Below the pieces are notes generated by a model, which saw nothing but the letters and a program-made list of their open reading frames with translations, searched no databases and was not told where the DNA came from. From assembly GCA_016217545.1 (NCBI GenBank), contig JACRHT010000012.1, forward strand, positions 992,001 to 1,056,000: a stretch of DNA of 64,000 nucleotides, given 5' to 3'. Source of the stretch: Opitutia bacterium. Lineage in GTDB: Bacteria; Verrucomicrobiota; Verrucomicrobiia; Opitutales; Opitutaceae. Both the position numbers and the translations under genes were made by a program. Position 1 is the stretch's first letter, and every line of letters begins with the position of its first letter. Below, piece by piece: positions 1-64,000 of this stretch.

Positions 1-1760
1 GCAACTTCCTCTTCAGCGACACCAAGCCCGAACTCGTCTTCACGCCCGAAGACCTCGGCGGCGACGAACGCGAGATGGCCGCGACCGCCGAGAAGTTCAT
101 GGACAAGGACGTCCTCCCGCACCTCGAAGCGCTCGAGCACCGCGAGGAAGGACTCGCCCGCAAAGTCTTCACCCAAGCCTGCGAACTCGGCCTGCTCGGG
201 CTCGAAGTCCCCGAGCAATACGGCGGCCTCGGTGTCGGCAAGGTCGCGGCCGTCGGCGTCGCCGAGCAGTTGAGCCGCCTCGCCGGCTTCGGCATCACGT
301 GCGGCGCGCACAGCGGCATCGGCACGGGCCCGATCACGTTTTTCGGCAACGACGCGCAGAAAGCGAAATACCTCCCGAAGCTCGCCAGCGGCGAGTGGAT
401 GGCGGCGTATTGCTTGAGCGAAGCCGGCTCCGGTTCCGACGCGCTCGGCATGAAAACCAAGGCCGTGCTCTCGCCCGACGGGAAACACTACATCCTCAAC
501 GGCGCGAAAATGTGGATCACCAACGCCGCGTGGGCCGACGTGTTCGTGATTTTCGCGAAGGTGGACGGCGAGCACGTCACTGCGTTCATCGTCGAGAAGA
601 CGTTCCCCGGCGTCTCGACCGGACGCGAGGAGCACAAGCTCGGCCTCAAGACGTCGTCCACGCGCCGCGTCATCCTCGAGGACACGCCGGTGCCTGTCGA
701 AAACGTCCTCGGCGAAGTCGGCAAGGGCGCCTACATCGCGTTCAACATTCTCAACCTCGGCCGCTTCAGCCTCGGCGCCGGCACGATGGGCGGAGCGAAG
801 GACATGCTGCGCGTCGCGGTCAAATATGCCGGCGAGCGCCAGCAATTCGGCAAGCCGCTCGTCACGTTCGGCATGATCCAGCACAAGCTCGGCGAAATGG
901 CCGCGCGCATCTACGCGATCGAGTCCGCGCTCTACCGCACGGCGAAGCAGATGGACGACGTCAAGGCCACCGGCGAACTCGTCACGACGACCAAGCCCGG
1001 CTATTTCCGCGCCATCGAGGAATTCGCGCTCGAGTGCTCGGCCGTGAAGGTCGCCGGCTCGGAGATTCTCACCTTCGTCGCCGACGAGGCGCTGCAGATC
1101 CACGGCGGCTACGGCTTCACCGAGGAGTATTCACCCGCGCGTGCCACGCGCGACGCGCGCATCAATCGCATTTTCGAGGGCACGAACGAGATCAACCGCC
1201 TGTTCATCCCCACCAATCTCCTGCGCCGCGCCGCCAAGGGTAAGCTCGCGCTCATGGCCGCCGCGATGGGCGCCTTCGCCGAGGCGCAGAAGGAACCGCC
1301 TTCGGAAAAATCCGGCGATGACCTCGCGACCGCACAATTCCTCCTCGGTCGCGCGAAGAAGGCGGTGCTGCTGCTCTTCGGCGGCGCGCACCAGAAATTC
1401 GGTGACAAGATCATCCACGAGCAGGAAGTCCTCGCCGTGCTCAGCGACATTTGCATCGACCTTTTCCTCGGCGAAAGCGCCGTGCTGCGCGCGCTCAAGG
1501 CGCGTGCGCGCGGCGGCGCTGCGGCGGCGGTGCAGGCCGACCTCGCGCTCACGTGGGTGAACGACTCCGTCGCCCGCATGGAAAACCGCGCGCGCGATGC
1601 CATTGCGCACATGGCCAGCGGCGACGAGCTGAAGATGCAGCTCGGCCTCGCGCGCAAGATGCTCCGCTGGACTCCGCTCGACACCGTCGCGATGCGCCGC
1701 CGCATCGCCGCGCGCCTCCACACCGTCGGCAGCTACTCGGCGCTGATCGCCGCGAAATGA
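1..1760 (+). CDS. Long-type acyl-CoA dehydrogenase (5' end outside window)
   Basis: Flavoenzyme of fatty-acid beta-oxidation that puts the 2,3-double bond into acyl-CoA and hands the electrons to ETF. The frame is already open at base 3, before the first ATG at 75, and reads NFLFSDTKPELVF, so the true start lies left of the window; 585 residues are visible. The family signature CLSEAGSGSDA is near visible residue 135, and GGYGFTEEY followed by IFEGTNEI is near 365-395, where the Glu of FEGT is the usual catalytic base. About 190 residues follow the normal ~380-residue fold, as in VLCAD-like and long bacterial enzymes. The next gene encodes ETF beta, its likely electron acceptor. Chain-length preference cannot be read from sequence. 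Confidence 0.95.
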   Translation, partial: NFLFSDTKPELVFTPEDLGGDEREMAATAEKFMDKDVLPHLEALEHREEGLARKVFTQACELGLLGLEVPEQYGGLGVGKVAAVGVAEQLSRLAGFGITCGAHSGIGTGPITFFGNDAQKAKYLPKLASGEWMAAYCLSEAGSGSDALGMKTKAVLSPDGKHYILNGAKMWITNAAWADVFVIFAKVDGEHVTAFIVEKTFPGVSTGREEHKLGLKTSSTRRVILEDTPVPVENVLGEVGKGAYIAFNILNLGRFSLGAGTMGGAKDMLRVAVKYAGERQQFGKPLVTFGMIQHKLGEMAARIYAIESALYRTAKQMDDVKATGELVTTTKPGYFRAIEEFALECSAVKVAGSEILTFVADEALQIHGGYGFTEEYSPARATRDARINRIFEGTNEINRLFIPTNLLRRAAKGKLALMAAAMGAFAEAQKEPPSEKSGDDLATAQFLLGRAKKAVLLLFGGAHQKFGDKIIHEQEVLAVLSDICIDLFLGESAVLRALKARARGGAAAAVQADLALTWVNDSVARMENRARDAIAHMASGDELKMQLGLARKMLRWTPLDTVAMRRRIAARLHTVGSYSALIAAK

Positions 1761-1785
1761 GAATGTCGCGCTTAGTTCCTCGTCA

Positions 1786-1872
1786 TGTAGGAGCCTGCTT
1801 GCAGGCGACTGCCGGCAACGCTGCCAATGATGCAGCTGAACGTTCTTTGTCGCCTGCAAGCAGGCTCCTACA
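1786..1872. repeat. Inverted pair of REP-like palindromes between the dehydrogenase and etfB
   Basis: Two perfect 23-bp arms (1786-1808 and 1850-1872) face each other across 41 bp. Each arm is itself a small hairpin, GCCTGC-TT-GCAGGC, preceded by TGTAGGA on the outer side. The layout closely resembles Pseudomonas-type REP elements and their paired (BIME) arrangement, as I recall them. It fills most of the 137-bp gap and could form a long mRNA hairpin between the two genes. Confidence 0.85.
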
Positions 1873-1897
1873 GACCAATCCTCGCTGACTGCCGATT

Positions 1898-2647
1898 ATG
1901 AAAATCCTCGTTCCCCTGAAACGCGTTCCCGATCCCGACACGAAGATCCGCGTCTTCGCCGATGGCTCCGGCATCGACACCGACGGTGTGAAGTTCGCCG
2001 TGAATCCGTTCGACGCCATCGCCATCGAGGAAGCACTTCGCCTGAAGGAAAAAGGCGCCGCGACCGAAGTTGTGGTCGTCACCATCGGCGGCGATGAGTG
2101 CGCGGAGCAGCTGCGCAGCGGTCTCGCCATGGGTGCCGACCGCGCGATCCTCGTGAAATCCGCCGCGTCGCTCGACTCGCTTGCCGTCGCGAAAGTGCTC
2201 GCTGCCGTCTACAAGAAGGAGGCGCCCGGCCTCGTGCTCATGGGCAAGCAGGCGATCGACGACGATTCGAGCCAGGCCGGCCAGATGCTCGCGGCGCTGC
2301 TCGGCGTCGGACAGGTGACGTTCATGTCGAAACTGGAAATCGCGGGCGCGACCGCGCGCTGCTCACGCGAGACCGACGCCGGCATCGAAACGCTCAGCGT
2401 CGCATTGCCCGCCGTGCTCACCGCCGATCTCCGCCTGAATGAGCCGCGCTACGTCTCGCTCCCCGGCATCATGAAGGCGAAGAAGAAGCCGCTCGAGGAG
2501 ACGACCGTCGACGCGCTCGGCGTCGCTGCCGCGAGCCGCACGAAGGTGCTGAAGCTCGAGAAACCCGCCGGCCGCAAGGCGGGCGTGAAGGTGAAGACCG
2601 TGGACGAGCTGATCGCGAAACTCCGCGACGAGGCGAAGGTGCTGTGA
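1898..2647 (+). CDS. etfB: Electron transfer flavoprotein beta subunit
   Basis: Small subunit of the ETF heterodimer, the soluble carrier that takes electrons from acyl-CoA dehydrogenases to the respiratory chain. The 249 residues match the usual length. The C-terminal half carries the ETF-beta signature region (ALPAVLTADLRLNEPR, then PGIMKAKKKPLEE, about residues 168-200). The start is the ATG at 1898, giving MKILVPLKRVPDPD, typical of the family. It lies 137 bp after the acyl-CoA dehydrogenase. The alpha subunit, which binds FAD and normally follows directly, is not found anywhere in this window; a low-GC gene overlaps the stop codon instead. Confidence 0.95.
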   Translation: MKILVPLKRVPDPDTKIRVFADGSGIDTDGVKFAVNPFDAIAIEEALRLKEKGAATEVVVVTIGGDECAEQLRSGLAMGADRAILVKSAASLDSLAVAKVLAAVYKKEAPGLVLMGKQAIDDDSSQAGQMLAALLGVGQVTFMSKLEIAGATARCSRETDAGIETLSVALPAVLTADLRLNEPRYVSLPGIMKAKKKPLEETTVDALGVAAASRTKVLKLEKPAGRKAGVKVKTVDELIAKLRDEAKVL

Positions 2648-3153
2648 AAAGGGTCGCGAAAGAGGGACTACGAAACAAGAAACCTGAGTTGGCAAAAGAC
2701 CAAGGCGCGGTGAATGAGCACTACCTGCTCGCACGATGCGTTGTGGACTTCATGAGGCGCTTTGAGGAAGCCCGGAGCATAGCAGATCAGTTCGCTGCCG
2801 TAGTAGAATCGCTACGGGCGAGTAACTCGGAGCGGAAAATGAAACAGGCGCTCGATGAGTTGCTGCAGTGCGTTGATCACTTTGATCCACGTGACCTCGC
2901 TGCGTTTGAGGCGTTTGTTGCGGCGCGAGGCTTAACCTATTCTAGACGAGTGCGACGGCGACAGATCGAGAAGCTGATCAGGAAAAGAAGTCTAAAATCA
3001 GACGAAGAGTATTATCAGGTGAGGGAATTCGTTGAACGTGAGCACATGAATCCGAAAGAATCCGATCAAGTGAATCGCGGGATCCGTCTGATCGAGGCAT
3101 ACGAAGTCACAAAGAAGCCGCAGCCAATTCGTCACCGGCGGGACGAGAGTTAA
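2644..3153 (+). CDS. Hypothetical protein overlapping the etfB stop
   Basis: I do not recognise this 169-residue protein. It is highly charged and apparently all helical, with no signal peptide or membrane segment; the C-terminal third is Arg/Lys-rich (YSRRVRRRQIEKLIRKR). The GTG start at 2644 shares GTGA with the etfB stop, which suggests translational coupling, but base composition and codon use are clearly more AT-rich than in the neighbours. That points to recent acquisition. It occupies the place where etfA would be expected. A REP-like hairpin follows directly. The reading frame is well supported by its length; the function is unknown. Confidence 0.7.
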   Translation: MKRVAKEGLRNKKPELAKDQGAVNEHYLLARCVVDFMRRFEEARSIADQFAAVVESLRASNSERKMKQALDELLQCVDHFDPRDLAAFEAFVAARGLTYSRRVRRRQIEKLIRKRSLKSDEEYYQVREFVEREHMNPKESDQVNRGIRLIEAYEVTKKPQPIRHRRDES

Positions 3154-3171
3154 CAATAAGACTGAGAGGCC

Positions 3172-3190
3172 GGTCGGAGACCGACCCTAC
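3172..3190. repeat. REP-like hairpin supplying the stop codon of gcdH
   Basis: GGTCGG-AGA-CCGACC (3172-3186) followed by the tail CCTAC. The tail contains the complement of the TAG stop codon (3187-3189) of the glutaryl-CoA dehydrogenase gene on the minus strand. The CCCTAC tail recurs in other palindromes of this window (20.7, 22.7 and 60.6 kb). Confidence 0.6.
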
Positions 3191-4380
3191 TCCGGACCGA
3201 AGGCCTGGATGCCGGTCTGCGCGCGGCCGAGGATGAGGGCGTGGATGTCGTGTGTGCCTTCGTAGGTGTTCACCGACTCGAGGTTCATCACGTGGCGGAT
3301 GACGTGGAACTCGTCGACGATGCCGTTGCCGCCGTGCATGTCGCGGGCGAGGCGGGCGATCTCGAGCGCCTTGCCGCAGGAGTTGCGCTTGATGAGCGAG
3401 ACCATCTCCGGCGTGGCGCGGCCTTCGTCCATCAGGCGGCCGACGCGGAGCGCGCCTTGGAGCGCGAGCGCGATCTCGGTCTGCATGTTGGCGAGTTTGA
3501 GCTGAATGAGCTGTGTGGCGGCGAGAGGGCGGCCGAATTGCTTGCGGTCGAGTGTGTATTGGCGGGCGGCGTGCCAGCAGAACTCCGCGGCGCCGAGCGC
3601 GCCCCACGCGATGCCGTAGCGCGCCTTCGTGAGGCAGCCCAGCGGGCCTTTCAGGCCTTTCACGTTCGGGAGGAGATTCGCGTCGGGGACGAAGACATCG
3701 TCCATCATGATCATGCCGGTGGGCGAGGCGCGGAGGGAGAATTTGCCTTCGATCTTCGGCGCGGTGAGGCCGGCCATGCCTTTTTCGAGGATGAAGCCGC
3801 GGACCTCGCCATCGTCATCCTTCGCCCACACGACGAAGACGTCGGCGACGGGTGAGTTGGTGATCCAAGTCTTGGTGCCGCTGAGCTTGTAGCCGCCGTC
3901 GGTGCGGCGGGCGCGAGTCGCCATGCTCGCGGGATCGGAGCCGGAGCCCGGCTCGGTGAGACCGAAGCAGCCGACGATTTCGCCCTTCGCGAGGCGCGGC
4001 AGAAATTTTTGCCGCTGTTCCTCGGAGCCGTAGGCGTGGATCGGGAACATCACGAGCGACGACTGCACGCTCATGACCGAGCGATAGCCGGAGTCCACGC
4101 GCTCCACCTCGCGCGCGATGAGGCCGTAGGCGACGTAGCTGACGCCGGCGCAATCGTAGCCGTTGATGGTGGCGCCGAGCAGGCCGAGTTCGCCGAAGCC
4201 GGAGATGATGTTGCGGTCGAATTTCTCGTGGCGGTTCGCCTCGATGATGCCGGGCATGAGCTGGCCCTGGCAAAAGTCGCGCGCGGAATCGCGCACCATG
4301 CGTTCTTCTTCGGTGAGCTGGTCTTCGAGGAGGAACGGATCTTCCCAACGGAACGACGGCTTCTTGGCGGGGGTGGTCAT
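3187..4380 (-). CDS. gcdH: Glutaryl-CoA dehydrogenase family acyl-CoA dehydrogenase
   Basis: Predicted to oxidise and decarboxylate glutaryl-CoA to crotonyl-CoA in lysine/tryptophan breakdown, passing electrons to ETF. The 397 residues align closely with the well-known family pattern: [14 protein letters not shown] contains the Arg that binds the substrate carboxylate, [12 protein letters not shown] is the flavin signature, and [20 protein letters not shown] contains the catalytic Glu. I start at the ATG at 4380 ([12 protein letters not shown]); a GTG at 4395 in the same frame is possible, and neither has a clear Shine-Dalgarno. The gene follows a Nudix hydrolase on the same strand. The TAG stop lies inside a REP-like hairpin. 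Confidence 0.9.
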
Positions 4381-4422
4381 GGGGGAGGCCGCCACCCTAC
4401 GACGCGCTGCGTCGCGCGCAAT

Positions 4423-4863
4423 TCAACTTCCGCGAACTAGCCGATAGGCGGTGATCACCGGATAGTCCGCAGCGGCGAGATCGTAGGTCGCGAGTTCGTC
4501 GAGCGCGACCCATGCGATCGCGATATGCTCGTGCGGGTGCGGTGCGGGCGAGCCGGGCACGAGTGTGCAGACGAAAGGAATCATCTCGATCACGACGCGT
4601 CCGTAGTCGTGCGTGAACGGCGGCAAAGCGTGCGTGATCGCGATGTCGCAGCCGAGTTCCTCGCGAATCTCGCGCAAGATGGCGGCGGCGGGGTCTTCGC
4701 CCGGCTCGACTTTCCCGCCGGCAAATTCCCATTTCAACGGGAGCAGTTTGTTTGGCGGGCGCTGCGCGAGCAGGACGAGGCCGTCTTTTTCGATGACCGC
4801 GCAAACGACTGGAACAGGCTGATTCACGCGAGGTTTTGAACCGGCCCAATGCGCGCGCTGCAA
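4423..4863 (-). CDS. Nudix hydrolase, MutT-like
   Basis: Hydrolyses a nucleoside diphosphate linked to another group; the small size and sequence suggest a MutT-type 8-oxo-dGTP cleaning enzyme. The Nudix box is complete: GGKVEPGEDPAAAILREIRE followed by ELG, with the REIREE metal-binding glutamates. LKWEFAGG just before it is typical of MutT proteins. Start choice is uncertain: the TTG at 4863 gives 146 residues, but the GTG at 4827 (MNQPVPVVCAVIEKDG) begins nearer the conserved core. The gene reads toward gcdH 42 bp away and is divergent from the membrane protein at 4897. Confidence 0.88.
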   Translation of the reverse strand: MQRAHWAGSKPRVNQPVPVVCAVIEKDGLVLLAQRPPNKLLPLKWEFAGGKVEPGEDPAAAILREIREELGCDIAITHALPPFTHDYGRVVIEMIPFVCTLVPGSPAPHPHEHIAIAWVALDELATYDLAAADYPVITAYRLVRGS

Positions 4864-4896
4864 CTTTTCTCGGTGGTGCCGTGTTGTTGAATCACC

Positions 4897-5196
4897 ATGA
4901 AAACTTTCCTCAAAGTTCTCCTCGCTGCGGTCCTCCTCATCGTGGCGATCAAGTTAAGCCCGATCCTCTTCGTCGCCGCGCTGGCCGGTCTGATTGTGGC
5001 CGCCGTGCTGGGTGCGGTGGGTATCTCTCTCCTCGCGGCGCTGGTCGCGGTGGTCATCGCCTTCGCGGTCGCGCTGTCGCCGATCTGGATTCCGGTCCTG
5101 TGCGTGATCGGCCTCGTCAGCCTCTTCCGCCGCAACGGCAATGCGACCCCCACGCCGCCGCCCGCGGCGAATGTCCCGCCGCCGATTCCGGCCTGA
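4897..5196 (+). CDS. Small hydrophobic membrane protein
   Basis: A 99-residue protein made almost entirely of Ala, Val, Leu and Ile, with three or four closely packed membrane segments (about residues 4-20, 24-45, 46-65 and 67-85) and a proline-rich tail (TPTPPPAANVPPPIPA). No known domain is evident to me. It is monocistronic: a good intrinsic terminator begins 32 bp after the stop. Codon use fits the host, so I take it as a real gene of unknown function. Confidence 0.7.
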   Translation: MKTFLKVLLAAVLLIVAIKLSPILFVAALAGLIVAAVLGAVGISLLAALVAVVIAFAVALSPIWIPVLCVIGLVSLFRRNGNATPTPPPAANVPPPIPA

Positions 5197-5227
5197 TTTT
5201 CTGCAAGCAACAGGGGTAAAGCAACGA

Positions 5228-5256
5228 ACGGCGGCCTTTGCGGGCCGCCGTTTCCG
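5228..5256 (+). terminator. Intrinsic terminator after the small membrane protein gene
   Basis: CGGCGGCC (5229-5236) pairs with GGCCGCCG (5243-5250) across a 6-base loop, followed by TTTCCGTTT. An outer A-T pair extends the stem. Confidence 0.8.
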
Positions 5257-5306
5257 TTTGCGCAGGTTCCTTGATTCCGACGGGGCGGCATGCCTGACTG
5301 CGCGGC

Positions 5307-6011
5307 GTGTCGAAATCGAAAACCAGCTCCGCGTCGCCGGTGTCGCGCATCAGTTTTATCGGGCGGAGCAGTGGCGCAGTCAAAAATCTCGGTGGCTTTC
5401 GCAAGCAGCACCACACGTTGCCGGACGCAGTGAACGCGGCGACGTCGGCGTTTCTCGCGAAGCTTTGCGGGGGCGAACTGGCGGAGGAGGGCGAGGCGAT
5501 GTTTCAGCGGGTGCGCGCGGCCTTCGGCTACAAGCGCGCGGAGCTTTCGTTGGACGTCGCGAGTCCGCACGCGGTGCTGACGGCGAAGGATTTTGTTTTC
5601 GAGATCGGCTATGCGTTGATCGAGCGCGAGCCGACGGAGTTCGAGGTTACGCGCACGCTGCACGGCGTGGCGTCATCTGCGGTGCTGGAGCGGACGGAAC
5701 TGGACGAAGTGTTCGCCGGCGCGTTCGGCGGCATCGTATTCGGTCTCGGCAAGGGCGTGAGCGTCGAGGCGGTGATCGATGCGGTGGAGGAGCTGCCGGA
5801 CGGCGCGAAGTTGACGGTGACTTATCCGTCGAGTTGCGCGCACTGCGTGTTGCGCGTGGATGGCGTCGCGGCGGAAGTGATCTGCGACGGCACGACGCTG
5901 GAGATGCGTTTCCCGAGGAGTGGTTCCCCGAGCGAACTGGCGCGGGAGTTTCTGGCGGTGCGGGATGCATTTGCGCTGACGAAGAAGCGCGTGCTGGCGG
6001 GGTTGATTTGA
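5307..6011 (+). CDS. Hypothetical protein
   Basis: A 234-residue soluble protein that I cannot assign to a family. It has no signal peptide or membrane segment. The central part (about 70-150) looks like an alpha/beta domain, and PSSCAHCVL near residue 175 holds a Cys-X2-Cys that could bind metal or be redox active. The start is the GTG at 5307 (MSKSKTSSASPVSRI). GC-rich third positions argue that the frame is genuine. The gene stands alone between a terminator on its left and the AT-richer nuclease-like gene on its right. Confidence 0.65.
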   Translation: MSKSKTSSASPVSRISFIGRSSGAVKNLGGFRKQHHTLPDAVNAATSAFLAKLCGGELAEEGEAMFQRVRAAFGYKRAELSLDVASPHAVLTAKDFVFEIGYALIEREPTEFEVTRTLHGVASSAVLERTELDEVFAGAFGGIVFGLGKGVSVEAVIDAVEELPDGAKLTVTYPSSCAHCVLRVDGVAAEVICDGTTLEMRFPRSGSPSELAREFLAVRDAFALTKKRVLAGLI

Positions 6012-6106
6012 GAAATCTCTCTCGTCCGACAATCGCTTTGACGATACGGCGAGTCGCTGCCTTTCTCGGACTGCGGGCCAAACGCAACTAGGACACTATT
6101 GCTAAA

Positions 6107-6943
6107 ATGGCCTCTATTCCCGCTAAGGTTGAAACTCGCATCAAAGAATCGCTGAAGAGATTTCAGCCGGTTCTGGCTCAAGCGAAGGCAAGAGATGTTG
6201 GCGAAGCTGACACGTCCACGCTGTGCAAGGACATCATCGCCGAAATGTTCGGCTTCGACAAATACTCCGAAATCACTGCCGAGTATCAGATCAAGAGCAC
6301 CTACTGCGACCTCGCGATCAAGATCGAGGGCAAGTTGGTTCTCCTGATCGAAGTTAAAGCGATCAACACCGAACTAAAAGAGGCCCAGATCAAGCAGGCC
6401 GTAGATTACGGAGCCAACCAAGGCATCGAATGGGTGGTGCTGACCAATGCGCAGCACTGGCAAATCTACAAAATCACATACGGTCAGCCGATTGGCAGCG
6501 AACTTCTCGTCACACTGGACCTGAATACGCTGAATCCTAAATCGAAGGATGATGTCGAAGCATTGTTTCTTCTTTCCCGTGAAGCTCAGTCGAAATCACT
6601 TCTGAGCGAGTATCACCAACAGCGCCAAGCGCTGAGCCGATTCGCCATCGGAGCCGTTGTGTTAAGCGACCCTGTGCTTGCTGTGATTCGGCGCGAACTG
6701 AAACGGCTTTCGCCTGATGTGAAGATAGAGATTGAGGAGATTACGCACGTCATCACCGAGGAAGTAATCAAACGAGATGTTCTGGAGGGTGATCGCGCCG
6801 CTGAGGCCAAACGAAAGGTTTCCAAAGCCGCCTCGAAGCAACTTCGCGCCAAGCCCGAATCAGCTGAGGTCACACCGGACGCGCCGCCGCCGTCTGCAAC
6901 AGTTACAGCTGCCGCTGCGACACCGCTTCCACCCTCTGCCTGA
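6107..6943 (+). CDS. Orphan HsdR N-terminal-like (PD-(D/E)XK) protein
   Basis: A 278-residue protein whose residues 30-135 resemble the N-terminal nuclease domain of type I restriction HsdR subunits. YCDLAI supplies the Asp and LIEVKA the E-X-K of a PD-(D/E)XK active site, with QAVDYGANQGIEWVVLTNAQ downstream as in that family. There is no helicase domain and no specificity or methylase subunit nearby, so it is not a working type I system by itself. The C-terminal third is charged, then Ala/Pro-rich. Base composition is lower in GC than the flanks, suggesting transfer. It may be a stand-alone nuclease or a defence remnant; the target is unknown. Confidence 0.75.
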   Translation: MASIPAKVETRIKESLKRFQPVLAQAKARDVGEADTSTLCKDIIAEMFGFDKYSEITAEYQIKSTYCDLAIKIEGKLVLLIEVKAINTELKEAQIKQAVDYGANQGIEWVVLTNAQHWQIYKITYGQPIGSELLVTLDLNTLNPKSKDDVEALFLLSREAQSKSLLSEYHQQRQALSRFAIGAVVLSDPVLAVIRRELKRLSPDVKIEIEEITHVITEEVIKRDVLEGDRAAEAKRKVSKAASKQLRAKPESAEVTPDAPPPSATVTAAAATPLPPSA

Positions 6944-6984
6944 TAGACTGCCAAGCAACCTTGAGTGGCGTGAAGCCACTCAAG

Positions 6985-7016
6985 TAACAAAAACGGCGCC
7001 CGTTGCGGGGCGCCGT
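6985..7016 (-). terminator. Intrinsic terminator of mdh
   Basis: On the minus strand ACGGCGCCC (7016-7008) pairs with GGGCGCCGT (7001-6993) and is followed by TTTTG. It lies 45 bp after the malate dehydrogenase stop. A second hairpin, TTGAGTGGC / GCCACTCAA (6961-6983), sits just beyond it and may end transcription of the gene at 6107. Confidence 0.85.
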
Positions 7017-7060
7017 GGGAGGAAAGAGAAAGATTGAGAGAAAGAGGAAAGAGCTTCCGC

Positions 7061-8044
7061 TTACTTGATCATCTCGGCCACGAAGGCGCGCTCTTCGACG
7101 AGCTCCTTGTTCGTCGCGGCGAGCTTCGACTTCGCGAAGTCGTCCATGGCGTAGCCGGTGATGACTTCGTAGCTGCCGGGGGTCGTCGTGCGGACGGGGA
7201 CGCCGGCCCAGACTTCGGGATCGAAGCCGTAAACGCCGTTCGATTTCACGGCGATGGAGTGGATGGCGCCGGGCGTGACGAGCGAGCGGACGTGGTCGAC
7301 GAGGGCGTTGGCGGCGGAGGCGGCCGAGGAGGCGCCGCGAGCGGCGATGATGGCGGCGCCGCGCTTGCCGACGGTTTCGCAGAAGGGGCCTTGGAGCCAG
7401 GCGGCGTCGTTGATGACGGCGGCGGCTGGTTTGCCGGAGATCGTCGCGTGGGCGAAGGCCGGGAACATGGTCGGGCTGTGGTTGCCGTAGATGAAGATGT
7501 CTTTGACCTCGGTGAGGTCGACGCCGGCTTTCTTGGCGAGCTGGGTCTGGGCGCGGTTCTGGTCGAGGCGCACCATGGCGGTGAAGCGGTCGGCCGGGAG
7601 GCGCTTGGCCTGCGAGGCGGCGATCATGCAGTTCGTGTTGGCCGGGTTGCCGACGACGGCGATGCGGGCATCGGCGGCGGCGACGGCGTCGATGATGCGG
7701 CCCTGTTCGATGAAGATCTTGCCGTTGTCCTTGAGGAGGTCGGCGCGCTCCATGCCGGGGCCGCGCGGCTTGGCGCCGACGAGGAGGCACCAGTTGGCGT
7801 CCTTGAAGCCGACGGAGGCGTCGGAGGTCTGGACGATGCCCTTAAGGAGAGGGAAGGCGCAGTCGTCGAGTTCCATGGCGACGCCTTCGAGGGCCTTGAG
7901 GGCCTTTTCGATGGGAGCTTCGATCAGCTGGAGGATGACCGGCTGGTCGGGGCCGAACATCGCGCCCGAGGCGATGCGGAACAGGAGCGAGTAGCCGATT
8001 TGGCCGGCGGCGCCGGTAACTGCGACACGGATAGGGGCTTTCAT
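7061..8044 (-). CDS. mdh: Malate dehydrogenase
   Basis: NAD-dependent oxidation of malate to oxaloacetate in the citric acid cycle. The 327 residues match the type 2 (cytosolic-like) bacterial malate dehydrogenases. The Rossmann motif [18 protein letters not shown] is at residues 10-27, [10 protein letters not shown] near 130, RLDQNRA near 159 provides the catalytic Asp, and [11 protein letters not shown] near 190 the proton-relay His. It starts at the ATG at 8044. It lies 133 bp downstream of the DAHP synthase gene on the same strand with no obvious terminator between, so read-through from that gene is possible. A strong terminator follows. Confidence 0.97.
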
Positions 8045-8177
8045 AGAGAGGGCGGGCAGTTAACCACGAATCGCGTGAAAAACACGCGCGAAGTTTGTCC
8101 GTGCGGCGAGTTTAGCCGGCTTGGCGCGCGGACCAAGGGAACTACTTTGTGCGCGCGGGAGGGCGACAATCCGTGTG

Positions 8178-9233
8178 TCAGGCGAACCGCGGCGCGAGTG
8201 CGGCGTGGATTTCCCGGACGAGCCGTTCGGTGGAGTCCCAATCGATGCAGCCGTCAGTGATCGATACGCCGTAGCGGAGCTTGTCCAACGGTTGCGGGAA
8301 GGGCTGGTTGCCGGCGCCGAGGTTGCTCTCGACCATGGCGCCCATGATGGAGGTGTTGCCGGCGGCGATCTGCTCGAGGACGGCGCGCAGGACGTCGGGT
8401 TGGAGCTCGGGTTTCTTGGCGGAGTTGTCGTGCGAGCAGTCGACGAGGATGGATTTCGGGAGCTTGGCGGCGGCGAGGAGCTGCTCGGTGCGCGCGATGT
8501 GCTCGGGCGAGAAGTTCGGGCCCGCGGTGCCGCCGCGGAGGACGACGTGGCAGTTCGGGTTGCCGCGCGTGACGATGACGGAGGATGCGCCGTCGAGGTT
8601 GATGCCGAGGAAGGTCTGGGGATGCGCGGCGGCGCGGATGGCGTTGATGGCGGTCTGAATGGAGCCGTCGGTGCCGTTCTTGAAGCCGAGGGGCATCGAG
8701 AGGCCGGAAGCCATTTGGCGATGCGTCTGCGACTCGGCGGTGCGGGCGCCGATGGCCGACCAGCAAATGAGGTCGGCGATGTATTGCGGGGTGATGGGAT
8801 CGAGGAGCTCGGTGGCGGTGGGCAGGCCGAGGTCGAGGACGTCGCGGAGAAACGTCCGCGCGAGGCGGAGACCGGCGGCGATGTCGTGGGAGCCGTCGAG
8901 GTGCGGGTCCATGATGAGCCCCTTCCAGCCGACGGTGGTCCGGGGTTTCTCGAAATAGACGCGCATGACGATGAGGATGCGGTCGGAAACCTGGCGCGAG
9001 AGGGCGGCGAGGCGGCGGGCGTAGTCGCGGCCGGCTTCGGGGTCGTGGATCGAGCAGGGGCCGACGACGAAGAGGAAGCGGCGGTCGTCGGTGAAGATGA
9101 CCCGATGGATGTCCTCGCGGGCGCGCGCGATCAGTTCGGATTGCGCGTCGGTCTTGGGAAGCTCCGCCAACAGTTGGGCGGGCGAGGGGAGCGTGCGGGT
9201 TTCGAGGACGTTGATGTCCGAGGTGCGTTGCAT
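8178..9233 (-). CDS. 3-deoxy-7-phosphoheptulonate (DAHP) synthase, class I
   Basis: First step of the shikimate pathway: joins phosphoenolpyruvate and erythrose 4-phosphate. The 351 residues fit the AroF/AroG/AroH type. Visible motifs are VGPCSIHDPEAGRDYARRL near residue 55, MRVYFEKPRTTVGWKGL near 90, and the later metal/substrate region DCSHDNSAKKP. I start at the ATG at 9233 (MQRTSDINVLETR). The frame stays open upstream through the leader hairpins, and an ATG at 9338 is in frame, but that extension is Pro/Gly-rich and unlike the family. The leader carries two hairpins suggesting attenuation. Which aromatic amino acid inhibits the enzyme cannot be told. Confidence 0.95.
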   Translation of the reverse strand: MQRTSDINVLETRTLPSPAQLLAELPKTDAQSELIARAREDIHRVIFTDDRRFLFVVGPCSIHDPEAGRDYARRLAALSRQVSDRILIVMRVYFEKPRTTVGWKGLIMDPHLDGSHDIAAGLRLARTFLRDVLDLGLPTATELLDPITPQYIADLICWSAIGARTAESQTHRQMASGLSMPLGFKNGTDGSIQTAINAIRAAAHPQTFLGINLDGASSVIVTRGNPNCHVVLRGGTAGPNFSPEHIARTEQLLAAAKLPKSILVDCSHDNSAKKPELQPDVLRAVLEQIAAGNTSIMGAMVESNLGAGNQPFPQPLDKLRYGVSITDGCIDWDSTERLVREIHAALAPRFA

Positions 9234-9293
9234 GCGAGGCGGCCAGATTGGTGGGCTTTGCTCGCGGCGGGCAATGGGGGGCTGACCTTTTGA

Positions 9294-9377
9294 CAGGAAA
9301 AGAAAAGGCGGGCCGCCTACCCCTAAGCGGCCCGCCATTGCTTTCTTAGTTACCCCAAAACTCCCGCTAGGCGGGAG
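9294..9377 (-). promoter_or_regulatory. Candidate transcription attenuator in the DAHP synthase leader
   Basis: Reading on the minus strand: hairpin 1, CTCCCGC-CTA-GCGGGAG (9377-9361), followed by TTTT; then hairpin 2, a perfect 10-bp stem GGCGGGCCGC / GCGGCCCGCC (9336-9307) with a 10-base loop, followed by TTTTCTTTT. Hairpin 2 ends 73 bp before the start codon. No minus-strand gene lies upstream in this divergent gap that would need a terminator. CCCGCC of hairpin 1 can also pair with GGCGGG of hairpin 2, so the two folds could exclude each other. A TTGACG -35-like hexamer is at 9428-9423, but I see no good -10. No leader peptide rich in aromatic codons is evident. Confidence 0.55.
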
Positions 9378-9478
9378 AAGCGAAAAGTGAGATTGCTTAC
9401 GAGGTAGTTTGTTCCGACCGTCCGTCAAATCAAACGGTGGTCACCTGATAAAAGTCACTCGCCTGCCACAATTAACGC

Positions 9479-10408
9479 ATGGGTCCATCGTCCGCCAACG
9501 TCGCTTTGCAAACGTTATCAGTCAGGGACTTGGAAGTCGCATCAGCCACGCTCCGGATAAGAGGCCCTGATTCTAATACGTTCCTTCAGGGTCAGTTCAC
9601 CCAGGATCTCCGGAAGCCCGTCGGAGGCGTTTCGTATGGCTTGTGGTTGAACCAGAAGGGGAAATGCATCGCCGACAGCTTCGTTTTGCGGGTGGCGGAG
9701 AACGAATTCGTCATTTGGGCCCCGCGAGTCGAGGGGTCGGTAATTGGGCAACGTCTTGGAGAGTATATCATTGCGGATGACGTGGAGATTGTGGATGCGA
9801 CTCCGGCCGTAGGCGGGGCGGCAGTGATTTGGGGCGATGGGGCGGCGGCGGTCGTCGCGAAGCGCTTCGGCGCTGCGCCGAAGCCGGACCGATTCATGCA
9901 GGGGCCGGACGGCTTGGTTTTCAGGGGACGGTTCGCGCGCGGGGAGAACTTCGTGTGCCTCACGGCGGACGCGGAGGCGACCGTGCGGGAGCTGGAGCAA
10001 GCGGGTGCGAGGCGCGGCACGCGGGATTCGCTCGAGGCCGAGCGCATTGCCGGTGCGTTGCCGGCGGTTCCGGACGATATCGGACTAAACGACCTGCCCA
10101 ACGAAGGAGGTTTGGATGTCGATGCGATCTCCTACACCAAGGGCTGCTACCTCGGCCAGGAGGTCATGTCGCGCCTGAAGAACCTCGGCCAAATTCGCCG
10201 TCGGCTCATGGTGATTGCCGGTGCGGGCGGGCGGCCGGCCGCGCTCGCCTCTGTGCAGCAGGAGGGCAAGTCGGTTGGCCAGATCCGTTCGAGCGCGCGG
10301 GTGGGCGAGGGATTTGTCGCGACGGCGATGGTCTCGCTCGTGAGTTTCAACCGCGCCGCGCCGCTCGCGCTGGAAGACGGACGCGCGCTGGAGGTTTGTC
10401 ATGGATGA
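9479..10408 (+). CDS. ygfZ: YgfZ/GcvT-family folate-binding protein
   Basis: Homologue of the tetrahydrofolate-dependent YgfZ/IBA57 protein that helps assemble or repair iron-sulfur enzymes. The diagnostic K-G-C-Y-x-G-Q-E motif is complete (YTKGCYLGQEVMSRLKNLG, about residue 220), including the redox-active Cys. The N-terminal part has the GcvT-like fold (LRIRGPDSNTFLQGQFTQDL). The 309-residue length is normal. The start is the ATG at 9479, divergent from the DAHP synthase leader. Its last 8 bp overlap the small gene at 10401, so the two are probably translated from one message. Confidence 0.93.
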   Translation: MGPSSANVALQTLSVRDLEVASATLRIRGPDSNTFLQGQFTQDLRKPVGGVSYGLWLNQKGKCIADSFVLRVAENEFVIWAPRVEGSVIGQRLGEYIIADDVEIVDATPAVGGAAVIWGDGAAAVVAKRFGAAPKPDRFMQGPDGLVFRGRFARGENFVCLTADAEATVRELEQAGARRGTRDSLEAERIAGALPAVPDDIGLNDLPNEGGLDVDAISYTKGCYLGQEVMSRLKNLGQIRRRLMVIAGAGGRPAALASVQQEGKSVGQIRSSARVGEGFVATAMVSLVSFNRAAPLALEDGRALEVCHG

Positions 10409-10622
10409 ACTGGCAAAACTGACCGCGCTCTGTCGCAACCTCGGCGCAGCCACCGAAGCGCAGGCGGAGACGATGGCGCGTCAGCTGCAAAAACGCGCCG
10501 ACCAACTCGCCGCCGAGCGGGGCATCACGCGCGTCGCCGCGATGGAGCACCTGCTCAATCTCGTCGTCCACGGGCGACGCGGCGAGACGCCGCCGGGCTT
10601 CGCTCCGCCGCGTTCAGAATAG
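10401..10622 (+). CDS. Small hypothetical protein coupled to ygfZ
   Basis: A 73-residue acidic, helical protein (MDELAKLTALCRNLGAAT...) that starts inside the last codons of ygfZ and ends 9 bp into the convergent prepilin peptidase gene. QAETMARQLQKRADQLAAER has coiled-coil character. No family is recognised. Tight overlap with ygfZ and host-like codon use support it as a real gene. Confidence 0.65.
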   Translation: MDELAKLTALCRNLGAATEAQAETMARQLQKRADQLAAERGITRVAAMEHLLNLVVHGRRGETPPGFAPPRSE

Positions 10623-11528
10623 GAAACGCAGGCTGGCGAAGTAGGGATCGACCCAGCGGTGCAGCACGAAGAAGTAGAGCAGCGCCCCGAGCCCCAGCAT
10701 CGGCCCGAAACTCACGTGCACGCCCAATCCGACGCGCTCCGTCTGTTGGCCGTCGGGCGTCTCGAGTCGCGCGCCCGCGGCAGCCTTGCCGAAGAACTGC
10801 TGCCACGCGCCCGCGAAGAGAATCCAGACGCAGCCGATCATCGCTCCGCCGAACATCGCGAACACCGCGCCCTGCCAGCCGACGAACGCGCCCAGCGCGC
10901 CGAGAAACTTCACGTCGCCGAAGCCCATCGCCTCCTTCTTGAGCACCGCTTCGGCAACAAGTGCGATCCACAGCACCAAGCCCGAGCCGACGAGCAGCCC
11001 GAGCACCGCGTCGAGCGTGCTGCGCAGACTCGCAACGAAAAACAACTCGTGCGCCTGCCCGTGCAGCGCCGGCAACGCCGCTGACAACACCACGCCGACC
11101 ACGCCGCCGCCGATCGTGAACACGTCGGGGATGATCATGTGGTCGAGATCGATGAACGTTGCGCAGATCACGGTCGAGACGAGCACCATGCCTCCGAGCG
11201 CCTTCGCGGGCGGGAACAGCATCCAACACGCGACGAACAGCAGCGCCGTGAGTAACTCGATCGCGGGATAACGGAAACTGAACTGCCGTCCGCAACACCG
11301 CGCGCGTCCACGCAGAAGCAGCCAGCTCAGAATGGGAATGTTGTCGTGCCACGCGATCGGTTGGCCGCACGCGCAATGCGAGCCGGGCGTCACCACCGAT
11401 TCATCCTTCGGGATGCGGTAGATGCAGACGTTGAGAAAACTGCCGACACACGCGCCGAACAGGAACGCGCAGAGCGGAAAAAACCACGGCCAGACGGCGG
11501 CGACTTCGTGGAATGTGGCGGCGTTCAT
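10614..11528 (-). CDS. Prepilin peptidase / N-methyltransferase (A24 aspartic protease)
   Basis: Inner-membrane enzyme that cleaves the leader of type IV prepilins or type II secretion pseudopilins and methylates the new N-terminus. The 304 residues contain about eight membrane segments. The two catalytic Asp motifs are present: TFIDLDHMIIPD and GFGDVKFLGALGAF. The N-terminal domain has FGACVGSFLNVCIYRIP and a cysteine pair region, but as HCACG and RCCGR, that is C-X-C and C-C where C-X2-C pairs are usual. The start at 11528 shares ATGA with the aroE stop. No pilin or secretion genes are nearby, so its substrates lie elsewhere. It overlaps the end of the small plus-strand gene at 10401. Confidence 0.93.
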   Translation of the reverse strand: MNAATFHEVAAVWPWFFPLCAFLFGACVGSFLNVCIYRIPKDESVVTPGSHCACGQPIAWHDNIPILSWLLLRGRARCCGRQFSFRYPAIELLTALLFVACWMLFPPAKALGGMVLVSTVICATFIDLDHMIIPDVFTIGGGVVGVVLSAALPALHGQAHELFFVASLRSTLDAVLGLLVGSGLVLWIALVAEAVLKKEAMGFGDVKFLGALGAFVGWQGAVFAMFGGAMIGCVWILFAGAWQQFFGKAAAGARLETPDGQQTERVGLGVHVSFGPMLGLGALLYFFVLHRWVDPYFASLRFLF

Positions 11529-12430
11529 CGGGCAAGGGCGGCGCGCATGACGTCCGCCGGGACCTCGGCGCCGGTCCAAATTTCAAGTGCGCGCACCCCT
11601 TGATGCACGAGCATCGAGAGGCCGTTGGAGTGGCGCAGACCGAGCGACGCCGCCTCGCGAAGCAGCGCGGTTTGCGGCGGGTTGTAGACCATGTCGTAGA
11701 CGCTGAGACCGGCGGGCAGGCTCCGCAACGCGATTGGCGGCGGCTCGTCGGGCTTCAGGCCGGCGGACGTCGCGTTCACCAGCACGGCGCCGGCGGGCAA
11801 CCCGGCGGGAGGCGCCGCGGGGTCGAAGCCGTGCAGCGGCACTTCGCGTGCGAGCGGGCGGAGCGCGTCGAGGAGCGTGTCGAGGTTGGCGCGCGTGCGG
11901 TTGCCGATCCAGAGCGACGCGCAACCCTGGCGCAGGCACTCGACCGCGGCCCCGCGCGCGGCGCCGCCGGCGCCGAGCAGGATCACGTGCGCTCCGGCGA
12001 GCGTGACGCCGAGATCGGCGCGCAACGCCGTGGCGAGGCCGTAGCCGTCGGTGTTGTAGCCGCGCCAGCCGGTGGCGGTGCGACGCAGCGTGTTGACCGC
12101 GCCGACGCTGCGCGCGCTGGGATCGATCTCGGCGACGAGTTCGAACGCGAGCACCTTGTGCGGCACGGTGAGATTGAGGCCGAGCAGGCCGGCGGCGTGC
12201 AGTCGCGGCAAGGCCTCGGCGAGGCGCTCGGGCGGCACGTCGAAGCGAAAATAGCGCCACGTCGCGAAGGCGCGGTCGCGCGCGGTCATCGCCTGCAGCG
12301 CGGCGTTGTGCATGCGCGGGCTGAGCGAGTGACCGATGGGGTGCCCGAGCACGGCGAGTGCGGTGCCGTCGAACGCCCACGTCGCGAGGTCGTCGAGCGT
12401 CAGGGTCGTTTCGCCGTTCCAGCTAGTCAT
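11525..12430 (-). CDS. aroE: Shikimate dehydrogenase
   Basis: NADPH-dependent reduction of 3-dehydroshikimate to shikimate, fourth step of the shikimate pathway. 301 residues. VLGHPIGHSLSPRMHN (about residue 33) binds shikimate, LNLTVPHKVLAFE has the catalytic Lys, and GYNTDGYGLA the partner Asp; LLGAGGAARGAAVECL is the dinucleotide site. The ~30-residue N-terminal extension is slightly longer than in E. coli. It lies between the SirB1-like gene (47 bp gap) and prepilin peptidase (4-bp overlap) in a minus-strand unit with yggS. Confidence 0.96.
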   Translation of the reverse strand: MTSWNGETTLTLDDLATWAFDGTALAVLGHPIGHSLSPRMHNAALQAMTARDRAFATWRYFRFDVPPERLAEALPRLHAAGLLGLNLTVPHKVLAFELVAEIDPSARSVGAVNTLRRTATGWRGYNTDGYGLATALRADLGVTLAGAHVILLGAGGAARGAAVECLRQGCASLWIGNRTRANLDTLLDALRPLAREVPLHGFDPAAPPAGLPAGAVLVNATSAGLKPDEPPPIALRSLPAGLSVYDMVYNPPQTALLREAASLGLRHSNGLSMLVHQGVRALEIWTGAEVPADVMRAALAR

Positions 12431-12477
12431 GGGCCCCTTTGCATGGGCGGAAACGCGACCGACGCCGAGAATTATCT

Positions 12478-13404
12478 TCAGGGACTGGCGTGCCGTTCGT
12501 AGGTGGCGTCGAACTCGGCGACGAACTCAGCGAACAACCGCGCATGCGCCGCGTCGTCTGCGGCGGCGTAGTGGTTGACAAGGTTGCGGCACAGGCGGCT
12601 CAGCACCTCGCGCACGGGCGTGGGGGCGAGATCGGCGAGTTGCGGGGTGTGTTGCAACGAGCGGATGCGCTCGAAGACGTCCTCGGGAGAGAGCAGCCGG
12701 CCGCCGTTGAACGCGTCGACGAAGAACGGTCCTTCGGGCTCGTAGCCGCCGACGAGAAAATGGCCGGGCACGCCGACAGGTTCGAGTTCGAGTCCGATGC
12801 GTTGCGCGACCAGCAGGTAGACGATCGAGAGCGAGATCGGCAGGCCGAGGCGGCGGGCGAGCACCTGATCGATGAAGCTGTTCTTCGGGTCCGTGTAGTG
12901 ATCGACGTTGCCGCGCAGCCGGTATTCCTCGAACAGCACGCGGTTGAGCACGCGCGCCTGCGTGCGCATGGTCGCGGTGCGCGGCATGAGCTTGCGCGCG
13001 CGAGCGGCGAAGGCGTCGAGCTGCGCGCAGACGGACACGACATCGAGCGCGGGATTCACCGTGCGGCTGAGGAGCAGGATGCCGGTCTCGAGTTCGTAGT
13101 TGAGCGACTGGATGAAGCCGCGGAACTCGGCCACGGGGTCGCTGAATTTCAACTCGCGCAGAAACCAGCCGGCGCTGAGCGCGGCGACGCGGTTGGGGCC
13201 GCGCGCGACCTCCTGCAGAAAGATCCGGCCGGCGTCGCCGAGCTGGAGAAACTGCGCCAGCAATGCCTGGCGGATGGCGGGGGATTCGTCGTCGAGGAGC
13301 GTGATCAACGCGTCTTTTTCGGCAGTCGTGAGCGTCCTCGGTTCCACGTTCAGGAGGGAAGTCGATTGCGTGAGAGTGGCAACGCGGAATCCCGCCCGGG
13401 ACAC
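12478..13404 (-). CDS. SirB1 / transglutaminase-like protein
   Basis: A 308-residue protein of the SirB1/YchA family, which has a transglutaminase-like fold and TPR-like helices; its biochemical role is not settled. The diagnostic stretch is NSFIDQVLARRLGLPISLSIVYLL followed by GVPGHFLVGGYEPEGPFFVDAFNGG (about residues 175-230). The position of the transglutaminase Cys appears to be Ser (PISLS), as in other SirB1 proteins I recall, so peptidase activity is doubtful. Starts possible are the GTG at 13404, 15 bp after yggS, or the GTG at 13347. It is part of the yggS-aroE-prepilin peptidase unit. Confidence 0.85.
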   Translation of the reverse strand: MSRAGFRVATLTQSTSLLNVEPRTLTTAEKDALITLLDDESPAIRQALLAQFLQLGDAGRIFLQEVARGPNRVAALSAGWFLRELKFSDPVAEFRGFIQSLNYELETGILLLSRTVNPALDVVSVCAQLDAFAARARKLMPRTATMRTQARVLNRVLFEEYRLRGNVDHYTDPKNSFIDQVLARRLGLPISLSIVYLLVAQRIGLELEPVGVPGHFLVGGYEPEGPFFVDAFNGGRLLSPEDVFERIRSLQHTPQLADLAPTPVREVLSRLCRNLVNHYAAADDAAHARLFAEFVAEFDATYERHASP

Positions 13405-13419
13405 ACTGCGGCCGCTCCG

Positions 13420-14136
13420 CTACTCGCGCGCGCCGAACAGCGCTGTGCCGACGCGGACGAGCGTGCTGCCGGCTGCGATCGCGAGCGCGAAGTCGCCGGA
13501 CATGCCCATCGAGAGTTCGCGCAGCGGCGTGCCCGCGCGCGCGGCCAGGTCGTCGCGGATCGAACGCAGATTCGCGAAGGTGCGGCGCGCGTGCTCTTCG
13601 GTTTCGGCGGGCGTGGCGCCGAGCGGCGCGATGGTCATCAGGCCGTCGATCCGGAGGCTTTTCTTCGCGAGCGCGGCGTCGAGCAGGCGCGGCGCGTCGG
13701 CGGGCTCGGCGCCGAATTTGGCGGGATCGTTGCCGGCGTTGATTTGGAGCAAGACGGGCAGGGTCTTGCCGAGTTCGGCGGCGGCGCGATCGAGGTGATT
13801 GAGGAGCTTCTCGCTGTCGACGCTTTGCACGCGGTCGAAGTGCTGCGCGGCGAGCCGGGCCTTGTTCGATTGGAGATGGCCGATGAGTTCCCAGTGCAGC
13901 GACGCGGCGCTGGCGCTGAGGCCGGCGCGTTTTTCGATCGCCTCCTGCACGCGATTCTCGCCCACGGCGGGCAAGCCATAGCGGGCGACATACTCCGCGG
14001 CGGCAGCGGGATGCGTCTTCGTCACGGGCAACAGGAGCACGTCGCGCGGATCGCGGCCCGCCTGTCGGCAGGCTTCGTCCATCAGAGCCCGCAACTTATC
14101 GGCGCGGGCTTGGAAGGTCTCGAAATCGATAAACAT
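13420..14136 (-). CDS. yggS: YggS/PLPBP-type PLP homeostasis protein
   Basis: Pyridoxal-phosphate-binding protein that balances PLP and amino-acid/keto-acid pools; it has an alanine-racemase-like barrel without racemase activity. 238 residues. LLPVTKTHPA holds the PLP Lys; VGENRVQEAIEKR, LHWELIGHLQSNKARL and LSMGMSGDFALAIAAGST with VRVGTALFGARE are all typical. ATG at 14136. It appears to be the first gene of a four-gene minus-strand unit and is divergent from the LysR regulator across a 68-bp gap. Confidence 0.95.
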   Translation of the reverse strand: MFIDFETFQARADKLRALMDEACRQAGRDPRDVLLLPVTKTHPAAAAEYVARYGLPAVGENRVQEAIEKRAGLSASAASLHWELIGHLQSNKARLAAQHFDRVQSVDSEKLLNHLDRAAAELGKTLPVLLQINAGNDPAKFGAEPADAPRLLDAALAKKSLRIDGLMTIAPLGATPAETEEHARRTFANLRSIRDDLAARAGTPLRELSMGMSGDFALAIAAGSTLVRVGTALFGARE

Positions 14137-14156
14137 CTATGAGGGCCGCTTTTAGA

Positions 14157-14185
14157 TTGGTTTCCAGATAAGTGCCGTTTATACG
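14157..14185 (+). promoter_or_regulatory. Candidate sigma-70 promoter of the LysR gene
   Basis: TTGGTT (14157-14162), a 17-bp spacer and TATACG (14180-14185), 20 bp before the ATG. Each hexamer matches the consensus at four of six positions. It lies in the 68-bp divergent gap with yggS, where the LysR protein may bind for autoregulation. Confidence 0.4.
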
Positions 14186-14204
14186 GGTGCTCCATTTCGC
14201 CGCC

Positions 14205-15122
14205 ATGCAAATCGAAAACTTCAAGATTTTCGCGGACCTTGTGGAGACCAAGTCGTTCTCCAAGGCCGCGAAGTTAAATGGCATCACGCAGTCGGCGGTC
14301 AGTCAGCAGGCGCGCTCCATGGAGCGCAACTTCAAGACCCTGATGATCGACCGCTCGCAGAAGCAGTTCAATCTGACGCGTGAGGGCCAGCGCATCTACG
14401 ACGCGGCGAAGGAGATCCTCCACGTCTACGAGAAGCTCCTCAGCGAGCTCCAGGAGATGAAGAAGGTCATCAGCGGCACGATCCGCATCTCGACCATCTA
14501 CTCCATCGGCCTCCACGAGCTGCCGCCCTATATCAAGAAATTCCTGCACGATTACCCCTCGGTCAACGTGCGCATCGAGTATCGCCGCTCGAACCTCGTC
14601 TACGAAGACATCCTGCACAACTCGGTCGACTTCGGCCTCGTGGCGTTCCCGCAGAAGCTTCGCCAGATCGAGACGATCCCATTCCGCAACGACCGCCTCG
14701 TGCTCATCACGCACCCGAATCACGCGCTCGCGAAGACGACCGACGTCGACCTCAAGACGCTCGCCGGCCACAAGTTCATCGGCTTCGACCCCGACATCCC
14801 GACGCGCAAGGCCGTCGACCAGATTTTCCGCGACAACAAGCTCGAGATCACGCCGGTCATGGAATTCGACAACATCGAGACGGTGAAGCGCGCCGTCGAG
14901 ATCGACCACGGCATCGCCATCGTCCCGCAGGCGACTGTCGTGCAGGAAGTGCGGCAGGGGACGCTTTCGGCCATCGCTTTCAAGGGCAAGGAATTCACCC
15001 GTCCGCTCGCCATCCTTCACCGCAAGGGCCGCGTGCTCACCCCGGCGATGAAGAAATTCATCGAGACGCTCAGCGCCGAGGCGGCCGCGGCCGACGCGGC
15101 GGCGTCGAAGCCGCTCGTCTGA
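14205..15122 (+). CDS. LysR-family transcriptional regulator
   Basis: 305-residue regulator with an N-terminal winged helix-turn-helix (MQIENFKIFADLVETKSFSK, then AAKLNGITQSAVSQQARSME) and a C-terminal effector domain of the periplasmic-binding-protein type (from about residue 90). I start at the ATG at 14205; an in-frame ATG at 14172 would add 11 residues with no homology. Divergent yggS is the nearest candidate target besides its own gene. The inducer cannot be inferred. A terminator follows 27 bp after the stop. Confidence 0.93.
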   Translation: MQIENFKIFADLVETKSFSKAAKLNGITQSAVSQQARSMERNFKTLMIDRSQKQFNLTREGQRIYDAAKEILHVYEKLLSELQEMKKVISGTIRISTIYSIGLHELPPYIKKFLHDYPSVNVRIEYRRSNLVYEDILHNSVDFGLVAFPQKLRQIETIPFRNDRLVLITHPNHALAKTTDVDLKTLAGHKFIGFDPDIPTRKAVDQIFRDNKLEITPVMEFDNIETVKRAVEIDHGIAIVPQATVVQEVRQGTLSAIAFKGKEFTRPLAILHRKGRVLTPAMKKFIETLSAEAAAADAAASKPLV

Positions 15123-15148
15123 GTGGAATTCGTCTTTGTTCGCATCCG

Positions 15149-15178
15149 AGCGCGCCCGCAACGGCGCGCTTTTGTTTT
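15149..15178 (+). terminator. Intrinsic terminator of the LysR gene
   Basis: AGCGCGCC (15149-15156) and GGCGCGCT (15163-15170) with loop CGCAAC, followed by TTTTGTTTT. Confidence 0.9.
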
Positions 15179-15240
15179 GCCGGGCAATGGCCCGGGAAAA
15201 TTCGCTGGAAGAATCCGCCGGCCTGCATCCTCTCACGAAC

Positions 15241-15741
15241 ATGCGATCCCTCTTTCGTTTCCTCGTAGCCACGGCGACTTTCGCGGTGGCCAGCCTGATT
15301 CCCGCGCTCGCCGCGGATCTTCCCGTCGTCAAGAAGGCCCCCGAGATCAACGTCACGACCCTCGACGGCAAACCGCTCACCGCCGCCGACCTGAAGGGCA
15401 AGGTCGTGGTCGTCGATTTCTGGGCCACGTGGTGCGGTCCGTGCGTTGCGGAGATTCCCGGCTACGTCGCGCTGCAGAAGAAATACGGCAAGGACGGCCT
15501 CGTGATCATCGGGGTGTCGATGGACCGTCCACCGCTCGACAAGGTGAAGAAATTCGCCGCGAAGAACGGCATGAACTACGCCATCGTGATGGGCGAGGAC
15601 GGGGCGCTCGCCGAAGCCTTCGGCGGCTTCGACGCGATCCCGACGACCTTCCTCATCGATCGCCAAGGCAACATCCGCCACCAGAAGACGGGTTCGATGG
15701 AGCACGATGAATACGAGGCGCTCGTGAAGCAGCTGCTCTGA
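15241..15741 (+). CDS. TlpA/ResA-like thiol-disulfide oxidoreductase
   Basis: Exported thioredoxin-fold protein, probably keeping periplasmic cysteines or cytochrome c apoproteins reduced. The 166-residue product has a signal peptide (MRSLFRFLVATATFAVASLI with PALAAD, cleavage near residue 25), the active site VVVDFWATWCGPCVAEIPGY (CGPC near residue 65) and the cis-Pro region DAIPTTFLIDRQG. I use the ATG at 15241; the frame is open upstream to 15136, but that stretch crosses the LysR terminator. It is monocistronic, with a terminator 24 bp after the stop. Confidence 0.92.
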   Translation: MRSLFRFLVATATFAVASLIPALAADLPVVKKAPEINVTTLDGKPLTAADLKGKVVVVDFWATWCGPCVAEIPGYVALQKKYGKDGLVIIGVSMDRPPLDKVKKFAAKNGMNYAIVMGEDGALAEAFGGFDAIPTTFLIDRQGNIRHQKTGSMEHDEYEALVKQLL

Positions 15742-15764
15742 GCCGCGCCGCGCTTTTGACGTTG

Positions 15765-15796
15765 AAGCCGGACCCTCGGGTCCGGCTTTCTCTTTG
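15765..15796 (+). terminator. Intrinsic terminator of the TlpA-like gene
   Basis: AAGCCGGACC (15765-15774) and GGTCCGGCTT (15779-15788) with a CTCG loop, followed by a T-rich run to 15796. The DMT transporter gene begins directly after it. Confidence 0.85.
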
Positions 15797-15802
15797 TTTC
15801 GC

Positions 15803-16690
15803 GTGAACTTCCCGCTGCATCTGCTGATTCCGGTCGCCTGCGCGCTGCTCTACGTGCTGGCGGCGCTCACCATCAAGCGCGCATCGGCGTTCGGCGTTGG
15901 CGTGTGGCGCACGAGCTTCGTGGCGAACTGGATCATGTTCGCCGTTTTTCTCCCGTGGTGGTTCTGGCAGGGTGGACGAATGCACCCGCTTGCGGACTAC
16001 TGGCAACCCGCCGTGACCGCGCTGTGTTTCCTCGGCGGACAAATCTTCATCTTTCTCGCGCTGAGCAAGGGCGACGTCTCGGTCACGACACCGGTAATGG
16101 GCACGAAGGTGATTCTCGTCGCGCTTTTCAGCAGCTTGCTGCGCGTCGGCGACGTGCCGCTGAAGTGGTGGTTCGGTGCCGCGCTCAGCGCTGGTGCGGT
16201 GGCGCTGTTGCACGCCGGCGAGAAGCACGGGCAACGTCGCCACGTCGGCACTGCGGTGGCGCTCGCGACGGCCAGCGCGTTGTCCTACGGCCTCGGCGAC
16301 GTGCTCATGCAGAAGTGGGTGCCGGCGTGGGGCACGGCGAGCTACTTCCCGGCGATGTTCTTCCTCGTCGGCGTCTACTCCTTCGCGTTCGTGCCGTTTT
16401 TCAGCGCGCCGCTGTCGGCGCTCGATGGCCAGGCGTGGCGCTGGGTTTCGCTCGGCGGCGTGTTTCTCGCGCTCAACAACGCCGGCATCGTGCTGACGCT
16501 CGGCATCTGGGGCGGCGCGACGGCAGTGAACATCGTCTACAGCGTGCGCGGGCTGTTCAGCGTGCTCGCGGTGTGGGCGATCGGGCACTGGTTCGCCAGC
16601 ACGGAGCAACACCTCGCGCCCGGCGTGCTGCGGTTCCGTTTCATCGGCGCGGCGCTGATGATCGGCGCGATTGCCCTCGTGTTAGTCTAG
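15803..16690 (+). CDS. DMT-superfamily (EamA-like) transporter
   Basis: About 295 residues with ten hydrophobic segments and two EamA-like halves, the second beginning near residue 145 (VGTAVALATASALSYGLGDV). Such proteins export or import small metabolites; the substrate cannot be predicted here. Start uncertain: GTG at 15803 (MNFPLHLLIPVAC) or TTG at 15794, which lies in the preceding terminator's T-run. The stop overlaps the convergent TPR gene by 9 bp. Confidence 0.87.
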   Translation: MNFPLHLLIPVACALLYVLAALTIKRASAFGVGVWRTSFVANWIMFAVFLPWWFWQGGRMHPLADYWQPAVTALCFLGGQIFIFLALSKGDVSVTTPVMGTKVILVALFSSLLRVGDVPLKWWFGAALSAGAVALLHAGEKHGQRRHVGTAVALATASALSYGLGDVLMQKWVPAWGTASYFPAMFFLVGVYSFAFVPFFSAPLSALDGQAWRWVSLGGVFLALNNAGIVLTLGIWGGATAVNIVYSVRGLFSVLAVWAIGHWFASTEQHLAPGVLRFRFIGAALMIGAIALVLV

Positions 16691-17425
16691 CTTCGCGAAG
16701 GCTTCGCGCGCCCGCACCTTGGCGGGCTCGTCGTGCTTGCTGCGCGAGGGCATGGCGAGTCCGCGCTGCCAGGCGGTGCGTGCTTGGGCGGTGTCTCCAG
16801 TCGCAAGGTAGGCGAAACCCAGGTCGAGCCAGTGATTGAGTTCGTCGGGCTCGAGTTGGGTCGCGCGCTCCAAATGAGTTACCGCCTCGTTCGGGTTGGC
16901 CGGCGGCAAGCCGCCGTAGATGAGCCGGACGAGGAGACGCGCCGTGGCGCCGAGCTCGCTCACCTCGTAGTGCCAGCGTCCGAGGACGTGGTGCGCCCAC
17001 GCGTAGGTCGGATCGATTTCGAGAGCGCGTTCGGCGTCAGCCTTAACGAGGCGCGACAACCGGATCTTCTCGCGCGTGCCGCTGTAGACGGCGAGCTTGC
17101 CGCGTGCGATGGCGACCGAGAGCACGTTGACGGCATTGCGCGGTTCGAGCGCGGCGGCCTTTTCGGCGTAGGCGAGCGCCAGCGTGGCGTAGCGGCGGCG
17201 CTCCTCGTCGGTCATCTGCTCGACGACCAAGTCGGAGTATTGCCGGGCAATTTTTTGCAGGATGAACGCGCTCTGGGGCACCTCTTTTTCCGCCGCGAGG
17301 AAGCCCGCGAGTGCAGCGCGCGAATCGAGCCGGGCCTCGGCGGCGAGCGCGTCCGCGAGCGACGTGGCGCGGCCGCTGGCGACGGCGCCGAGGGCGAGCA
17401 GAAGAATCGCGGGTAGCCGCCACAT
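16682..17425 (-). CDS. Exported TPR-repeat protein
   Basis: 247-residue protein with a signal peptide (MWRLPAILLLALGAVASGRA) and tetratricopeptide-like helices through residues 40-240, including a last canonical unit LNHWLDLGFAYLATGDTAQA. The arrangement recalls the RMDN-like TPR domain found in many bacteria. It is probably a periplasmic scaffold for protein contacts; partners are unknown. I use the ATG at 17425; an open frame continues upstream but has no leader-like sequence. Convergent with the DMT transporter. Confidence 0.75.
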   Translation of the reverse strand: MWRLPAILLLALGAVASGRATSLADALAAEARLDSRAALAGFLAAEKEVPQSAFILQKIARQYSDLVVEQMTDEERRRYATLALAYAEKAAALEPRNAVNVLSVAIARGKLAVYSGTREKIRLSRLVKADAERALEIDPTYAWAHHVLGRWHYEVSELGATARLLVRLIYGGLPPANPNEAVTHLERATQLEPDELNHWLDLGFAYLATGDTAQARTAWQRGLAMPSRSKHDEPAKVRAREAFAKLD

Positions 17426-17501
17426 GCGGGAGTTACGCCCGACCGACCGCCTCGGGCGCACGAAAAATTGCATTTGGAGCGAAAGCGGCTGACTTGGCGG
17501 C

Positions 17502-17927
17502 ATGCAACTTCCCCCGCGCATCGAAGGTGTCGTCGAAACCATCCTTTACGTCGACGACGTGCCGCGTGCGGTGGCGTTTTATCGCGATGTGCTCGGTCTG
17601 AATGTCCTGGGCGGCGACGGCGTGCGCTTTCAGGCGCTGAATCCCGGTGGCCGTCAGGTGCTGCTGCTCTTCAAGCGAGGTGGCACGCTCGTGTCTTTGA
17701 CCCTGCCGGGAGGCGTGATTCCGCCGCACGACGGCAGCGGCTCGTCGCACATCGGCCTCGCGATCATGCACGAGGCCTACGAACCGTGGAAGGCGAAGCT
17801 CGCGGCCGCGGGCGTGTCGATCGAGAGTGAGGCGAAATGGGAGCGTGGAGGCCGCAGCATGTATTTCCGCGACCCGGACGGTCACTTGCTCGAACTCGTC
17901 ACGCCCGGCATCTGGCCGAACTACTGA
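17502..17927 (+). CDS. VOC-family (glyoxalase/dioxygenase-like) protein
   Basis: 141 residues, one vicinal-oxygen-chelate module pair: VVETILYVDDVPRAVAFYRD with VLGLNV at the N-terminus and SSHIGLAI plus YFRDPDGHLLELVTPG in the second half. The His and the final Glu are at the usual metal-ligand positions. Members include glyoxalase I, fosfomycin-resistance proteins and ring-cleaving dioxygenases; this one cannot be assigned. It lies between two minus-strand genes, 6 bp before the end of the lipid operon. Confidence 0.85.
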   Translation: MQLPPRIEGVVETILYVDDVPRAVAFYRDVLGLNVLGGDGVRFQALNPGGRQVLLLFKRGGTLVSLTLPGGVIPPHDGSGSSHIGLAIMHEAYEPWKAKLAAAGVSIESEAKWERGGRSMYFRDPDGHLLELVTPGIWPNY

Positions 17928-17933
17928 GGGCGC

Positions 17934-18953
17934 TCAGCGTTTCTGGAAGAGGTAGTGGCTGACGTGCCACTCCTCGCCGTCGCGGAACCACCAGAGCTCG
18001 GCGCAGGCGAGATAGAACACGCGCCACCACACCCACCAGCGCGTCGCGTTCTCGCGGCCGTAGGTGGCGGCGAAGAGCGGCAGGATCGCTTCGCGGTGTC
18101 GATCCATGTTTTGCAGCCAGTGCTCGGCGGTGCGCGCGTAGTGCGTGCCGTTGACCTTCCAGTCGCTCACGAGACGGAGGTCATCCTGAAACTGTTTGAA
18201 CAGGTCGTGCGACGGCATCATGCCGCCGGTGAAAAAGTAGCGGCTCATCCAGTCGGTATCGTCGCGCGCCACGAAATGATACGGGAAACGCGAGTGCGTG
18301 AACACGTGGGCGAAGAACATGCCACCCGGTCGCAGCCAGCGCGCGATGTTGGCCATCAGACGCGGCCAGTTTTTCATGTGCTCGAACATCTCGACCGAGA
18401 CGACGCGGTCGAATTGGCCCGCGGCGATGTCGAACTCGTTCATGTCGCAGGTGACGATCTGGACATTGGTCAGGCCGCGCCGTTTGGCTTCGCCGAGGAT
18501 GTGAGTGCGCTGCGTGCGCGAGTGGGAGACCCCGGTGATCCGCGCAGCGGGATATTTTTCCGCCATCCAGAGCGTGAGCGAGCCCCAGCCGCAGCCGAGT
18601 TCGAGGATGTCGAGCCCGTCGCGGAGCTGCGCGCGTTCGCAGGTGAGCGCGAGCATGGCTTCCTCGGCTTCGGCCAGAGTTTCACGGCCGGTTGCGTAGA
18701 AGCACGAGGAGTATTTCAGGCGAGGCCCGAGGCAGAGTTCGTAGAAGCGCGTCGGCACCTCGTAGTGCTGCTCCTTCGACTCGGCGGTGTTGATCGCGAT
18801 CGGCATCGCGCGCAACTCCTCGGCGAAGCGCACCGTGGCGGCGTTGGCCGACGGGGCGTCGATTTCGTGCAGGCGCTGGCGGAGCAGGCGGCGGATGCCG
18901 AAGCGGATGACCGGATCGGGCAGGAGATCGCGGCGGAGCAGGGAATCGATCAT
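17934..18953 (-). CDS. Cyclopropane-fatty-acid-synthase-like methyltransferase (second copy)
   Basis: SAM-dependent methyltransferase of 339 residues, related to Cfa but lacking most of its N-terminal domain. LDILELGCGWGSLTLWMAEK (near residue 125) binds SAM; QHYEVPTRFYELCLGPRLKY, with SSCFY, is the substrate-side motif of this subgroup, and VVSVEMFEHMKNW follows. It is the last gene of the seven-gene lipid operon; its ATG at 18953 overlaps the DUF1295 stop (ATGA). It probably methylates an unsaturated fatty-acyl chain or a related lipid. The aromatic-rich C-terminus (WWVWWRVFYLACAELWWF) may lie on the membrane surface. Confidence 0.88.
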   Translation of the reverse strand: MIDSLLRRDLLPDPVIRFGIRRLLRQRLHEIDAPSANAATVRFAEELRAMPIAINTAESKEQHYEVPTRFYELCLGPRLKYSSCFYATGRETLAEAEEAMLALTCERAQLRDGLDILELGCGWGSLTLWMAEKYPAARITGVSHSRTQRTHILGEAKRRGLTNVQIVTCDMNEFDIAAGQFDRVVSVEMFEHMKNWPRLMANIARWLRPGGMFFAHVFTHSRFPYHFVARDDTDWMSRYFFTGGMMPSHDLFKQFQDDLRLVSDWKVNGTHYARTAEHWLQNMDRHREAILPLFAATYGRENATRWWVWWRVFYLACAELWWFRDGEEWHVSHYLFQKR

Positions 18954-19741
18954 GGGAGATGGCGCGGAAACCACGGCACGAAGGCGCTCGTGGTTTGCTG
19001 GTAGCGGCGGTAGGCGTCGCCTTTCGAGCGGAGCGACTGTTCCTCGGTGAGTGGAATGCCGGTGACCCGCAGCAGGAGAAACAGAATCGATGCGGGAGCA
19101 ACGAGGCCGAGCCAGCCCCACGACGAGCCAAGTGCGAAGAGCGCGTAGGCGACCCACACGAGCCATTCGAAGAAATAGTTCGGATGCCGGCTGTAGCGCC
19201 AGAGGCCGGCGTCGCAGACGCGGGCGCGGTTGGCTGGGTCGCGTTTGAAGGCTGCGAGTTGGGCGTCCGCGATGGTTTCACCGGTGAGGGCGCACAACCA
19301 GAGCGCCACGCCGGCGATTTCCAGCGCGGAGAACGCCGGGGCGGGGTTCACGACTGGCAGGAGAAACGGAAGCGTGAGGAGAACGATCGAACCGGCCTGC
19401 AGCTGGAAGAAGCCGAACATCTTCGGCGCAAAATTGCCGGCCCAGTCGCGCCGCAGCTGCACGTAGCGGCCGTCTTCCACGGGGTGGTGGCTCGCGACCC
19501 GTCGCAGCAAGTGCGTGCCAAGGCGTCCGGCCCAAAGCGTGACGAGCGCCGCCACGACCAATCGCCGCGGGAGCCAGCCCGGTCCGGCCAAGGCATAGAA
19601 CCACGCGACCGGTGCGAAGGCGTAGGACCACGCGACGTCGACAATGCCGTAGTTGTCGATTCGCCGCGCAACGAAATAGAGCCCAGCGAAAGCGAGGCAT
19701 AGCGCGGCGAGCGCGACGGAGGCGAGGAGGACAGCGGTCAC
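18950..19741 (-). CDS. DUF1295 membrane protein (steroid 5-alpha-reductase-like)
   Basis: 263 residues, six or seven membrane segments. The C-terminal RYSRHPNYFFEWLVWVAYAL, followed by the region around KGDAYRRYQQTTSAFVPWFP, is the hallmark shared with steroid 5-alpha-reductases and isoprenylcysteine methyltransferase-like proteins. DUF1295 genes commonly sit beside Cfa-like methyltransferases, and a reductase acting on a lipid double bond is the best guess. ATG at 19741, 7 bp after DUF2062; the stop overlaps the following gene. Confidence 0.88.
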   Translation of the reverse strand: MTAVLLASVALAALCLAFAGLYFVARRIDNYGIVDVAWSYAFAPVAWFYALAGPGWLPRRLVVAALVTLWAGRLGTHLLRRVASHHPVEDGRYVQLRRDWAGNFAPKMFGFFQLQAGSIVLLTLPFLLPVVNPAPAFSALEIAGVALWLCALTGETIADAQLAAFKRDPANRARVCDAGLWRYSRHPNYFFEWLVWVAYALFALGSSWGWLGLVAPASILFLLLRVTGIPLTEEQSLRSKGDAYRRYQQTTSAFVPWFPRHLP

Positions 19742-19748
19742 TTCCCAC

Positions 19749-20237
19749 TTACGGGTGAGCGGAGCGGGCGGATGCGAGGCGTTTCAGGATGGGCCGCGTC
19801 ACGAGCCAGACGCCGCCCACCAAGAGCGGTAGGGAGAGAACCCAGGCGCTGAGGGCGTGCAGCCCCATGAGACCGAAGCGGGACCAAAACTCACGTTGGG
19901 AGGCGAGAAACACGCGGCTGACCTCCTGCGGATCGAAGGGCAGCGCTTCCGCACCGTAGAGCGCCGCGCCGAGTTTCACGTAGACGGGGATCAGTGCGAG
20001 CTGCACGGGCCAAAGGAGCTGATTGACGAGGTGAATGATCGGCTGGTTCAGCCGCAGTGCCGCCGCGGCCACGAAGCACAAGGCGGTGGTGAAGCCGAGA
20101 AAGGGAAACACGCCGCACGCGAGTCCGACGCCGAGGGTGAGCGCGATGCGGTCGGGCGTGATGCCTTGCGTGAGTTGCGCGACGATGGGTTGGACGACGC
20201 GGCGCTGCCAGAAACCGGGGCGCACGGGCTCCTTCAC
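19749..20237 (-). CDS. DUF2062 membrane protein
   Basis: 162 residues with three or four membrane segments. TPDRIALTLGVGLACGVFPF followed by LGFTTALCFVAAAALRLNQP is the DUF2062 core. The GTG start at 20237 (MKEPVRPGFWQRR) shares GTGA with the DUF1475 stop. Members are found near glycosyltransferase and lipid genes; the function is unknown. Within this operon it is probably part of the membrane machinery for lipid modification. Confidence 0.83.
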   Translation of the reverse strand: MKEPVRPGFWQRRVVQPIVAQLTQGITPDRIALTLGVGLACGVFPFLGFTTALCFVAAAALRLNQPIIHLVNQLLWPVQLALIPVYVKLGAALYGAEALPFDPQEVSRVFLASQREFWSRFGLMGLHALSAWVLSLPLLVGGVWLVTRPILKRLASARSAHP

Positions 20238-20632
20238 GCGAGAAGATAAATGCCCACGGAGATGGCGGCGAGTGCGCCGGGCAACGCGAGGCGGCCGTCG
20301 TTGCGGTGCGCGAAGACGTCGACGAGCGGGGCGTTCGCCGGCACGGCGAAGAGCTCGCGCAACATGTAGGTCGCCATGGCGATGTTGCCGAGCAACACGA
20401 TGCTGACGAACCAGAGCACGCGGGCGCCGAGTGAGCCCTCTTTCCACGCCACCCAGACGAAGAAGGTGATGAACGCCCAATAGGCGTCGAAGAGCGTGGC
20501 TATCACCCACGGCTCGCGGAACGTGGCGCTGCGCGCAAACTCGCCGAGCGGCTGATGCAGGCTGGCCCAGCTCGTGACGGCGAGCATCGAGGCGATGACG
20601 GCGATGAAGAGAAAGCGGAGGAACCAAATCAT
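20234..20632 (-). CDS. DUF1475 small membrane protein
   Basis: 132 residues with four membrane segments (MIWFLRFLFIAVIASMLAVT; the YWAFITFFVWVAWKE region; LWFVSIVLLGNIAMATYML; ALAAISVGIYLLA). FVWVAWKEGSLGARVLWF is typical of DUF1475. It opens the second half of the lipid operon, 109 bp after the cfa stop; that gap carries a pair of REP-like palindromes. Confidence 0.78.
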   Translation of the reverse strand: MIWFLRFLFIAVIASMLAVTSWASLHQPLGEFARSATFREPWVIATLFDAYWAFITFFVWVAWKEGSLGARVLWFVSIVLLGNIAMATYMLRELFAVPANAPLVDVFAHRNDGRLALPGALAAISVGIYLLA

Positions 20633-20650
20633 TGAAGTAGCCAGTAGACG

Positions 20651-20724
20651 GGGAGGGTGGGAACGCTAGGCCCGCCGCGTGGGTGTCATCACGTGCTCGG
20701 CGGGCCCAGCGGTCCCGCCCTACC
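20651..20724. repeat. Inverted pair of 26-bp REP-like palindromes inside the lipid operon
   Basis: Copy 1 at 20651-20676 and copy 2 at 20699-20724 are inverted relative to each other and differ at about five positions. Copy 2 reads GGCGGGCCC-AGCG-GTCCCGCC then CTACC. The pair fills the 109-bp gap between cfa and the DUF1475 gene. The same 26-bp element lies in frame inside the DUF1365 gene at 22668. Confidence 0.8.
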
Positions 20725-20741
20725 TCACGCGGCGCGGGTGG

Positions 20742-22037
20742 TCAGAAACTCAAATTGTTCGGGCGGGTGTGGACGGTTTGGACGACGGAGATGTTGCGGA
20801 GGGCGAAGGCTGCTTCGCAGTAGGCGAGGTAGTAATCCCACTTGCGGACAAACCGGTCGTCGAATCCGAGCGCGCGCACGCGATCGAGTTTCTGATGGAA
20901 GCCGTCGCGCCACGTGCGGAGCGTGCGCGCGTAGTCGCGGCCCATGTCCTCGAGACCGTGGAGCACGAAGCCGCCCTCGCGGGCGAAGAGGTCGTTGAGG
21001 CGATTGGCCGAGAGGAGGAGCGAGCCGGGGAAAATATGTTTCTGGATGAAATCGACGCCGCGGCGGAAGGCGTCGTAGCGCGAATCCGGGCAGGTGATGA
21101 ACTGGAGTGCGATGAGGCCCTCGGGCTTGAGGAGACGGGCGCAGGCGGCGGCGTAGTCGCGGAGGAATTCGTGGCCGACCGCCTCGAGCATTTCGATGGA
21201 GACGATCTTGTCGAACTGGCCGGTGACGTCGCGGTAGTCCTGCAGGCGCACCTCGATGCGGTCGCTCAATCCCGCGGCGGCGATGCGTTTGACGGCGAGA
21301 TCGTGCTGCTGCTGCGAAATCGTGAGCGTGGTGACGCGGCAGCCGTAGTGTTGCGCGGCGTGCAGGCTCCAGCCGCCCCAGCCGGTGCCGATCTCGAGCA
21401 CGTGATCGGTCGGGCGAAGGTGGAGCTTGCGGCACAGCGCGTCGTTTTTGGCGACTTGGGCCTCGCGGAGCGTCGCTTCCGTCGACTGCCACTTCGCGGC
21501 GGAATACATCATCGTGTCGTCAAGCCAGAGGGAAAAGAAGTCGTTGGAGAGGTCGTAGTGCTCCGCGATGTTGCGGCGCGAGTTCTCGCGCGTGTTGGCG
21601 CGCAGCGCGTGGCTGAAGCGGTTGGCGAAGCGGAGCAGGTTGAGCGCGAGATTCTTCGCGCGTTTCGAGCCGGAGAGCGTGGGCGCGTGCTCGACGTTGA
21701 GGATGAACCAGCCGATGAGCGAGGTGAGGTCCGGTGTGTCCCAATCGCCGTCGATGAACGATTCGGCGAAGCCGATGTCGCCGCCGAGGAGGCATTGCTG
21801 GAAGAAGCGCGCGCGGCGGACGCGGAGCACGGCGCCGTTGGAGACGGCGGGAGCGACTTCGCGCGCGACGAAGGCGCGCTCGCCGAAGAGGCGGGCGGTG
21901 CCGTCGGGCAGCTCGACCCGCAGCTGGCCGCGCGGCATCTGCGCGAAGGCGTCGAGCACGGCGCGTTCGGCGAACGAAGAGGGGCGGGAAATTTCGGGGG
22001 CGAGCGACGGAGCGGTGGTGGCTTTGGACGAGCTCAT
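20742..22037 (-). CDS. cfa: Cyclopropane-fatty-acyl-phospholipid synthase
   Basis: SAM-dependent enzyme that adds a methylene across a cis double bond of membrane phospholipid acyl chains, or a related methyl transfer. 431 residues. NIAEHYDLSNDFFSLWLDDT with MMYSAA is the Cfa hallmark; DHVLEIGTGWGGWSLHAAQH is the SAM site; FDKIVSIEMLEAVGHEF follows. The N-terminal lipid-binding domain is present. I start at the ATG at 22037, which overlaps the DUF1365 stop (ATGA). The upstream DUF1365 and flavin oxidoreductase genes form a triad seen beside cfa in many Proteobacteria. Confidence 0.93.
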   Translation of the reverse strand: MSSSKATTAPSLAPEISRPSSFAERAVLDAFAQMPRGQLRVELPDGTARLFGERAFVAREVAPAVSNGAVLRVRRARFFQQCLLGGDIGFAESFIDGDWDTPDLTSLIGWFILNVEHAPTLSGSKRAKNLALNLLRFANRFSHALRANTRENSRRNIAEHYDLSNDFFSLWLDDTMMYSAAKWQSTEATLREAQVAKNDALCRKLHLRPTDHVLEIGTGWGGWSLHAAQHYGCRVTTLTISQQQHDLAVKRIAAAGLSDRIEVRLQDYRDVTGQFDKIVSIEMLEAVGHEFLRDYAAACARLLKPEGLIALQFITCPDSRYDAFRRGVDFIQKHIFPGSLLLSANRLNDLFAREGGFVLHGLEDMGRDYARTLRTWRDGFHQKLDRVRALGFDDRFVRKWDYYLAYCEAAFALRNISVVQTVHTRPNNLSF

Positions 22038-22915
22038 GACTTGGCGGAGGCGACAGAGGCGTGGGGACGGTAGAGGTCGCGCTGATCGGCGGCGCGGGCG
22101 GCTTTCGCGAACCAAGGGATGCGCTTCAGCCAAAGAATCAAGGCGTGCCAGTGAATGAGGGTGATGACGCGCAGCGTGAGGAGCGGATATTTCAACGTGA
22201 ACCAAGCGAGGCGCGCGTCGGTAAGGTCGGCGCGCGGGCCGTGCAACATGCTGATGAGCGAGCGTTCGCCAGCGATGTAGTCGTCGATCTGGACGGAGAG
22301 GCGTTCGCCGGGCGTGCGCAGCGTGAAATCGAACTCCACGTCGACGTCGGAGAAGGGCGAGACGTAGAAATTCTTCGGCGCGCGGAGATGAAAGGTCGTT
22401 TCGCCGGCGCGTTCGCTGACGTGGAACGGCTTCATCTCGCGAAAGGTGTTAGTCACTTCGGCGATGGCGGTGAGCGGCGCGCCGGTGCGGTCGAAGCAGA
22501 AGTAGAACGAAACGGGATTGAAGAGATAGCCGGCGACGCGGGGAAGCGTCACGAGGACGACGCGGCCGCCAGCGAGGTCGATGCCCCGGTCGGCGAGCCA
22601 GGCGAGGACGCGTTGTTTTAGGTTGAGGCCGGGCGCGGCGGCTGGGCGCGTCGATGACGTGGATCGCGGCGGGCCCAATGGTCCCGCCCTACCGCCAGCG
22701 TCGAGGTTGTGGAGGGGTTCGTGTGTCGGAAAGAAATCGGACTCGCGGAGGCTGTAGAGGTTGGCGCGGCCGACGGAAAAGAGGCGGAGGCGGGCGTGCA
22801 GCGACTCCAGCTCGTCGAGGTCGACGGCGAAGTAGAATAGCCGGTAGTCGAAGCGGTGAGGCTTCGGCGTGAGGCGGTGGTGCATCACGCGGCATTCGTA
22901 GAGACAGGAATTCAC
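22034..22915 (-). CDS. DUF1365 protein with an in-frame REP insertion
   Basis: 293 residues, DUF1365 family: MNSCLYECRVMHHRLTPKPH, PRVAGYLFNPVSFYFCFD (near residue 125) and the region containing FREMKPFH are characteristic. The function is unknown, but members nearly always accompany Cfa-like methyltransferases and flavin oxidoreductases. Between NLYSLRESDFFPTHEPLHNL and NLKQRVLAWLADRG there is an extra Gly/Pro/Ser/Thr-rich stretch of about 25 residues (roughly 72-96). It is encoded by the REP-like palindrome at 22668-22693 and adjoining bases and looks like a tolerated insertion in a loop. Confidence 0.88.
   Translation of the reverse strand: MNSCLYECRVMHHRLTPKPHRFDYRLFYFAVDLDELESLHARLRLFSVGRANLYSLRESDFFPTHEPLHNLDAGGRAGPLGPPRSTSSTRPAAAPGLNLKQRVLAWLADRGIDLAGGRVVLVTLPRVAGYLFNPVSFYFCFDRTGAPLTAIAEVTNTFREMKPFHVSERAGETTFHLRAPKNFYVSPFSDVDVEFDFTLRTPGERLSVQIDDYIAGERSLISMLHGPRADLTDARLAWFTLKYPLLTLRVITLIHWHALILWLKRIPWFAKAARAADQRDLYRPHASVASAKS
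22668..22693. repeat. 26-bp REP-like palindrome inside the DUF1365 gene
   Basis: GGCGGGCCC-AATG-GTCCCGCC followed by CTACC. It differs from the intergenic copy at 20699-20724 at two bases. On the coding strand it is read as GGRAGPLGPP, without a stop or frameshift. Confidence 0.85.
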
Positions 22916-22922
22916 GTCGGAC

Positions 22923-24257
22923 TCAGGCGGTGGCGAGTTCAGCGGCGGCGGTGGAGCCGTCGCTGCTCCATGGGTCGCGGCCGAGGAGGAGTTGGGCGAG
23001 GTTCACGGCGGAGAGCAGGCCGTCTTCGTGGAAACCGTAGCGCGTCCACGCGCCGCAGAAGAACGTCTCCGTGGCGCCGAGGGCGCGCGAGTTGAGCGTG
23101 GGAATCTCGCGTTGCGCGCGGATGGCGCCGAGCGTGAACAGCGGGTGCTCGTAGGCGATCGTGCGGAGGGTCTTTTTCGGATCGATGCGATCGGCTCCGT
23201 TGATGGAGACGAAATAGTTCTCGCGCTCGGAGACGCCTTGGAGGCGGTTCATCCAATAGATGGTCATCGGCTCGGCGACGCCGTGCGGGTCGCGGGCGAT
23301 GGAGTAGTTCCAAGCGGACCAGGCCATCTTGGTGCGTGGCATGACGGCGTCGTCGGTGTGGAGCGTGGCGACATTGGGCTGGTATTGGAACTCGGAGAGC
23401 AGGCGCGTCTCGTCGGGCGTGGCGTCGGCGAGGAGCGCGAGGGATTCGTGGCCGTGCGCGGCGAGGATGACTTTGTCGAAGCGCTCGGTGCGGCGGTCCT
23501 CGGTGGTGAGGAGCGCGCCGTCGGGAGTGCGGCGCACGGCGATGACGCGTGCGTCGTGACGGATGCGGTCCCGCCAGGGTGTGGTGAGGCGCGTGACGTA
23601 TTGTTGCGCGCCGCCGTCGACGGTCCACCACTGGTGTTGCGTGTGCAGGCCGAGGAAGCCGTGGTTGTGGAAAAAGCGGAGCAGTGTGCGCGCGGGGAAC
23701 TGGAGCATCTTCGCCGGCGGCGTGGACCACACGGCGCTGCTCATGGGAATGACGTAGAGATTGAGGAAGTCGGCGCCGTAGCCGCGGCGGCGCACGTAGT
23801 CGGCGAGGGTGACGTCGGCCCACTCGGGGTGGTCGAGGGCGTCGAGCGCCTCGCGGTTGAAGCGGTCGATCTGCAGCAGCATGCGGTAGAACGACGGGCG
23901 CAGGAGATTGCGGCGCTGGCAGAAGAGGTGGTTGAGCGACGAGCCGCAGAACTCGAGGCCGGTGTCCTCGTGGCGCACGCTGAAGGACATGTCGGTTTTC
24001 TTCACGGGCACGTCGAGCTGCGCGAAGAGCCGCGTGAGCTGCGGGTAGGTCTCGTAGTTGAAGACCATGAAGCCGGTGTCGATCGGGAGCGGACGTCCTG
24101 TGCCGCGCTCGGGCACGGTGACGGTGTTGGTGTGGCCGCCCGTGTAGCGGTTCTGCTCGAAGAGCGTGACGTCGAAGTCGCGATGGAGGAAATGCGCGCA
24201 ACCGAGGCCGGAGATGCCGGTGCCGACGATTGCGAGAGTGGGGCGAGCCATGCCCAT
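22923..24257 (-). CDS. FAD-dependent amine-oxidase-like oxidoreductase
   Basis: 444-residue flavoprotein. The ADP-binding motif LAIVGTGISGLGCAHFL is at residues 8-24, and FEQNRYTGGHTNTV follows as in the amine oxidase/phytoene-desaturase superfamily; ETFFCGAWTRYGFHEDGLLS near 405 is the C-terminal FAD contact. Proteins of this type next to Cfa-like methyltransferases include fatty-acid desaturases/reductases such as UfaD of the furan-fatty-acid pathway; identity here is inferred only. It is the first gene of the lipid operon. Start: ATG at 24257 or 24251. Two 10-bp direct repeats lie 60-80 bp upstream. Confidence 0.88.
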   Translation of the reverse strand: MGMARPTLAIVGTGISGLGCAHFLHRDFDVTLFEQNRYTGGHTNTVTVPERGTGRPLPIDTGFMVFNYETYPQLTRLFAQLDVPVKKTDMSFSVRHEDTGLEFCGSSLNHLFCQRRNLLRPSFYRMLLQIDRFNREALDALDHPEWADVTLADYVRRRGYGADFLNLYVIPMSSAVWSTPPAKMLQFPARTLLRFFHNHGFLGLHTQHQWWTVDGGAQQYVTRLTTPWRDRIRHDARVIAVRRTPDGALLTTEDRRTERFDKVILAAHGHESLALLADATPDETRLLSEFQYQPNVATLHTDDAVMPRTKMAWSAWNYSIARDPHGVAEPMTIYWMNRLQGVSERENYFVSINGADRIDPKKTLRTIAYEHPLFTLGAIRAQREIPTLNSRALGATETFFCGAWTRYGFHEDGLLSAVNLAQLLLGRDPWSSDGSTAAAELATA

Positions 24258-24286
24258 CTTACGGGCGGATGGCGGGGATGGATTCA
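24257..24286 (-). promoter_or_regulatory. Possible ECF/RpoE-like promoter of the lipid operon
   Basis: Minus strand: TGAATCC (24286-24280), an 18-base gap, then TAAGA (24261-24257), running into the first ATG. In Rhodobacter the related cfa operon is controlled by sigma-E/ChrR through TGATCC...TAAGA boxes, as I recall. The -35-like box here has an extra base, and a start site at the ATG would make the message leaderless from the second ATG, so support is weak. Confidence 0.2.
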
Positions 24287-24316
24287 GCGCGCCGGAAGAT
24301 TTCCGTTCCGCGGGGC

Positions 24317-24338
24317 GTCTGGCGACCGGTCTGGCGAC
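24317..24338. promoter_or_regulatory. Direct-repeat operator candidate upstream of the lipid operon
   Basis: GTCTGGCGAC occurs at 24317-24326 and again at 24329-24338, a 12-bp period, in the 104-bp gap between the lipid operon start and the broken permease gene. The joint forms the palindrome GACCGGTC. Position and spacing suit a regulator bound as a tandem dimer; no regulator gene is adjacent. Confidence 0.4.
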
Positions 24339-24361
24339 GTAGCTAGGGTTTTCCCCAAGCC

Positions 24362-25632
24362 ATGATATCTGAAGCGCGGATTGCCCTGCGATCGTTGGCC
24401 AAGACGCCGGGTTTCACGGCGGCGGCGGTGCTTACGTTGGCGGCGGCGATCGCGGCGGCCAGCGCGCTGTTCAGCGCGCTCCAGCAGTTTGTCCTCAATC
24501 CGGTCTCGTTGCCGGAGCCGCAGCGGCTGGTGCACGTTTGGTCGAGGAATGTGTCGCGCAACACGGATTTCCCGACGATTTCCTGGCCGCGGGCCGAGGC
24601 GATCCAAAGGGCGCAGACGAGCTGCGCGGTGGTGTCGGTTTCGGCGTTCGACGCCCGCACCTTGACCGGTGTCGGCGAACCCACGCAGTTGACGCTCACG
24701 CGGGCGGCGCCGGAATCTCACGCGCGAAGAAAGCGTCGCGGGCGGGGCGAACGCGATCATGCTGAGTCACAAAATTTGGCAGACTCGTTTTGGTGGACGC
24801 GATGATGTGGTCGGCACGACGATCCGTCTCGGCGGCGCTGCCTACCAAGTGATCGGCGTGCTGCCACCGCTGGGACGTCCTTTCGCGGAGGTGGACGGTG
24901 TCGTCGGAAAACCGCTCGAGCTGTCGGATGCGACGCCGCAACAGATCCAAAACGGCGTGGGCTACTTCGAAATCTACGCCCGATTGCGGCCGGGCGTGAC
25001 GCTCGAGCAGGCGAATGAGGAATTGCGCACGATCGCGGCTAACGATGCGCGGGAGCAACCGGCGCGCGCGGATGCGGAGAACGTGAACGCGTATCACGAA
25101 GTGATCGACGACGTGGCGGGGGATCTCCGCCCGGCTTTCTACGCGCTGCTCGGCGCGGTCGTGGCGGTGCTGCTGATCGCGTGCGCCAACAACAGCCTAC
25201 ACCGTCGAAGGACAACCGGTGCGGCCGGCGGCGCAGCGCGGTCGCGCGGCGATGACGATGATCGCGCAATGGGCGGAGGCTGGCGATCCGGCCGCGGCGC
25301 GCGATCCAGCGGCGTTGCAGGCGGTGATGCGTCAAGCCGTGGCGAGCGTCGATCCGCAGCAGGCGATTTCGTATTTCTACACGTTGGATTTTCTGCGCGA
25401 GCGGGCGATGGGCGGGCTGCGCCTCGTGGCGGTGGGGTTGTTGCTTGGGTTGGCCGGTGCGATGGCGGCCTCGCGGGCGATCCGCAGCTTGTTGGTCGAT
25501 GTGCCGGCTTTTGATGCAGGCATATATTTGGCGGCGGCGGGGCTGTTCGGCGCGGTGGCTTTGGTGGCGTGTCTCGTGCCGGCGTTGCGGGCGTCGCGGG
25601 TGGATCCGATCGTGGCCTTGCGCAACGAGTGA
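24362..25632 (+). pseudogene. Broken ADOP/MacB-type ABC permease
   Basis: Remains of an 800-residue-class permease of the ADOP type. Segment 1 (from ATG 24362) has the start ARIALRSLAKTPGFTAAAVL with the first membrane helix and EPQRLVHVW. After a junction near 24715 the frame shifts and the TREESVAGGANAIMLSHKIW segment continues to GAVVAVLLIACAN near 25190. There the second and third helices and most of the following periplasmic domain are missing. Another frame then reads from about 25195 to the normal C-terminus DVPAFDAGIYLAAAGLFGAV...RASRVDPIVALRNE at 25632, itself with an internal gap before GLLLGLAGAMAASRA. At least three deletions, two changing frame, make it non-functional as one protein. 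Confidence 0.85.
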
Positions 25633-25644
25633 GGCGGGCAGGGC

Positions 25645-25676
25645 GGCAAAACAAAGCCCCGCGGTAAGGCGGGGCT
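25645..25676 (-). terminator. Intrinsic terminator of the desaturase gene
   Basis: Minus strand: AGCCCCGC (25676-25669) and GCGGGGCT (25662-25655), then TTGTTTTG. It lies 49 bp after the desaturase stop. Confidence 0.85.
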
Positions 25677-25724
25677 CGGTGGGTCAGGCGCGCGAAAGGC
25701 GCTGGGGCGAAGTGTGGCTGCCGC

Positions 25725-26960
25725 TCAGGTCGTCGGCGGGAGCGGGTTCTGGTTTTGCGGGGAAGTCGCGGGCGGTTGCTGCGCGAGTTCGGAGACGTCC
25801 TTGTGGATCGCGGGGCCGTCTTTCTTCTGCATCTGCGCGGCGACTTCGGGCGAGTTCACCGTCGCGATGGCGATGGCGGCGGCGGTGGGAACGACGCGGC
25901 GGAGAGTGTTGATCTCCTCCTGCACGGAAGAAATGGAGACGCGGCGGATGGTGTCGGCGTGGGCGTTGCGCTCGGCTTCCTCGTAGATGGATTTCGGGAC
26001 GGACTTGAGGCCCCAGATGAAGCCGGTGAGTGAGAGGGCCTTCAGGCCGTAGTAGGTGGGATCGATTTCCCACCAATAGAAACCGTTGCGCGTGGAGGAT
26101 TGGTAGCGGTGGTGGTTGTTGTGCCAGCCTTCGCCGAGGCAGACGATCGCGAGGATGAAACTGTTGCGCGAGTCGTCGGTGGTGTGGAAGCGGCGCTTGC
26201 CCCAGAGATGGGTGAAGGAGTTGATCGACGCGGTGCCGTGGAAGAGGGCGGTGGTGCTGATGAAGAAGCCCCAGACGAGGAGTTGTGAAGCGCTGGTGCC
26301 CAGCGAGGGCGCGACGGTCTCGAGCAGCGCGCCGAGGCCAAACAGGCCGAGCGCGAAGAGCACGGGGACCACGATGTCGAAGCGGTTCAGCCAGACGAGC
26401 TCGGGGTATTTGGTGAGGTCCTTGACCTTCGAGTAGTCGGTGGGGAAGTTGCGCTTCGAGGTGATCCAACCGATGTGCGACCAGAGGAAGCCGTGGACGT
26501 GCGGCGAGTGGGCGTCTTCCTCGTCGTCGGAGTGCAGGTGGTGGTGGCGGTGGTGATAGGCCCACCAGAGCGGACCGCGCTGGACGGTGGTGCCTGCCCA
26601 GAGCGCGAGGAGGAATTGGCCAAAGCGCGACGTGCTGTAGGTTTTGTGCGAGAAGTAGCGGTGCAGGATGCCGGTGACGGCAAACATGCGCACGACGTAG
26701 AGGAACACCGCGGTCCAGACGGCGAACCAGCTCCAGCCCACCCAGATCACTCCGAGGCAGCCGAGGTGGAGCACGATGAACGGAATGCAGCGGACGAGGT
26801 TCACGCCGTCCGGCTGGGCGCGGATGGCTTCGGGGGATTCAAGGGTGTAGTCGGAATCGACCCACTGAACGAGCGAGGCGCCGAAGCGGCGGAGAGAAGC
26901 GAGAGGAGATGACACGAGACGGAGACGAGAGGTTGAATCCGGACGGAAGCTCCACCTCAC
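25725..26960 (-). CDS. Acyl-CoA/acyl-lipid delta-9 desaturase
   Basis: Membrane di-iron enzyme that uses oxygen to put a cis double bond into a saturated acyl chain. The three His boxes are intact: HRYFSH (near residue 100), HRHHH (near 137) and EGWHNNHH (near 275). Four or five membrane segments. Beyond the usual end is an extension of about 70 residues rich in Ala, Gln and Pro (to NQNPLPPTT). Start uncertain: the GTG at 26960 gives 411 residues; the GTG at 26915 (MSSPLASLRRFG) is equally plausible. The product double bonds are what Cfa-like enzymes in the neighbouring operon need. It implies aerobic metabolism. Confidence 0.92.
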   Translation of the reverse strand: MRWSFRPDSTSRLRLVSSPLASLRRFGASLVQWVDSDYTLESPEAIRAQPDGVNLVRCIPFIVLHLGCLGVIWVGWSWFAVWTAVFLYVVRMFAVTGILHRYFSHKTYSTSRFGQFLLALWAGTTVQRGPLWWAYHHRHHHLHSDDEEDAHSPHVHGFLWSHIGWITSKRNFPTDYSKVKDLTKYPELVWLNRFDIVVPVLFALGLFGLGALLETVAPSLGTSASQLLVWGFFISTTALFHGTASINSFTHLWGKRRFHTTDDSRNSFILAIVCLGEGWHNNHHRYQSSTRNGFYWWEIDPTYYGLKALSLTGFIWGLKSVPKSIYEEAERNAHADTIRRVSISSVQEEINTLRRVVPTAAAIAIATVNSPEVAAQMQKKDGPAIHKDVSELAQQPPATSPQNQNPLPPTT

Positions 26961-27033
26961 GGTGGGCGCAAGCGCCCAATGCGAGCAGCGGAGATTTTGT
27001 TGCTGGTTTCTACGTGTCGCTCAGAGGCACGAA

Positions 27034-27066
27034 GGCAAAAAGAAAGCCGCCTCCGAGGAGGCGGCT
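27034..27066 (-). terminator. Intrinsic terminator of the Ala/Gln-repeat gene
   Basis: Minus strand: AGCCGCCTC (27066-27058), loop CTCG, GAGGCGGCT (27053-27045), then TTCTTTTTG. Confidence 0.9.
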
Positions 27067-27099
27067 GAAAGTGAAATCGCTGACGCGAAGCGGTGTCGA

Positions 27100-27876
27100 T
27101 CAGCGCGGGCTGGCCGAACCTTGGTTGACCGGCTGCTCGGCCGGCTGCTGCTGCTGCTGGTCCTGGTCCTGCTGCTGCTGCTGCCCCGCATCGTTGCCCT
27201 GCTGCTGCTGCGTATTCTGCTGGGTGGCCTGCGCGACTTGCTGAGTGACACTCGGAGCTGCGGCCACAACGACGGGGTTTAGCGAAATGGCGGTGGCGCT
27301 TTGGGTGATAGCGTTCGCGATAGCCGGAGCGGCGGCCTGAACGGCGGGCGAGGCAGCAACGGTAGCGGTGCTCACCGCAATTTGCGCAGCCGTTGCGGGC
27401 GCAGCGGCGATGACGTTCGGTTGCGAAGCGACAGAGACCGCGGATTGTGCCACTTGGGCGGCGACCTGCGGAGCAGCGGCGGAGACGGTGGGGTTGGCCA
27501 CGATCGAGGCGGCCGAGGCGGCGAGGCTGGCCGCTTGGGCGGGATTCGAGGCGGCCAGCGTGGTGGCGATCTGCGCCACTGTTTGGGCGAGGGCGGCGGC
27601 GGCGGCAGGTGTGGCCGTGTTGGCGGCTTGCGCGACGGCTTGGCCGATTTGGGCGGCCAGCGCGGGATTGGTGCGCGCCAGAGCCGCGAGCGCTGGGGCA
27701 TTACCCGTGGCGATGGCCCGCTGGACCTGAGCCGCGAGCGGGGGCGGCAGAGCTTGGTTTGACCGGGGCGGCGCTCCAATATCCGGTGGCGGCGTGCCCT
27801 GGGCGAACGAATTGACGGAGGAAAGAACCAAACCGGCGGCGACGCCGAGGATCGAGAGTGTGCGTGTGAGTTTCAT
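27100..27876 (-). CDS. Secreted Ala-rich repeat protein with a Gln-rich tail
   Basis: 258 residues with a clear signal peptide (MKLTRTLSILGVAAGLVLSS, cleavage after NSFAQ). The mature part is about one third Ala. From residue ~115 to 215 it contains four imperfect repeats of about 24 residues, each with a core like NP(T)VSAAAPQVAAQVAQSA. The C-terminal ~45 residues are runs of Gln broken by Asn and Asp (QQQQQDQDQQQQQPAEQ). No Cys. I know no family; the pattern suggests a helical, possibly fibrous or surface-coating protein. ATG at 27876; strong terminator 34 bp after the stop. Confidence 0.7.
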   Translation of the reverse strand: MKLTRTLSILGVAAGLVLSSVNSFAQGTPPPDIGAPPRSNQALPPPLAAQVQRAIATGNAPALAALARTNPALAAQIGQAVAQAANTATPAAAAALAQTVAQIATTLAASNPAQAASLAASAASIVANPTVSAAAPQVAAQVAQSAVSVASQPNVIAAAPATAAQIAVSTATVAASPAVQAAAPAIANAITQSATAISLNPVVVAAAPSVTQQVAQATQQNTQQQQGNDAGQQQQQDQDQQQQQPAEQPVNQGSASPR

Positions 27877-28219
27877 GGTCAGCGAGTGGGTCAACGTCGG
27901 ATTCAATGACGAAAGGTTAGGAAGAACAAAAGCAAATTCTTTGCCCGCTTGGACATAGTTAGCTCTCCGGCTCAGTGGCGACGAGCAGGGAGAGCAAAGC
28001 GAGGATGATAACGGACACTAACATGACGGGTGTTTCGGTGCTGATTCAGAGCGACTTGAGCAGGATTTGTTCCTGCGCTCGCCGCTTGTGACGCGTGGAA
28101 GGGTCTGAATGGAGGCGGAGTGGTCGCGTGCGCAAGCAAATCGTGCGTCCTCCCAGTCCAATGGCCCATGTTACCAAACATCGCTGGCGTTTTCGGGTCT
28201 GTTGGCTCATCTTCGGCGC
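27877..28219. other. Divergent intergenic region, 343 bp
   Basis: Lies between the Ala/Gln-repeat gene (minus) and the DUF3016 gene (plus), so it must hold both promoters, but I see no convincing -35/-10 pair. It is more AT-rich than its surroundings. The only open frame of note is a 21-codon hydrophobic minus-strand frame at 27959-28024. I see no repeat or RNA structure here. Confidence 0.5.
27959..28024 (-). CDS. Possible 21-residue membrane peptide
   Basis: ATG at 28024 to TAA at 27959 encodes MLVSVIILALLSLLVATEPE plus Ser: one hydrophobic helix with a short acidic tail, the shape of small membrane peptides and type I toxins. There is no clear ribosome-binding site, and such frames arise by chance, so this is tentative. 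Confidence 0.22.
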   Translation of the reverse strand: MLVSVIILALLSLLVATEPES

Positions 28220-28738
28220 ATGAAAGCTTTGCGCCCACTCCTAATCCTCGCGGGAGCGCTTTGCGGCACGTTGGCCTTCGCCGCCGAAAAGACCTCCACG
28301 CCGTCGCCCGTCGAAGTCACCTTCCAGAATCCGGCGGAATTTTCCGATTTCACCGACAGCTCGACATCGCGCGATTCCGGGCAGGAACATCTGATGGATC
28401 AGATGCGCGCCCACTTGCAGGATCGGGCTGCGGCTCGCCTCGCGCCGGGCCAGAAGCTCCAAATCAAATTCACGAACGTCGATCTTGCCGGCGATTTTGA
28501 GCCGTGGCGCGGTCCGCAGATGAACGACATCCGCATCGTGAAGGACCTCTATCCCCCGCGGGCTACGATCGAGTTCAAGCTGATCAACGCCGACGGCTCG
28601 ATCGCGGCCCAGGGCGAACGCAAACTCCAGAATCTCGGTTTCCTGATGAGTTCGCCGTTCCCGCGCGACGATTCGCTGCGTTGGGACAAGGATATGCTGA
28701 ACGACTGGCTCGCGCAGGAATTCCCGCGCAAGAAGTAA
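28220..28738 (+). CDS. DUF3016 secreted protein
   Basis: 172 residues with a signal peptide (MKALRPLLILAGALCGTLAF ending AAEK). The mature part matches DUF3016: VEVTFQNPAEFSDFTDSS, LAPGQKLQIKFTNVDLAGDF, EPWRGPQMNDIRIVKDLYPP and GERKLQNLGF. The function of the family is unknown; it is probably periplasmic. I use the ATG at 28220; the frame is open to 28109, but the added residues are not leader-like. Confidence 0.85.
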   Translation: MKALRPLLILAGALCGTLAFAAEKTSTPSPVEVTFQNPAEFSDFTDSSTSRDSGQEHLMDQMRAHLQDRAAARLAPGQKLQIKFTNVDLAGDFEPWRGPQMNDIRIVKDLYPPRATIEFKLINADGSIAAQGERKLQNLGFLMSSPFPRDDSLRWDKDMLNDWLAQEFPRKK

Positions 28739-29059
28739 CCGCGCGGCCGGTTGTGCTTTTTAAATCTTTGAGCGCCGCATGAAGCGGCGCTCTTTCGTTT
28801 TGGAGAACGGAGCACGCCTCGCCGGGCGCAGGAAAGTTGGCTTAACGTCTTCGCGGCAAGGGTCTAAAGGTCCGGCGTCCGGAATTGCCCTTGCGTTTAC
28901 GCCCAGACCGTGGACTGTTCCCGCCGTTCGTTTAGAGTTTTCGAGTTAGATGACAGGATCTGGTGAGTCGTTGGCTGAGCTGCTTGGCTTAAGTGATGAT
29001 TTGAAACCCACAGTGGGAACGGACTGGCAGCAGACGAGAGCCCTCAACGACATCATCAC
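28739..29059. other. Intergenic region with a terminator and the RRM gene leader, 321 bp
   Basis: Holds the DUF3016 terminator at 28770-28800 and, from about 28860, the upstream region of the RRM protein gene. A small hairpin CCCAC-AGT-GGG lies near 29009-29019, about 45 bp before the start codon; genes of this family often have long regulatory leaders. I see no gene and no confident promoter. Confidence 0.4.
28770..28800 (+). terminator. Intrinsic terminator of the DUF3016 gene
   Basis: GAGCGCCGC (28770-28778) and GCGGCGCTC (28784-28792), followed by TTTCGTTT. Confidence 0.9.
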
Positions 29060-29461
29060 ATGAGCAACTCCAAACTCTACGTCGGTAACCTCTCGTTCCA
29101 GACCACCGAAGAAGAACTGCGCGCTCACTTCGAGCAGTTCGGCGCCGTCACCGACATCTATGTCGCGATGGACAAGTTCACGGGCCGCCCGCGCGGCTTC
29201 GCGTTCGTGACCATGGGCACGCCGGAAGAGGCGAAGGCCGCCATCGAGAAGACCAACGGTGTCCAACTCGGCGGTCGCGCCCTCCAGGTCAATGAAGCCC
29301 GTCCGAAGGAAGACCGTCCGGCTGGCGGCGGCTTCGGCGGCGGCGGCGAGCGTCGCGGCTTCGGCGGCGGCGGTCGCGGTGGCTTCGGCGGTGGCCGTGG
29401 CGGCCGCGGCGGCGACCGTGGCGATCGCGGTGGCTTCGGTGGCGGTCGCGACCGTTACTAA
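29060..29461 (+). CDS. RRM RNA-binding protein with a Gly-rich tail
   Basis: 133 residues: one RNA-recognition motif (residues 4-82) with RNP2 LYVGNL and RNP1 RGFAFVTM, then a Gly/Arg-rich tail ([20 protein letters not shown] and on). The layout matches cold-inducible Rbp proteins of cyanobacteria and other bacteria, which bind single-stranded RNA, probably as chaperones. The next gene but one terminator away is a DEAD-box helicase with a similar Gly-rich tail, suggesting a shared role in RNA unfolding. ATG at 29060. Confidence 0.93.
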
Positions 29462-29499
29462 GCCGTCTCGTTTGCGCCTCGCAAACTGACTGATTTTCG

Positions 29500-29535
29500 G
29501 GGCGGAGCCCAAGCGGCTCCGCCCTTTTGTTTTTT
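29500..29535 (+). terminator. Intrinsic terminator of the RRM gene
   Basis: Perfect 10-bp stem GGGCGGAGCC (29500-29509) / GGCTCCGCCC (29515-29524), followed by TTTTGTTTTTT. Confidence 0.95.
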
Positions 29536-29696
29536 CCGGGCGAGTCACTCATCCGCTAGTTCGCTAGTCGTCGCCGCATTTATCATCCGCGTGTGCGAGC
29601 CCCAAGCTCGTCGCGCCCCTCGCGGGTTCCGCGCTCATCGCGGCCGCGTTTTCCATTTTAGCGTCGATCTGTGCGCGACAGTGGTTCGTTCCTCTC

Positions 29697-31016
29697 ATGC
29701 CTTTTAAAGCTCTCAATCTCTCCGAGTCCGTCCTCCGCGGCATCCAAGCCGCCGGCTACACCGACCCGACTCCCATCCAACTCCGCGCGATTCCCGTCGT
29801 GCTCGGCGGCGGCGACCTCATCGGCTCGGCCCAGACCGGCACCGGCAAGACCGCGGCCTTCGCGCTTCCGATCCTCTCGCGCCTCGAAAAACACGCCGCC
29901 AAGCCGCGCGTGCTCGTGCTCGAGCCCACGCGCGAACTCGCCGCGCAAGTCGAGACCGCGTTCCGAGATTTCGCGCGCTTCACCGATCTCCGCACCGTCG
30001 CCGTCTTCGGCGGCGTCGGCTACGGCCTCCAACGCAGCGAACTGCGCAAAGGCGTCGACGTCATCTGCGCCACGCCCGGCCGCCTCATGGATTACGTGAA
30101 GGACGGTTCGATCAACCTGCGCGACATCCAGATTCTCGTCCTCGACGAAGTCGACCGCATGCTCGACATGGGCTTCCTGCCCGTCGTGAAGGACATCATC
30201 AGCCGCTGCCCGCGCGAGCGGCAGACGCTGTTCTTCTCCGCGACCGTTCCGCCTGAAATCCAGGCCGTCGCGTCCTTCGCTCTGCGCAATCCGGCGCGCG
30301 TTGAAGTCGGCGTGAACCGCTCGGTCAACCGCTCGATCAATCACGCACTCTATCCCGTCGCGCTCGCGCAGAAGTTCGACCTCCTAGTTGCGCTCCTCGC
30401 GAAAACCGATTTCGACAGCGTGCTCGTCTTCTCGCGCACGAAGCACGGCGCCGACAAGATCGCCCGCAAGCTCAAGGCCGCGAACCACAGCGTCGCCGTC
30501 CTCCACGCGAACCGCTCGCAGAACCAGCGCATCGAGGCACTCGCCGGCTTCAAGTCCGGCAAATACGAGGTGATGGTCGCGACCGACATCGCCGCGCGCG
30601 GCATCGACGTCGCCGGCGTCACGCACGTCATCAATTACGACGTCCCGGAAAATCCCGAGGACTATGTCCACCGCATCGGCCGCACCGGCCGCGCGCAGGC
30701 CGTCGGCGACGCGTTCACGCTCGTCACGCCGGAAAACGCCGACGACATCCGCGACATCCAGCGCTTCATCGGCCAAAAGATCCCCGAGCTTCGCCTCGAG
30801 GGCTTCGATTACCTGCCGTTCGGCGTCGCGCAGCCCAAGCAGCCGCGCGGTCAGCACGGCGGTGGCGGCCATCGCAACGGCGGCCATCGTGGGGGTGGTG
30901 GCGGCGGTGGCGGTGGCGGTCAGCGCGGTGGCTTTCGCGGCGGACGCGGTGGCGGTCACCCGAACCGCGACAGCAACGGCGGCAAAGTCGGCTTCAGCTT
31001 CCGCGGGCGCCGCTGA
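29697..31016 (+). CDS. DEAD-box-family RNA helicase (RhlE-like)
   Basis: 439-residue ATP-dependent RNA helicase. Motifs in order: Q motif YTDPTPIQLRAIP, Walker A SAQTGTGKT (near residue 45), PTRELA, TPGRLM, motif II VLDEVD (DEVD, not DEAD), SAT, then the second RecA domain with ATDIAARGIDVAGVTHVINY and HRIGRTGRA. A tail of about 65 Gly/Arg/His-rich residues ends in FSFRGRR. Such enzymes act in ribosome assembly and RNA decay. The Ala-to-Val change in motif II is tolerated in some relatives, as both catalytic acidic residues remain. ATG at 29697. Confidence 0.95.
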   Translation: MPFKALNLSESVLRGIQAAGYTDPTPIQLRAIPVVLGGGDLIGSAQTGTGKTAAFALPILSRLEKHAAKPRVLVLEPTRELAAQVETAFRDFARFTDLRTVAVFGGVGYGLQRSELRKGVDVICATPGRLMDYVKDGSINLRDIQILVLDEVDRMLDMGFLPVVKDIISRCPRERQTLFFSATVPPEIQAVASFALRNPARVEVGVNRSVNRSINHALYPVALAQKFDLLVALLAKTDFDSVLVFSRTKHGADKIARKLKAANHSVAVLHANRSQNQRIEALAGFKSGKYEVMVATDIAARGIDVAGVTHVINYDVPENPEDYVHRIGRTGRAQAVGDAFTLVTPENADDIRDIQRFIGQKIPELRLEGFDYLPFGVAQPKQPRGQHGGGGHRNGGHRGGGGGGGGGGQRGGFRGGRGGGHPNRDSNGGKVGFSFRGRR

Positions 31017-31043
31017 GGCGCGCGGACATCTTTGCGAATCACG

Positions 31044-31068
31044 AGGCGCACTTCGGTGCGCCTTTTTT
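31044..31068 (+). terminator. Intrinsic terminator of the helicase gene
   Basis: AGGCGCAC (31044-31051), a TTCG tetraloop, GTGCGCCT (31056-31063), then five further T. Confidence 0.95.
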
Positions 31069-31130
31069 GCGCGTGGACGAAGCTTGCCCGGCGACGCGGC
31101 AGGCTGTTCTGCTCGCCGGCCCCACCGGTC

Positions 31131-31742
31131 ATGCCCGCTTCCGTCGCCGCAGTCCAAAAACACCTCGCGCGCCTCGCGGCGTGTCGCGCTTGCCCGCGCA
31201 TGCACAAACCCGTGGTCGTCGGGCGCCCCGTGGCCTCGCGCATCCTGCTCGTCGGCCAGGCGCCCGGCGACAAGGAGCCCGTCCTCGGCCGACCCTTCGC
31301 GTGGACCGCCGGCAAGACGCTCTTCAAGTGGTTTAACGAAGCGCTCGGCTGGACCGAAGACGAGACGCGCGACCGCATCTACTTCGCGGCGATGTGCCGC
31401 TGTTTCCCCGGCAAAAAAGCCACCGGCGGCGACCGCGTGCCCGACGAAGACGAGATCGCTGCTTGCGGACGCTGGCTCGATGCGGAACTCGACCTCCTCG
31501 AGCCCGCGCTCGTGCTCCCCGTCGGCAAGCTCGCCATCACGCGCTTCCTGCCGCCCGCGCCGTTGAACGACATCATCGGAAAGAAATTCCGCATCGAGCA
31601 CCGCGGCCGCGCGCTCGATTGCATCCCGCTGCCGCACCCGAGCGGCGCCTCGCCTTGGCACCGCATGGAGCCCGGCAAAACGCTCCTCCGCCAGGCGCTC
31701 GCGCAGGTGGCGAAACACCCCGCGATTCGCGCCTGCGTGTAA
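31131..31742 (+). CDS. Uracil-DNA glycosylase superfamily protein
   Basis: 203 residues with the uracil-DNA-glycosylase fold: ILLVGQAPGDKEPVLGRPF (motif A, like the GEAPG of family 4) and CIPLPHPSGASPWHR (motif B). LAACRACPRMHKPVV near residue 20 and CRCFPGKKA later carry cysteines that could ligate an iron-sulfur cluster as in families 4 and 5, though the spacing is not standard enough to be sure. It probably removes uracil from DNA. I use the ATG at 31131; the longer frame from 31032 runs through the preceding terminator region. Confidence 0.87.
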   Translation: MPASVAAVQKHLARLAACRACPRMHKPVVVGRPVASRILLVGQAPGDKEPVLGRPFAWTAGKTLFKWFNEALGWTEDETRDRIYFAAMCRCFPGKKATGGDRVPDEDEIAACGRWLDAELDLLEPALVLPVGKLAITRFLPPAPLNDIIGKKFRIEHRGRALDCIPLPHPSGASPWHRMEPGKTLLRQALAQVAKHPAIRACV

Positions 31743-31800
31743 CCCGGGGTTTTCGGTTGCGTCGTCTGGAGCGCGACGCTGTGTTGCGCGCACTATTTTC

Positions 31801-32901
31801 ATGAAGTTTCGGTTCCGGCTTTTGCTCCTCCCACTGCTCGCGCTGACGTCGCTCGCGCTCGCGAAAACCAAGGCGACCACGCACGCCACGCCGTCGCCCG
31901 GCAGCTATGCCGGCGCCATCGTGATCGACGCCGCCACCGGCCAGGCGATTTGGGAAGACAGCGCCGACGTGGCCAACCCGCCCGCGAGCATGACGAAGCT
32001 CATGACCTTCGCCGTGCTGCACGACAAACTAGCCGACGGCTCGCTCACGCTCCAGACGATGGTGCAAGTCGACGCGTCCGACGCCAAAATGGGCGGCACG
32101 CAGGTCTATCTCGATCCGCGCGAGCAATTCACAGTCGAAGAGCTCATCTACGCGATGATGATCCAGTCCGCCAACGACGCCGCGCACGCGCTCGCGCGCA
32201 CTGCCGCCGGCTCCGTCGAGGGCTTCGTCGAGCAGATGAACGCCAAGGCGCGCAGCCTCGGCATGAACAGCACGACGTTCCGCTCGCCGCACGGCTTGCC
32301 GCCGCCGAGCCGCCGCGTCAGCGAGGGCGACCTCTCGACGCCGCGCGACTTCGCCAAGCTCTGCCGCTACCTCGTGCAGAACACCGACGTCCTGAAATAC
32401 ACTTCGGTTCGCGAGCGCGCCTTCGCCCCCGCGCGCGCGAAGGGTCCGGTCGTGATGATCAACCATAACAAGCTTCTCGGCAAAATCGCCGGCGTGGACG
32501 GTCTCAAAACGGGCTACACCGAGGCCGCCGGCTACTGCCTCAGCGCCACCGCCGAGCGCAACGGCCGTCGCATCGTCGCCGTGATCATGGGCTCGTTCGG
32601 CCCGAACCGCTCGGTCGACAAGGGCCGCGCGCGCGACCTGAAGATGATCGAGCTGATCGATCGCGCCTTCGCCAATCTGCCGCCGAAGCCGGTGGATTTG
32701 GGCGCCGCGGGCGCGCCCGCGGCGCATCCCGCCGCCAGCGCCTCCGCTGCCGATACCATGCCCACCGTCAAGACCGCCGCGGTTCCCGCCGCGCCGGCCA
32801 CCCCGGCCGCGCATGCGTCGAACGATGATTCCTCGACGGCGAAGGAACCGGCGGTAGTCTTCCGCGTCATTACTCCTGCCACTTCGCCGAAGAAACCATG
32901 A
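31801..32901 (+). CDS. D-alanyl-D-alanine carboxypeptidase (PBP5/DacA-like)
   Basis: Exported serine peptidase that trims the terminal D-Ala from peptidoglycan stem peptides. 366 residues: signal peptide (MKFRFRLLLLPLLALTSLAL), then the S11 motifs in order: SMTKLM (SxxK, near residue 62), SAND (SxN, near 120) and KTGYTEAAGYC (KTG, near 238). The usual beta-rich C-terminal domain and membrane anchor are replaced by about 65 Ala/Pro/Thr-rich residues, so it may be soluble in the periplasm. Its stop overlaps the FKBP gene start (ATGA). Confidence 0.94.
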   Translation: MKFRFRLLLLPLLALTSLALAKTKATTHATPSPGSYAGAIVIDAATGQAIWEDSADVANPPASMTKLMTFAVLHDKLADGSLTLQTMVQVDASDAKMGGTQVYLDPREQFTVEELIYAMMIQSANDAAHALARTAAGSVEGFVEQMNAKARSLGMNSTTFRSPHGLPPPSRRVSEGDLSTPRDFAKLCRYLVQNTDVLKYTSVRERAFAPARAKGPVVMINHNKLLGKIAGVDGLKTGYTEAAGYCLSATAERNGRRIVAVIMGSFGPNRSVDKGRARDLKMIELIDRAFANLPPKPVDLGAAGAPAAHPAASASAADTMPTVKTAAVPAAPATPAAHASNDDSSTAKEPAVVFRVITPATSPKKP

Positions 32902-33392
32902 GCCCCGTCGTCCGCCGTCTCGTTTTCGTTTTTGCCAGCTTCGTTCTCCTGAGCGGTTCGCCGCTGTTCGCCCAGCGCGAGCGACTGCCGGTCGAGGACC
33001 TCGAAGTGGTCGAGAGCCGCTGGCCCAACGCCAAGAAGACCTCCACCGGCCTCCGCTACATCGTCCTCAAGGAAGGCGACCCAAAGAGCGCGACTCCGCA
33101 GGCTGGCGATCGCGCCGCGGTGCTCTACAAGGGCATGCTGCTCGATGGGACCGTCTTCGACCAATCGCTCGATCCCGCGCACGCCTTCAAGCCGCGCGTC
33201 GGTCGCGACGAGTTGATCCCGGCCTGGGATCAGGCGCTCACGCGCATGCACAAGGGCGACAAGTGGCTCCTGATCGTGCCCTACGAACTCGGCTACGGCA
33301 CCCGCGGCAACCCGCCGAAAATCCCGAAGCGCGCGACGCTCGTGTTCGAGATGGAGCTGCTCGATTTCGGCAAGGACCTGCCGTTGAACTGA
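32898..33392 (+). CDS. FKBP-type peptidyl-prolyl isomerase, exported
   Basis: 164 residues: signal peptide (about 1-25, ending LFAQ) and one FKBP domain (GDRAAVLYKGMLLDGTVFDQ, IPAWDQALTRMHKGDKWLLI, PYELGYGTRG). It assists folding of exported proteins. It is translationally coupled to the carboxypeptidase and followed by a terminator, so the two form a cell-envelope unit. Confidence 0.93.
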   Translation: MSPVVRRLVFVFASFVLLSGSPLFAQRERLPVEDLEVVESRWPNAKKTSTGLRYIVLKEGDPKSATPQAGDRAAVLYKGMLLDGTVFDQSLDPAHAFKPRVGRDELIPAWDQALTRMHKGDKWLLIVPYELGYGTRGNPPKIPKRATLVFEMELLDFGKDLPLN

Positions 33393-33420
33393 GTCTCGCG
33401 CGCCGCGCGAGCCCACGAAA

Positions 33421-33453
33421 AAGCGCCGGTGTTTCGCCGGCGCTTGTTTTTTG
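33421..33453 (+). terminator. Intrinsic terminator of the carboxypeptidase-FKBP unit
   Basis: AAGCGCCGG (33421-33429) and CCGGCGCTT (33437-33445), followed by GTTTTTTG. Confidence 0.93.
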
Positions 33454-33483
33454 TCCGAAGGCAGGAGCGGGCGCGTGCGCCGC

Positions 33484-34227
33484 TCACTTCATCATCTCTT
33501 CCAGCAACGGGCGCATGGCGTCGGCCCAGATTTGGTAGCCGGCGGCGTTCGGGTGCAGCTGGTCGGGCATGATGGCGTCGGGGATCTTGCCGTCGGCGCC
33601 GAGGAATTTCGCGCCGATGTCGAGGAAGCGGACGTTCTTCCCGTCGTCGAGCTTGGCGAGGATCGTGTTGGCCTCGTGGATGGTCTGCATCCGTTTCACG
33701 GCGTCGTCGACGATCTTGCCGTCCTTGTCCTTGCGCGGGCCGCGGGGGAAGATGGCGAGCAGCAGCACCTTCGCCTCCGGGATATTGGCGCGGATGAGTT
33801 CGACGATCTTCGTGTCGGCGGCGGCGATTTGCTCGCTCGTGTGGTCGCCGGAGTTGTTCGTGCCGAGCATCAGCACCACGACTTTCGGCTTCACGCCCTT
33901 CAGCACGCCGTCCTCGATGCGCCAGATGACGTGTTCGGTGCGGTCGCCGCCGATGCCGAAGTTGGCCGCCTGGAATTTCTCGTAGTTGGCCTTCCAGACC
34001 TCGGGCGCCTTGCCCCAGCCCTCGGTGATCGAGTCGCCGAGGAAGAGCAGCTGCATCGGCTCCTTGGCGCGCTTCAGGTGCTGCGCGTGCAGTTCGTAGA
34101 AGCGGGCGTTGCCGCGTTTGGGCGCGCCGACGCTGGGATCGTAGGCGCGGGCGAGCGGGGCGAGGGTGGTGAGCGCGGCCGCGGCGAGCGCGACCGTCAG
34201 GACGAGACGGCGGACGGGGTTTTTCAT
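33484..34227 (-). CDS. SGNH/GDSL hydrolase, exported
   Basis: 247 residues with a signal peptide (MKNPVRRLVLTVALAAAALT, cleavage near ARA). Block I FLGDSITEGW holds the nucleophile Ser, block II the Gly of FGIGGDRTEHV, block III LGTNN, and block V DQLHPNAAGY the Asp and His. The pattern is close to the PAF-acetylhydrolase/rhamnogalacturonan-acetylesterase-like branch, so it probably removes acyl or acetyl groups from a sugar or lipid. I use the ATG at 34227. It is the last gene before the convergent FKBP terminator. Confidence 0.9.
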   Translation of the reverse strand: MKNPVRRLVLTVALAAAALTTLAPLARAYDPSVGAPKRGNARFYELHAQHLKRAKEPMQLLFLGDSITEGWGKAPEVWKANYEKFQAANFGIGGDRTEHVIWRIEDGVLKGVKPKVVVLMLGTNNSGDHTSEQIAAADTKIVELIRANIPEAKVLLLAIFPRGPRKDKDGKIVDDAVKRMQTIHEANTILAKLDDGKNVRFLDIGAKFLGADGKIPDAIMPDQLHPNAAGYQIWADAMRPLLEEMMK

Positions 34228-34299
34228 ATCAGCGGACAAGACGCTGGAGCGGGCGACGCGGTCACCGCAAGCCCGCGCGCGTCGGACGGTCGGGCCGCG

Positions 34300-35241
34300 T
34301 CAGCCGAAGAGCGCCTTGCGCTGCGACCAGAAACTGTCGGCCGTGTAGCAGGCGAGCCCGCACCAAATCAGCCCGAACGAGACGGCGCGCAGGGCGTCGA
34401 AGGTCTCGTGATAGACGAGCCAGCCGAGCAGGAAGGCGAGCGAAGGCCCGATGTATTGCAGCAGTCCGAGCGTGGTGAGCCGGATGCGCACGGCGCCGTA
34501 GGCGAACCACACGAGCGGGATTGCGGTGATCCAGCCGGAGCAGAGCACGAGGACGTGATCGCGCGCGCTCACGTGCCCGAGTGCGCCTTTCCCCTGCGCC
34601 GCGAGCCAGATCAAGTAGCCCGCCGTAAGCGGCAGGTAGAGCAGCGTCTCGACCGTCAGGCCATCGAGCGCGCCCATGGGAGATTTTTTCCGGATGAGGC
34701 CGTAGCCGCTCCACGTCGCGACGATGATCAACGAGACCCACGGCACGTGATCGACGCGGAACAGCAGCCACGCCACGCCGCTGGCCGCGAGCGCGATGGC
34801 GAGCCATTGCAGCGGACGCGGCCGCTCGTGGAAGAAAATGAAACCCGCCGCGACGTTGAAGAGCGGCACGAGGAAGTAGCCGAGGCTGGAGTCGAGGATG
34901 TGGCCGTTGTTCACCGCCCAGATGAACGTCAGCCAGTTGCCCATCAGCAGCGTGCCCGTGGCGAAATTGAAGCCCAGGGTGCGCGCCGAGCGAAACGCGG
35001 TCCACACGCTCGCGAGTCGACCTTGCCAGCGCAGCACACCGAGCAGGAACACCAGCGACCACACGGCGCGGTGCATGATGAGCTCCACCGGACTGATGTG
35101 CGCGAGGAACTTCCAGTAGATCGGGATGATGCCCCAGAACGTGAACGCCCCGACTGCAGCGAGAGCGCCGCGACGTGCTTCGGGATGCTGTGGTGCGAGA
35201 GCCAAGCGAAAAGAGATGCCGCGAGCGGCGCGAGGCGTCAA
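34300..35241 (-). CDS. rarD: RarD protein, EamA/DMT transporter
   Basis: 313 residues with ten membrane segments. The RarD pattern is plain: FTFWGIIPIYWKFLAHISPV with ELIMHRAVWS near residue 35-60, GNWLTFIWAVNNGHILDSSL with GYFLVPL near 105, and GLLQYIGPSLAFLLG near 245. RarD proteins are annotated as chloramphenicol-sensitivity proteins, but their substrate is not firmly known. The best start is the TTG at 35241; no ATG lies before the first helix. Confidence 0.93.
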   Translation of the reverse strand: MTPRAARGISFRLALAPQHPEARRGALAAVGAFTFWGIIPIYWKFLAHISPVELIMHRAVWSLVFLLGVLRWQGRLASVWTAFRSARTLGFNFATGTLLMGNWLTFIWAVNNGHILDSSLGYFLVPLFNVAAGFIFFHERPRPLQWLAIALAASGVAWLLFRVDHVPWVSLIIVATWSGYGLIRKKSPMGALDGLTVETLLYLPLTAGYLIWLAAQGKGALGHVSARDHVLVLCSGWITAIPLVWFAYGAVRIRLTTLGLLQYIGPSLAFLLGWLVYHETFDALRAVSFGLIWCGLACYTADSFWSQRKALFG

Positions 35242-35362
35242 CGGGCGCGTGCAGCTGGCCGCGAGTTATGGCGCGAACTGTTCGGAGTGGTCGCGGTCGG
35301 CGAGGGCGGCGTGGAGGGCGCGCCTGACTCAACGGATTCGGCGCCCGAATTGGGCCAACCGG

Positions 35363-35827
35363 CTAGCGACCGGGAGCAGCCGGGGCGTTGGTCGACTGGT
35401 AGGAGACGAGCAGCCAGCGATCGTGGATCATCGCGTAGACGGCCGTGACGAGGAGAGTGGGTTTCACCGTTTTCCCGTCCGGTCCGGCGATTTCAATCTG
35501 CGTCGTGCCTTGCAACACCGCCGCTTCACCGTAGAGCCGAACTTGGGGCGGCGTCGTGTAGCGCACAGCGACGTATTTGAGCTGGCCAGATTTCAGCGCC
35601 GTGAGGAACTGCGGCTTCGTTTGCACCACGCCGTTCGAGTGCACGTAGACGCAGTCGGCGGCGAGCATGTCGTCGAGCGCGGGGACGTCGGCGGCCAGCA
35701 TGGCGTAGATGCGCGTCTCGTCGGTGCGCAACACCGCGGCCTTCAGGGCGTCCGCCAGCGTGGCCTTTTGCGCGGAGGCAGGCAGGGCCGCGCCGAGCGC
35801 GAGCAGGAGGATCGCGAGGAGTTTCAT
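35363..35827 (-). CDS. DUF4440 / NTF2-like exported protein
   Basis: 154 residues: signal peptide (MKLLAILLLALGAALPASAQ) then a SnoaL/DUF4440 cone-shaped domain (IYAMLAADVPALDDMLAADC with VYVHSNGV near residue 45-70; YGEAAVLQGTTQIEIAGPDG; and the strand HDRWLLVSYQST). Members include isomerases and many proteins of unknown use. The ATG at 35827 shares ATGA with the thioesterase stop, so the two are cotranslated. Confidence 0.82.
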   Translation of the reverse strand: MKLLAILLLALGAALPASAQKATLADALKAAVLRTDETRIYAMLAADVPALDDMLAADCVYVHSNGVVQTKPQFLTALKSGQLKYVAVRYTTPPQVRLYGEAAVLQGTTQIEIAGPDGKTVKPTLLVTAVYAMIHDRWLLVSYQSTNAPAAPGR

Positions 35828-36222
35828 TCGCGGTGGACCGGGTGGGGGCGGCCTTGGTCGTTGATGGCGACGTAGGTGAAGACGCCTTCGGTGACCTGCA
35901 GCAGCTTGCCGTCGCGGCCGCGTTGGACCCACGCCTCGATGTGGATGCGCATCGACGTGCGGCCGACGCGGAGGAGATGTGCGTGGCAGTTCACGATGTC
36001 GCCGACGTAGACGGGATTGTGGAAGACCATGCCGTCGACGGCGACGGTCGTGACGCGGCTGTGCGAAATGTTTTTCGCGACGATGGCGGCGCCGAGGTCC
36101 ATCTGCGACATGAGCCAGCCGCCGAAGATGTCGCCATTGGCGTTCGTGTCGGCCGGCATCGCGATGGTGCGGATGACGAGCTCGCCTTGCGGCTCGGTGC
36201 GTGCAGGTGCGGTCGGTTCCAT
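35824..36222 (-). CDS. Acyl-CoA thioesterase, YciA-like hotdog protein
   Basis: 132 residues, single hotdog domain: TIAMPADTNANGDIFGGWLM with SQMDLGA near residue 20-45 and VDGMVFHNPVYVGDIVNCHA near 62 are the YciA/BACH signatures, with the catalytic Asp in DTNANGDIFGG. Releases free fatty acid and CoA from acyl-CoA. I use the ATG at 36222; the frame is open far upstream, but that part is antisense to another gene. Confidence 0.92.
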   Translation of the reverse strand: MEPTAPARTEPQGELVIRTIAMPADTNANGDIFGGWLMSQMDLGAAIVAKNISHSRVTTVAVDGMVFHNPVYVGDIVNCHAHLLRVGRTSMRIHIEAWVQRGRDGKLLQVTEGVFTYVAINDQGRPHPVHRE

Positions 36223-36263
36223 GGAGGGCAGGTTGGGGCCAATGGACGACGACGCCACCCCAA

Positions 36264-37193
36264 TCACCGCCGGTCGTAGCGCAGGAGCGTCATCGATTCC
36301 TCGGAGGCAACGAAAAGCGCCCGTCCATCGGCCGCGAAGCACGCGCCTTCGGCTTGGGGCAGGTCGTGCGGCGCGAGAACCACGGGCGGTTTCGCGAGGG
36401 CGTCGGCCCACGATTCGCCGGCTGCCCGGGGAAAGAGCAACAGGTCGCCGTAGGTGAGCACGAGCGCCGCGGAGCCGTCGGGTGCGAAGTCCATGGCCGT
36501 GGGCGATGCGCGGTAGGCGCCGGTGGGTTTCTTGAACAGCCGCTGGAAGAAATCCGGCTGCGGCAAATGCGGGACGGTGCCGATGCGCCGGGCGACGACG
36601 GTCTCGCGGCTCGGCGCGAGCGGCAGGCGGTAGAGGCGCGGCACCGCTTCGCGTTTCGAGAGCAGGTAGACGGCGCCGTCCCGGGCGTCGACGGCGAGCG
36701 ATTCGCAGTCGCGCGCGAGGTCTTCGTAGACGACACGCAGCGTGTAGGCGGGGGCGATTTCGGTTTCGCGCGCGGGCGCGAGAGCGCTCGCGGCGGGCTC
36801 CTCGATGAAATGGAGCAGGATGAACGGTCGTTGGGCGAAATTGTCGCCGACGTCGCCGACGACGAGCCACGCCTGGCCGTCGCGCTCGAACGACGCGATG
36901 TCCTCCCAGTCGGTGTTCGCGACGCCTTTAATGCGCACCTTGCCGCGCAGGTCGCCGGTGTCGGGCGAGACGGCGTAGAGCACCGGCTCACCGCCGCTGT
37001 CGTTGTGGGTCCAGAGCAGGCCCGGCGTGCGGCGCGAGGCGGCGAGGCCACTGGCTTCGCGGTTGCGGGGCTCGGCGAGCGTGGCGGCCGCGACCGGACC
37101 GGCAAATTGCGGGGCGGGCGGAGCGGTTTCGGCCACGGCCGCGACCCAGGCGAAGGCGAGTAAAATCGCCGTGGCGCCGTATGACTTTGCCAT
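36264..37193 (-). CDS. Exported hypothetical protein, propeller-like
   Basis: 309 residues with a signal peptide (MAKSYGATAILLAFAWVAAV, ending AETA). The body has repeated short beta-strand units with Asp/Gly turns (LLWTHNDSGGEPVLYAVSPD, AWLVVGDVGDNFAQ, LAVDARDGAVYLLSKRE, AMDFAPDGSAALVLTYGD), which suggests a beta-propeller. I cannot name the family. I use the ATG at 37193. It is divergent from deoC. Confidence 0.65.
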   Translation of the reverse strand: MAKSYGATAILLAFAWVAAVAETAPPAPQFAGPVAAATLAEPRNREASGLAASRRTPGLLWTHNDSGGEPVLYAVSPDTGDLRGKVRIKGVANTDWEDIASFERDGQAWLVVGDVGDNFAQRPFILLHFIEEPAASALAPARETEIAPAYTLRVVYEDLARDCESLAVDARDGAVYLLSKREAVPRLYRLPLAPSRETVVARRIGTVPHLPQPDFFQRLFKKPTGAYRASPTAMDFAPDGSAALVLTYGDLLLFPRAAGESWADALAKPPVVLAPHDLPQAEGACFAADGRALFVASEESMTLLRYDRR

Positions 37194-37230
37194 TGTTTTC
37201 AGAGGGGAACCGCCGAATAGTCCGCGCATC

Positions 37231-38169
37231 ATGTCACTCTCTGGGAATGCGGCGTTCCGGCGTTTGTTCAACGAAATCGGCACGGTGGATCAGGTGGGAA
37301 TCGAGGAGCGCGTGGCCAAATACGGCACACGCAGCATCAAGAAAGCCTCAAAGGTCAAAGGCCTCAAGCTCGCGGCCTCGATGGTCGACCTGACGACGCT
37401 CGAGGGCAAAGACACTCCGGGAAAAGTCGCCTCGCTCTGCCAGAAAGCGCTGCACCCGCACGAAGGACTGGATTGCCCGCAGGTCGCCGCGGTTTGCGTC
37501 TATCCGTCGATGGTCAAACACGCCCGCCGCGCGCTGGGCGAAGACACGGCGGTGCGCATCGCGTCGGTCGCGACGGCGTTTCCCAGCGGCCAGGCGCCGT
37601 TGAAAACCCGCCTCGCCGAAGTGCGCGCGGCTGTCGAGGACGGTGCGGACGAGATCGACATGGTGATCAACCGCGGGGCGTTTCTCGCGGGCGATTTTCA
37701 GCTCGTGCAGGACGAAATCGCGGCGGTCGTCGAGGCCTGCGGCGAGGCGACGCTCAAGGTCATCCTCGAGGTTAGCGAACTCGAGACCTACGACAACATC
37801 CGTGCGGCGTCCTTCATCGCGATGCGCGCGATCCGGCCGAACGACTTCATCAAAACCAGCACCGGCAAGACCTCGCTCAACGCCACGCTCGGCAACAACC
37901 AGGTGATGATCGAGGCGATCCGCGACTACTACCTCGACACCGGCATCCCCATCGCGATGAAGCCCGCCGGCGGCATCCGCACGGCGAAGCAAGCGCTCAC
38001 GTTCCTCATCGCGGTGAAGGAAACGCTCGGCGACGAGTGGCTCAACAACACGCGCTACCGTTTCGGCGCGTCGTCGCTGTTGAACGATCTGCTCCGCCAA
38101 CTCGAAAAAGAGAAGACCGGCGCCTACCAAGCGCCCTATTATTTCAGCGAAGCCTCCGAGTCCTACTGA
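37231..38169 (+). CDS. deoC: Deoxyribose-phosphate aldolase
   Basis: Splits 2-deoxyribose 5-phosphate into acetaldehyde and glyceraldehyde 3-phosphate. 312 residues. The Schiff-base Lys is in DFIKTSTGK (near residue 210), the second Lys in MKPAGGIRT and the Asp in DGADEIDMVINRG. It belongs to the longer, eukaryote-like DeoC branch. ATG at 37231 (MSLSGNAAFRRL). The following aldehyde dehydrogenases would oxidise the acetaldehyde, so the unit reads as deoxynucleoside-sugar breakdown. An ACGAAT-type inverted repeat begins 9 bp after the stop. Confidence 0.95.
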   Translation: MSLSGNAAFRRLFNEIGTVDQVGIEERVAKYGTRSIKKASKVKGLKLAASMVDLTTLEGKDTPGKVASLCQKALHPHEGLDCPQVAAVCVYPSMVKHARRALGEDTAVRIASVATAFPSGQAPLKTRLAEVRAAVEDGADEIDMVINRGAFLAGDFQLVQDEIAAVVEACGEATLKVILEVSELETYDNIRAASFIAMRAIRPNDFIKTSTGKTSLNATLGNNQVMIEAIRDYYLDTGIPIAMKPAGGIRTAKQALTFLIAVKETLGDEWLNNTRYRFGASSLLNDLLRQLEKEKTGAYQAPYYFSEASESY

Positions 38170-38177
38170 GTTCTTTA

Positions 38178-38259
38178 AACCACGAATGGACACGAATGAA
38201 CACGAATAGGAATCCAGCTGCGCTGCGTGATTCGTGTGAATTCGTGTCCATTCGTGGTT
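38178..38259. repeat. ACGAAT inverted-repeat element, short copy A
   Basis: Left arm 38178-38207 and right arm 38230-38259, 30 bp each, 28 of 30 positions paired, with a 22-base loop. Each arm is three 10-bp units of the type (AA)CCACGAAT-GGACACGAAT. It lies between the deoC stop and the aldehyde dehydrogenase start and would form a long mRNA hairpin. Confidence 0.93.
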
Positions 38260-38282
38260 AACCCCTTTCTGCCTTTTCGCCC

Positions 38283-39794
38283 ATGCCCACTCTGACTGAC
38301 AAAAAAGCCGCCCGCCCGACCAAGCGTTCCATCGGCCGCCCCGCCGCCGAGCTGATCTTCGGCGACCTCTGGGAATTCGATCCGTCGCCCGAGACCGCCG
38401 ACCCGAAGCTCAAGCCGCGCTACGAACTCTTCATCGGCGGCGAGTTCGTCGCGCCGGCGTCGGGCAAGTATTTCGACTCCATCAATCCGTCCAACGAGAC
38501 GAAGATCGCCGAGTTCGCGCTCGGTGGCGCTGCCGACGTCGAGGCTGCGTTCGCCGCCGCGCAGAAAGCGCAGCCCGCGTGGGCGAAGCTACCGGGCAAG
38601 GAGCGCGCGAAATACATCTACCGCGTCGCGCGCCTGCTGCAGGACCGCGCTCGCGAGTTCGCCGTCGCGGAGACGATGGACAACGGCAAGCCGATCAAGG
38701 AAACGCGCGACTTCGACGTGCCGATGGCCGCCGCGCACTTTTTCTATCACGCAGGTTGGGCCGATAAGCTCGAATACGTCGCGCCCGGCCGCCGCGTCGC
38801 GCCGCTCGGCATCGTTGGTCAGGTTATTCCGTGGAATTTTCCGCTGTTGATGATGGCTTGGAAACTCGCGCCTGCGCTCGCCGTGGGCAACTGCGCCGTC
38901 ATCAAGCCCGCGACCAACACGCCGCTCTGCGCGATCAAGCTCGCCGAGATCATCCAGGACGCCGGTCTGCCTCCGGGCGTCGTCAACATCATCACCGGTC
39001 CCGGCTCGACCGGCGGCGCGATCATGGCGCACCCGCTTGCGGCCAAGATTGCTTTCACCGGTTCGACGGAAGTCGGCAAGGTCATCATGCGCTCCGTCGC
39101 CGGCACCGAGAAGCGCATGACGATGGAGCTCGGCGGCAAGGCGGCGAACATCGTCTTCGATGACGCGCCGCTCGACCAAGCCGTGGAGGGCATCGTCAAC
39201 GGCATCTTCTTCAACCAGGGCCAAGTCTGCTGCGCCGGCTCGCGCCTGCTCGTGCACGAACCGGTCGCTGACGAAGTCGTCGCGAAATTGAAGAACCGCC
39301 TGCGCGTGCTCCGCGTCGGCGATCCCCTCGACAAGAACACCGACGTCGGCGCCATCGTCTCGCGCGACCAGCTCGAGACCGTGCAGAGCTACCTCGACGC
39401 AGGCACGAAGGAAGGCGCCACGATGTGGCAGCCGTCGTGCCGCCTGCCGAAGAAGGGTTTTTATCTGCCGCCGACGATCTTCACCAATGTGACGATGAGC
39501 CACCGCATCGCGCGCGAGGAAATCTTCGGGCCGGTGCTCTCGATCATCACGTTCCGCACCGTCGACGAGGCGATCGAGAAGGCCAACAACACCGCCTACG
39601 GCCTCAGCGCCGGCGTGTGGACCGACAAGGGCTCGCGCATCCTCAAGATGTCGACCGAGCTGAAAGCCGGCGTCGTCTGGGCGAACACGTTCAACAAGTT
39701 CGACCCGACCTCGCCCTTCGGCGGCTACAAGGAATCCGGCTTCGGCCGCGAAGGCGGCCGCCAGGGCCTGCTCGATTACTGCAAGCTCGTCTGA
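38283..39794 (+). CDS. Aldehyde dehydrogenase
   Basis: NAD(P)-dependent oxidation of aldehydes to acids; in this setting probably acetaldehyde from DeoC. 503 residues, full length. VIPWNFPLLMMAWKLAPALA and FTGSTEVGK bind the cofactor, MELGGKAANIVFDDA holds the general-base Glu, and FFNQGQVCCAGSRLLV the catalytic Cys. ATG at 38283. It is flanked on both sides by ACGAAT inverted repeats. With the half-length homologue at 42000 it recalls the two-part ALDH16 arrangement. Confidence 0.95.
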   Translation: MPTLTDKKAARPTKRSIGRPAAELIFGDLWEFDPSPETADPKLKPRYELFIGGEFVAPASGKYFDSINPSNETKIAEFALGGAADVEAAFAAAQKAQPAWAKLPGKERAKYIYRVARLLQDRAREFAVAETMDNGKPIKETRDFDVPMAAAHFFYHAGWADKLEYVAPGRRVAPLGIVGQVIPWNFPLLMMAWKLAPALAVGNCAVIKPATNTPLCAIKLAEIIQDAGLPPGVVNIITGPGSTGGAIMAHPLAAKIAFTGSTEVGKVIMRSVAGTEKRMTMELGGKAANIVFDDAPLDQAVEGIVNGIFFNQGQVCCAGSRLLVHEPVADEVVAKLKNRLRVLRVGDPLDKNTDVGAIVSRDQLETVQSYLDAGTKEGATMWQPSCRLPKKGFYLPPTIFTNVTMSHRIAREEIFGPVLSIITFRTVDEAIEKANNTAYGLSAGVWTDKGSRILKMSTELKAGVVWANTFNKFDPTSPFGGYKESGFGREGGRQGLLDYCKLV

Positions 39795-39811
39795 GCACGC
39801 CAGCAGTTTGG

Positions 39812-40245
39812 AACCACGAATGGACACGAATGGACACGAATCCGAGCCGCTCCTGCACAAGGAATTGGTTTATTCGGTCGTGGGCGGCGCGATGGAGGTG
39901 CTCAACGGGCTGGGTCACGGTTTGCATGAGAAGCCCTATGAAAACGCGCTCGTGGTTGAATTCGGACTGAAGCGGATCGCGCTCGAGCAGCAGCGTAGGT
40001 TTCCGATTCTCTACAAGTCGGTGCAGGTGGGTGAATATGTGCCGGACCTGCTTGTCGCCTCCGCTCTCGTGGTGGACGCGAAGGTCATCGACCGCATCAC
40101 TGACGTCGAACGAGGCCAGATGTTGAATTATCTTCGCATCACCAAGCTCCGCGTCGGCGTCATTCTCAATTTCAAACGCCCGAAGCTCGAATGGGAGCGC
40201 GTAGTCCTCTGACCCATTCGTGTTAATTCGTGTCCATTCGTGGTT
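39812..40245. mobile_element. ACGAAT inverted-repeat element with a GxxExxY gene, copy B
   Basis: Left arm 39812-39841 and right arm 40216-40245, 30 bp each, 28 of 30 paired, of the same sequence as the arms of copies A and C. Here the arms are 374 bp apart and enclose a GxxExxY protein gene. The arms run into the flanking reading frames: the GxxExxY ATG (39820) lies in the left arm and the GTG of the zinc-ribbon gene (40240) in the right arm. The layout suggests a cargo-bearing element with A and C as empty forms; movement is not shown. Confidence 0.6.
39820..40212 (+). CDS. GxxExxY protein (PD-(D/E)XK_3 family)
   Basis: 130 residues. The name-giving motif is present as GHGLHEKPYENAL (near residue 36) after LLHKELVYSVVGGAMEVLNG. 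VPDLLVASALVVDAKVID (near residue 75) gives the PD...(D/E)XK pattern, with Asp in place of the more usual Glu. The family is placed in the PD-(D/E)XK nuclease superfamily, but its function is unknown. The first eight residues, MDTNGHES, are simply a translation of the repeat arm; in many relatives I recall the N-terminus is likewise repeat-derived. An alternative start is the TTG at 39808. Confidence 0.88.
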   Translation: MDTNGHESEPLLHKELVYSVVGGAMEVLNGLGHGLHEKPYENALVVEFGLKRIALEQQRRFPILYKSVQVGEYVPDLLVASALVVDAKVIDRITDVERGQMLNYLRITKLRVGVILNFKRPKLEWERVVL

Positions 40246-40515
40246 AAAAATTCCTTCCAGTCTCCTTCCGAGTGTCCCGTCTGCGGTGCGGCCGTGCCGC
40301 GCGACGCGCGCGCTTGCCCGGAGTGCGGCGCCGACGAGCGCTCGGGCTGGAACGAGGACGACACGCGTTACGACGGCCTCGATCTGCCGGACGAGGCGTT
40401 CGACGACGGTCGCCCGCCCAAGCCGGTCGCACGCCGCAATGCCAGCGTCGTTTGGTCCGTCGTCGCCAGCCTCGTTGTCCTCGCCGTGATCCTCGCCTTC
40501 GTCTTCCGCCGTTAG
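40240..40515 (+). CDS. Zinc-ribbon membrane protein
   Basis: 91 residues: an N-terminal zinc ribbon (CPVCGAAVPRDARACPECGA, residues 12-31), an acidic linker and one C-terminal membrane helix (VVWSVVASLVVLAVILAFVF) ending in RR. The topology is that of small tail-anchored proteins with a cytoplasmic zinc ribbon; the function is unknown. The only start codon before the first Cys is the GTG at 40240, inside the right arm of repeat copy B, so the gene borrows its start from the repeat. It lies 12 bp before the POT transporter. Confidence 0.72.
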   Translation: MVKNSFQSPSECPVCGAAVPRDARACPECGADERSGWNEDDTRYDGLDLPDEAFDDGRPPKPVARRNASVVWSVVASLVVLAVILAFVFRR

Positions 40516-40527
40516 TTATCCGCTCAC

Positions 40528-41877
40528 ATGTCCGCCCCGCTTCGCACCGCCCCCGTTGAAACCAACCAGATGCCGCCCGGCATCCCCTACATCGTCGGCA
40601 ATGAAGCCGCCGAGCGGTTCAACTTCTACGGGCTGAAGGCGATTCTCGTCATCTACATGACCCAATATCTGCGCGACCGCTCCGGGGCGCTCGCGCCGAT
40701 GAACGAGAACGAGGCCAACGCGTGGTATCACCTCTTCGTCGGTTCGAACTATTTTTTCCCGATGATGGGTGCGATCATCGCCGACGTTTTCTGGGGCAAG
40801 TTCCGCACGGTGTTCTGGATTTCGCTCGTCTATTGCGTCGGCTGCCTCGCGCTTGCCCTCGATCACACTCGGACGGGACTGTTCGTCGGTCTCGGTCTGA
40901 TCGCGCTGGGTGCCGGCGGCATCAAGCCCTGCGTCGCGGCGAATGTCGGCGATCAATTCGGCGCGGCCAACCAACACCTCGTCTCGCGCGCGTTCGGCTG
41001 GTTCTACTGGGCGGTCAATTTCGGGTCGTTCTTCTCGATTTCGCTCACGCCGTGGCTGCTGCAAAAACACGGGCCTGGCCTCGCGTTCGGCATTCCCGCG
41101 GGACTGATGCTGCTCGCGACCGTCATCTTCTGGGCGGGTCGGCGCCAGTTCGTGCACGTGCCGCCGAAGGGCAAGGCGTTCATCGCCGAGACCTTCAACC
41201 GCGCGAGCCTCACCACGCTCGGGCGGCTGGCGATGATCTTCGTGTTCATGGTGCCGTTCTGGGCGCTGTGGGACCAGAGCGGCGGCGAGTGGGTGCTGCA
41301 GGCCGACAAGATGGAGCGCAACCTCTTCGGCTTCGAGATCCTCGCGCCTCAGCTGCAAGCGGTGAATGCGATCATGATCCTAAGCTTCATCCCGCTGTTC
41401 CAATATCTCATCTATCCCGCGATCGATCGGGTCTGGAAACTCACCGCGCTCCGCAAGATCGGCCTCGGCATCTTCACCATCGGCCTCTCGTTCCTCGTCA
41501 CCGCATGGATCGAGTCGCAGATTCAGGCCGGACTGAAGCCCAATATCGCGTGGCAACTGCCGGCCTTCGCGCTGCTCTCGGCGGGCGAAGTCATGGCGTC
41601 GATCACCGCGCTCGAGTTCGCCTACACGCAGGCGCCGAAACACCTGAAGGCGGTCGTGCAGGCGATTTTCTACCTATCGATCACCGGCGGCAATTTCTTC
41701 ACCGCGGCCGTCCACTGGTTCATCGCCAATCCCGACGGCACCGCGAAGCTGCAGGGACCGGCGTTCTACATTTTCTTTGCGGTGCTCTCGATGACTGCCG
41801 CCATCGCCTTCAGCTTCGTCGCGCGCCGCTACAAGGAGGTCAATTACCTCCAAGCCGACGCGCCCGCTCAAACCTGA
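40528..41877 (+). CDS. POT-family proton-coupled peptide transporter
   Basis: 449 residues with twelve or more membrane segments, of the PTR2/POT branch of the major facilitator superfamily. The proton-coupling motif appears as GNEAAERFNFYGLKAILVIY (residues 17-36) and the second family motif around GAGGIKPCVAANVGDQF (near 125). It imports di- or tripeptides, or related compounds, with protons. ATG at 40528. Repeat copy C starts 8 bp after the stop. Confidence 0.92.
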   Translation: MSAPLRTAPVETNQMPPGIPYIVGNEAAERFNFYGLKAILVIYMTQYLRDRSGALAPMNENEANAWYHLFVGSNYFFPMMGAIIADVFWGKFRTVFWISLVYCVGCLALALDHTRTGLFVGLGLIALGAGGIKPCVAANVGDQFGAANQHLVSRAFGWFYWAVNFGSFFSISLTPWLLQKHGPGLAFGIPAGLMLLATVIFWAGRRQFVHVPPKGKAFIAETFNRASLTTLGRLAMIFVFMVPFWALWDQSGGEWVLQADKMERNLFGFEILAPQLQAVNAIMILSFIPLFQYLIYPAIDRVWKLTALRKIGLGIFTIGLSFLVTAWIESQIQAGLKPNIAWQLPAFALLSAGEVMASITALEFAYTQAPKHLKAVVQAIFYLSITGGNFFTAAVHWFIANPDGTAKLQGPAFYIFFAVLSMTAAIAFSFVARRYKEVNYLQADAPAQT

Positions 41878-41884
41878 GTAAACC

Positions 41885-41975
41885 AACCACGAATGAACAC
41901 GAATAGACACGAATCGCTGCGCCGCGCCCGATGCCTCGGCCATTCATTCGTGTCCATTGGTGTCCATTCGTGGTT
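41885..41975. repeat. ACGAAT inverted-repeat element, short copy C
   Basis: Left arm 41885-41914 and right arm 41946-41975, 30 bp each, 27 of 30 paired, with a 31-base loop. It lies between the POT transporter stop and the start of the half-length aldehyde dehydrogenase. The loop differs from that of copy A except for GCTGCGC. Confidence 0.92.
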
Positions 41976-41999
41976 CAACTCCTTCCTCCCCTTTCCGCC

Positions 42000-42866
42000 A
42001 TGACCCGTCTGCCCGTCACCAAAACGCCCAAGTGCTACGTCGGAGGAGCATTCATCCGCTCCGAGAGTTCGCGCGTGTTCCCGCTCAAGGACGCCGCTGG
42101 CAATTTCTTCGCCAACATCCCGCAGTGCACGCGCAAGGACCTGCGCAACGCCGTCGAGGCCGCCGCCAAGGCCGGTCCCGGCTGGGCCAAACGCACGGCC
42201 TACAACCGCGGCCAGATCATCTACCGCCTCGCCGAGATGCTCGAGGCGCGCCAAGCCGACATGGCCGACGCGCTCGCCATCGGCGGCGCCTCGAAGGCGG
42301 CCGCGGCCAAGGAGATCGTCGCGACGATCGACCGTCTCATTTACTACGCCGGCTGGACCGATAAATACGAGTCGCTGCTCGGCAGCGTGAACCCGGTCGC
42401 CGCGCCGTATTTCAATTTCACCGTGACCGATCCGATGGGCATCGTCGGCGTGATCGCGCCCGATGAGGCGCCGTTGCTCGCGCTCGTGTCGCTCATCGCG
42501 CCGATCATCACGAGCGGCAACCCGGTCGTCGCGCTCGCGTCGTCCACGCAACCGTATCCGAGCATCGTGCTCGGCGAAATGCTCGCCACGAGCGACCTGC
42601 CCGGCGGCGTCGTGAATCTGCTCACCGGTTTCCGCAAGGAGATCGTGCCGACGATGGCCACGCATACGCACCTGCGCGCGCTGGCCGGCGTGGCCAATGC
42701 CGAGGAGCGCAAGACGCTCAAGCTCGGTGCCGCCGAGAGCGTGAAGCGCGTGAAGCTGCACGCCGCCGAGGACAAGACCGACTGGTTCTCCGATCGCGCG
42801 CAGAGCCTCTACGAGATCCGCGACTTCGTGGAGTTCAAGACGACCTGGCATCCGGTCGGCGCCTGA
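42000..42866 (+). CDS. Half-length, non-catalytic aldehyde dehydrogenase homologue
   Basis: 288 residues that align with the N-terminal (cofactor-binding) half of aldehyde dehydrogenases: KCYVGGAFIRSESSRVFPLK, DPMGIVGVIAPDEAPLLALV and DLPGGVVNLLTGF. The segment replacing the FTGS motif reads HLRALAGVANAEE. The ELGGK Glu and the catalytic Cys domain are absent, and a unique ~50-residue tail follows. It cannot be an active dehydrogenase alone. ALDH16-type enzymes combine an active domain with a degenerate one; this gene and the full enzyme at 38283 may be the split equivalent, working with DeoC. ATG at 42000. Confidence 0.85.
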   Translation: MTRLPVTKTPKCYVGGAFIRSESSRVFPLKDAAGNFFANIPQCTRKDLRNAVEAAAKAGPGWAKRTAYNRGQIIYRLAEMLEARQADMADALAIGGASKAAAAKEIVATIDRLIYYAGWTDKYESLLGSVNPVAAPYFNFTVTDPMGIVGVIAPDEAPLLALVSLIAPIITSGNPVVALASSTQPYPSIVLGEMLATSDLPGGVVNLLTGFRKEIVPTMATHTHLRALAGVANAEERKTLKLGAAESVKRVKLHAAEDKTDWFSDRAQSLYEIRDFVEFKTTWHPVGA

Positions 42867-42917
42867 GTCTGGTTCAAGCGGTCGGACGCGTTTTCGGAAG
42901 CGCCAAACTTGAAGGTG

Positions 42918-42989
42918 GTCGCCGCTGTCCCCAGCGGCGACTTGCAAGCGAGTTCGCCGCGGAAAGGCGTCGGTAGGGACACCGACGCC
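42918..42989. repeat. Two REP-like hairpins in the convergent gap
   Basis: GTCGCCGCTG-TCCC-CAGCGGCGAC (42918-42941) and GGCGTCGGT-AGGGAC-ACCGACGCC (42966-42989). Both are perfect stems but neither has a T-run. They lie between the convergent half-ALDH gene and the three-gene set and could block read-through from either side. Confidence 0.7.
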
Positions 42990-43019
42990 CACCGAGGGTC
43001 CCTGCGGCGTGAGGGAAAA

Positions 43020-43928
43020 TCAGCCGTAAGTCAGCACGTAGGGTGCGGTGCCAATCGTGAAGCTCAGCACGAGCGAGGCTTTCGGCTGGATCTTGGCTTG
43101 GGAGGTCGTCGTCCAGCCCGTGCCGTCGCCCCAGACTTGGTTCACCGTGGCCGCGCCGTTCGGCAGGTAGGTGATGAAGTAGGGGAAGTGGTCGAGCGTG
43201 GTGGCCACGACGGCTTGCAGGTTCTGGTTGAGCGGGAGTTTTTCCGCGACCGGATGCGACGGGTAAGTCGACGGATCGTCCCACGCGTGATCGAGGAACA
43301 CGGTTTTGTAGGCGGTGTTCGTCTTGATGAAGAACCACTCGCCGCCGAACTGGAAGAACGCGAAGCGCGTCCAGCCGTTGGCCCAGGTCCACGCGCCGAG
43401 CGCCTGCGGGGCGAGCGGTTTGTCGGAGGCGGGGCCGAGCTGATAGGTGAAGACGTTGTTGGCCTTGCTGACGTTCGTGTTGTAGCCGAGCAGATACGGC
43501 GTGCCGCGGTAGAGATACGGCTGCACGAGCGTGAGGCCGGGCTGCGCGGGCACGCCTTTCGTGACGATGCCGGAGATCTTGCCGACGGCGTTGATGGTGA
43601 AGAAGCCGAAGTTGCCATTGCTCGCGGTGTAGGCGACGAGCGCGGGACCGTTGTTGATCGTGAATGGCTGCACGATGTCCCAGCCGGGCCCGAGCGTGGC
43701 GCTGCCGGCGGCCTTCACGGTGAGTTTGCCGAGCGCGCCGGGTTTCACGGTGTAGAAGTCGATGGCGCCGCTGGTGGCGTTGTAGCCGAGCAGGCACGTC
43801 TGCGGGCCGACGGCGGTGGAGACGACTTGGGTGTAGCCGGCGGCGAGGCCGGTCTTGCTGCCGTTGGCAGCGGCCCACGCGCGGCTGAGGCGGACGGGGC
43901 GGGATTTGAGAGCGTAGATGGTGGACAT
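43020..43928 (-). CDS. Hypothetical repeat protein, last gene of the three-gene set
   Basis: 302 residues without a signal peptide. It contains five or six units of about 45 residues with a recurring pattern such as QTCLLGYNATSGAIDFYTVK, GPALVAYTASNGNFGFFTIN and TPYLLGYNTNVSKANNVFTY, each followed by a ...GW or ...QPF turn. This is the look of a beta-propeller of the tectonin/PLL-lectin kind. The family is not firmly recognised. I use the ATG at 43928, 41 bp after the preceding gene of the set. A carbohydrate-binding or partner-binding role is a guess. Confidence 0.65.
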   Translation of the reverse strand: MSTIYALKSRPVRLSRAWAAANGSKTGLAAGYTQVVSTAVGPQTCLLGYNATSGAIDFYTVKPGALGKLTVKAAGSATLGPGWDIVQPFTINNGPALVAYTASNGNFGFFTINAVGKISGIVTKGVPAQPGLTLVQPYLYRGTPYLLGYNTNVSKANNVFTYQLGPASDKPLAPQALGAWTWANGWTRFAFFQFGGEWFFIKTNTAYKTVFLDHAWDDPSTYPSHPVAEKLPLNQNLQAVVATTLDHFPYFITYLPNGAATVNQVWGDGTGWTTTSQAKIQPKASLVLSFTIGTAPYVLTYG

Positions 43929-43969
43929 GGTGGATGTGGAGTGGGAGGAGCGGTGCGATGCGCGGGCGG

Positions 43970-44740
43970 TCAGGTGTTGGCCGGTTTCACGCGCTTGAAT
44001 TGGATGTTGAGGAACTGGTTTCCGGTCAGCGTGAGGCCGGGCCAGGTTTGATCGAGCGAGGCGCCCATGGTGGTGGGCGCGGCGGATTGCCAGAGGTAGT
44101 TCTTCAGGCCGGCGGGCAGCGTGGCGGTGGGCGACTGGCCGGGCTTCGGCCCGGACCAATGCTCCCACCACGCGACGTAGCCGGCGCCGGTGCAGAGGAA
44201 CGCGCCGTCGAGACCGGCCGGCGGCGCGGCGGCGACGCCCTGTGCCCAAGCCGCGAGCGCGGCGAGAAACGCGGGGGTGTTCGTGCTGCTCGCGAAGCCG
44301 GCGACGAGGTGCCGGGCGGTGCCGTGCATCCAGTCGATCGACTGCGGCAGCAGGAACACGGGCGTCTCGAGCGCGAGCTTGCCGGTGAACGGTTGCGCGT
44401 AGCCGGCGGAGCTGGCGCCGGGGCTGAGGTCATACACGCCCTTGTGGGTGAGCGTGTAGGCGCGGCCGCCGACGGTGCCGGTGTTGTTGTTGTAGGCCGC
44501 CGGGCTGGCCCAGCAGAGCAGCGCGGTTTCCCACGGCACGCCGGCGGGCAGGCCGGTTTGCGCGGGGACGCCCGGCAGGTAGGCCCAGAGGCCGAGCGGC
44601 GGCTGCATGAGCGCGCAGCCGGGGATGAAGGTGCCGCCGAGCAGTTCGAGGAACGAGGCGAGGTTGAGCGTGCTCAACGGATAACCTCGCCACACCCGAA
44701 CGTTGCCCGGCGCCACGACGTGGGACGTGGCTGTGCTCAT
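43970..44740 (-). CDS. Hypothetical protein, middle gene of the three-gene set
   Basis: 256 residues, no signal peptide, rich in Trp, Pro and Gly. I do not recognise it. NLASFLELLGGTFIPGCALM near residue 27-46 faintly recalls the GGPFFPGIE motif of LodA-type oxidases, but nothing else supports that. It lies only 6 bp after the nucleoside-phosphorylase-like gene and 41 bp before the propeller-like gene, so the three are probably one operon with a joint task. The annotated ATG is at 44740. Confidence 0.6.
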   Translation of the reverse strand: MSTATSHVVAPGNVRVWRGYPLSTLNLASFLELLGGTFIPGCALMQPPLGLWAYLPGVPAQTGLPAGVPWETALLCWASPAAYNNNTGTVGGRAYTLTHKGVYDLSPGASSAGYAQPFTGKLALETPVFLLPQSIDWMHGTARHLVAGFASSTNTPAFLAALAAWAQGVAAAPPAGLDGAFLCTGAGYVAWWEHWSGPKPGQSPTATLPAGLKNYLWQSAAPTTMGASLDQTWPGLTLTGNQFLNIQFKRVKPANT

Positions 44741-44746
44741 GGCGCG

Positions 44747-45865
44747 TCAGCCCTTGAAGCCGCAGATGATGCTCCAGGTGGCGAGGCCGCTCATCACGGT
44801 CGTCCAGTAGCCGTATTTCGAATAGTAGTATTCGGCGCACTTGCTCTGCATGTCGTGGTTGAGCGTGCCGTTGATCGTGGGATCGGAGAGGTTGCGCACG
44901 CAGGCCCAGAGCGGCGGCGACTTCATCTCGGAGCACACGAGGCCGAGCACCGCGTCGTCCATCTCGACGGCCATGCCGAGCTTCGAGAGGTCGTTCACCG
45001 TCGTGCCGAACTCGAAGAAGTCCGTCGTGAGAATCGGATGGAACGGCGGGATCTGGCCGACGACGGGATACTTGCCGCCGTCGTAGTAGATCGTGGGCGC
45101 GGTGGGTTGTTTCGAGAGCGTGCAGACGGGCGAGGGCGGAGTCTCGCCGCCGAGTTTGCCGACGAAGAGCTTCATCAGCTTCATCGCCTCGGCCGATTGG
45201 GTCTGCGGGATGGTCCAGTCGCTCTTGTAGGTTTTGCCGTTGAAGGGGGCGTTTTTGTAGTGCTGTTCGCACATGAAGTGCGCGGCGCGGCTGACGGAGA
45301 CGTCGCCGAGGCACATGTCGTTGTAGACGCCGCCGCTCGTGCCGGTGGTGAGGAAGAGCTTCGGCTTCGCCTCGGAGATCATCTGGGCGAGCATGTCCTT
45401 GATCGGGAGCGAATATTGGCCGTTCGGCAGGAGGATGCCGTCGGTGTGCATGTGGAGCTCGGTCTTGTAGACGAGCACGCGTTTGCCGCCGATGATCGTG
45501 AGGTAGTAGCTGCCGAGGCGCTTGCTCTCGCGCGACGGGGCGTTGGGGCCGATTTGCGGGAGGTATTTCGTCTCGAAGAAACGCGCGTAGGGATACCAGT
45601 TGTAGCGGTCGACGCCCGGCGTGAGCACGTCGGCCATGGCGTTGCTCTCGGCGGAGGTGTCCATCATCGCGATGATGTCGACTTGCGGGAGCGGATCGTC
45701 GGGCTTCGGCGCGGGCGTGATCGCCTGCGGTTTCGGCGCGAGGCCGGAGGGGAACGGGATGTTGAGCGTTTCCGAGCCGGCTTTGGATTTGCCGGGGGCG
45801 GTGAGACGTTTCAGGGCGAGCTCGTGACGGCGCGCGAACTCCTGCGGGGATTTGGTGGACTGCAT
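44747..45865 (-). CDS. Nucleoside-phosphorylase-like protein
   Basis: 372 residues with features of the PNP/UDP phosphorylase (nucleosidase) superfamily: PKLFLTTGTSGGVYNDMCLG with DVSVSRAAHF near residue 180-210 corresponds to the family's TAGG...GDVV region, and GMAVEMDDAVLGLVCSEM, followed by RNLSDP near 315-340, to VEMEAA...SD with the catalytic Asp. It is longer than ordinary nucleosidases, with about 80 extra N-terminal residues and an insertion near 225-280. Substrate unknown. The start is the ATG at 45865; the frame is open a further 108 bp upstream. It heads a three-gene set with two unknown proteins. Confidence 0.75.
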   Translation of the reverse strand: MQSTKSPQEFARRHELALKRLTAPGKSKAGSETLNIPFPSGLAPKPQAITPAPKPDDPLPQVDIIAMMDTSAESNAMADVLTPGVDRYNWYPYARFFETKYLPQIGPNAPSRESKRLGSYYLTIIGGKRVLVYKTELHMHTDGILLPNGQYSLPIKDMLAQMISEAKPKLFLTTGTSGGVYNDMCLGDVSVSRAAHFMCEQHYKNAPFNGKTYKSDWTIPQTQSAEAMKLMKLFVGKLGGETPPSPVCTLSKQPTAPTIYYDGGKYPVVGQIPPFHPILTTDFFEFGTTVNDLSKLGMAVEMDDAVLGLVCSEMKSPPLWACVRNLSDPTINGTLNHDMQSKCAEYYYSKYGYWTTVMSGLATWSIICGFKG

Positions 45866-46039
45866 GGGCGTCGATTTCTTCGGCCGGGGTAACCGGCTTG
45901 TCTCCGCGTGTCGTCGAGAGACGTTGACGCTGGCCCGCGCGCGGACCGTCGGGAGGCCGCCGCAGCGAAGCAAGAAGTATTACTCCTCCTCGCTGATGCG
46001 GGGTTTGACGCGGCCGCGACGCCCCACGACTCTCGCGGG

Positions 46040-46459
46040 ATGAGCGAGCTAACGAACGGCGCGTCGCGGATGCCGCCCCTCAAGGTCTGGTGGATCGTCT
46101 GGGGCGCGACCCTCGTCAGCCTGTGCACGATCTGGGGGAGCGTCGGTTGGCTGAAGCTGCCGGGCAGCGCGGCGCACCGGAATCCGTTCTACGATCTCGT
46201 CGGTCTGGTGCCGCTGTTCGTGAGCATCGTGGTGCGCTGGCTCGTGCTGCCGCGCTACACGGACGGAGCGCGGGCGTTTGTCGTTTTCATCGCCGGCCTC
46301 GCGCTGGCGGAGGTGGCGGGCATCCTCGGGATTTTCCTCGGCGGGCCGTATCGCGACGACCTCTTCCTGCTCGGTGCGCTCGGCATCCTGCAGTTCGTGC
46401 CGCTCTACGCGAAGCGCCTGCAGGAGCCGAAGGCCGAAGGTTTCATCCCGAACAACTGA
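46040..46459 (+). CDS. Small integral membrane protein
   Basis: 139 residues with four membrane segments (VWWIVWGATLVSLCTIWGSV; the DLVGLVPLFVSIVVRWLVLP region; FVVFIAGLALAEVAGILGIF; LGALGILQFVPLYA). No family recognised. I use the ATG at 46040 (MSELTNGASRM); the frame is open to 45908 but without membrane or signal features. It is divergent from the three-gene set across 174 bp. Confidence 0.72.
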   Translation: MSELTNGASRMPPLKVWWIVWGATLVSLCTIWGSVGWLKLPGSAAHRNPFYDLVGLVPLFVSIVVRWLVLPRYTDGARAFVVFIAGLALAEVAGILGIFLGGPYRDDLFLLGALGILQFVPLYAKRLQEPKAEGFIPNN

Positions 46460-46661
46460 CGTCCGCTGCGCCGCAGCAGGCTTTGGCCGGGGTGAAGGAT
46501 ACGGGCGGGATCGTCATGTGATCGACGGGCGTGGCGCCGAGGTGGCGCGCGAGTTTATCGAGCCAGCTCTCGCGGAAAGCGGGGCGGTTGCCGGCGGTCG
46601 TCGCCGTCGGATCGAGCCGCTGCGCGGCGGTGGTGTCGGATTCGTGGTCGCTGAGTTTCAT
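46443..46661 (-). CDS. Possible small Cys-containing protein
   Basis: 72 residues from the ATG at 46661 (MKLSDHESDTTAAQRLDPTA); the C-terminus is ACCGAADVSCSG, with four-residue spacing that could bind metal. It overlaps the 3' end of the membrane protein gene by 17 bp. GC-rich third positions are moderately in its favour, but there is no recognisable family, so it is tentative. Confidence 0.35.
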   Translation of the reverse strand: MKLSDHESDTTAAQRLDPTATTAGNRPAFRESWLDKLARHLGATPVDHMTIPPVSFTPAKACCGAADVSCSG

Positions 46662-46831
46662 AGCGCGGACCGTAGGCGGCAAAGCGCGCAATTCCAGCGG
46701 GAGCGTTGATTTCGGCCGCTGTGGCCGTGGCTCGTGCGCGTCGGTGTGCCGTTCGGACGAAATGCCCGGCACAGTGTGTTTGGACCGATACGGGACTTGC
46801 CAACCCGCGAGCGTCCCACTCAGGTGACTGG

Positions 46832-48601
46832 GTGTTTTACCCTAGACACCATCTGGCCGTCGTCGCCGCCGTTTTTGGTGCGGTGGTCTCGGCGATCGGC
46901 GCGGCGGAGACGGTGACGCTCCAGCTCAAGTGGAAACACCAGTTCCAGTTCGCCGGTTACTACGCCGCGATCGCCCAGGGTTACTACCGCGATGCCGGGC
47001 TCGACGTTCAGCTGCGCGAAGCCGAACCGGGTCGCGATCCGGTTGAAACTGTCCTCGCGGGCGAAGCCGATTTCGGTGTCGGCACGTCGGAGCTGTTGCT
47101 GCTGCGCGGACAAGGTAAACCCGTCGTCGTGCTCGCGGCGATCTTCCAACACTCGCCGCTGACCCTGCTCACGCGCCGCACCGACCGCGTGAACGATCTC
47201 CAGGCGCTGCACGACCAGCCGATCATGATCGAGCCGCAGTCGGCCGAGCTCTTCGCCTACTTCCGCAACGAAGGCGTCGACCCCGCCAAGCTCCACGTCG
47301 TGCACCACACGTTCGAGGTGCGTGATCTGATCGACGGCCGCGTGGCGGCGATGTCGGCCTACGCGAGCGACGAGCCGTTTTTGTTGCGGCAGGCGGGTGT
47401 CGACTACCTCACGTTCACCCCGCGCGCGGGCGGCATCGATTTCTACGGCGACAACCTTTTCACCACCGAGCGGCAGCTGCGCGAGCATCCCGGACGCGTG
47501 CGCCGTTTTCGCGAAGCCAGCCTGCGCGGCTGGGACTACGCGCTCGCGCATCCGGACGAGATCGTCGCGCTGATCCACCAGCGCTACAGCCAGCGCAAGA
47601 GCCGCGAGCATCTCCAGTTCGAAGCCGCGCAAACCGCCCAACTCATGCATCCCGGCCTGATCGAGGTCGGCCACATGAACCCGGGCCGCTGGCGCCACAT
47701 GGCGGACACCTACGCGGAATTCGGCATGTTGCCGCGCAATTTTCAATTCGGCGCGTTCCTCTACGATCCCAACCCGACGCCCGATCTGCGCTGGGTCTAT
47801 TGGACGCTCGGCATCACCGTCGCGCTGCTGCTCGCGGCCGTCGGCTGGGTGCTGCCGTTGATACGGCTCAACCGCCGACTCCGCGCGGCCGACGAGTCGA
47901 AGACGCGTTTTCTCGCCTTCCTCGCCCACGAAATCCGCACGCCACTCAACGGCATGGCGGGCGTCGTCGACCTGATGAAGTCCGACTCGCTGAGTGCGTC
48001 GCAGCGCGAGCTGCTCGAGCTCCAGGAACGCTCCGCGCAAAACCTCCTGCGGCTCGTCGACAGCGTGCTCGACTACTCGCGCCTCGATGCCGGCAAGATG
48101 ACCGTCGAGCGCGCGCCAGTGGAACTCCGCACCTTCGCCTCCGACGTCTGCGAGCTCTTCCGCACCGTCGCTCAAGCCCGCAAGGTGAACCTCCGCTGCG
48201 AGATCGCGCCCGACGTGCCGGCGTGCGTGCAGACCGACGGCGTGAAGCTCCGCCAGATCCTCGCCAACCTGCTCTCCAACGCCGTGAAATTCACGATCGT
48301 CGGCAACGTCACGCTCGCCATCGCGCGCATCGGCACGGCGAGCGATGGCACGCTGCGCCTGCGCTTCAGCGTCACCGACACCGGCCCGGGCATTTCGCCC
48401 GAGGCGCAGGCGCGGCTTTTCCAACCGTTCGAGCAGGCGGACGCCACGGTCGTGCGCCGACACGGCGGCAGCGGCCTCGGGCTGAACATCTCGCGGTCGC
48501 TCGCGCAGCTGCTCGGCGGAGACATCCGCGTCGAGAGCAAGCCCGGCGTCGGCTCGACGTTCATTGTCGAGATCGCGGCGGCCGACGCTTCGCGCGCCTG
48601 A
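46832..48601 (+). CDS. Histidine kinase with an NMT1/THI5-like periplasmic sensor
   Basis: 589 residues from the GTG at 46832, which places a signal peptide (MFYPRHHLAVVAAVFGAVVS) directly at the start. Residues 27-270 are an NMT1/THI5-type solute-binding domain (LKWKHQFQFAGYYAAIAQGY, GEADFGVGTSELL), as in pyrimidine and nitrate/sulfonate-binding proteins. One membrane helix is near 323-345, then HisKA (FLAHEIRTPLNG, His near 366) and HATPase_c (NLLSNAVKF, DTGPGISPEA, GGSGLGLNIS). There is no receiver domain, and no response regulator is adjacent. It probably senses a pyrimidine-like or other small ligand. It abuts the convergent TfoX gene. Confidence 0.9.
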   Translation: MFYPRHHLAVVAAVFGAVVSAIGAAETVTLQLKWKHQFQFAGYYAAIAQGYYRDAGLDVQLREAEPGRDPVETVLAGEADFGVGTSELLLLRGQGKPVVVLAAIFQHSPLTLLTRRTDRVNDLQALHDQPIMIEPQSAELFAYFRNEGVDPAKLHVVHHTFEVRDLIDGRVAAMSAYASDEPFLLRQAGVDYLTFTPRAGGIDFYGDNLFTTERQLREHPGRVRRFREASLRGWDYALAHPDEIVALIHQRYSQRKSREHLQFEAAQTAQLMHPGLIEVGHMNPGRWRHMADTYAEFGMLPRNFQFGAFLYDPNPTPDLRWVYWTLGITVALLLAAVGWVLPLIRLNRRLRAADESKTRFLAFLAHEIRTPLNGMAGVVDLMKSDSLSASQRELLELQERSAQNLLRLVDSVLDYSRLDAGKMTVERAPVELRTFASDVCELFRTVAQARKVNLRCEIAPDVPACVQTDGVKLRQILANLLSNAVKFTIVGNVTLAIARIGTASDGTLRLRFSVTDTGPGISPEAQARLFQPFEQADATVVRRHGGSGLGLNISRSLAQLLGGDIRVESKPGVGSTFIVEIAAADASRA

Positions 48602-48931
48602 TCAGGCGCGGCGACTCACCTCGGCCCGCATGCGCGCGAAACCCGTGCGCAGCGCCTGCTTCGTCTCGGCGGGCAAGGCATTCCAGTGCGTGCCGCTCAG
48701 CCCGCCCTCGACGGCGTAGGCCATCACCACGCTCACCGGTCGGCCGCTCTCGAACAACTTCCGGCACACTCCGATCGGCCCGAGCTTCACGATCTGCGCG
48801 CGCGTGTGGATGCCGGCGGCGTCGAGCCACGCAGCGCTCTTCGGGCCGAGATTGAGCAGCGCGGCGACTTCTCCGGCGCGCCCGCGCGGTGCCGGTTCGC
48901 GATCGATCAAGATTGGTTTGGCGCGCGCCAT
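48602..48931 (-). CDS. TfoX C-terminal-domain protein
   Basis: 109 residues consisting of a TfoX/Sxy C-terminal (helix-hairpin-helix-like) domain: LLNLGPKSAAWLDAAGIHTR and VVMAYAVEGGLSGTHWNALP are typical. The N-terminal TfoX domain is absent. Stand-alone TfoX-C proteins are common and of unknown use; a DNA-binding role is possible. The ATG at 48931 lies 2 bp after the VOC gene, so the two are cotranscribed. Confidence 0.88.
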   Translation of the reverse strand: MARAKPILIDREPAPRGRAGEVAALLNLGPKSAAWLDAAGIHTRAQIVKLGPIGVCRKLFESGRPVSVVMAYAVEGGLSGTHWNALPAETKQALRTGFARMRAEVSRRA

Positions 48932-48933
48932 GG

Positions 48934-49323
48934 TCAGACGGTCAGCTCGATGCGGTTGCCGTCGGGATCGAGCACGCAGCTTTCGTAGTAGCCGTCGCCG
49001 GTGCGGCGCGCCTCGGAGATCACGCGGTAGCCCGCCGCGCGGATGCGCTCCGTGAGCGCATCGACGGCCGCTTCGCTGCCGAGCGACATCGCGAAATGGA
49101 TGAGACCCAGCGACTGCGTGTCCACGTTGTTGGCGTTGGGCGGAATGCCCGGCATCTGCATGAGCTCGAGTCGCGCGCCGGTGTCGAACGACAGGAAGTA
49201 GGAGCGGAAACGGTTGACGGGATTGTGGTAGAGATCGTTGGGGCGCGCTCCGAAGTAAGTCTCGTAGAAAGCGCGGGAGCGTTCGAGGTCGTTGGTCCAG
49301 AGGGCGAGGTGTTCGATTTTCAT
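48934..49323 (-). CDS. VOC-family (glyoxalase-like) protein
   Basis: 129 residues with two beta-alpha-beta3 units: MKIEHLALWTNDLERSRAFY and GLIHFAMSLGSEAAVDALTE, then SCVLDPDGNRIELTV. His and Glu sit at the usual metal positions, and the FETYF/FRSYFLSF pattern resembles the lactoylglutathione-lyase-like group. Substrate unknown. I use the ATG at 49323. It forms a two-gene unit with the TfoX-C protein. Confidence 0.87.
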   Translation of the reverse strand: MKIEHLALWTNDLERSRAFYETYFGARPNDLYHNPVNRFRSYFLSFDTGARLELMQMPGIPPNANNVDTQSLGLIHFAMSLGSEAAVDALTERIRAAGYRVISEARRTGDGYYESCVLDPDGNRIELTV

Positions 49324-49490
49324 GCAGCGCGGTCGGGAGGGGGAGAGAGCCATTTTCCGCGAGGCGTCCCGGAAAAACCAGTTCTGTTTTGCCGGCGTTG
49401 TCTCCGCGGTCCGGACTGCGGCGACGGACGCGATGGAACGCGGCGGGTTTTCGGCCGCGGATCGCGCACCACACCGACAGCCTCGCGTCG

Positions 49491-49694
49491 ATGCTGGTGC
49501 GTGTGTCCACGTGCGGCGAGGTCGGCCATTCCGTGCCGATGGCGGCGCGCTCGCGTCCGCCGGGAGTCGTGTTCGCCGACACGGAGCCGCGGGACGCGAT
49601 GGTCTTCGAGATGCACGTGGGCTGGCTGAAGAACGCGCCGCGCGCGGTGTTGATCGCCGACCTCGTGGAGGAGCTGTCCCGCCTCCGCCCGTGA
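49491..49694 (+). CDS. Possible small hypothetical protein
   Basis: 67 residues from the ATG at 49491 (MLVRVSTCGEVGHSVPMAAR); the frame is open upstream to 49389. It is soluble, with no known motif. GC-rich third positions and its isolated place between two minus-strand units make it a plausible gene, but nothing proves it. Confidence 0.4.
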   Translation: MLVRVSTCGEVGHSVPMAARSRPPGVVFADTEPRDAMVFEMHVGWLKNAPRAVLIADLVEELSRLRP

Positions 49695-49701
49695 GCCGGG
49701 A

Positions 49702-50190
49702 TCAGCTGCTGCTGAGCCGGCCGGTCTCGGCGAGGCGCTCGAGGAAGATCCAGCTGCGCTTGGCCTGCACTTCGGCGCTCTTCGCCTGGAAGACGTAGCG
49801 GACGACCTGGCGGCGTTGCGCGACGCTGTGGGCCAGCCAGCGCTGTTCCAGCTCGGGGCGCGCCTGGAACGTCTTGCGCATCTCTTCCGGCAGGTCGGGC
49901 TCGCGCGAGGCGGTGTCGGGCTCGAGCGTGAACTCGATCGTGTCTCCGGCGTCGACTTCGGCGGCGCGGAGCAACTCGACTTTGAAAGCGAGCTTCAGCT
50001 TGCCCGGTTTGCCGGGCAGCAGAGTGACGCGGTCGATGTCGTCGTTGAAGCGCAGCACGGCATTCCAGCCCTGGCCGCCGCCCTTGATCTCGGCGGGCGG
50101 CAGCTTCAACTCGGCGACGATGCGCTTCGGCAGGTCGACCCAGCGAACGAGCGCGACGAGGTAGAGCTTGGCGCGAAATTCCTGACGCAT
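49702..50190 (-). CDS. YdeI/OmpD-associated family protein with a DUF1905 domain
   Basis: 162 residues. The N-terminal part (1-90) matches DUF1905 (EIKGGGQGWNAVLRFNDDID), and the C-terminal part (from about 95) the bacteriocin-protection YdeI-like motif DLPEEMRKTFQARPELEQRW with LAHSVAQRRQVVRYV. Such proteins have been linked to resistance against antimicrobial peptides, though the mechanism is unknown. ATG at 50190; it follows the ribokinase-like gene by 27 bp on the same strand. Confidence 0.85.
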   Translation of the reverse strand: MRQEFRAKLYLVALVRWVDLPKRIVAELKLPPAEIKGGGQGWNAVLRFNDDIDRVTLLPGKPGKLKLAFKVELLRAAEVDAGDTIEFTLEPDTASREPDLPEEMRKTFQARPELEQRWLAHSVAQRRQVVRYVFQAKSAEVQAKRSWIFLERLAETGRLSSS

Positions 50191-50217
50191 GTCGCGAGTG
50201 TGCGGAGGTCCGGCCGT

Positions 50218-51210
50218 TCAGCGCACGGCGTGGGCGCGCTCGCGGAGGAAGCGCGCGATCTCGCGCGTGTTGGGCATCGCCTCGGCGGTGCCGGGCTGCA
50301 TCACGGCGAGCGCGGCGACGGCGTTGGCGAAGTGGGCGGCTTCGACGACGTTCTTCTTGAACTTCACCAAGCCGGCCGCGAAGCCGCCGACGAACGCGTC
50401 GCCCGCGCCGGTGGAGTCGATGACTTCGACCGGGTGCGCGTTCATGCGGAGATAAGCGTCGGGTTGCGACACGAAGCAGCCGCGGGCGCCGAGCGTGAGG
50501 ATAACGATGGGAACTTGCAGGCAGCGGCAGAGCCGGTGCAGCGCGTCGGCCTTGAGCGTGTGCAGGGCGGCTTCGGTGAATTCGCCGACCTCGCGGTAGG
50601 CGGCCGTGCGCAGCAGCGCGGCGCAGCCGGAATGCTGGCGGACGAGCGTGATGAACTCCGACTCGTTCGGGATCAGCACCTCGACATGCCGCAGCATCGC
50701 GAGATCGAAATCCGCGCGCATCGGCGCGGGGTTGAGCACCGTGACGGCGCCGTTCTTGCGGCCGTGGCGCAGCACGTGGGCGACGGTCGCGTAGTCGGAC
50801 TCGCCTTGGCAGACGACGACGTGGGCCAGGGCGAACGGAGCGAGCGGCACGTCGTGCTTGTGCAACGCCATGTTGGCGCCCGGCGCGACGACGATCTGGT
50901 TTTGCCCGGCTTCGTCGATCGTGATGGAGGCGATGCCGGTCGCGTATTTGTGCTTCTCGATGAAGTTCGTGCGCAGGCCGACCGACGCGGCGAATTTCTT
51001 CGCGCTGCTGCCGAACGTGTCGCGGCCGATCGCCCCGATGAAGAGCGTCGGGGCACCGGCGCGGGCGGAGGCGACGGCCTGGTTGAAGCCCTTGCCGCCC
51101 GGCCCGGTCCGAAAATCGCCGACCAGCGTCTCGCCGGGTTGGGGAAACCGCCGCGCGTAAAAAGCCAGATCCTGCATGAAACTGCCGACGATGACGACGC
51201 GGGGTGACAC
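50218..51210 (-). CDS. rbsK: Ribokinase / PfkB-family sugar kinase
   Basis: 330 residues. VVIVGSFMQDLAFYARRFPQ with PGETLVGDF and GPGGKGFNQAVASARAGA are the N-terminal PfkB/ribokinase signature; DSTGAGDAFVGGFAAGL near residue 255 is the C-terminal signature with the catalytic Asp. The pattern is nearest to ribokinase, phosphorylating ribose with ATP, and would fit with the DeoC pathway 12 kb away, but other sugars are possible. ATG at 51210. Confidence 0.88.
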   Translation of the reverse strand: MSPRVVIVGSFMQDLAFYARRFPQPGETLVGDFRTGPGGKGFNQAVASARAGAPTLFIGAIGRDTFGSSAKKFAASVGLRTNFIEKHKYATGIASITIDEAGQNQIVVAPGANMALHKHDVPLAPFALAHVVVCQGESDYATVAHVLRHGRKNGAVTVLNPAPMRADFDLAMLRHVEVLIPNESEFITLVRQHSGCAALLRTAAYREVGEFTEAALHTLKADALHRLCRCLQVPIVILTLGARGCFVSQPDAYLRMNAHPVEVIDSTGAGDAFVGGFAAGLVKFKKNVVEAAHFANAVAALAVMQPGTAEAMPNTREIARFLRERAHAVR

Positions 51211-51402
51211 GGAGGCCGAGCCTAGACGGGCGCGCGCGGCGAATGCACTTAAAATTTCCGGACGCGGGGAATTCGCGGCGGAGTTGATGTTTTTTTCGTA
51301 ATTTTGCTGGGGGATTTCCCGCGCCGTGCCGCTCGACGCCGCGTCGCGACCGTCCGTCCAAAGAGGCGCCCCGTCGGCGCCGGGCCCCGTAGCTTGTTTT
51401 CG

Positions 51403-52605
51403 ATGTCGACCCCTTCAGCCGTTCTCTCGCGTGTGGCCGGTCTTGCGCCGGCTACTTCCGCCGTGATTCGCTCTTCCGCGATGAACCGCGCCCCGGCCGA
51501 CACTGCCGCCAAACTCGAACGCGCCAAGTGCCGCCTCTACGTCGCCGCGCAGGTCGGCGGTTGGGGCGCGTTCCTGCTGTTCCAGTTCGGCGTGGCGACG
51601 ACCTTCGGGGATCCTTCGAAGGCGACGCGCGACTCCACCACGGAAAGCGCGATCTATTGCATGATCGCGCTGCTGGGCCTGGCGCTGACGCACTACGCCC
51701 GGCGCTTCATGGAATCGTGGGGCTGGAAAAGCATGAACTGGCGGGCGCTCACCCCGCGCGTGATCGGGATGGCCGCGGTGCTGGCGTTCCTGTGGTGCGC
51801 GGTCGGCTACGGCTATTCCTACGGCATCGTGGGCCTGCCGTGGCCGTCGAAGTTCAACCCCGTCGCCGTCTTCTTCTTCAGCTGGATCAACAGCCTCGTG
51901 GTGATGTTCGGCTGGTTGAGCGCGTATTTCTTCTACCACATCTTCGAGCGACTGCAGCGCATGCAGGTCGAGCAGTTGCGGCTCGCCGCCAGCGCGAAGG
52001 AGGCGGAGTTGCGCGCGCTGAAATCGCAGGTGAATCCGCACTTCCTCTTCAACTCGCTCAACAGCCTGCGCGCGCTGATCGACGAGGATGCGCCGCGCGC
52101 CCGCGAATCGGTGACGCGGCTGGCCAACATGCTCCGTTACTCGCTCCAATCGGGCCAGCTCGAGACCGTGCCGTTCGAGGACGAGGTGCGGATCGTCGAG
52201 GACTACCTCGCGCTCGAGCAGATCCGGCACGAATCGCGGCTCCGCGTGCGTTGGTCGATCGCCGATGACGTGCGCGCTTGCGGCGTGCCGCCGATGCTCC
52301 TCCAGACGCTGGCGGAGAACGCGGTCAAATACGGCATCTCCGCCCGCCGCGACGGCGGCGAACTCGTGATCTCCGCGCAGTTGGTCGAGAAGGAACTCGT
52401 CATTCGCGTCACCAACCCGGGCGATCTCTCCCAGCCCGCCAGCACCGCCGCGGCGAAGGCCGGCTCCTCCACCGGCGTGGGCCTGCGCAACGCGTCCGAG
52501 CGCCTCAAGCTCCTCTTCGGCGATCGCGCGCAGCTCTCGCTCACGGCCGAGCCGGCCGGCTTCGTGACCGCCGAAGTGCGCATCCCCTGCCTCTCCCGCC
52601 CATGA
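51403..52605 (+). CDS. LytS/YehU-type sensor histidine kinase
   Basis: 400 residues: four or five membrane segments (about 50-190), a short coiled coil and a His_kinase domain (LKSQVNPHFLFNSLNSLRAL, His near residue 215) with an ATPase domain (LQTLAENAVKYGIS, GVGLRNASERL). The ATG at 51403 gives MSTPSAVLSRVAG; an ATG at 51481 is an alternative. Its stop overlaps the start of the LytTR regulator (ATGA). Followed by a NatAB-like exporter, the set parallels natK-natR-natA-natB of Bacillus. Confidence 0.93.
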   Translation: MSTPSAVLSRVAGLAPATSAVIRSSAMNRAPADTAAKLERAKCRLYVAAQVGGWGAFLLFQFGVATTFGDPSKATRDSTTESAIYCMIALLGLALTHYARRFMESWGWKSMNWRALTPRVIGMAAVLAFLWCAVGYGYSYGIVGLPWPSKFNPVAVFFFSWINSLVVMFGWLSAYFFYHIFERLQRMQVEQLRLAASAKEAELRALKSQVNPHFLFNSLNSLRALIDEDAPRARESVTRLANMLRYSLQSGQLETVPFEDEVRIVEDYLALEQIRHESRLRVRWSIADDVRACGVPPMLLQTLAENAVKYGISARRDGGELVISAQLVEKELVIRVTNPGDLSQPASTAAAKAGSSTGVGLRNASERLKLLFGDRAQLSLTAEPAGFVTAEVRIPCLSRP

Positions 52606-53327
52606 AAGCCCTGCTCATCGATGACGAGCGCCTCGCGCGCAACGAACTGCGCCGTCTCCTCGCCGCGCACAAGGACATCGAGATCGTCGGCGAAGCGGTC
52701 GACGTCGAGGACGCGCTCGACAAGATCTCCGCGCTCAAACCCGAACTGCTGTTCCTCGACGTGCAGATGCCGGGAGCGGACGGCTTCAGCCTGCTCGAGA
52801 AACTCGAGACGGCGATGCCGGCCGTGATCTTCACGACCGCCTACGACGAGTTCGCGGTGAAGGCCTTCGAATTCAACGCGCTCGATTACCTGCTGAAGCC
52901 CGTCGACCCGAGCCGCCTCGGCGCCGCGTTGGAAAAGCTGCGCCTGCGCGTCGCGAGCGGTTCGTCCGCCGACGTGGCGGGTCGCACCCGCCTTTCGCTC
53001 GAGGACAAGGTTTTCGTGCGCGAGGGCGACCAATGCTGGTTCGTGCCGGTGAAGAACATCCGCCTGCTCGAGTCGGAGGGCAATTACACCCGCGTCCATT
53101 TCGACGACAACAAGCCGCAGCTCTTCCGTTCGCTCACCGCGATGGAGGAACGGCTCGACGTGAAGCATTTCTTCCGCGCCAACCGCAAGCAGGTCATCAA
53201 CCTCGCCTGGGTCGACGGCATCGAGCCGTGGTTCAGCGGCGGCCTGCTCGTGCGCCTCAAGGGCGGCCTGAAGGTCGAGCTCTCGCGCCGGCAGGCGCAG
53301 GATTTTCGCGAGCGGATGAGCCTGTAA
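52602..53327 (+). CDS. LytTR-family response regulator
   Basis: 241 residues: receiver domain (MKALLIDDERLARNELRRLL, phospho-acceptor Asp in LLFLDVQMPG near residue 51, then the KPVD loop) and a LytTR DNA-binding domain (ICRLLES-like strand VKNIRLLESEGNYTRVHFDD, FFRANRKQVINLAWVDGIE). LytTR proteins bind repeated short sites upstream of their targets. The ABC genes that follow 51 bp later are the obvious targets. Confidence 0.95.
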   Translation: MKALLIDDERLARNELRRLLAAHKDIEIVGEAVDVEDALDKISALKPELLFLDVQMPGADGFSLLEKLETAMPAVIFTTAYDEFAVKAFEFNALDYLLKPVDPSRLGAALEKLRLRVASGSSADVAGRTRLSLEDKVFVREGDQCWFVPVKNIRLLESEGNYTRVHFDDNKPQLFRSLTAMEERLDVKHFFRANRKQVINLAWVDGIEPWFSGGLLVRLKGGLKVELSRRQAQDFRERMSL

Positions 53328-53378
53328 GGCCCGCGCATCGCTCGCTGCCCCCGACACCACCCACGCCCCACACCACCC

Positions 53379-54140
53379 ATGATCGAAGCCCGCCACCTCA
53401 CCAAGACGTTCAAGGATAAGAAACGCGGCACCATCACCGCGGTCGACGACGTCTCCTTCACCTGCCGTCCCGGCCAGATCTACGGCCTGCTCGGCGCCAA
53501 CGGCGCGGGCAAGACCACTACGCTCCGCATCCTCGCCACGCTCCTCCAGCCGTCCACCGGCACGGCGACCGTGGCCGGCCACGACGTCAGTGCCGAGCCG
53601 GAGAAGGTCCGCTCCAACGTCGGCTTCCTTGCCGCCAGCACCGCACTCTACGGCCGCCTGAACGCCCGCGAAATGATCGCCTATTTCGGCCGGCTCAACG
53701 GCATGGACGACCCGACCATCCGCGCGCGCATCGACGTGCTCGCACGCGAACTCGACATGCACGAGTTCCTCGACCGTCGCTGCGACAAGTTTTCCACCGG
53801 CATGAAACAGAAGACCTCCATCGCCCGCACGCTCGTGCACGACCCGGCGGTGATGATCTTCGACGAGCCCACGCTCGGTCTCGACGTCATGACCGCGCGC
53901 TCGATCGTGCGGTTCGTCCGCGAGTGCCGCAATCGCGGCAAGACCGTCATCTATTCCACGCATGTGATGAGCGAGGTGGAGAAGCTCTGCGACACCATCG
54001 GCATCATCCACAACGGCCGGCTCGTCGCCGAAGGCACGCTCGACCAGCTGCGCGCCCGTTTCGGCGAGCAGGACATGGAGGAAGTCTTCGTCAAAGCCGT
54101 CGGCGGCGAAGCCGCCGTCACCGCCGCCCTCAACCGCTGA
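53379..54140 (+). CDS. ABC transporter ATPase, NatA-like
   Basis: 253 residues: Walker [17 protein letters not shown] (near residue 38), signature [14 protein letters not shown] (near 135), Walker [13 protein letters not shown] (near 157) and the H-loop Ser-Thr-His at STHVMSEVE. The FSTGMKQ signature is characteristic of NatA/ABC-2 exporters. It pairs with the permease starting 11 bp later. Confidence 0.95.
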
Positions 54141-54151
54141 TCCCCACGCCC

Positions 54152-55384
54152 ATGAACTGGAAAGCCATTTTCGTCGTCTACAAAAAGGAACTGAAGGATC
54201 AGCTGCGCGATCGGCGCACGATCATTTCCACCATCGTCATCCCGACCGTCGTAATGCCGCTCATCATGTTCGGCTTCGGCACGGTGATGACCAAGATCAT
54301 CCGGCAGGCGAAGGATGAAGGCACGAGCGTCATGGTCGTGAATGCCGCCGGCGCGCCCGAACTCGTCAAAGCCCTCAAGGCCGACACGAAGTTCCGCGTC
54401 ATGGCCGAATCGCCCGACGTGAAGCAGCGCATCGCGGACAAAAAAATCCGCGTCGCGCTGGAGCTGCCCAAGGATTTCGACGCCGCCATCGCGCGCGGCG
54501 AGACGCCGAAGGTCGGCGTGTTGTTCTACGACGGCGAAATCAAGTCCGGCATCGGCGCCCGCGAGGTGGAGTCGTTTCTCCAGAAATACCGCACGAGCAT
54601 CCTCGACCAGCGCCTGAAGGAGCGCGGCCTGCCGCCGGAATTCACCAAGCCGTTCGAACTGGCGCGCAAGAACGTCGCTCCACCCGAGAAGGTCGGCGGT
54701 GCCACTATCGGTGGCATCATCCCGTATCTGATCATCATCCTCTGTTTCTCGGGCGCGATGTATCCCGCGATGGACCTCACCGCGGGCGAGAAGGAGCGCG
54801 GCACCATGGAAACCCTCATGTGCAGCCCGACCGCGCGCATCAACATCGTCTTCGGCAAATTCCTCACCGTGCTCACGGCCTCGGTCGCGACGATCGTGTT
54901 CTCGATGACATCGATGGCTGTCACCGCGACGCTCGGTGGCAAAGTGTTCCTCGGCGGCTCAGGCATGGCCGCGGCCGCCTCCAACAAGGCCCAGGAGGTC
55001 AGCGTGATGCCGTCGTTCGATCCCGCGGGCTTCATCGGCGTGTTCGCGATGGTCGCCCCGGTCGCGATCCTCTTCGCCGCGTTGCTGCTCACCGTCTCGC
55101 TCTTCGCCAAGAGCTACAAGGAGGCGCAGAGCTACGCCGGCCCCATGATCCTCCTCGCGATCATTCCCGCCGTCTTCGGCATGTTGCCGGGCATGGAACT
55201 CAGCGCGAAGACCGCGCTGATCCCGATCCTGAATCTCTCGCTCGTGTGCAAGGAGATGCTCTCCGGCACCTGGAACTGGAACTACATCGCGCTCATCTTC
55301 GGTTCGTCGTGCCTCTACGCCGTCGTCGCGCTGGTGGCCTGCGTGAAGATGTTCAATCGCGAGGACGTGATGTTCCGCGCCTGA
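54152..55384 (+). CDS. ABC-2 permease, NatB-like
   Basis: 410 residues with the NatB plan: helix 1 at 20-45 (RTIISTIVIPTVVMPLIMFG), a large extracellular loop (about 50-190) and five further helices, including GGIIPYLIIILCFSGAMYPA, followed by MDLTAGEKERGTMETLMCSP, the coupling region of this family. It probably exports Na+ or another toxic compound with the NatA-like ATPase, under control of the adjacent LytS/LytTR pair. ATG at 54152; terminator 41 bp after the stop. Confidence 0.92.
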   Translation: MNWKAIFVVYKKELKDQLRDRRTIISTIVIPTVVMPLIMFGFGTVMTKIIRQAKDEGTSVMVVNAAGAPELVKALKADTKFRVMAESPDVKQRIADKKIRVALELPKDFDAAIARGETPKVGVLFYDGEIKSGIGAREVESFLQKYRTSILDQRLKERGLPPEFTKPFELARKNVAPPEKVGGATIGGIIPYLIIILCFSGAMYPAMDLTAGEKERGTMETLMCSPTARINIVFGKFLTVLTASVATIVFSMTSMAVTATLGGKVFLGGSGMAAAASNKAQEVSVMPSFDPAGFIGVFAMVAPVAILFAALLLTVSLFAKSYKEAQSYAGPMILLAIIPAVFGMLPGMELSAKTALIPILNLSLVCKEMLSGTWNWNYIALIFGSSCLYAVVALVACVKMFNREDVMFRA

Positions 55385-55424
55385 TTTTGTTCATAGTGTG
55401 TGCGCGTCCTCCACGCGGACGCGG

Positions 55425-55453
55425 GGCCGCCGACCGGGATCGGCGGCCTTTTT
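55425..55453 (+). terminator. Intrinsic terminator of the two-component/ABC operon
   Basis: GGCCGCCGA (55425-55433) and TCGGCGGCC (55440-55448) with loop CCGGGA, then TTTTT. Confidence 0.95.
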
Positions 55454-55574
55454 GTTGGGCAACGATGTGTGAAAACCGGCGTGGCGCCGTAAACGCGCCG
55501 TCAAAACCGGCTCCGCCCCTAGGCGGACCGCCACAACTTCGGTAGGGTGCGGTCGTCAGTCACCGACAACGCCC

Positions 55575-56081
55575 ATGAACACACCCGACAACGCGAACGC
55601 CACCGAACACCTGCGCTACGAAATCGCACAGCTCGACAAGATGCGGCAGCAGATTTTCTCCGACATGGAAGCTCTGCGCCAGCAGGAGCAGAACCTCCGC
55701 AGCTACGAATCCCGCCTGCGCGGCGCGCCGCCGCCGACCGGCACCACGATCGCCCCTTTCACCGGCGGCTCGCGCGAAATCGACGCCGAGCGTGAGAAAC
55801 TTTCCCGCCAGCGCGCCCTGCTCGAGGCGGAGCGCCGCTCGCTCGCCGACGATCGCATCGCGCTCCGCGAGGAACGCACCGCTCTCGCGCAATACGCCGA
55901 GGCGCTGAAGAAGCGCGAGGCTTGGCTGGAGGTGCAGGAGCGGGAGTTGAAGGCGAGGGCGTTCGCGCCGCCGCCCGCGCCCGTGAAGAAACCCGCCAGC
56001 GTCGCGCCGTTCGGGCTGCGCCTCGGGCTCAACGAGGTGCCTTTCTCCGGCATTTTTGGTTCCAATCGTCGCAGCGCGTAG
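55575..56081 (+). CDS. Coiled-coil hypothetical protein
   Basis: 168 residues. Two charged coiled-coil stretches (about 8-50 and 68-128, for example EREKLSRQRALLEAERRSLA) flank a short Gly/Pro/Thr linker, and the C-terminus ends FGLRLGLNEVPFSGIFGSNR. No signal or membrane segment. The family is not recognised; a structural or scaffolding role is possible. Confidence 0.75.
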   Translation: MNTPDNANATEHLRYEIAQLDKMRQQIFSDMEALRQQEQNLRSYESRLRGAPPPTGTTIAPFTGGSREIDAEREKLSRQRALLEAERRSLADDRIALREERTALAQYAEALKKREAWLEVQERELKARAFAPPPAPVKKPASVAPFGLRLGLNEVPFSGIFGSNRRSA

Positions 56082-56117
56082 GTGTGCGCGCTGCACCGGT
56101 CTGTGCGGACAACCGAG

Positions 56118-56150
56118 GAGCCCGGGCTAGGGATGGCCCGGGCTCTTCAC
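56118..56150 (+). terminator. Probable terminator after the coiled-coil protein gene
   Basis: Perfect stem GAGCCCGGGC (56118-56127) / GCCCGGGCTC (56136-56145) with an 8-base loop; the tail TTCACGTTT is only moderately T-rich. Confidence 0.6.
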
Positions 56151-56157
56151 GTTTGGG

Positions 56158-58047
<1,890 letters not shown>

Positions 58048-58182
58048 GGAAAAGCCGCCGAGTGAGCCGACCGCACTCGCCGCCGTCAATCGTGGGTTTT
58101 TCAGCGACCCCGGGCCGGACGAGTAACCTATTAGGTGACTCTTCGCGGAGAACCACTTCCGGAAGAAACGCGCTGTTGAACG

Positions 58183-59073
58183 TCAGCGCGCCAGCGTCAA
58201 CGCCACGGCGCCGGCCACAGCGATGGCGCCGCCGACCAGCGAGCGCCGCGATGGGCGCTCGCCCTCGATCCAGTAGGCGAGGGGGATCACCGCGAGCGGC
58301 GCGCAGGCCGTGATCGGCAGCACGAGGCCGCTCGGCGTCGAGGCGAGCGCGAGCTGGAACGTCGCCATGCCGAAAACCGGCCCGGCCAGCGCGTGGATGA
58401 GGATCCAGCCGTGCGCGCGGAGCGGCGGCGCGGGCCGCGCTTCGCGATCGCGATCGAGCCACGCGCGGACGGCGAACCACGCGGCGGTGATCGCGATGCC
58501 GCCGAGCACGCGCTGGTAGGCGGCGGTCAAACCGTCGAGGTGCGCGCCGGCCGCGGCGGTCATTTCGAAGCCGCGTCGGCTCAGCACAGCGCCCAGGCCC
58601 TGGCCGGTGGCGGCGATCAACCCGAGCACCACGCCGAGCGGACGCACGCGGACTTTGGGCGGCGAGGTGCGCGTCGGGACGAGCGCGACGACGATGCCGG
58701 CGATGATCACCGCGATGCAGAGCAGTTGTCCGCCGCTGAGCGTCGTGCCGAGCCAGAGCCACTCGATGCCGATCGCGACCGGCACGCTGAGGCATTGGTT
58801 CATCGTGGTCGTCAGGCGCGAGCCGAGGCGCGGCAGCGCGGCGAAAAACGCCAGGTCGCCGAGTCCCATGCCGGCGAGGCCGCTGAGCAGGAAGGTCGTG
58901 AAGGCCGGTCCGCCGTGTCCCTGGCCGAACAGATATGCCCACGCGCCGAGGCACACGAGGCCGACGGTGAGCCGGCCGAGGTTGGCGCGCGCCGGGCCGA
59001 CGGTGTTCTGGCTCTTGTGCGCCAGCACGGAGGAGGCGGCGAAGAGGAACGTGGTGACGAACGCGTAGAGCAC
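58183..59073 (-). CDS. DMT-superfamily (EamA) transporter
   Basis: 296 residues with ten membrane segments in two EamA halves ([60 protein letters not shown]; and [20 protein letters not shown]). Substrate unknown. The most plausible start is the GTG at 59073. The open frame continues far upstream, but that part is antisense to the DUF255 gene and not protein-like. It is divergent from that gene. Confidence 0.88.
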
Positions 59074-59187
59074 GGCGGAAGCCGCGAAGTTGCCGCGCGC
59101 CGTCCCGGCGGACGAGTGCGAATTGGCGGTGCGGCGACGGTGAAAGCGCGCGGTTGCTTTCGGCGTCGGGCGAGATTGCTTGCCCCG

Positions 59188-61410
<2,223 letters not shown>

Positions 61411-61461
61411 CGAGCTTTGGCTTGTTCGGCTCCCGGTGCCGTTGCATCGTCGGTTTGCTTG

Positions 61462-64000
61462 ATGCCTTTCCCGAAATTGCCCGTTTCGTGGCTCCGCCGG
61501 CTGCCATGGCTGGTGCTGCTGGCCGGCGGCGCGCTCAGCGTGTGGATCGGCGTGTGGGCGGTGGGCGAGCGGACGCGGCGCGATGCGGCGGACTTTGCGC
61601 AGCTGACCTCCAACATCGAAACCTCCATCCGCGTGCGCGTGCGGGCGCACATCGACGCGCTGCGCGCCGGGGGCGGATTCATCGCGGCGAGTAGCGAGGT
61701 CACGCGCGATTCGTGGAATCACTTTGCTCACGAGATCGATCTCGACTCGCGGTATCCCGGCACGCGCGGCCTCGGCGTGGTTTTCCCGGTGCGGGACGTG
61801 GAGTTGCCGGCCTTCGTCGCGCGGATGCGTGCGCAGGGTCTGCGGGATTACCGAGTGCGCGGCATCGACGGTGCCGCGGTCGGTGGTGGGGAGCACTACG
61901 TCATCGCGCACATCCACCCGGAGAGCGGCAACGAGCCGGCGCTGGGCCTCGACATCGCGACGGAGCCGGTGCGGCGCGCGGCCGTTGAGCTGGCCCGGAG
62001 CACCGGCGAACCGGCTCTGACGACCCCGCTGCATCTCGTGCAGGACGAGCGCGGGCGCCCGGCCTTCCTGCTTTTCCTGCCCGTGTTTTCGTCCGGGGCG
62101 CCGGTGGCGACGCCGGAGGCGCGCGCGGCGGCGTTGCGGGCGTGGGTCTACACGCCGTTCGTGCTCGAGGAGTTTCTGATGACCGCGCTCGGCGAGCGGG
62201 CGGAGAAGGCGCGGCTGTATTTCTTCGCCGGCGACAAGGCGGACCCGCAGCAACTGCTGTTCGCTTCGGTCCCCGGCGGATTGCCGCCGGAATTCGCGCG
62301 CGTGCGTCCGCTGGAGCTGGCCGGCCGGAAGTTCACGGTCGGTTGGGTGCGCGGGCCGGCGTTCATCTCCTCGTCGGTCTCGCCGCTGCTCTGGGCGGCG
62401 GGCAGCACGGCTTTTGCCACGCTCGTGCTCGCGGGATGGGCGGCGATGCTGCGGGACAACCAGGAGCGCGCGGAGCAGCTGGTGACCGAGCGCACGCAGC
62501 AGTTGCAGGAGAGCGAGCGCCGCTGGCGCTTCGCGCTCGAGAGCAGCGCGCAGGGTTTGTGGGACTGGGATGCGGATCGCGAGGCGATCTATTTTTCGCC
62601 GATTTGGAAGCGGCTGTTCGGCTACGAGAACGTGAGCGACCTGACGTTGACCGACTGGCACCCGCGGGTGCATCCGGCGGACCTGCCCGATGTGCTCGAT
62701 CGTCTCGCCCGGCACAATGCCGGCGAGTTGCCGGTCTTCGAACACGAGTATCGGGTTAAGCGCGGCGACGGCAGCTACGTGTGGATCCTGGACCGCTCGA
62801 TGGTGGTGGCGCGCCGCCCCGACGGCACGCCGCAGCGCATGATCGGCACGCACACCGACATCTCCCCGCGCAAGGCGGCGGAGCTGGCGCTGCGCGAGAG
62901 CGAACAGCAGTTGAGCACGATCTACCGCACGATGGCCGACGGACTCGTGGTGCATCGGCGCGACGGCCGGGTTGTTTCCTTCAATCCCGCGGCGGAGCGA
63001 ATCCTCGGCGTCGCCAGCGACCAGATTCTCGGCCGCAGTGCGCTGGATGAACGCTGGCCGCTCGTCCGCCCCGACGGCACGCCGCTGCCGGGCGAAGAGC
63101 ATCCGGCGATGCGAGTGCTGCGACATGGGCGCCCGGAGCGCGATGTGCTGGCGGGCTTGGATATGCCGAATGGCGCGCGACGCTGGATTTCGATCAACGC
63201 CGAGCCCGTGCACGACGCCGCCGGACAGGTGGAGCGCGTGGTGGTGAGTTTCAGCGATGTCACGGCCCGCCAGCGGCTGCAGGAGGAGCTGAAGGCGGCG
63301 CGCGATCAGGCGCTCGAGGCGTCGCGCCTGAAGTCGGAGTTCCTCGCCAACATGAGCCACGAGATCCGCACGCCGATGAACGGCGTCATCGGAATGTCCG
63401 ATCTCCTGCTGGAGACGCCGCTCAATGGCGAACAGCGGCAGATGGCCGATGTGATGCAGAAGAGCGCGGAGAGTCTTCTGACGATCGTGAACGACGTGCT
63501 CGACTTCTCGAAAATGGAGGCGGGGCGGATGCAGGTGGAAGTCCGCGAGTTCGACCTGCATGAGTTGGTTGAAGCGACGGTGGCGTTGCTCGCGCCGCGC
63601 GGGGCGAGCAAGCACTTGAAGGTGTCGGCGACGATCGCGCCGGACGTGCCGCGCGAGGTGCGCGGGGATCCCGTGCGCGTGCGGCAGGTGCTGACGAATT
63701 TGCTGAGCAACGCGGTGAAGTTCACCGATGCGGGCGCGGTGGACGTGCGGCTCGCCACCGCAGCGCGGGGCGACGCGGAAATGCGCGTGCGATGCGAGGT
63801 GCAGGACACGGGTCCGGGCATCGCGCCGGCGCAGCAAGGACGATTGTTCCAGGCCTTCACGCAGGCGGATGGATCGAACACGCGCCGCCACGGTGGCACC
63901 GGGCTCGGGCTCGCGATCTCGCGTCAGCTCGTGCAGTTGATGGGCGGCGACATCGGTTTGATCAGCGAGGCGGGGCAGGGCGCGACGTTCTGGTTTGAAC
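61462..64000 (+). CDS. CHASE/PAS sensor histidine kinase (3' end outside window)
   Basis: Starts at the ATG at 61462 and is still open at the window end; 846 residues are visible. Helix 1 (WLVLLAGGALSVWIGVWAVG) and helix 2 (near residue 300-328) enclose a periplasmic CHASE-type domain (SRYPGTRGLGVVFPVRDVEL, GLDIATEPVRRAA). Two PAS domains follow (about 350-465 and 480-600; YRVKRGDGSYVWILDRSM is a PAC motif), then HisKA (ANMSHEIRTPMNGVIGMSDL, His near 629) and HATPase_c (DTGPGIAPAQ, GGTGLGLAIS). A receiver or Hpt domain may lie beyond the window. The ligand is unknown. Confidence 0.93.
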   Translation, partial: MPFPKLPVSWLRRLPWLVLLAGGALSVWIGVWAVGERTRRDAADFAQLTSNIETSIRVRVRAHIDALRAGGGFIAASSEVTRDSWNHFAHEIDLDSRYPGTRGLGVVFPVRDVELPAFVARMRAQGLRDYRVRGIDGAAVGGGEHYVIAHIHPESGNEPALGLDIATEPVRRAAVELARSTGEPALTTPLHLVQDERGRPAFLLFLPVFSSGAPVATPEARAAALRAWVYTPFVLEEFLMTALGERAEKARLYFFAGDKADPQQLLFASVPGGLPPEFARVRPLELAGRKFTVGWVRGPAFISSSVSPLLWAAGSTAFATLVLAGWAAMLRDNQERAEQLVTERTQQLQESERRWRFALESSAQGLWDWDADREAIYFSPIWKRLFGYENVSDLTLTDWHPRVHPADLPDVLDRLARHNAGELPVFEHEYRVKRGDGSYVWILDRSMVVARRPDGTPQRMIGTHTDISPRKAAELALRESEQQLSTIYRTMADGLVVHRRDGRVVSFNPAAERILGVASDQILGRSALDERWPLVRPDGTPLPGEEHPAMRVLRHGRPERDVLAGLDMPNGARRWISINAEPVHDAAGQVERVVVSFSDVTARQRLQEELKAARDQALEASRLKSEFLANMSHEIRTPMNGVIGMSDLLLETPLNGEQRQMADVMQKSAESLLTIVNDVLDFSKMEAGRMQVEVREFDLHELVEATVALLAPRGASKHLKVSATIAPDVPREVRGDPVRVRQVLTNLLSNAVKFTDAGAVDVRLATAARGDAEMRVRCEVQDTGPGIAPAQQGRLFQAFTQADGSNTRRHGGTGLGLAISRQLVQLMGGDIGLISEAGQGATFWFE

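Follow-up and report, generated by a model that had tools for sequence, protein, structure and literature searches.

A predicted dimethyl-furan fatty acid operon with a FufM-associated DUF1295 protein in an Opitutia bacterium

The window (the whole 64,000-nucleotide stretch analysed, from contig JACRHT010000012.1 of an Opitutia bacterium) carries a seven-gene operon that looks like the whole known furan fatty acid toolkit combined with DUF1295, an uncharacterised reductase-like membrane protein. Carrying over the known enzyme chemistry on the evidence of homology, placement in clades, residues and gene order, we infer that the operon is highly likely to make dimethyl-furan fatty acids by modifying existing acyl chains, DUF1295 serving the dimethyl branch. 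It would represent a complete dimethyl-furan gene set in a single operon, in a lineage beyond the two characterised bacteria. Furan fatty acids are membrane lipids that scavenge reactive oxygen, and serve as antioxidants in fish, plants and bacteria.

A bacterial route to these lipids was published as late as 2020; according to the parts of that article used here, UfaM, UfaD and UfaO are all required for the monomethyl furan acid and together suffice to make it, FufM produces the dimethyl acid both in vivo and in vitro, and this chemistry was demonstrated in Rhodobacter and Rhodopseudomonas (PMC7380195). A Halomonas ufaM is the subject of another article (PMC12089945, in part). The open-access literature combining furan fatty acids with "Verrucomicrobi" consists, by title, of work on gut, faecal and rumen microbiota.

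In the predicted pathway, a DesA-type desaturase is the likely enzyme placing a cis double bond on the acyl chain. UfaM would methylate this bond and release a methyl-branched alkene instead of closing a cyclopropane, because it lacks residues of the base site used by Cfa for ring closure. UfaD would then convert the methyl-branched monoene to a conjugated diene, UfaO would insert oxygen from O2 to give the furan ring, and FufM would methylate the ring a second time. The resulting dimethyl-furan branch would be served by DUF1295, which is embedded in the membrane and belongs to the sterol/steroid C=C reductase type.

Locus organization and comparison with known systems

The seven ORFs (window positions 17934-24257, all on the minus strand; Table 1) stand in the order given by the first-pass annotation, and the tight packing it described is borne out. 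ATGA overlaps join ufaO to ufaM and the DUF1295 gene to fufM, a GTGA overlap joins the DUF1475 and DUF2062 genes (all read from the sequence), and the remaining intergenic gaps are of 7 bp, save the 109 bp between ufaM and the DUF1475 gene, which are the site of a repeat insertion (repeat copies at 20699-20723 and, within ufaO, at 22668-22692). Starts were set at ATG 22037 for P0003 and at GTG 20237 for P0005. Pfam matches above the family cut-offs were obtained for all seven ORFs, in agreement with the families first named (flavin oxidoreductase, DUF1365, two Cfa-like enzymes, DUF1475, DUF2062 and DUF1295).

Table 1. Features of the predicted furan fatty acid locus (window coordinates)
Feature	Position	Strand	Family or remark
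DesA-type acyl desaturase P0008	25725..26960	-	FA_desaturase, E 4.4e-19
Insertion between desaturase and ufaD	24306..25597		Strand unassigned; MacB-like permease fragments on +; from comparison with G007
UfaD-like FAD desaturase P0001	22923..24257	-	Amino_oxidase/NAD_binding_8; counterpart opens the UfaD-UfaO-UfaM order of R. palustris JSC-3b
UfaO P0002, DUF1365	22034..22915	-	DUF1365, Pfam E 2.8e-70
93-bp stretch within ufaO	22613..22705	-	Not aligned in G007; contains repeat copy
UfaM-like SAM methyltransferase P0003	20742..22037	-	CMAS, Pfam E 1.8e-83
DUF1475 small membrane protein P0004	20234..20632	-	Pfam E 1.6e-8
DUF2062 membrane protein P0005	19749..20237	-	Pfam E 5.5e-10
DUF1295 reductase-like membrane protein P0006, FufM-associated subfamily	18950..19741	-	Pfam E 9.7e-68
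FufM-like SAM methyltransferase P0007	17934..18953	-	CMAS, Pfam E 1.1e-43

The desaturase that had been placed next door is present but not directly adjacent, being separated from ufaD by an insertion of 1.29 kb that carries, on the opposite strand, MacB-like permease fragments (two MacB_PCD matches, one above and one below the cut-off). This insertion is missing from the collinear locus of G007, the most similar operon-bearing relative among those searched, where about 200 bp separate desaturase and ufaD. A desaturase is also found upstream of ufaD in the relatives L116, L117, L125, L127, L128, L130 and L131 and in an Acinetobacter plasmid, whose desaturase is 49% identical to P0008. Since gene order is kept in relatives, the seven-gene arrangement is not a matter of chance. 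A scan for sigma-70-like promoters returned none, the average in shuffled sequences being 0.9.

Homologues of UfaM, UfaD and UfaO are all present in the genome of the window. P0001 is 36% identical to UfaD of Rhodopseudomonas palustris JSC-3b (430 aa) and P0002 34% identical to its UfaO (265 aa); in the portion of the 2020 article consulted, UfaO carries DUF1365 and UfaD is related to phytoene desaturases (PMC7380195). The UfaO model has a pLDDT of 90, and its barrel matches are weak (nitrobindin, Z 6.5, 135 residues aligned, 4.1 A); naming a cofactor from the fold was given up, as nitrobindin-type matches are too weak for such an assignment.

In R. palustris JSC-3b, UfaD-UfaO-UfaM form one locus and DUF1295-FufM another, in keeping with the numbering RPA2571-2569 and RPA0923-0924 in strain CGA009. 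The 2020 study also made a CGA009 deletion of RPA0923 and used an R. sphaeroides triple deletion (PMC7380195, in part). The window shares with the 9D5 pathway of R. palustris (RPA2571-2569, FufM RPA0924) the UfaD-UfaO-UfaM order and a FufM, and with JSC-3b a DUF1295 gene directly upstream of fufM, but has one locus instead of two. Identities of the window proteins to their R. palustris counterparts range from 34 to 47%, a modest level that was counted against the reading. Likeness to Rhodobacter sphaeroides (UfaM RSP2144, UfaD RSP1091, UfaO RSP1090), taken from its description, extends to the three families, the predicted order of steps and, judged by locus number, the adjacency of UfaD and UfaO, whereas the window operon unites ufaM, fufM, DUF1295, DUF1475 and DUF2062 with a desaturase upstream. 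Regulation also differs from the characterised system, since the ChrR anti-sigma profile (TIGR02451; 8 candidates scored) has no match in the window's genome, and control by ChrR/sigma-E (ECF11) was rejected on this ground. The Acinetobacter plasmid (NZ_CP053948.1) has the same order, desaturase-UfaD-UfaO-UfaM-DUF1295-FufM, but has no DUF1475 or DUF2062 gene in between, is plasmid-borne, and is annotated as generic families only.

The membrane proteins DUF1475 and DUF2062 are putative accessories specific to this lineage. The DUF1475 match covers the C-terminal half of the Pfam model only, and the family is found in 11 of the 38 genomes searched (the window's included); in G006 it is missing, as are the furan genes, the locus of that relative retaining just the desaturase and ufaM. 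DUF2062 keeps its operon position in relatives. A relationship of DUF1475 to DUF2177, or to the unnamed gene downstream of fufM in Rhizobiales, was dropped after profile comparison (probability below 1%).

The combination of a flavin oxidoreductase with a SAM methyltransferase had also been likened to tmsAB, in which tmsB forms 10-methylenestearate, the compound that tmsA then reduces (PMC7762315, in part). A pathway of this kind, in which reduction of a methylene intermediate by the flavoenzyme would leave a saturated methyl branch, is very improbable here: P0001 is of the Amino_oxidase/NAD_binding_8 type expected for UfaD, and the operon holds UfaO and FufM, which the tms pathway does not need. 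As nothing but the co-occurrence of flavoprotein and methyltransferase speaks for it, the analogy was abandoned. The furan (ufaD/ufaM) branch, offered alongside it, was right. That first reading had overlooked that the DUF1365 protein is UfaO, the predicted ring-forming oxygenase, and that the second Cfa-like enzyme is of the FufM/coclaurine-N-methyltransferase type.

The two methyltransferases

Both proteins first described as Cfa-like do match Pfam CMAS, and the closest solved structure to P0003 is the Cfa 6BQC, which we take to be that of E. coli. An ordinary cyclopropane operon, in which both methyltransferases close rings and the remaining genes are bystanders, would account for these matches. 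P0003 shares E239 and Y317 with this Cfa, but the active-site residues C139, H240 and H266 are replaced in it by A, A and Q, so that the bicarbonate-site pattern of the cyclopropane synthase is absent (C139 and H266 being presumably the bicarbonate-site residues, with H240 beside E239). P0003 is 42% identical to UfaM of R. palustris JSC-3b (401 aa) and lies within the UfaM clade (support 0.999). Among furan-locus UfaM proteins scoring above 400 bits (n = 58), H266 is replaced by Q and H240 by A in 58/58, and the C139 position is other than C in 57/58. The controls, three solved Cfas and the Cfa of L022, a relative without ufaO, have C, H and H at these positions; the residue test is not clean, since the Cfa-like protein of L023, also without ufaO, already has Q at H266 while retaining C and H. 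P0003 thus combines UfaM clade membership with the UfaM residue pattern, one control sharing one of the three changes. On this residue pattern and tree position the cyclopropane operon was rejected as extremely unlikely; P0007 moreover resembles FufM and N-methyltransferases more closely than it does Cfa, and UfaD and UfaO are conserved alongside. The earlier suspicion that the product is more than a cyclopropane ring is very probably correct. The Q and A that UfaM has at the positions of Cfa H266 and H240 may distinguish it from the many proteins that carry a cyclopropane synthase annotation.

The second enzyme, P0007, is by its sequence a FufM/coclaurine-N-methyltransferase-type enzyme, not a Cfa. 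It is 47% identical to the FufM homologue of R. palustris JSC-3b (326 aa), which was used in the tree in place of RPA0924 of CGA009. Its top solved matches are N-methyltransferases, and it shares 40% identity and an EHM motif with coclaurine N-methyltransferase, as would suit a system in which UfaM, UfaD and UfaO make a monomethyl furan and the second methyltransferase acts elsewhere, for instance on an amine or a lipid head group. This is improbable, given that P0007 groups with 84 bacterial FufM-type proteins (clade of 85, including the JSC-3b homologue; support 0.812) apart from the 3 solved N-methyltransferases (which we take to be the plant coclaurine and pavine enzymes), that H occupies, in 104/104 FufM-type proteins, a position which is E in coclaurine N-methyltransferase, and that a P0007-type gene co-occurs with ufaO in 17/17 genomes. 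The support of 0.812 and the 40% identity were counted against the FufM assignment. For Arabidopsis LIME1/FUFM1, the likeness to FufM is taken from the published figure of about 38% identity to bacterial FufM (PMC10940516, in part). Two successive methylations, by UfaM and then FufM, fit the proposal that two methyltransferases reflect two steps.

Linkage of DUF1295 to fufM

Bacteria that are only distantly related share the association of DUF1295 with FufM, the enzyme of the final step. FufM (retained at E < 1e-100), DUF1295 and UfaO occur in an identical set of 17 among 38 genomes (the window's genome and relatives), and DUF1295 directly adjoins fufM in 15 of these 17; in G034 it lies beside ufaM instead, and in G020 it is divergent from fufM and 1.4 kb away. 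It touches fufM in 68/80 alphaproteobacterial loci, and is located no more than 200 bp away on the 5' side of fufM in 40/40 of the best among 287 plasmid records, the plasmid figure counting records, many of them from one genus. A single clade (support 0.955) gathers 93/94 furan-locus DUF1295 proteins apart from 17 other DUF1295 proteins; the window's P0006 is 42% identical to DUF1295 of R. palustris JSC-3b.

The other 12/80 alphaproteobacterial loci are without an adjacent DUF1295 (8 of the 12 being Caulobacterales by record title). Their genomes hold 19 other DUF1295 matches elsewhere, of which 16 were examined (one broken partial copy and two weak matches being left out) and had no nearby furan gene, all lying outside the furan clade. 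FufM is active in vitro without DUF1295, and also in R. sphaeroides given fufM alone (PMC7380195, in the parts used). A strict dependence of FufM on DUF1295 was thus ruled out, owing to the 12/80 loci without it and to FufM working alone in vitro. The linkage extends from the lineage of the window to alpha-, beta- and gammaproteobacteria, and DUF1295 is a candidate further component of the system. No description of the link was found in the open-access literature, in which DUF1295 papers were largely judged by title, no title among these being about furan acids, and it may have been noticed elsewhere.

Fold and possible role of DUF1295

P0006 matches Pfam Steroid_dh (35.4 bits, cut-off 22.6), and its best profile match is steroid 5-alpha-reductase (3.3e-5). 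The model has a fold in common with sterol/steroid C=C reductases, with 4QUV (Z 15.9, 239 residues aligned, 3.7 A), 7C83 (Z 14.2, 202 aligned, 4.0 A) and 7BW1 (Z 13.1, 202 aligned, 4.3 A) ranking first, followed by ICMT and AtTam46 at Z 11-12, the row after these being at Z 5.2. D159 and N188 align with D and N of the steroid reductases and are invariant in 94/94 furan-locus DUF1295 proteins, E192 being present in 85/94 and replaced by Q in 9/94. We assume that D164, N193 and E197 of SRD5A2, which match D159, N188 and E192, are NADPH-site residues.

An ICMT/PEMT-type methyltransferase activity would agree with a Pfam ICMT match at the cut-off (PEMT being below it), with the structural matches to ICMT chains and with an RHPxY motif in common. 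Such an activity is nonetheless unlikely, in view of the Steroid_dh score, the ranking of the reductases (Z 13-16) above ICMT, the best profile match, and N188 and E192, which align with N and E of the reductases, the solved ICMT 4A2N having M and L at these positions. DUF1295 is probably an NADPH-dependent reductase, most likely acting on furan lipids, their oxidation products or a side-product lipid.

It could, more speculatively and with a rather low probability, close an antioxidant cycle. A dimethyl-furan lipid quenching singlet oxygen would open to an electrophilic ene-dione ("dioxoene"), whose C=C bond the steroid-5-alpha-reductase-like DUF1295 would reduce with NADPH to a saturated 1,4-dione, thereby disarmed, and this dione would re-close to the furan by Paal-Knorr dehydration. 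If true, the cycle would parallel the recycling of tocopherol, with a membrane lipid in its place, in bacteria and, from a Chlamydomonas gene list, green algae. In the part of that source used here, the Chlamydomonas genes CFA1 and CFA2 and those of the DUF1365, DUF2177 and DUF1295 families all belong to the singlet-oxygen genes that depend on SAK1, an algal member of the DUF1295 family being thus induced by singlet oxygen with other furan-type families (PMC4067076). Chlamydomonas CFA2 is listed elsewhere as a coclaurine N-methyltransferase.

Operon layout and surroundings

The seven open reading frames that the first-pass annotation had placed in named families were all recovered on the minus strand with the same Pfam assignments. 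Consecutive genes overlap by 4 nt or are separated by 7-bp gaps, except for 109 bp before the DUF1475 gene. The desaturase described as lying next door is real, but a 1.29-kb insertion separates it from the operon. In G007, the most similar operon-bearing relative among those searched, the stretch is collinear without the insertion, and all eight genes are consecutive. One copy of a two-copy repeat lies in the coding sequence of ufaO, within 93 bp that have no aligned counterpart in G007, and this coding gene has apparently absorbed a repeat. The operon represents a known pathway, newly and completely arranged, to which one conserved partner of reductase-like type (DUF1295) is added.

Features of the operon and of its immediate surroundings
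Feature	Positions	Content	Remark
Operon (seven genes)	17934-24257	minus strand	
ufaO (protein P0002)	22034-22915		
Repeat GTAGGGCGGGACC..TGGGCCCGCC, two copies	20699-20723 and 22668-22692		chance expectation: none
Insertion between ufaD and desaturase	24306-25597	MacB-like permease fragments, opposite strand	absent from G007
Desaturase	25725-26960		

Predicted enzymes of furan fatty acid synthesis

According to PMC7380195, cis-vaccenate on phospholipids is converted to the monomethyl furan fatty acid 9M5 jointly by UfaM (methylation), UfaD (desaturation) and UfaO (a DUF1365-containing, O2-using protein that inserts oxygen), and a second methylation by Rhodopseudomonas palustris FufM gives the dimethyl acid 9D5 both in vivo and in vitro, 18:1 not being significantly methylated by FufM. 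In this organism the same four steps would be carried out, on a double bond probably introduced by the neighbouring desaturase, so that the ring may have another position, and the chain another length, than in 9M5 and 9D5. R. palustris JSC-3b was used as a stand-in for CGA009, the strain studied in PMC7380195; its UfaD, UfaO and UfaM genes are adjacent (locus L115) in the same order as in the window, with identities of 36%, 34% and 42%, respectively.

In a 146-sequence tree, 53 UfaM-type proteins including that of the window (P0003) formed a clade with support 0.999, and five Cfa-type proteins fell outside it. At the Cfa positions C139, H240 and H266 (numbered as in E. coli), of which C139 and H266 have a bicarbonate role, P0003 has A, A and Q when aligned with three solved Cfa enzymes. 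Among the 58 UfaM-type proteins of furan loci scoring above 400 bits (lower-scoring fragments being excluded), Q at H266 and A at H240 were found in all 58 and a non-cysteine at position 139 in 57, and controls from relatives lacking ufaO were mixed: C/H/H, the Cfa pattern, in L022, C/H/Q in L023, and S/A/Q in L024, from genome G006, where UfaM is retained without ufaO. Residues and clade membership together mark P0003 as very probably of the UfaM type and not a Cfa. The residue changes would be expected to lead to loss of a chain proton rather than to ring closure, in agreement with the methyl-alkene that UfaM reportedly makes.

Residues H12, R14 and K181 are invariant in UfaO and might point to the oxygenase site. 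The P0002 model is mostly beta-strand, and its best matches are weak (heme nitrobindin domain, Z 6.5; Ycf58, OssO and similar, Z 6.4). The FufM-like protein P0007 is 47% identical to the JSC-3b FufM homologue and 40% identical to coclaurine N-methyltransferase, its best solved match; a clade of 85 FufM-type proteins, P0007 among them, is separate (support 0.812) from three solved N-methyltransferases. LIME1 of plants is a reported relative of FufM (PMC10940516).

Distribution of DUF1295 and its linkage to fufM

Strong FufM matches (E <1e-100), DUF1295 and UfaO occur in the same 17 of 38 genomes (that of the window and its relatives), and the other 21 have none of the three; two extra weak UfaO matches (G004, G006) span the repeat-derived segment only. 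In 15 of these 17 genomes the DUF1295 gene is the immediate neighbour of fufM. In G020 it is divergent and 1.4 kb away; in G034 its neighbour is ufaM and fufM is on a different contig, the set being split into FufM-UfaD-UfaO and desaturase-DUF1295-UfaM (L120, L121). A genome-collection scan with a Rhizobium FufM seed yielded at least 590 relatives, whose 80 best named FufM loci (alphaproteobacterial) were all annotated: DUF1295 is directly adjacent to fufM in 68 (65 upstream, 3 downstream). On plasmids, P0007 matched 287 records, and in all of the best 40 (alpha-, beta- and gammaproteobacteria; the other 247 are weaker matches) DUF1295 lies at most 200 bp upstream of fufM, these being records rather than independent events, as one genus contributes several that nearly duplicate each other. 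All but one of 94 furan-locus DUF1295 proteins form a single clade (support 0.955), separate from 17 found elsewhere in the comparison genomes.

Twelve of the 80 loci, eight of them Caulobacterales by record title, have no DUF1295 beside fufM. Their genomes contain 19 DUF1295 matches; leaving out three (two weak matches and one partial, broken copy), the other 16 fall outside the furan clade, with no furan gene nearby in stretches of 4.7-17 kb. FufM is reported to be active in vitro without added DUF1295, and also in R. sphaeroides that received only fufM (PMC7380195). Because of these 12 loci and this activity, DUF1295 is a frequent partner of the second methylation, not an obligate one. No description of it as a furan-pathway partner was found in the open-access literature searched.

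At the corresponding chromosomal place in G006 (L135), with both flanks conserved, just two genes of the set are kept, the desaturase at 91% nucleotide identity and ufaM at 84%; UfaD and ufaO, which would lie to one side of ufaM, are absent, as are DUF1475, DUF2062, DUF1295 and fufM to the other. FufM, DUF1295, DUF1475 and UfaO were not found elsewhere in this assembly (listed as 95% complete), UfaD and DUF2062 being searched at the locus only. The joint absence of six genes fits, as one case, a service of these six to the furan part and a usefulness of ufaM alone; the wider distribution suggests loss, that is, a natural deletion.

DUF2177 is also a frequent fufM neighbour (53 of the 80 loci), and an unnamed gene of about 190 aa recurs beside fufM in 30 of them (loci such as L026, L029, L030 and L032). 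A mobilizable Acinetobacter plasmid (L028) carries desaturase-UfaD-UfaO-UfaM-DUF1295-FufM beside a two-component system; a photolyase-family gene is also in the vicinity.

Nature and possible role of DUF1295

In Pfam, DUF1295 matched Steroid_dh above the cut-off, ICMT at it and PEMT below it. Its model (pLDDT 96) was closest to delta-14-sterol reductase 4QUV (Z 15.9, 239 aligned, 3.7 Å) and to steroid 5-alpha-reductases 7C83 (Z 14.2, 202 aligned, 4.0 Å) and 7BW1 (Z 13.1, 202, 4.3 Å), followed by ICMT and AtTam46 (Z 11-12) and then by a row at Z 5.2; these scores come from re-comparison of Foldseek matches whose own E values all failed to reach 0.001. A profile search ranked 7C83 first (3.3e-5). 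In its alignment the steroid reductases have D, N and E at positions D159, N188 and E192, presumably NADPH ligands, whereas ICMT 4A2N has M and L at N188 and E192; in the furan-locus proteins D159 and N188 are present in 94 of 94, and position 192 holds E in 85 of them and Q in the remaining 9. Pfam, fold ranking, profile alignment and conserved residues make a predicted reductase more likely than a methyltransferase. Such a reductase is unlikely to serve a cycle in which a furan-derived ene-dione is reduced to a saturated 1,4-dione and re-closed; the re-closure is textbook Paal-Knorr chemistry, which is no evidence for the proposal. Ene-dione reduction is a natural candidate role, since furan acids reportedly give dioxoenes on oxidation (PMC12595405) and 9M5 is lost on exposure to singlet oxygen (PMC7380195).

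A sigma factor and ChrR lie within the fetched stretch in 34 of the 80 loci; ChrR had no match in the window's genome. Among SAK1-dependent singlet-oxygen genes of Chlamydomonas, Table 5 of PMC4067076 gives CFA1 (log2 5.92), CFA2 (4.05; named coclaurine N-methyltransferase in Table 9) and DUF1365 (3.50), DUF2177 (3.25) and DUF1295 (3.04) genes. By family match to these algal genes, the list would be an independent line for the furan-type set, and furan-type modification in Chlamydomonas is stated as under study in PMC8491031.
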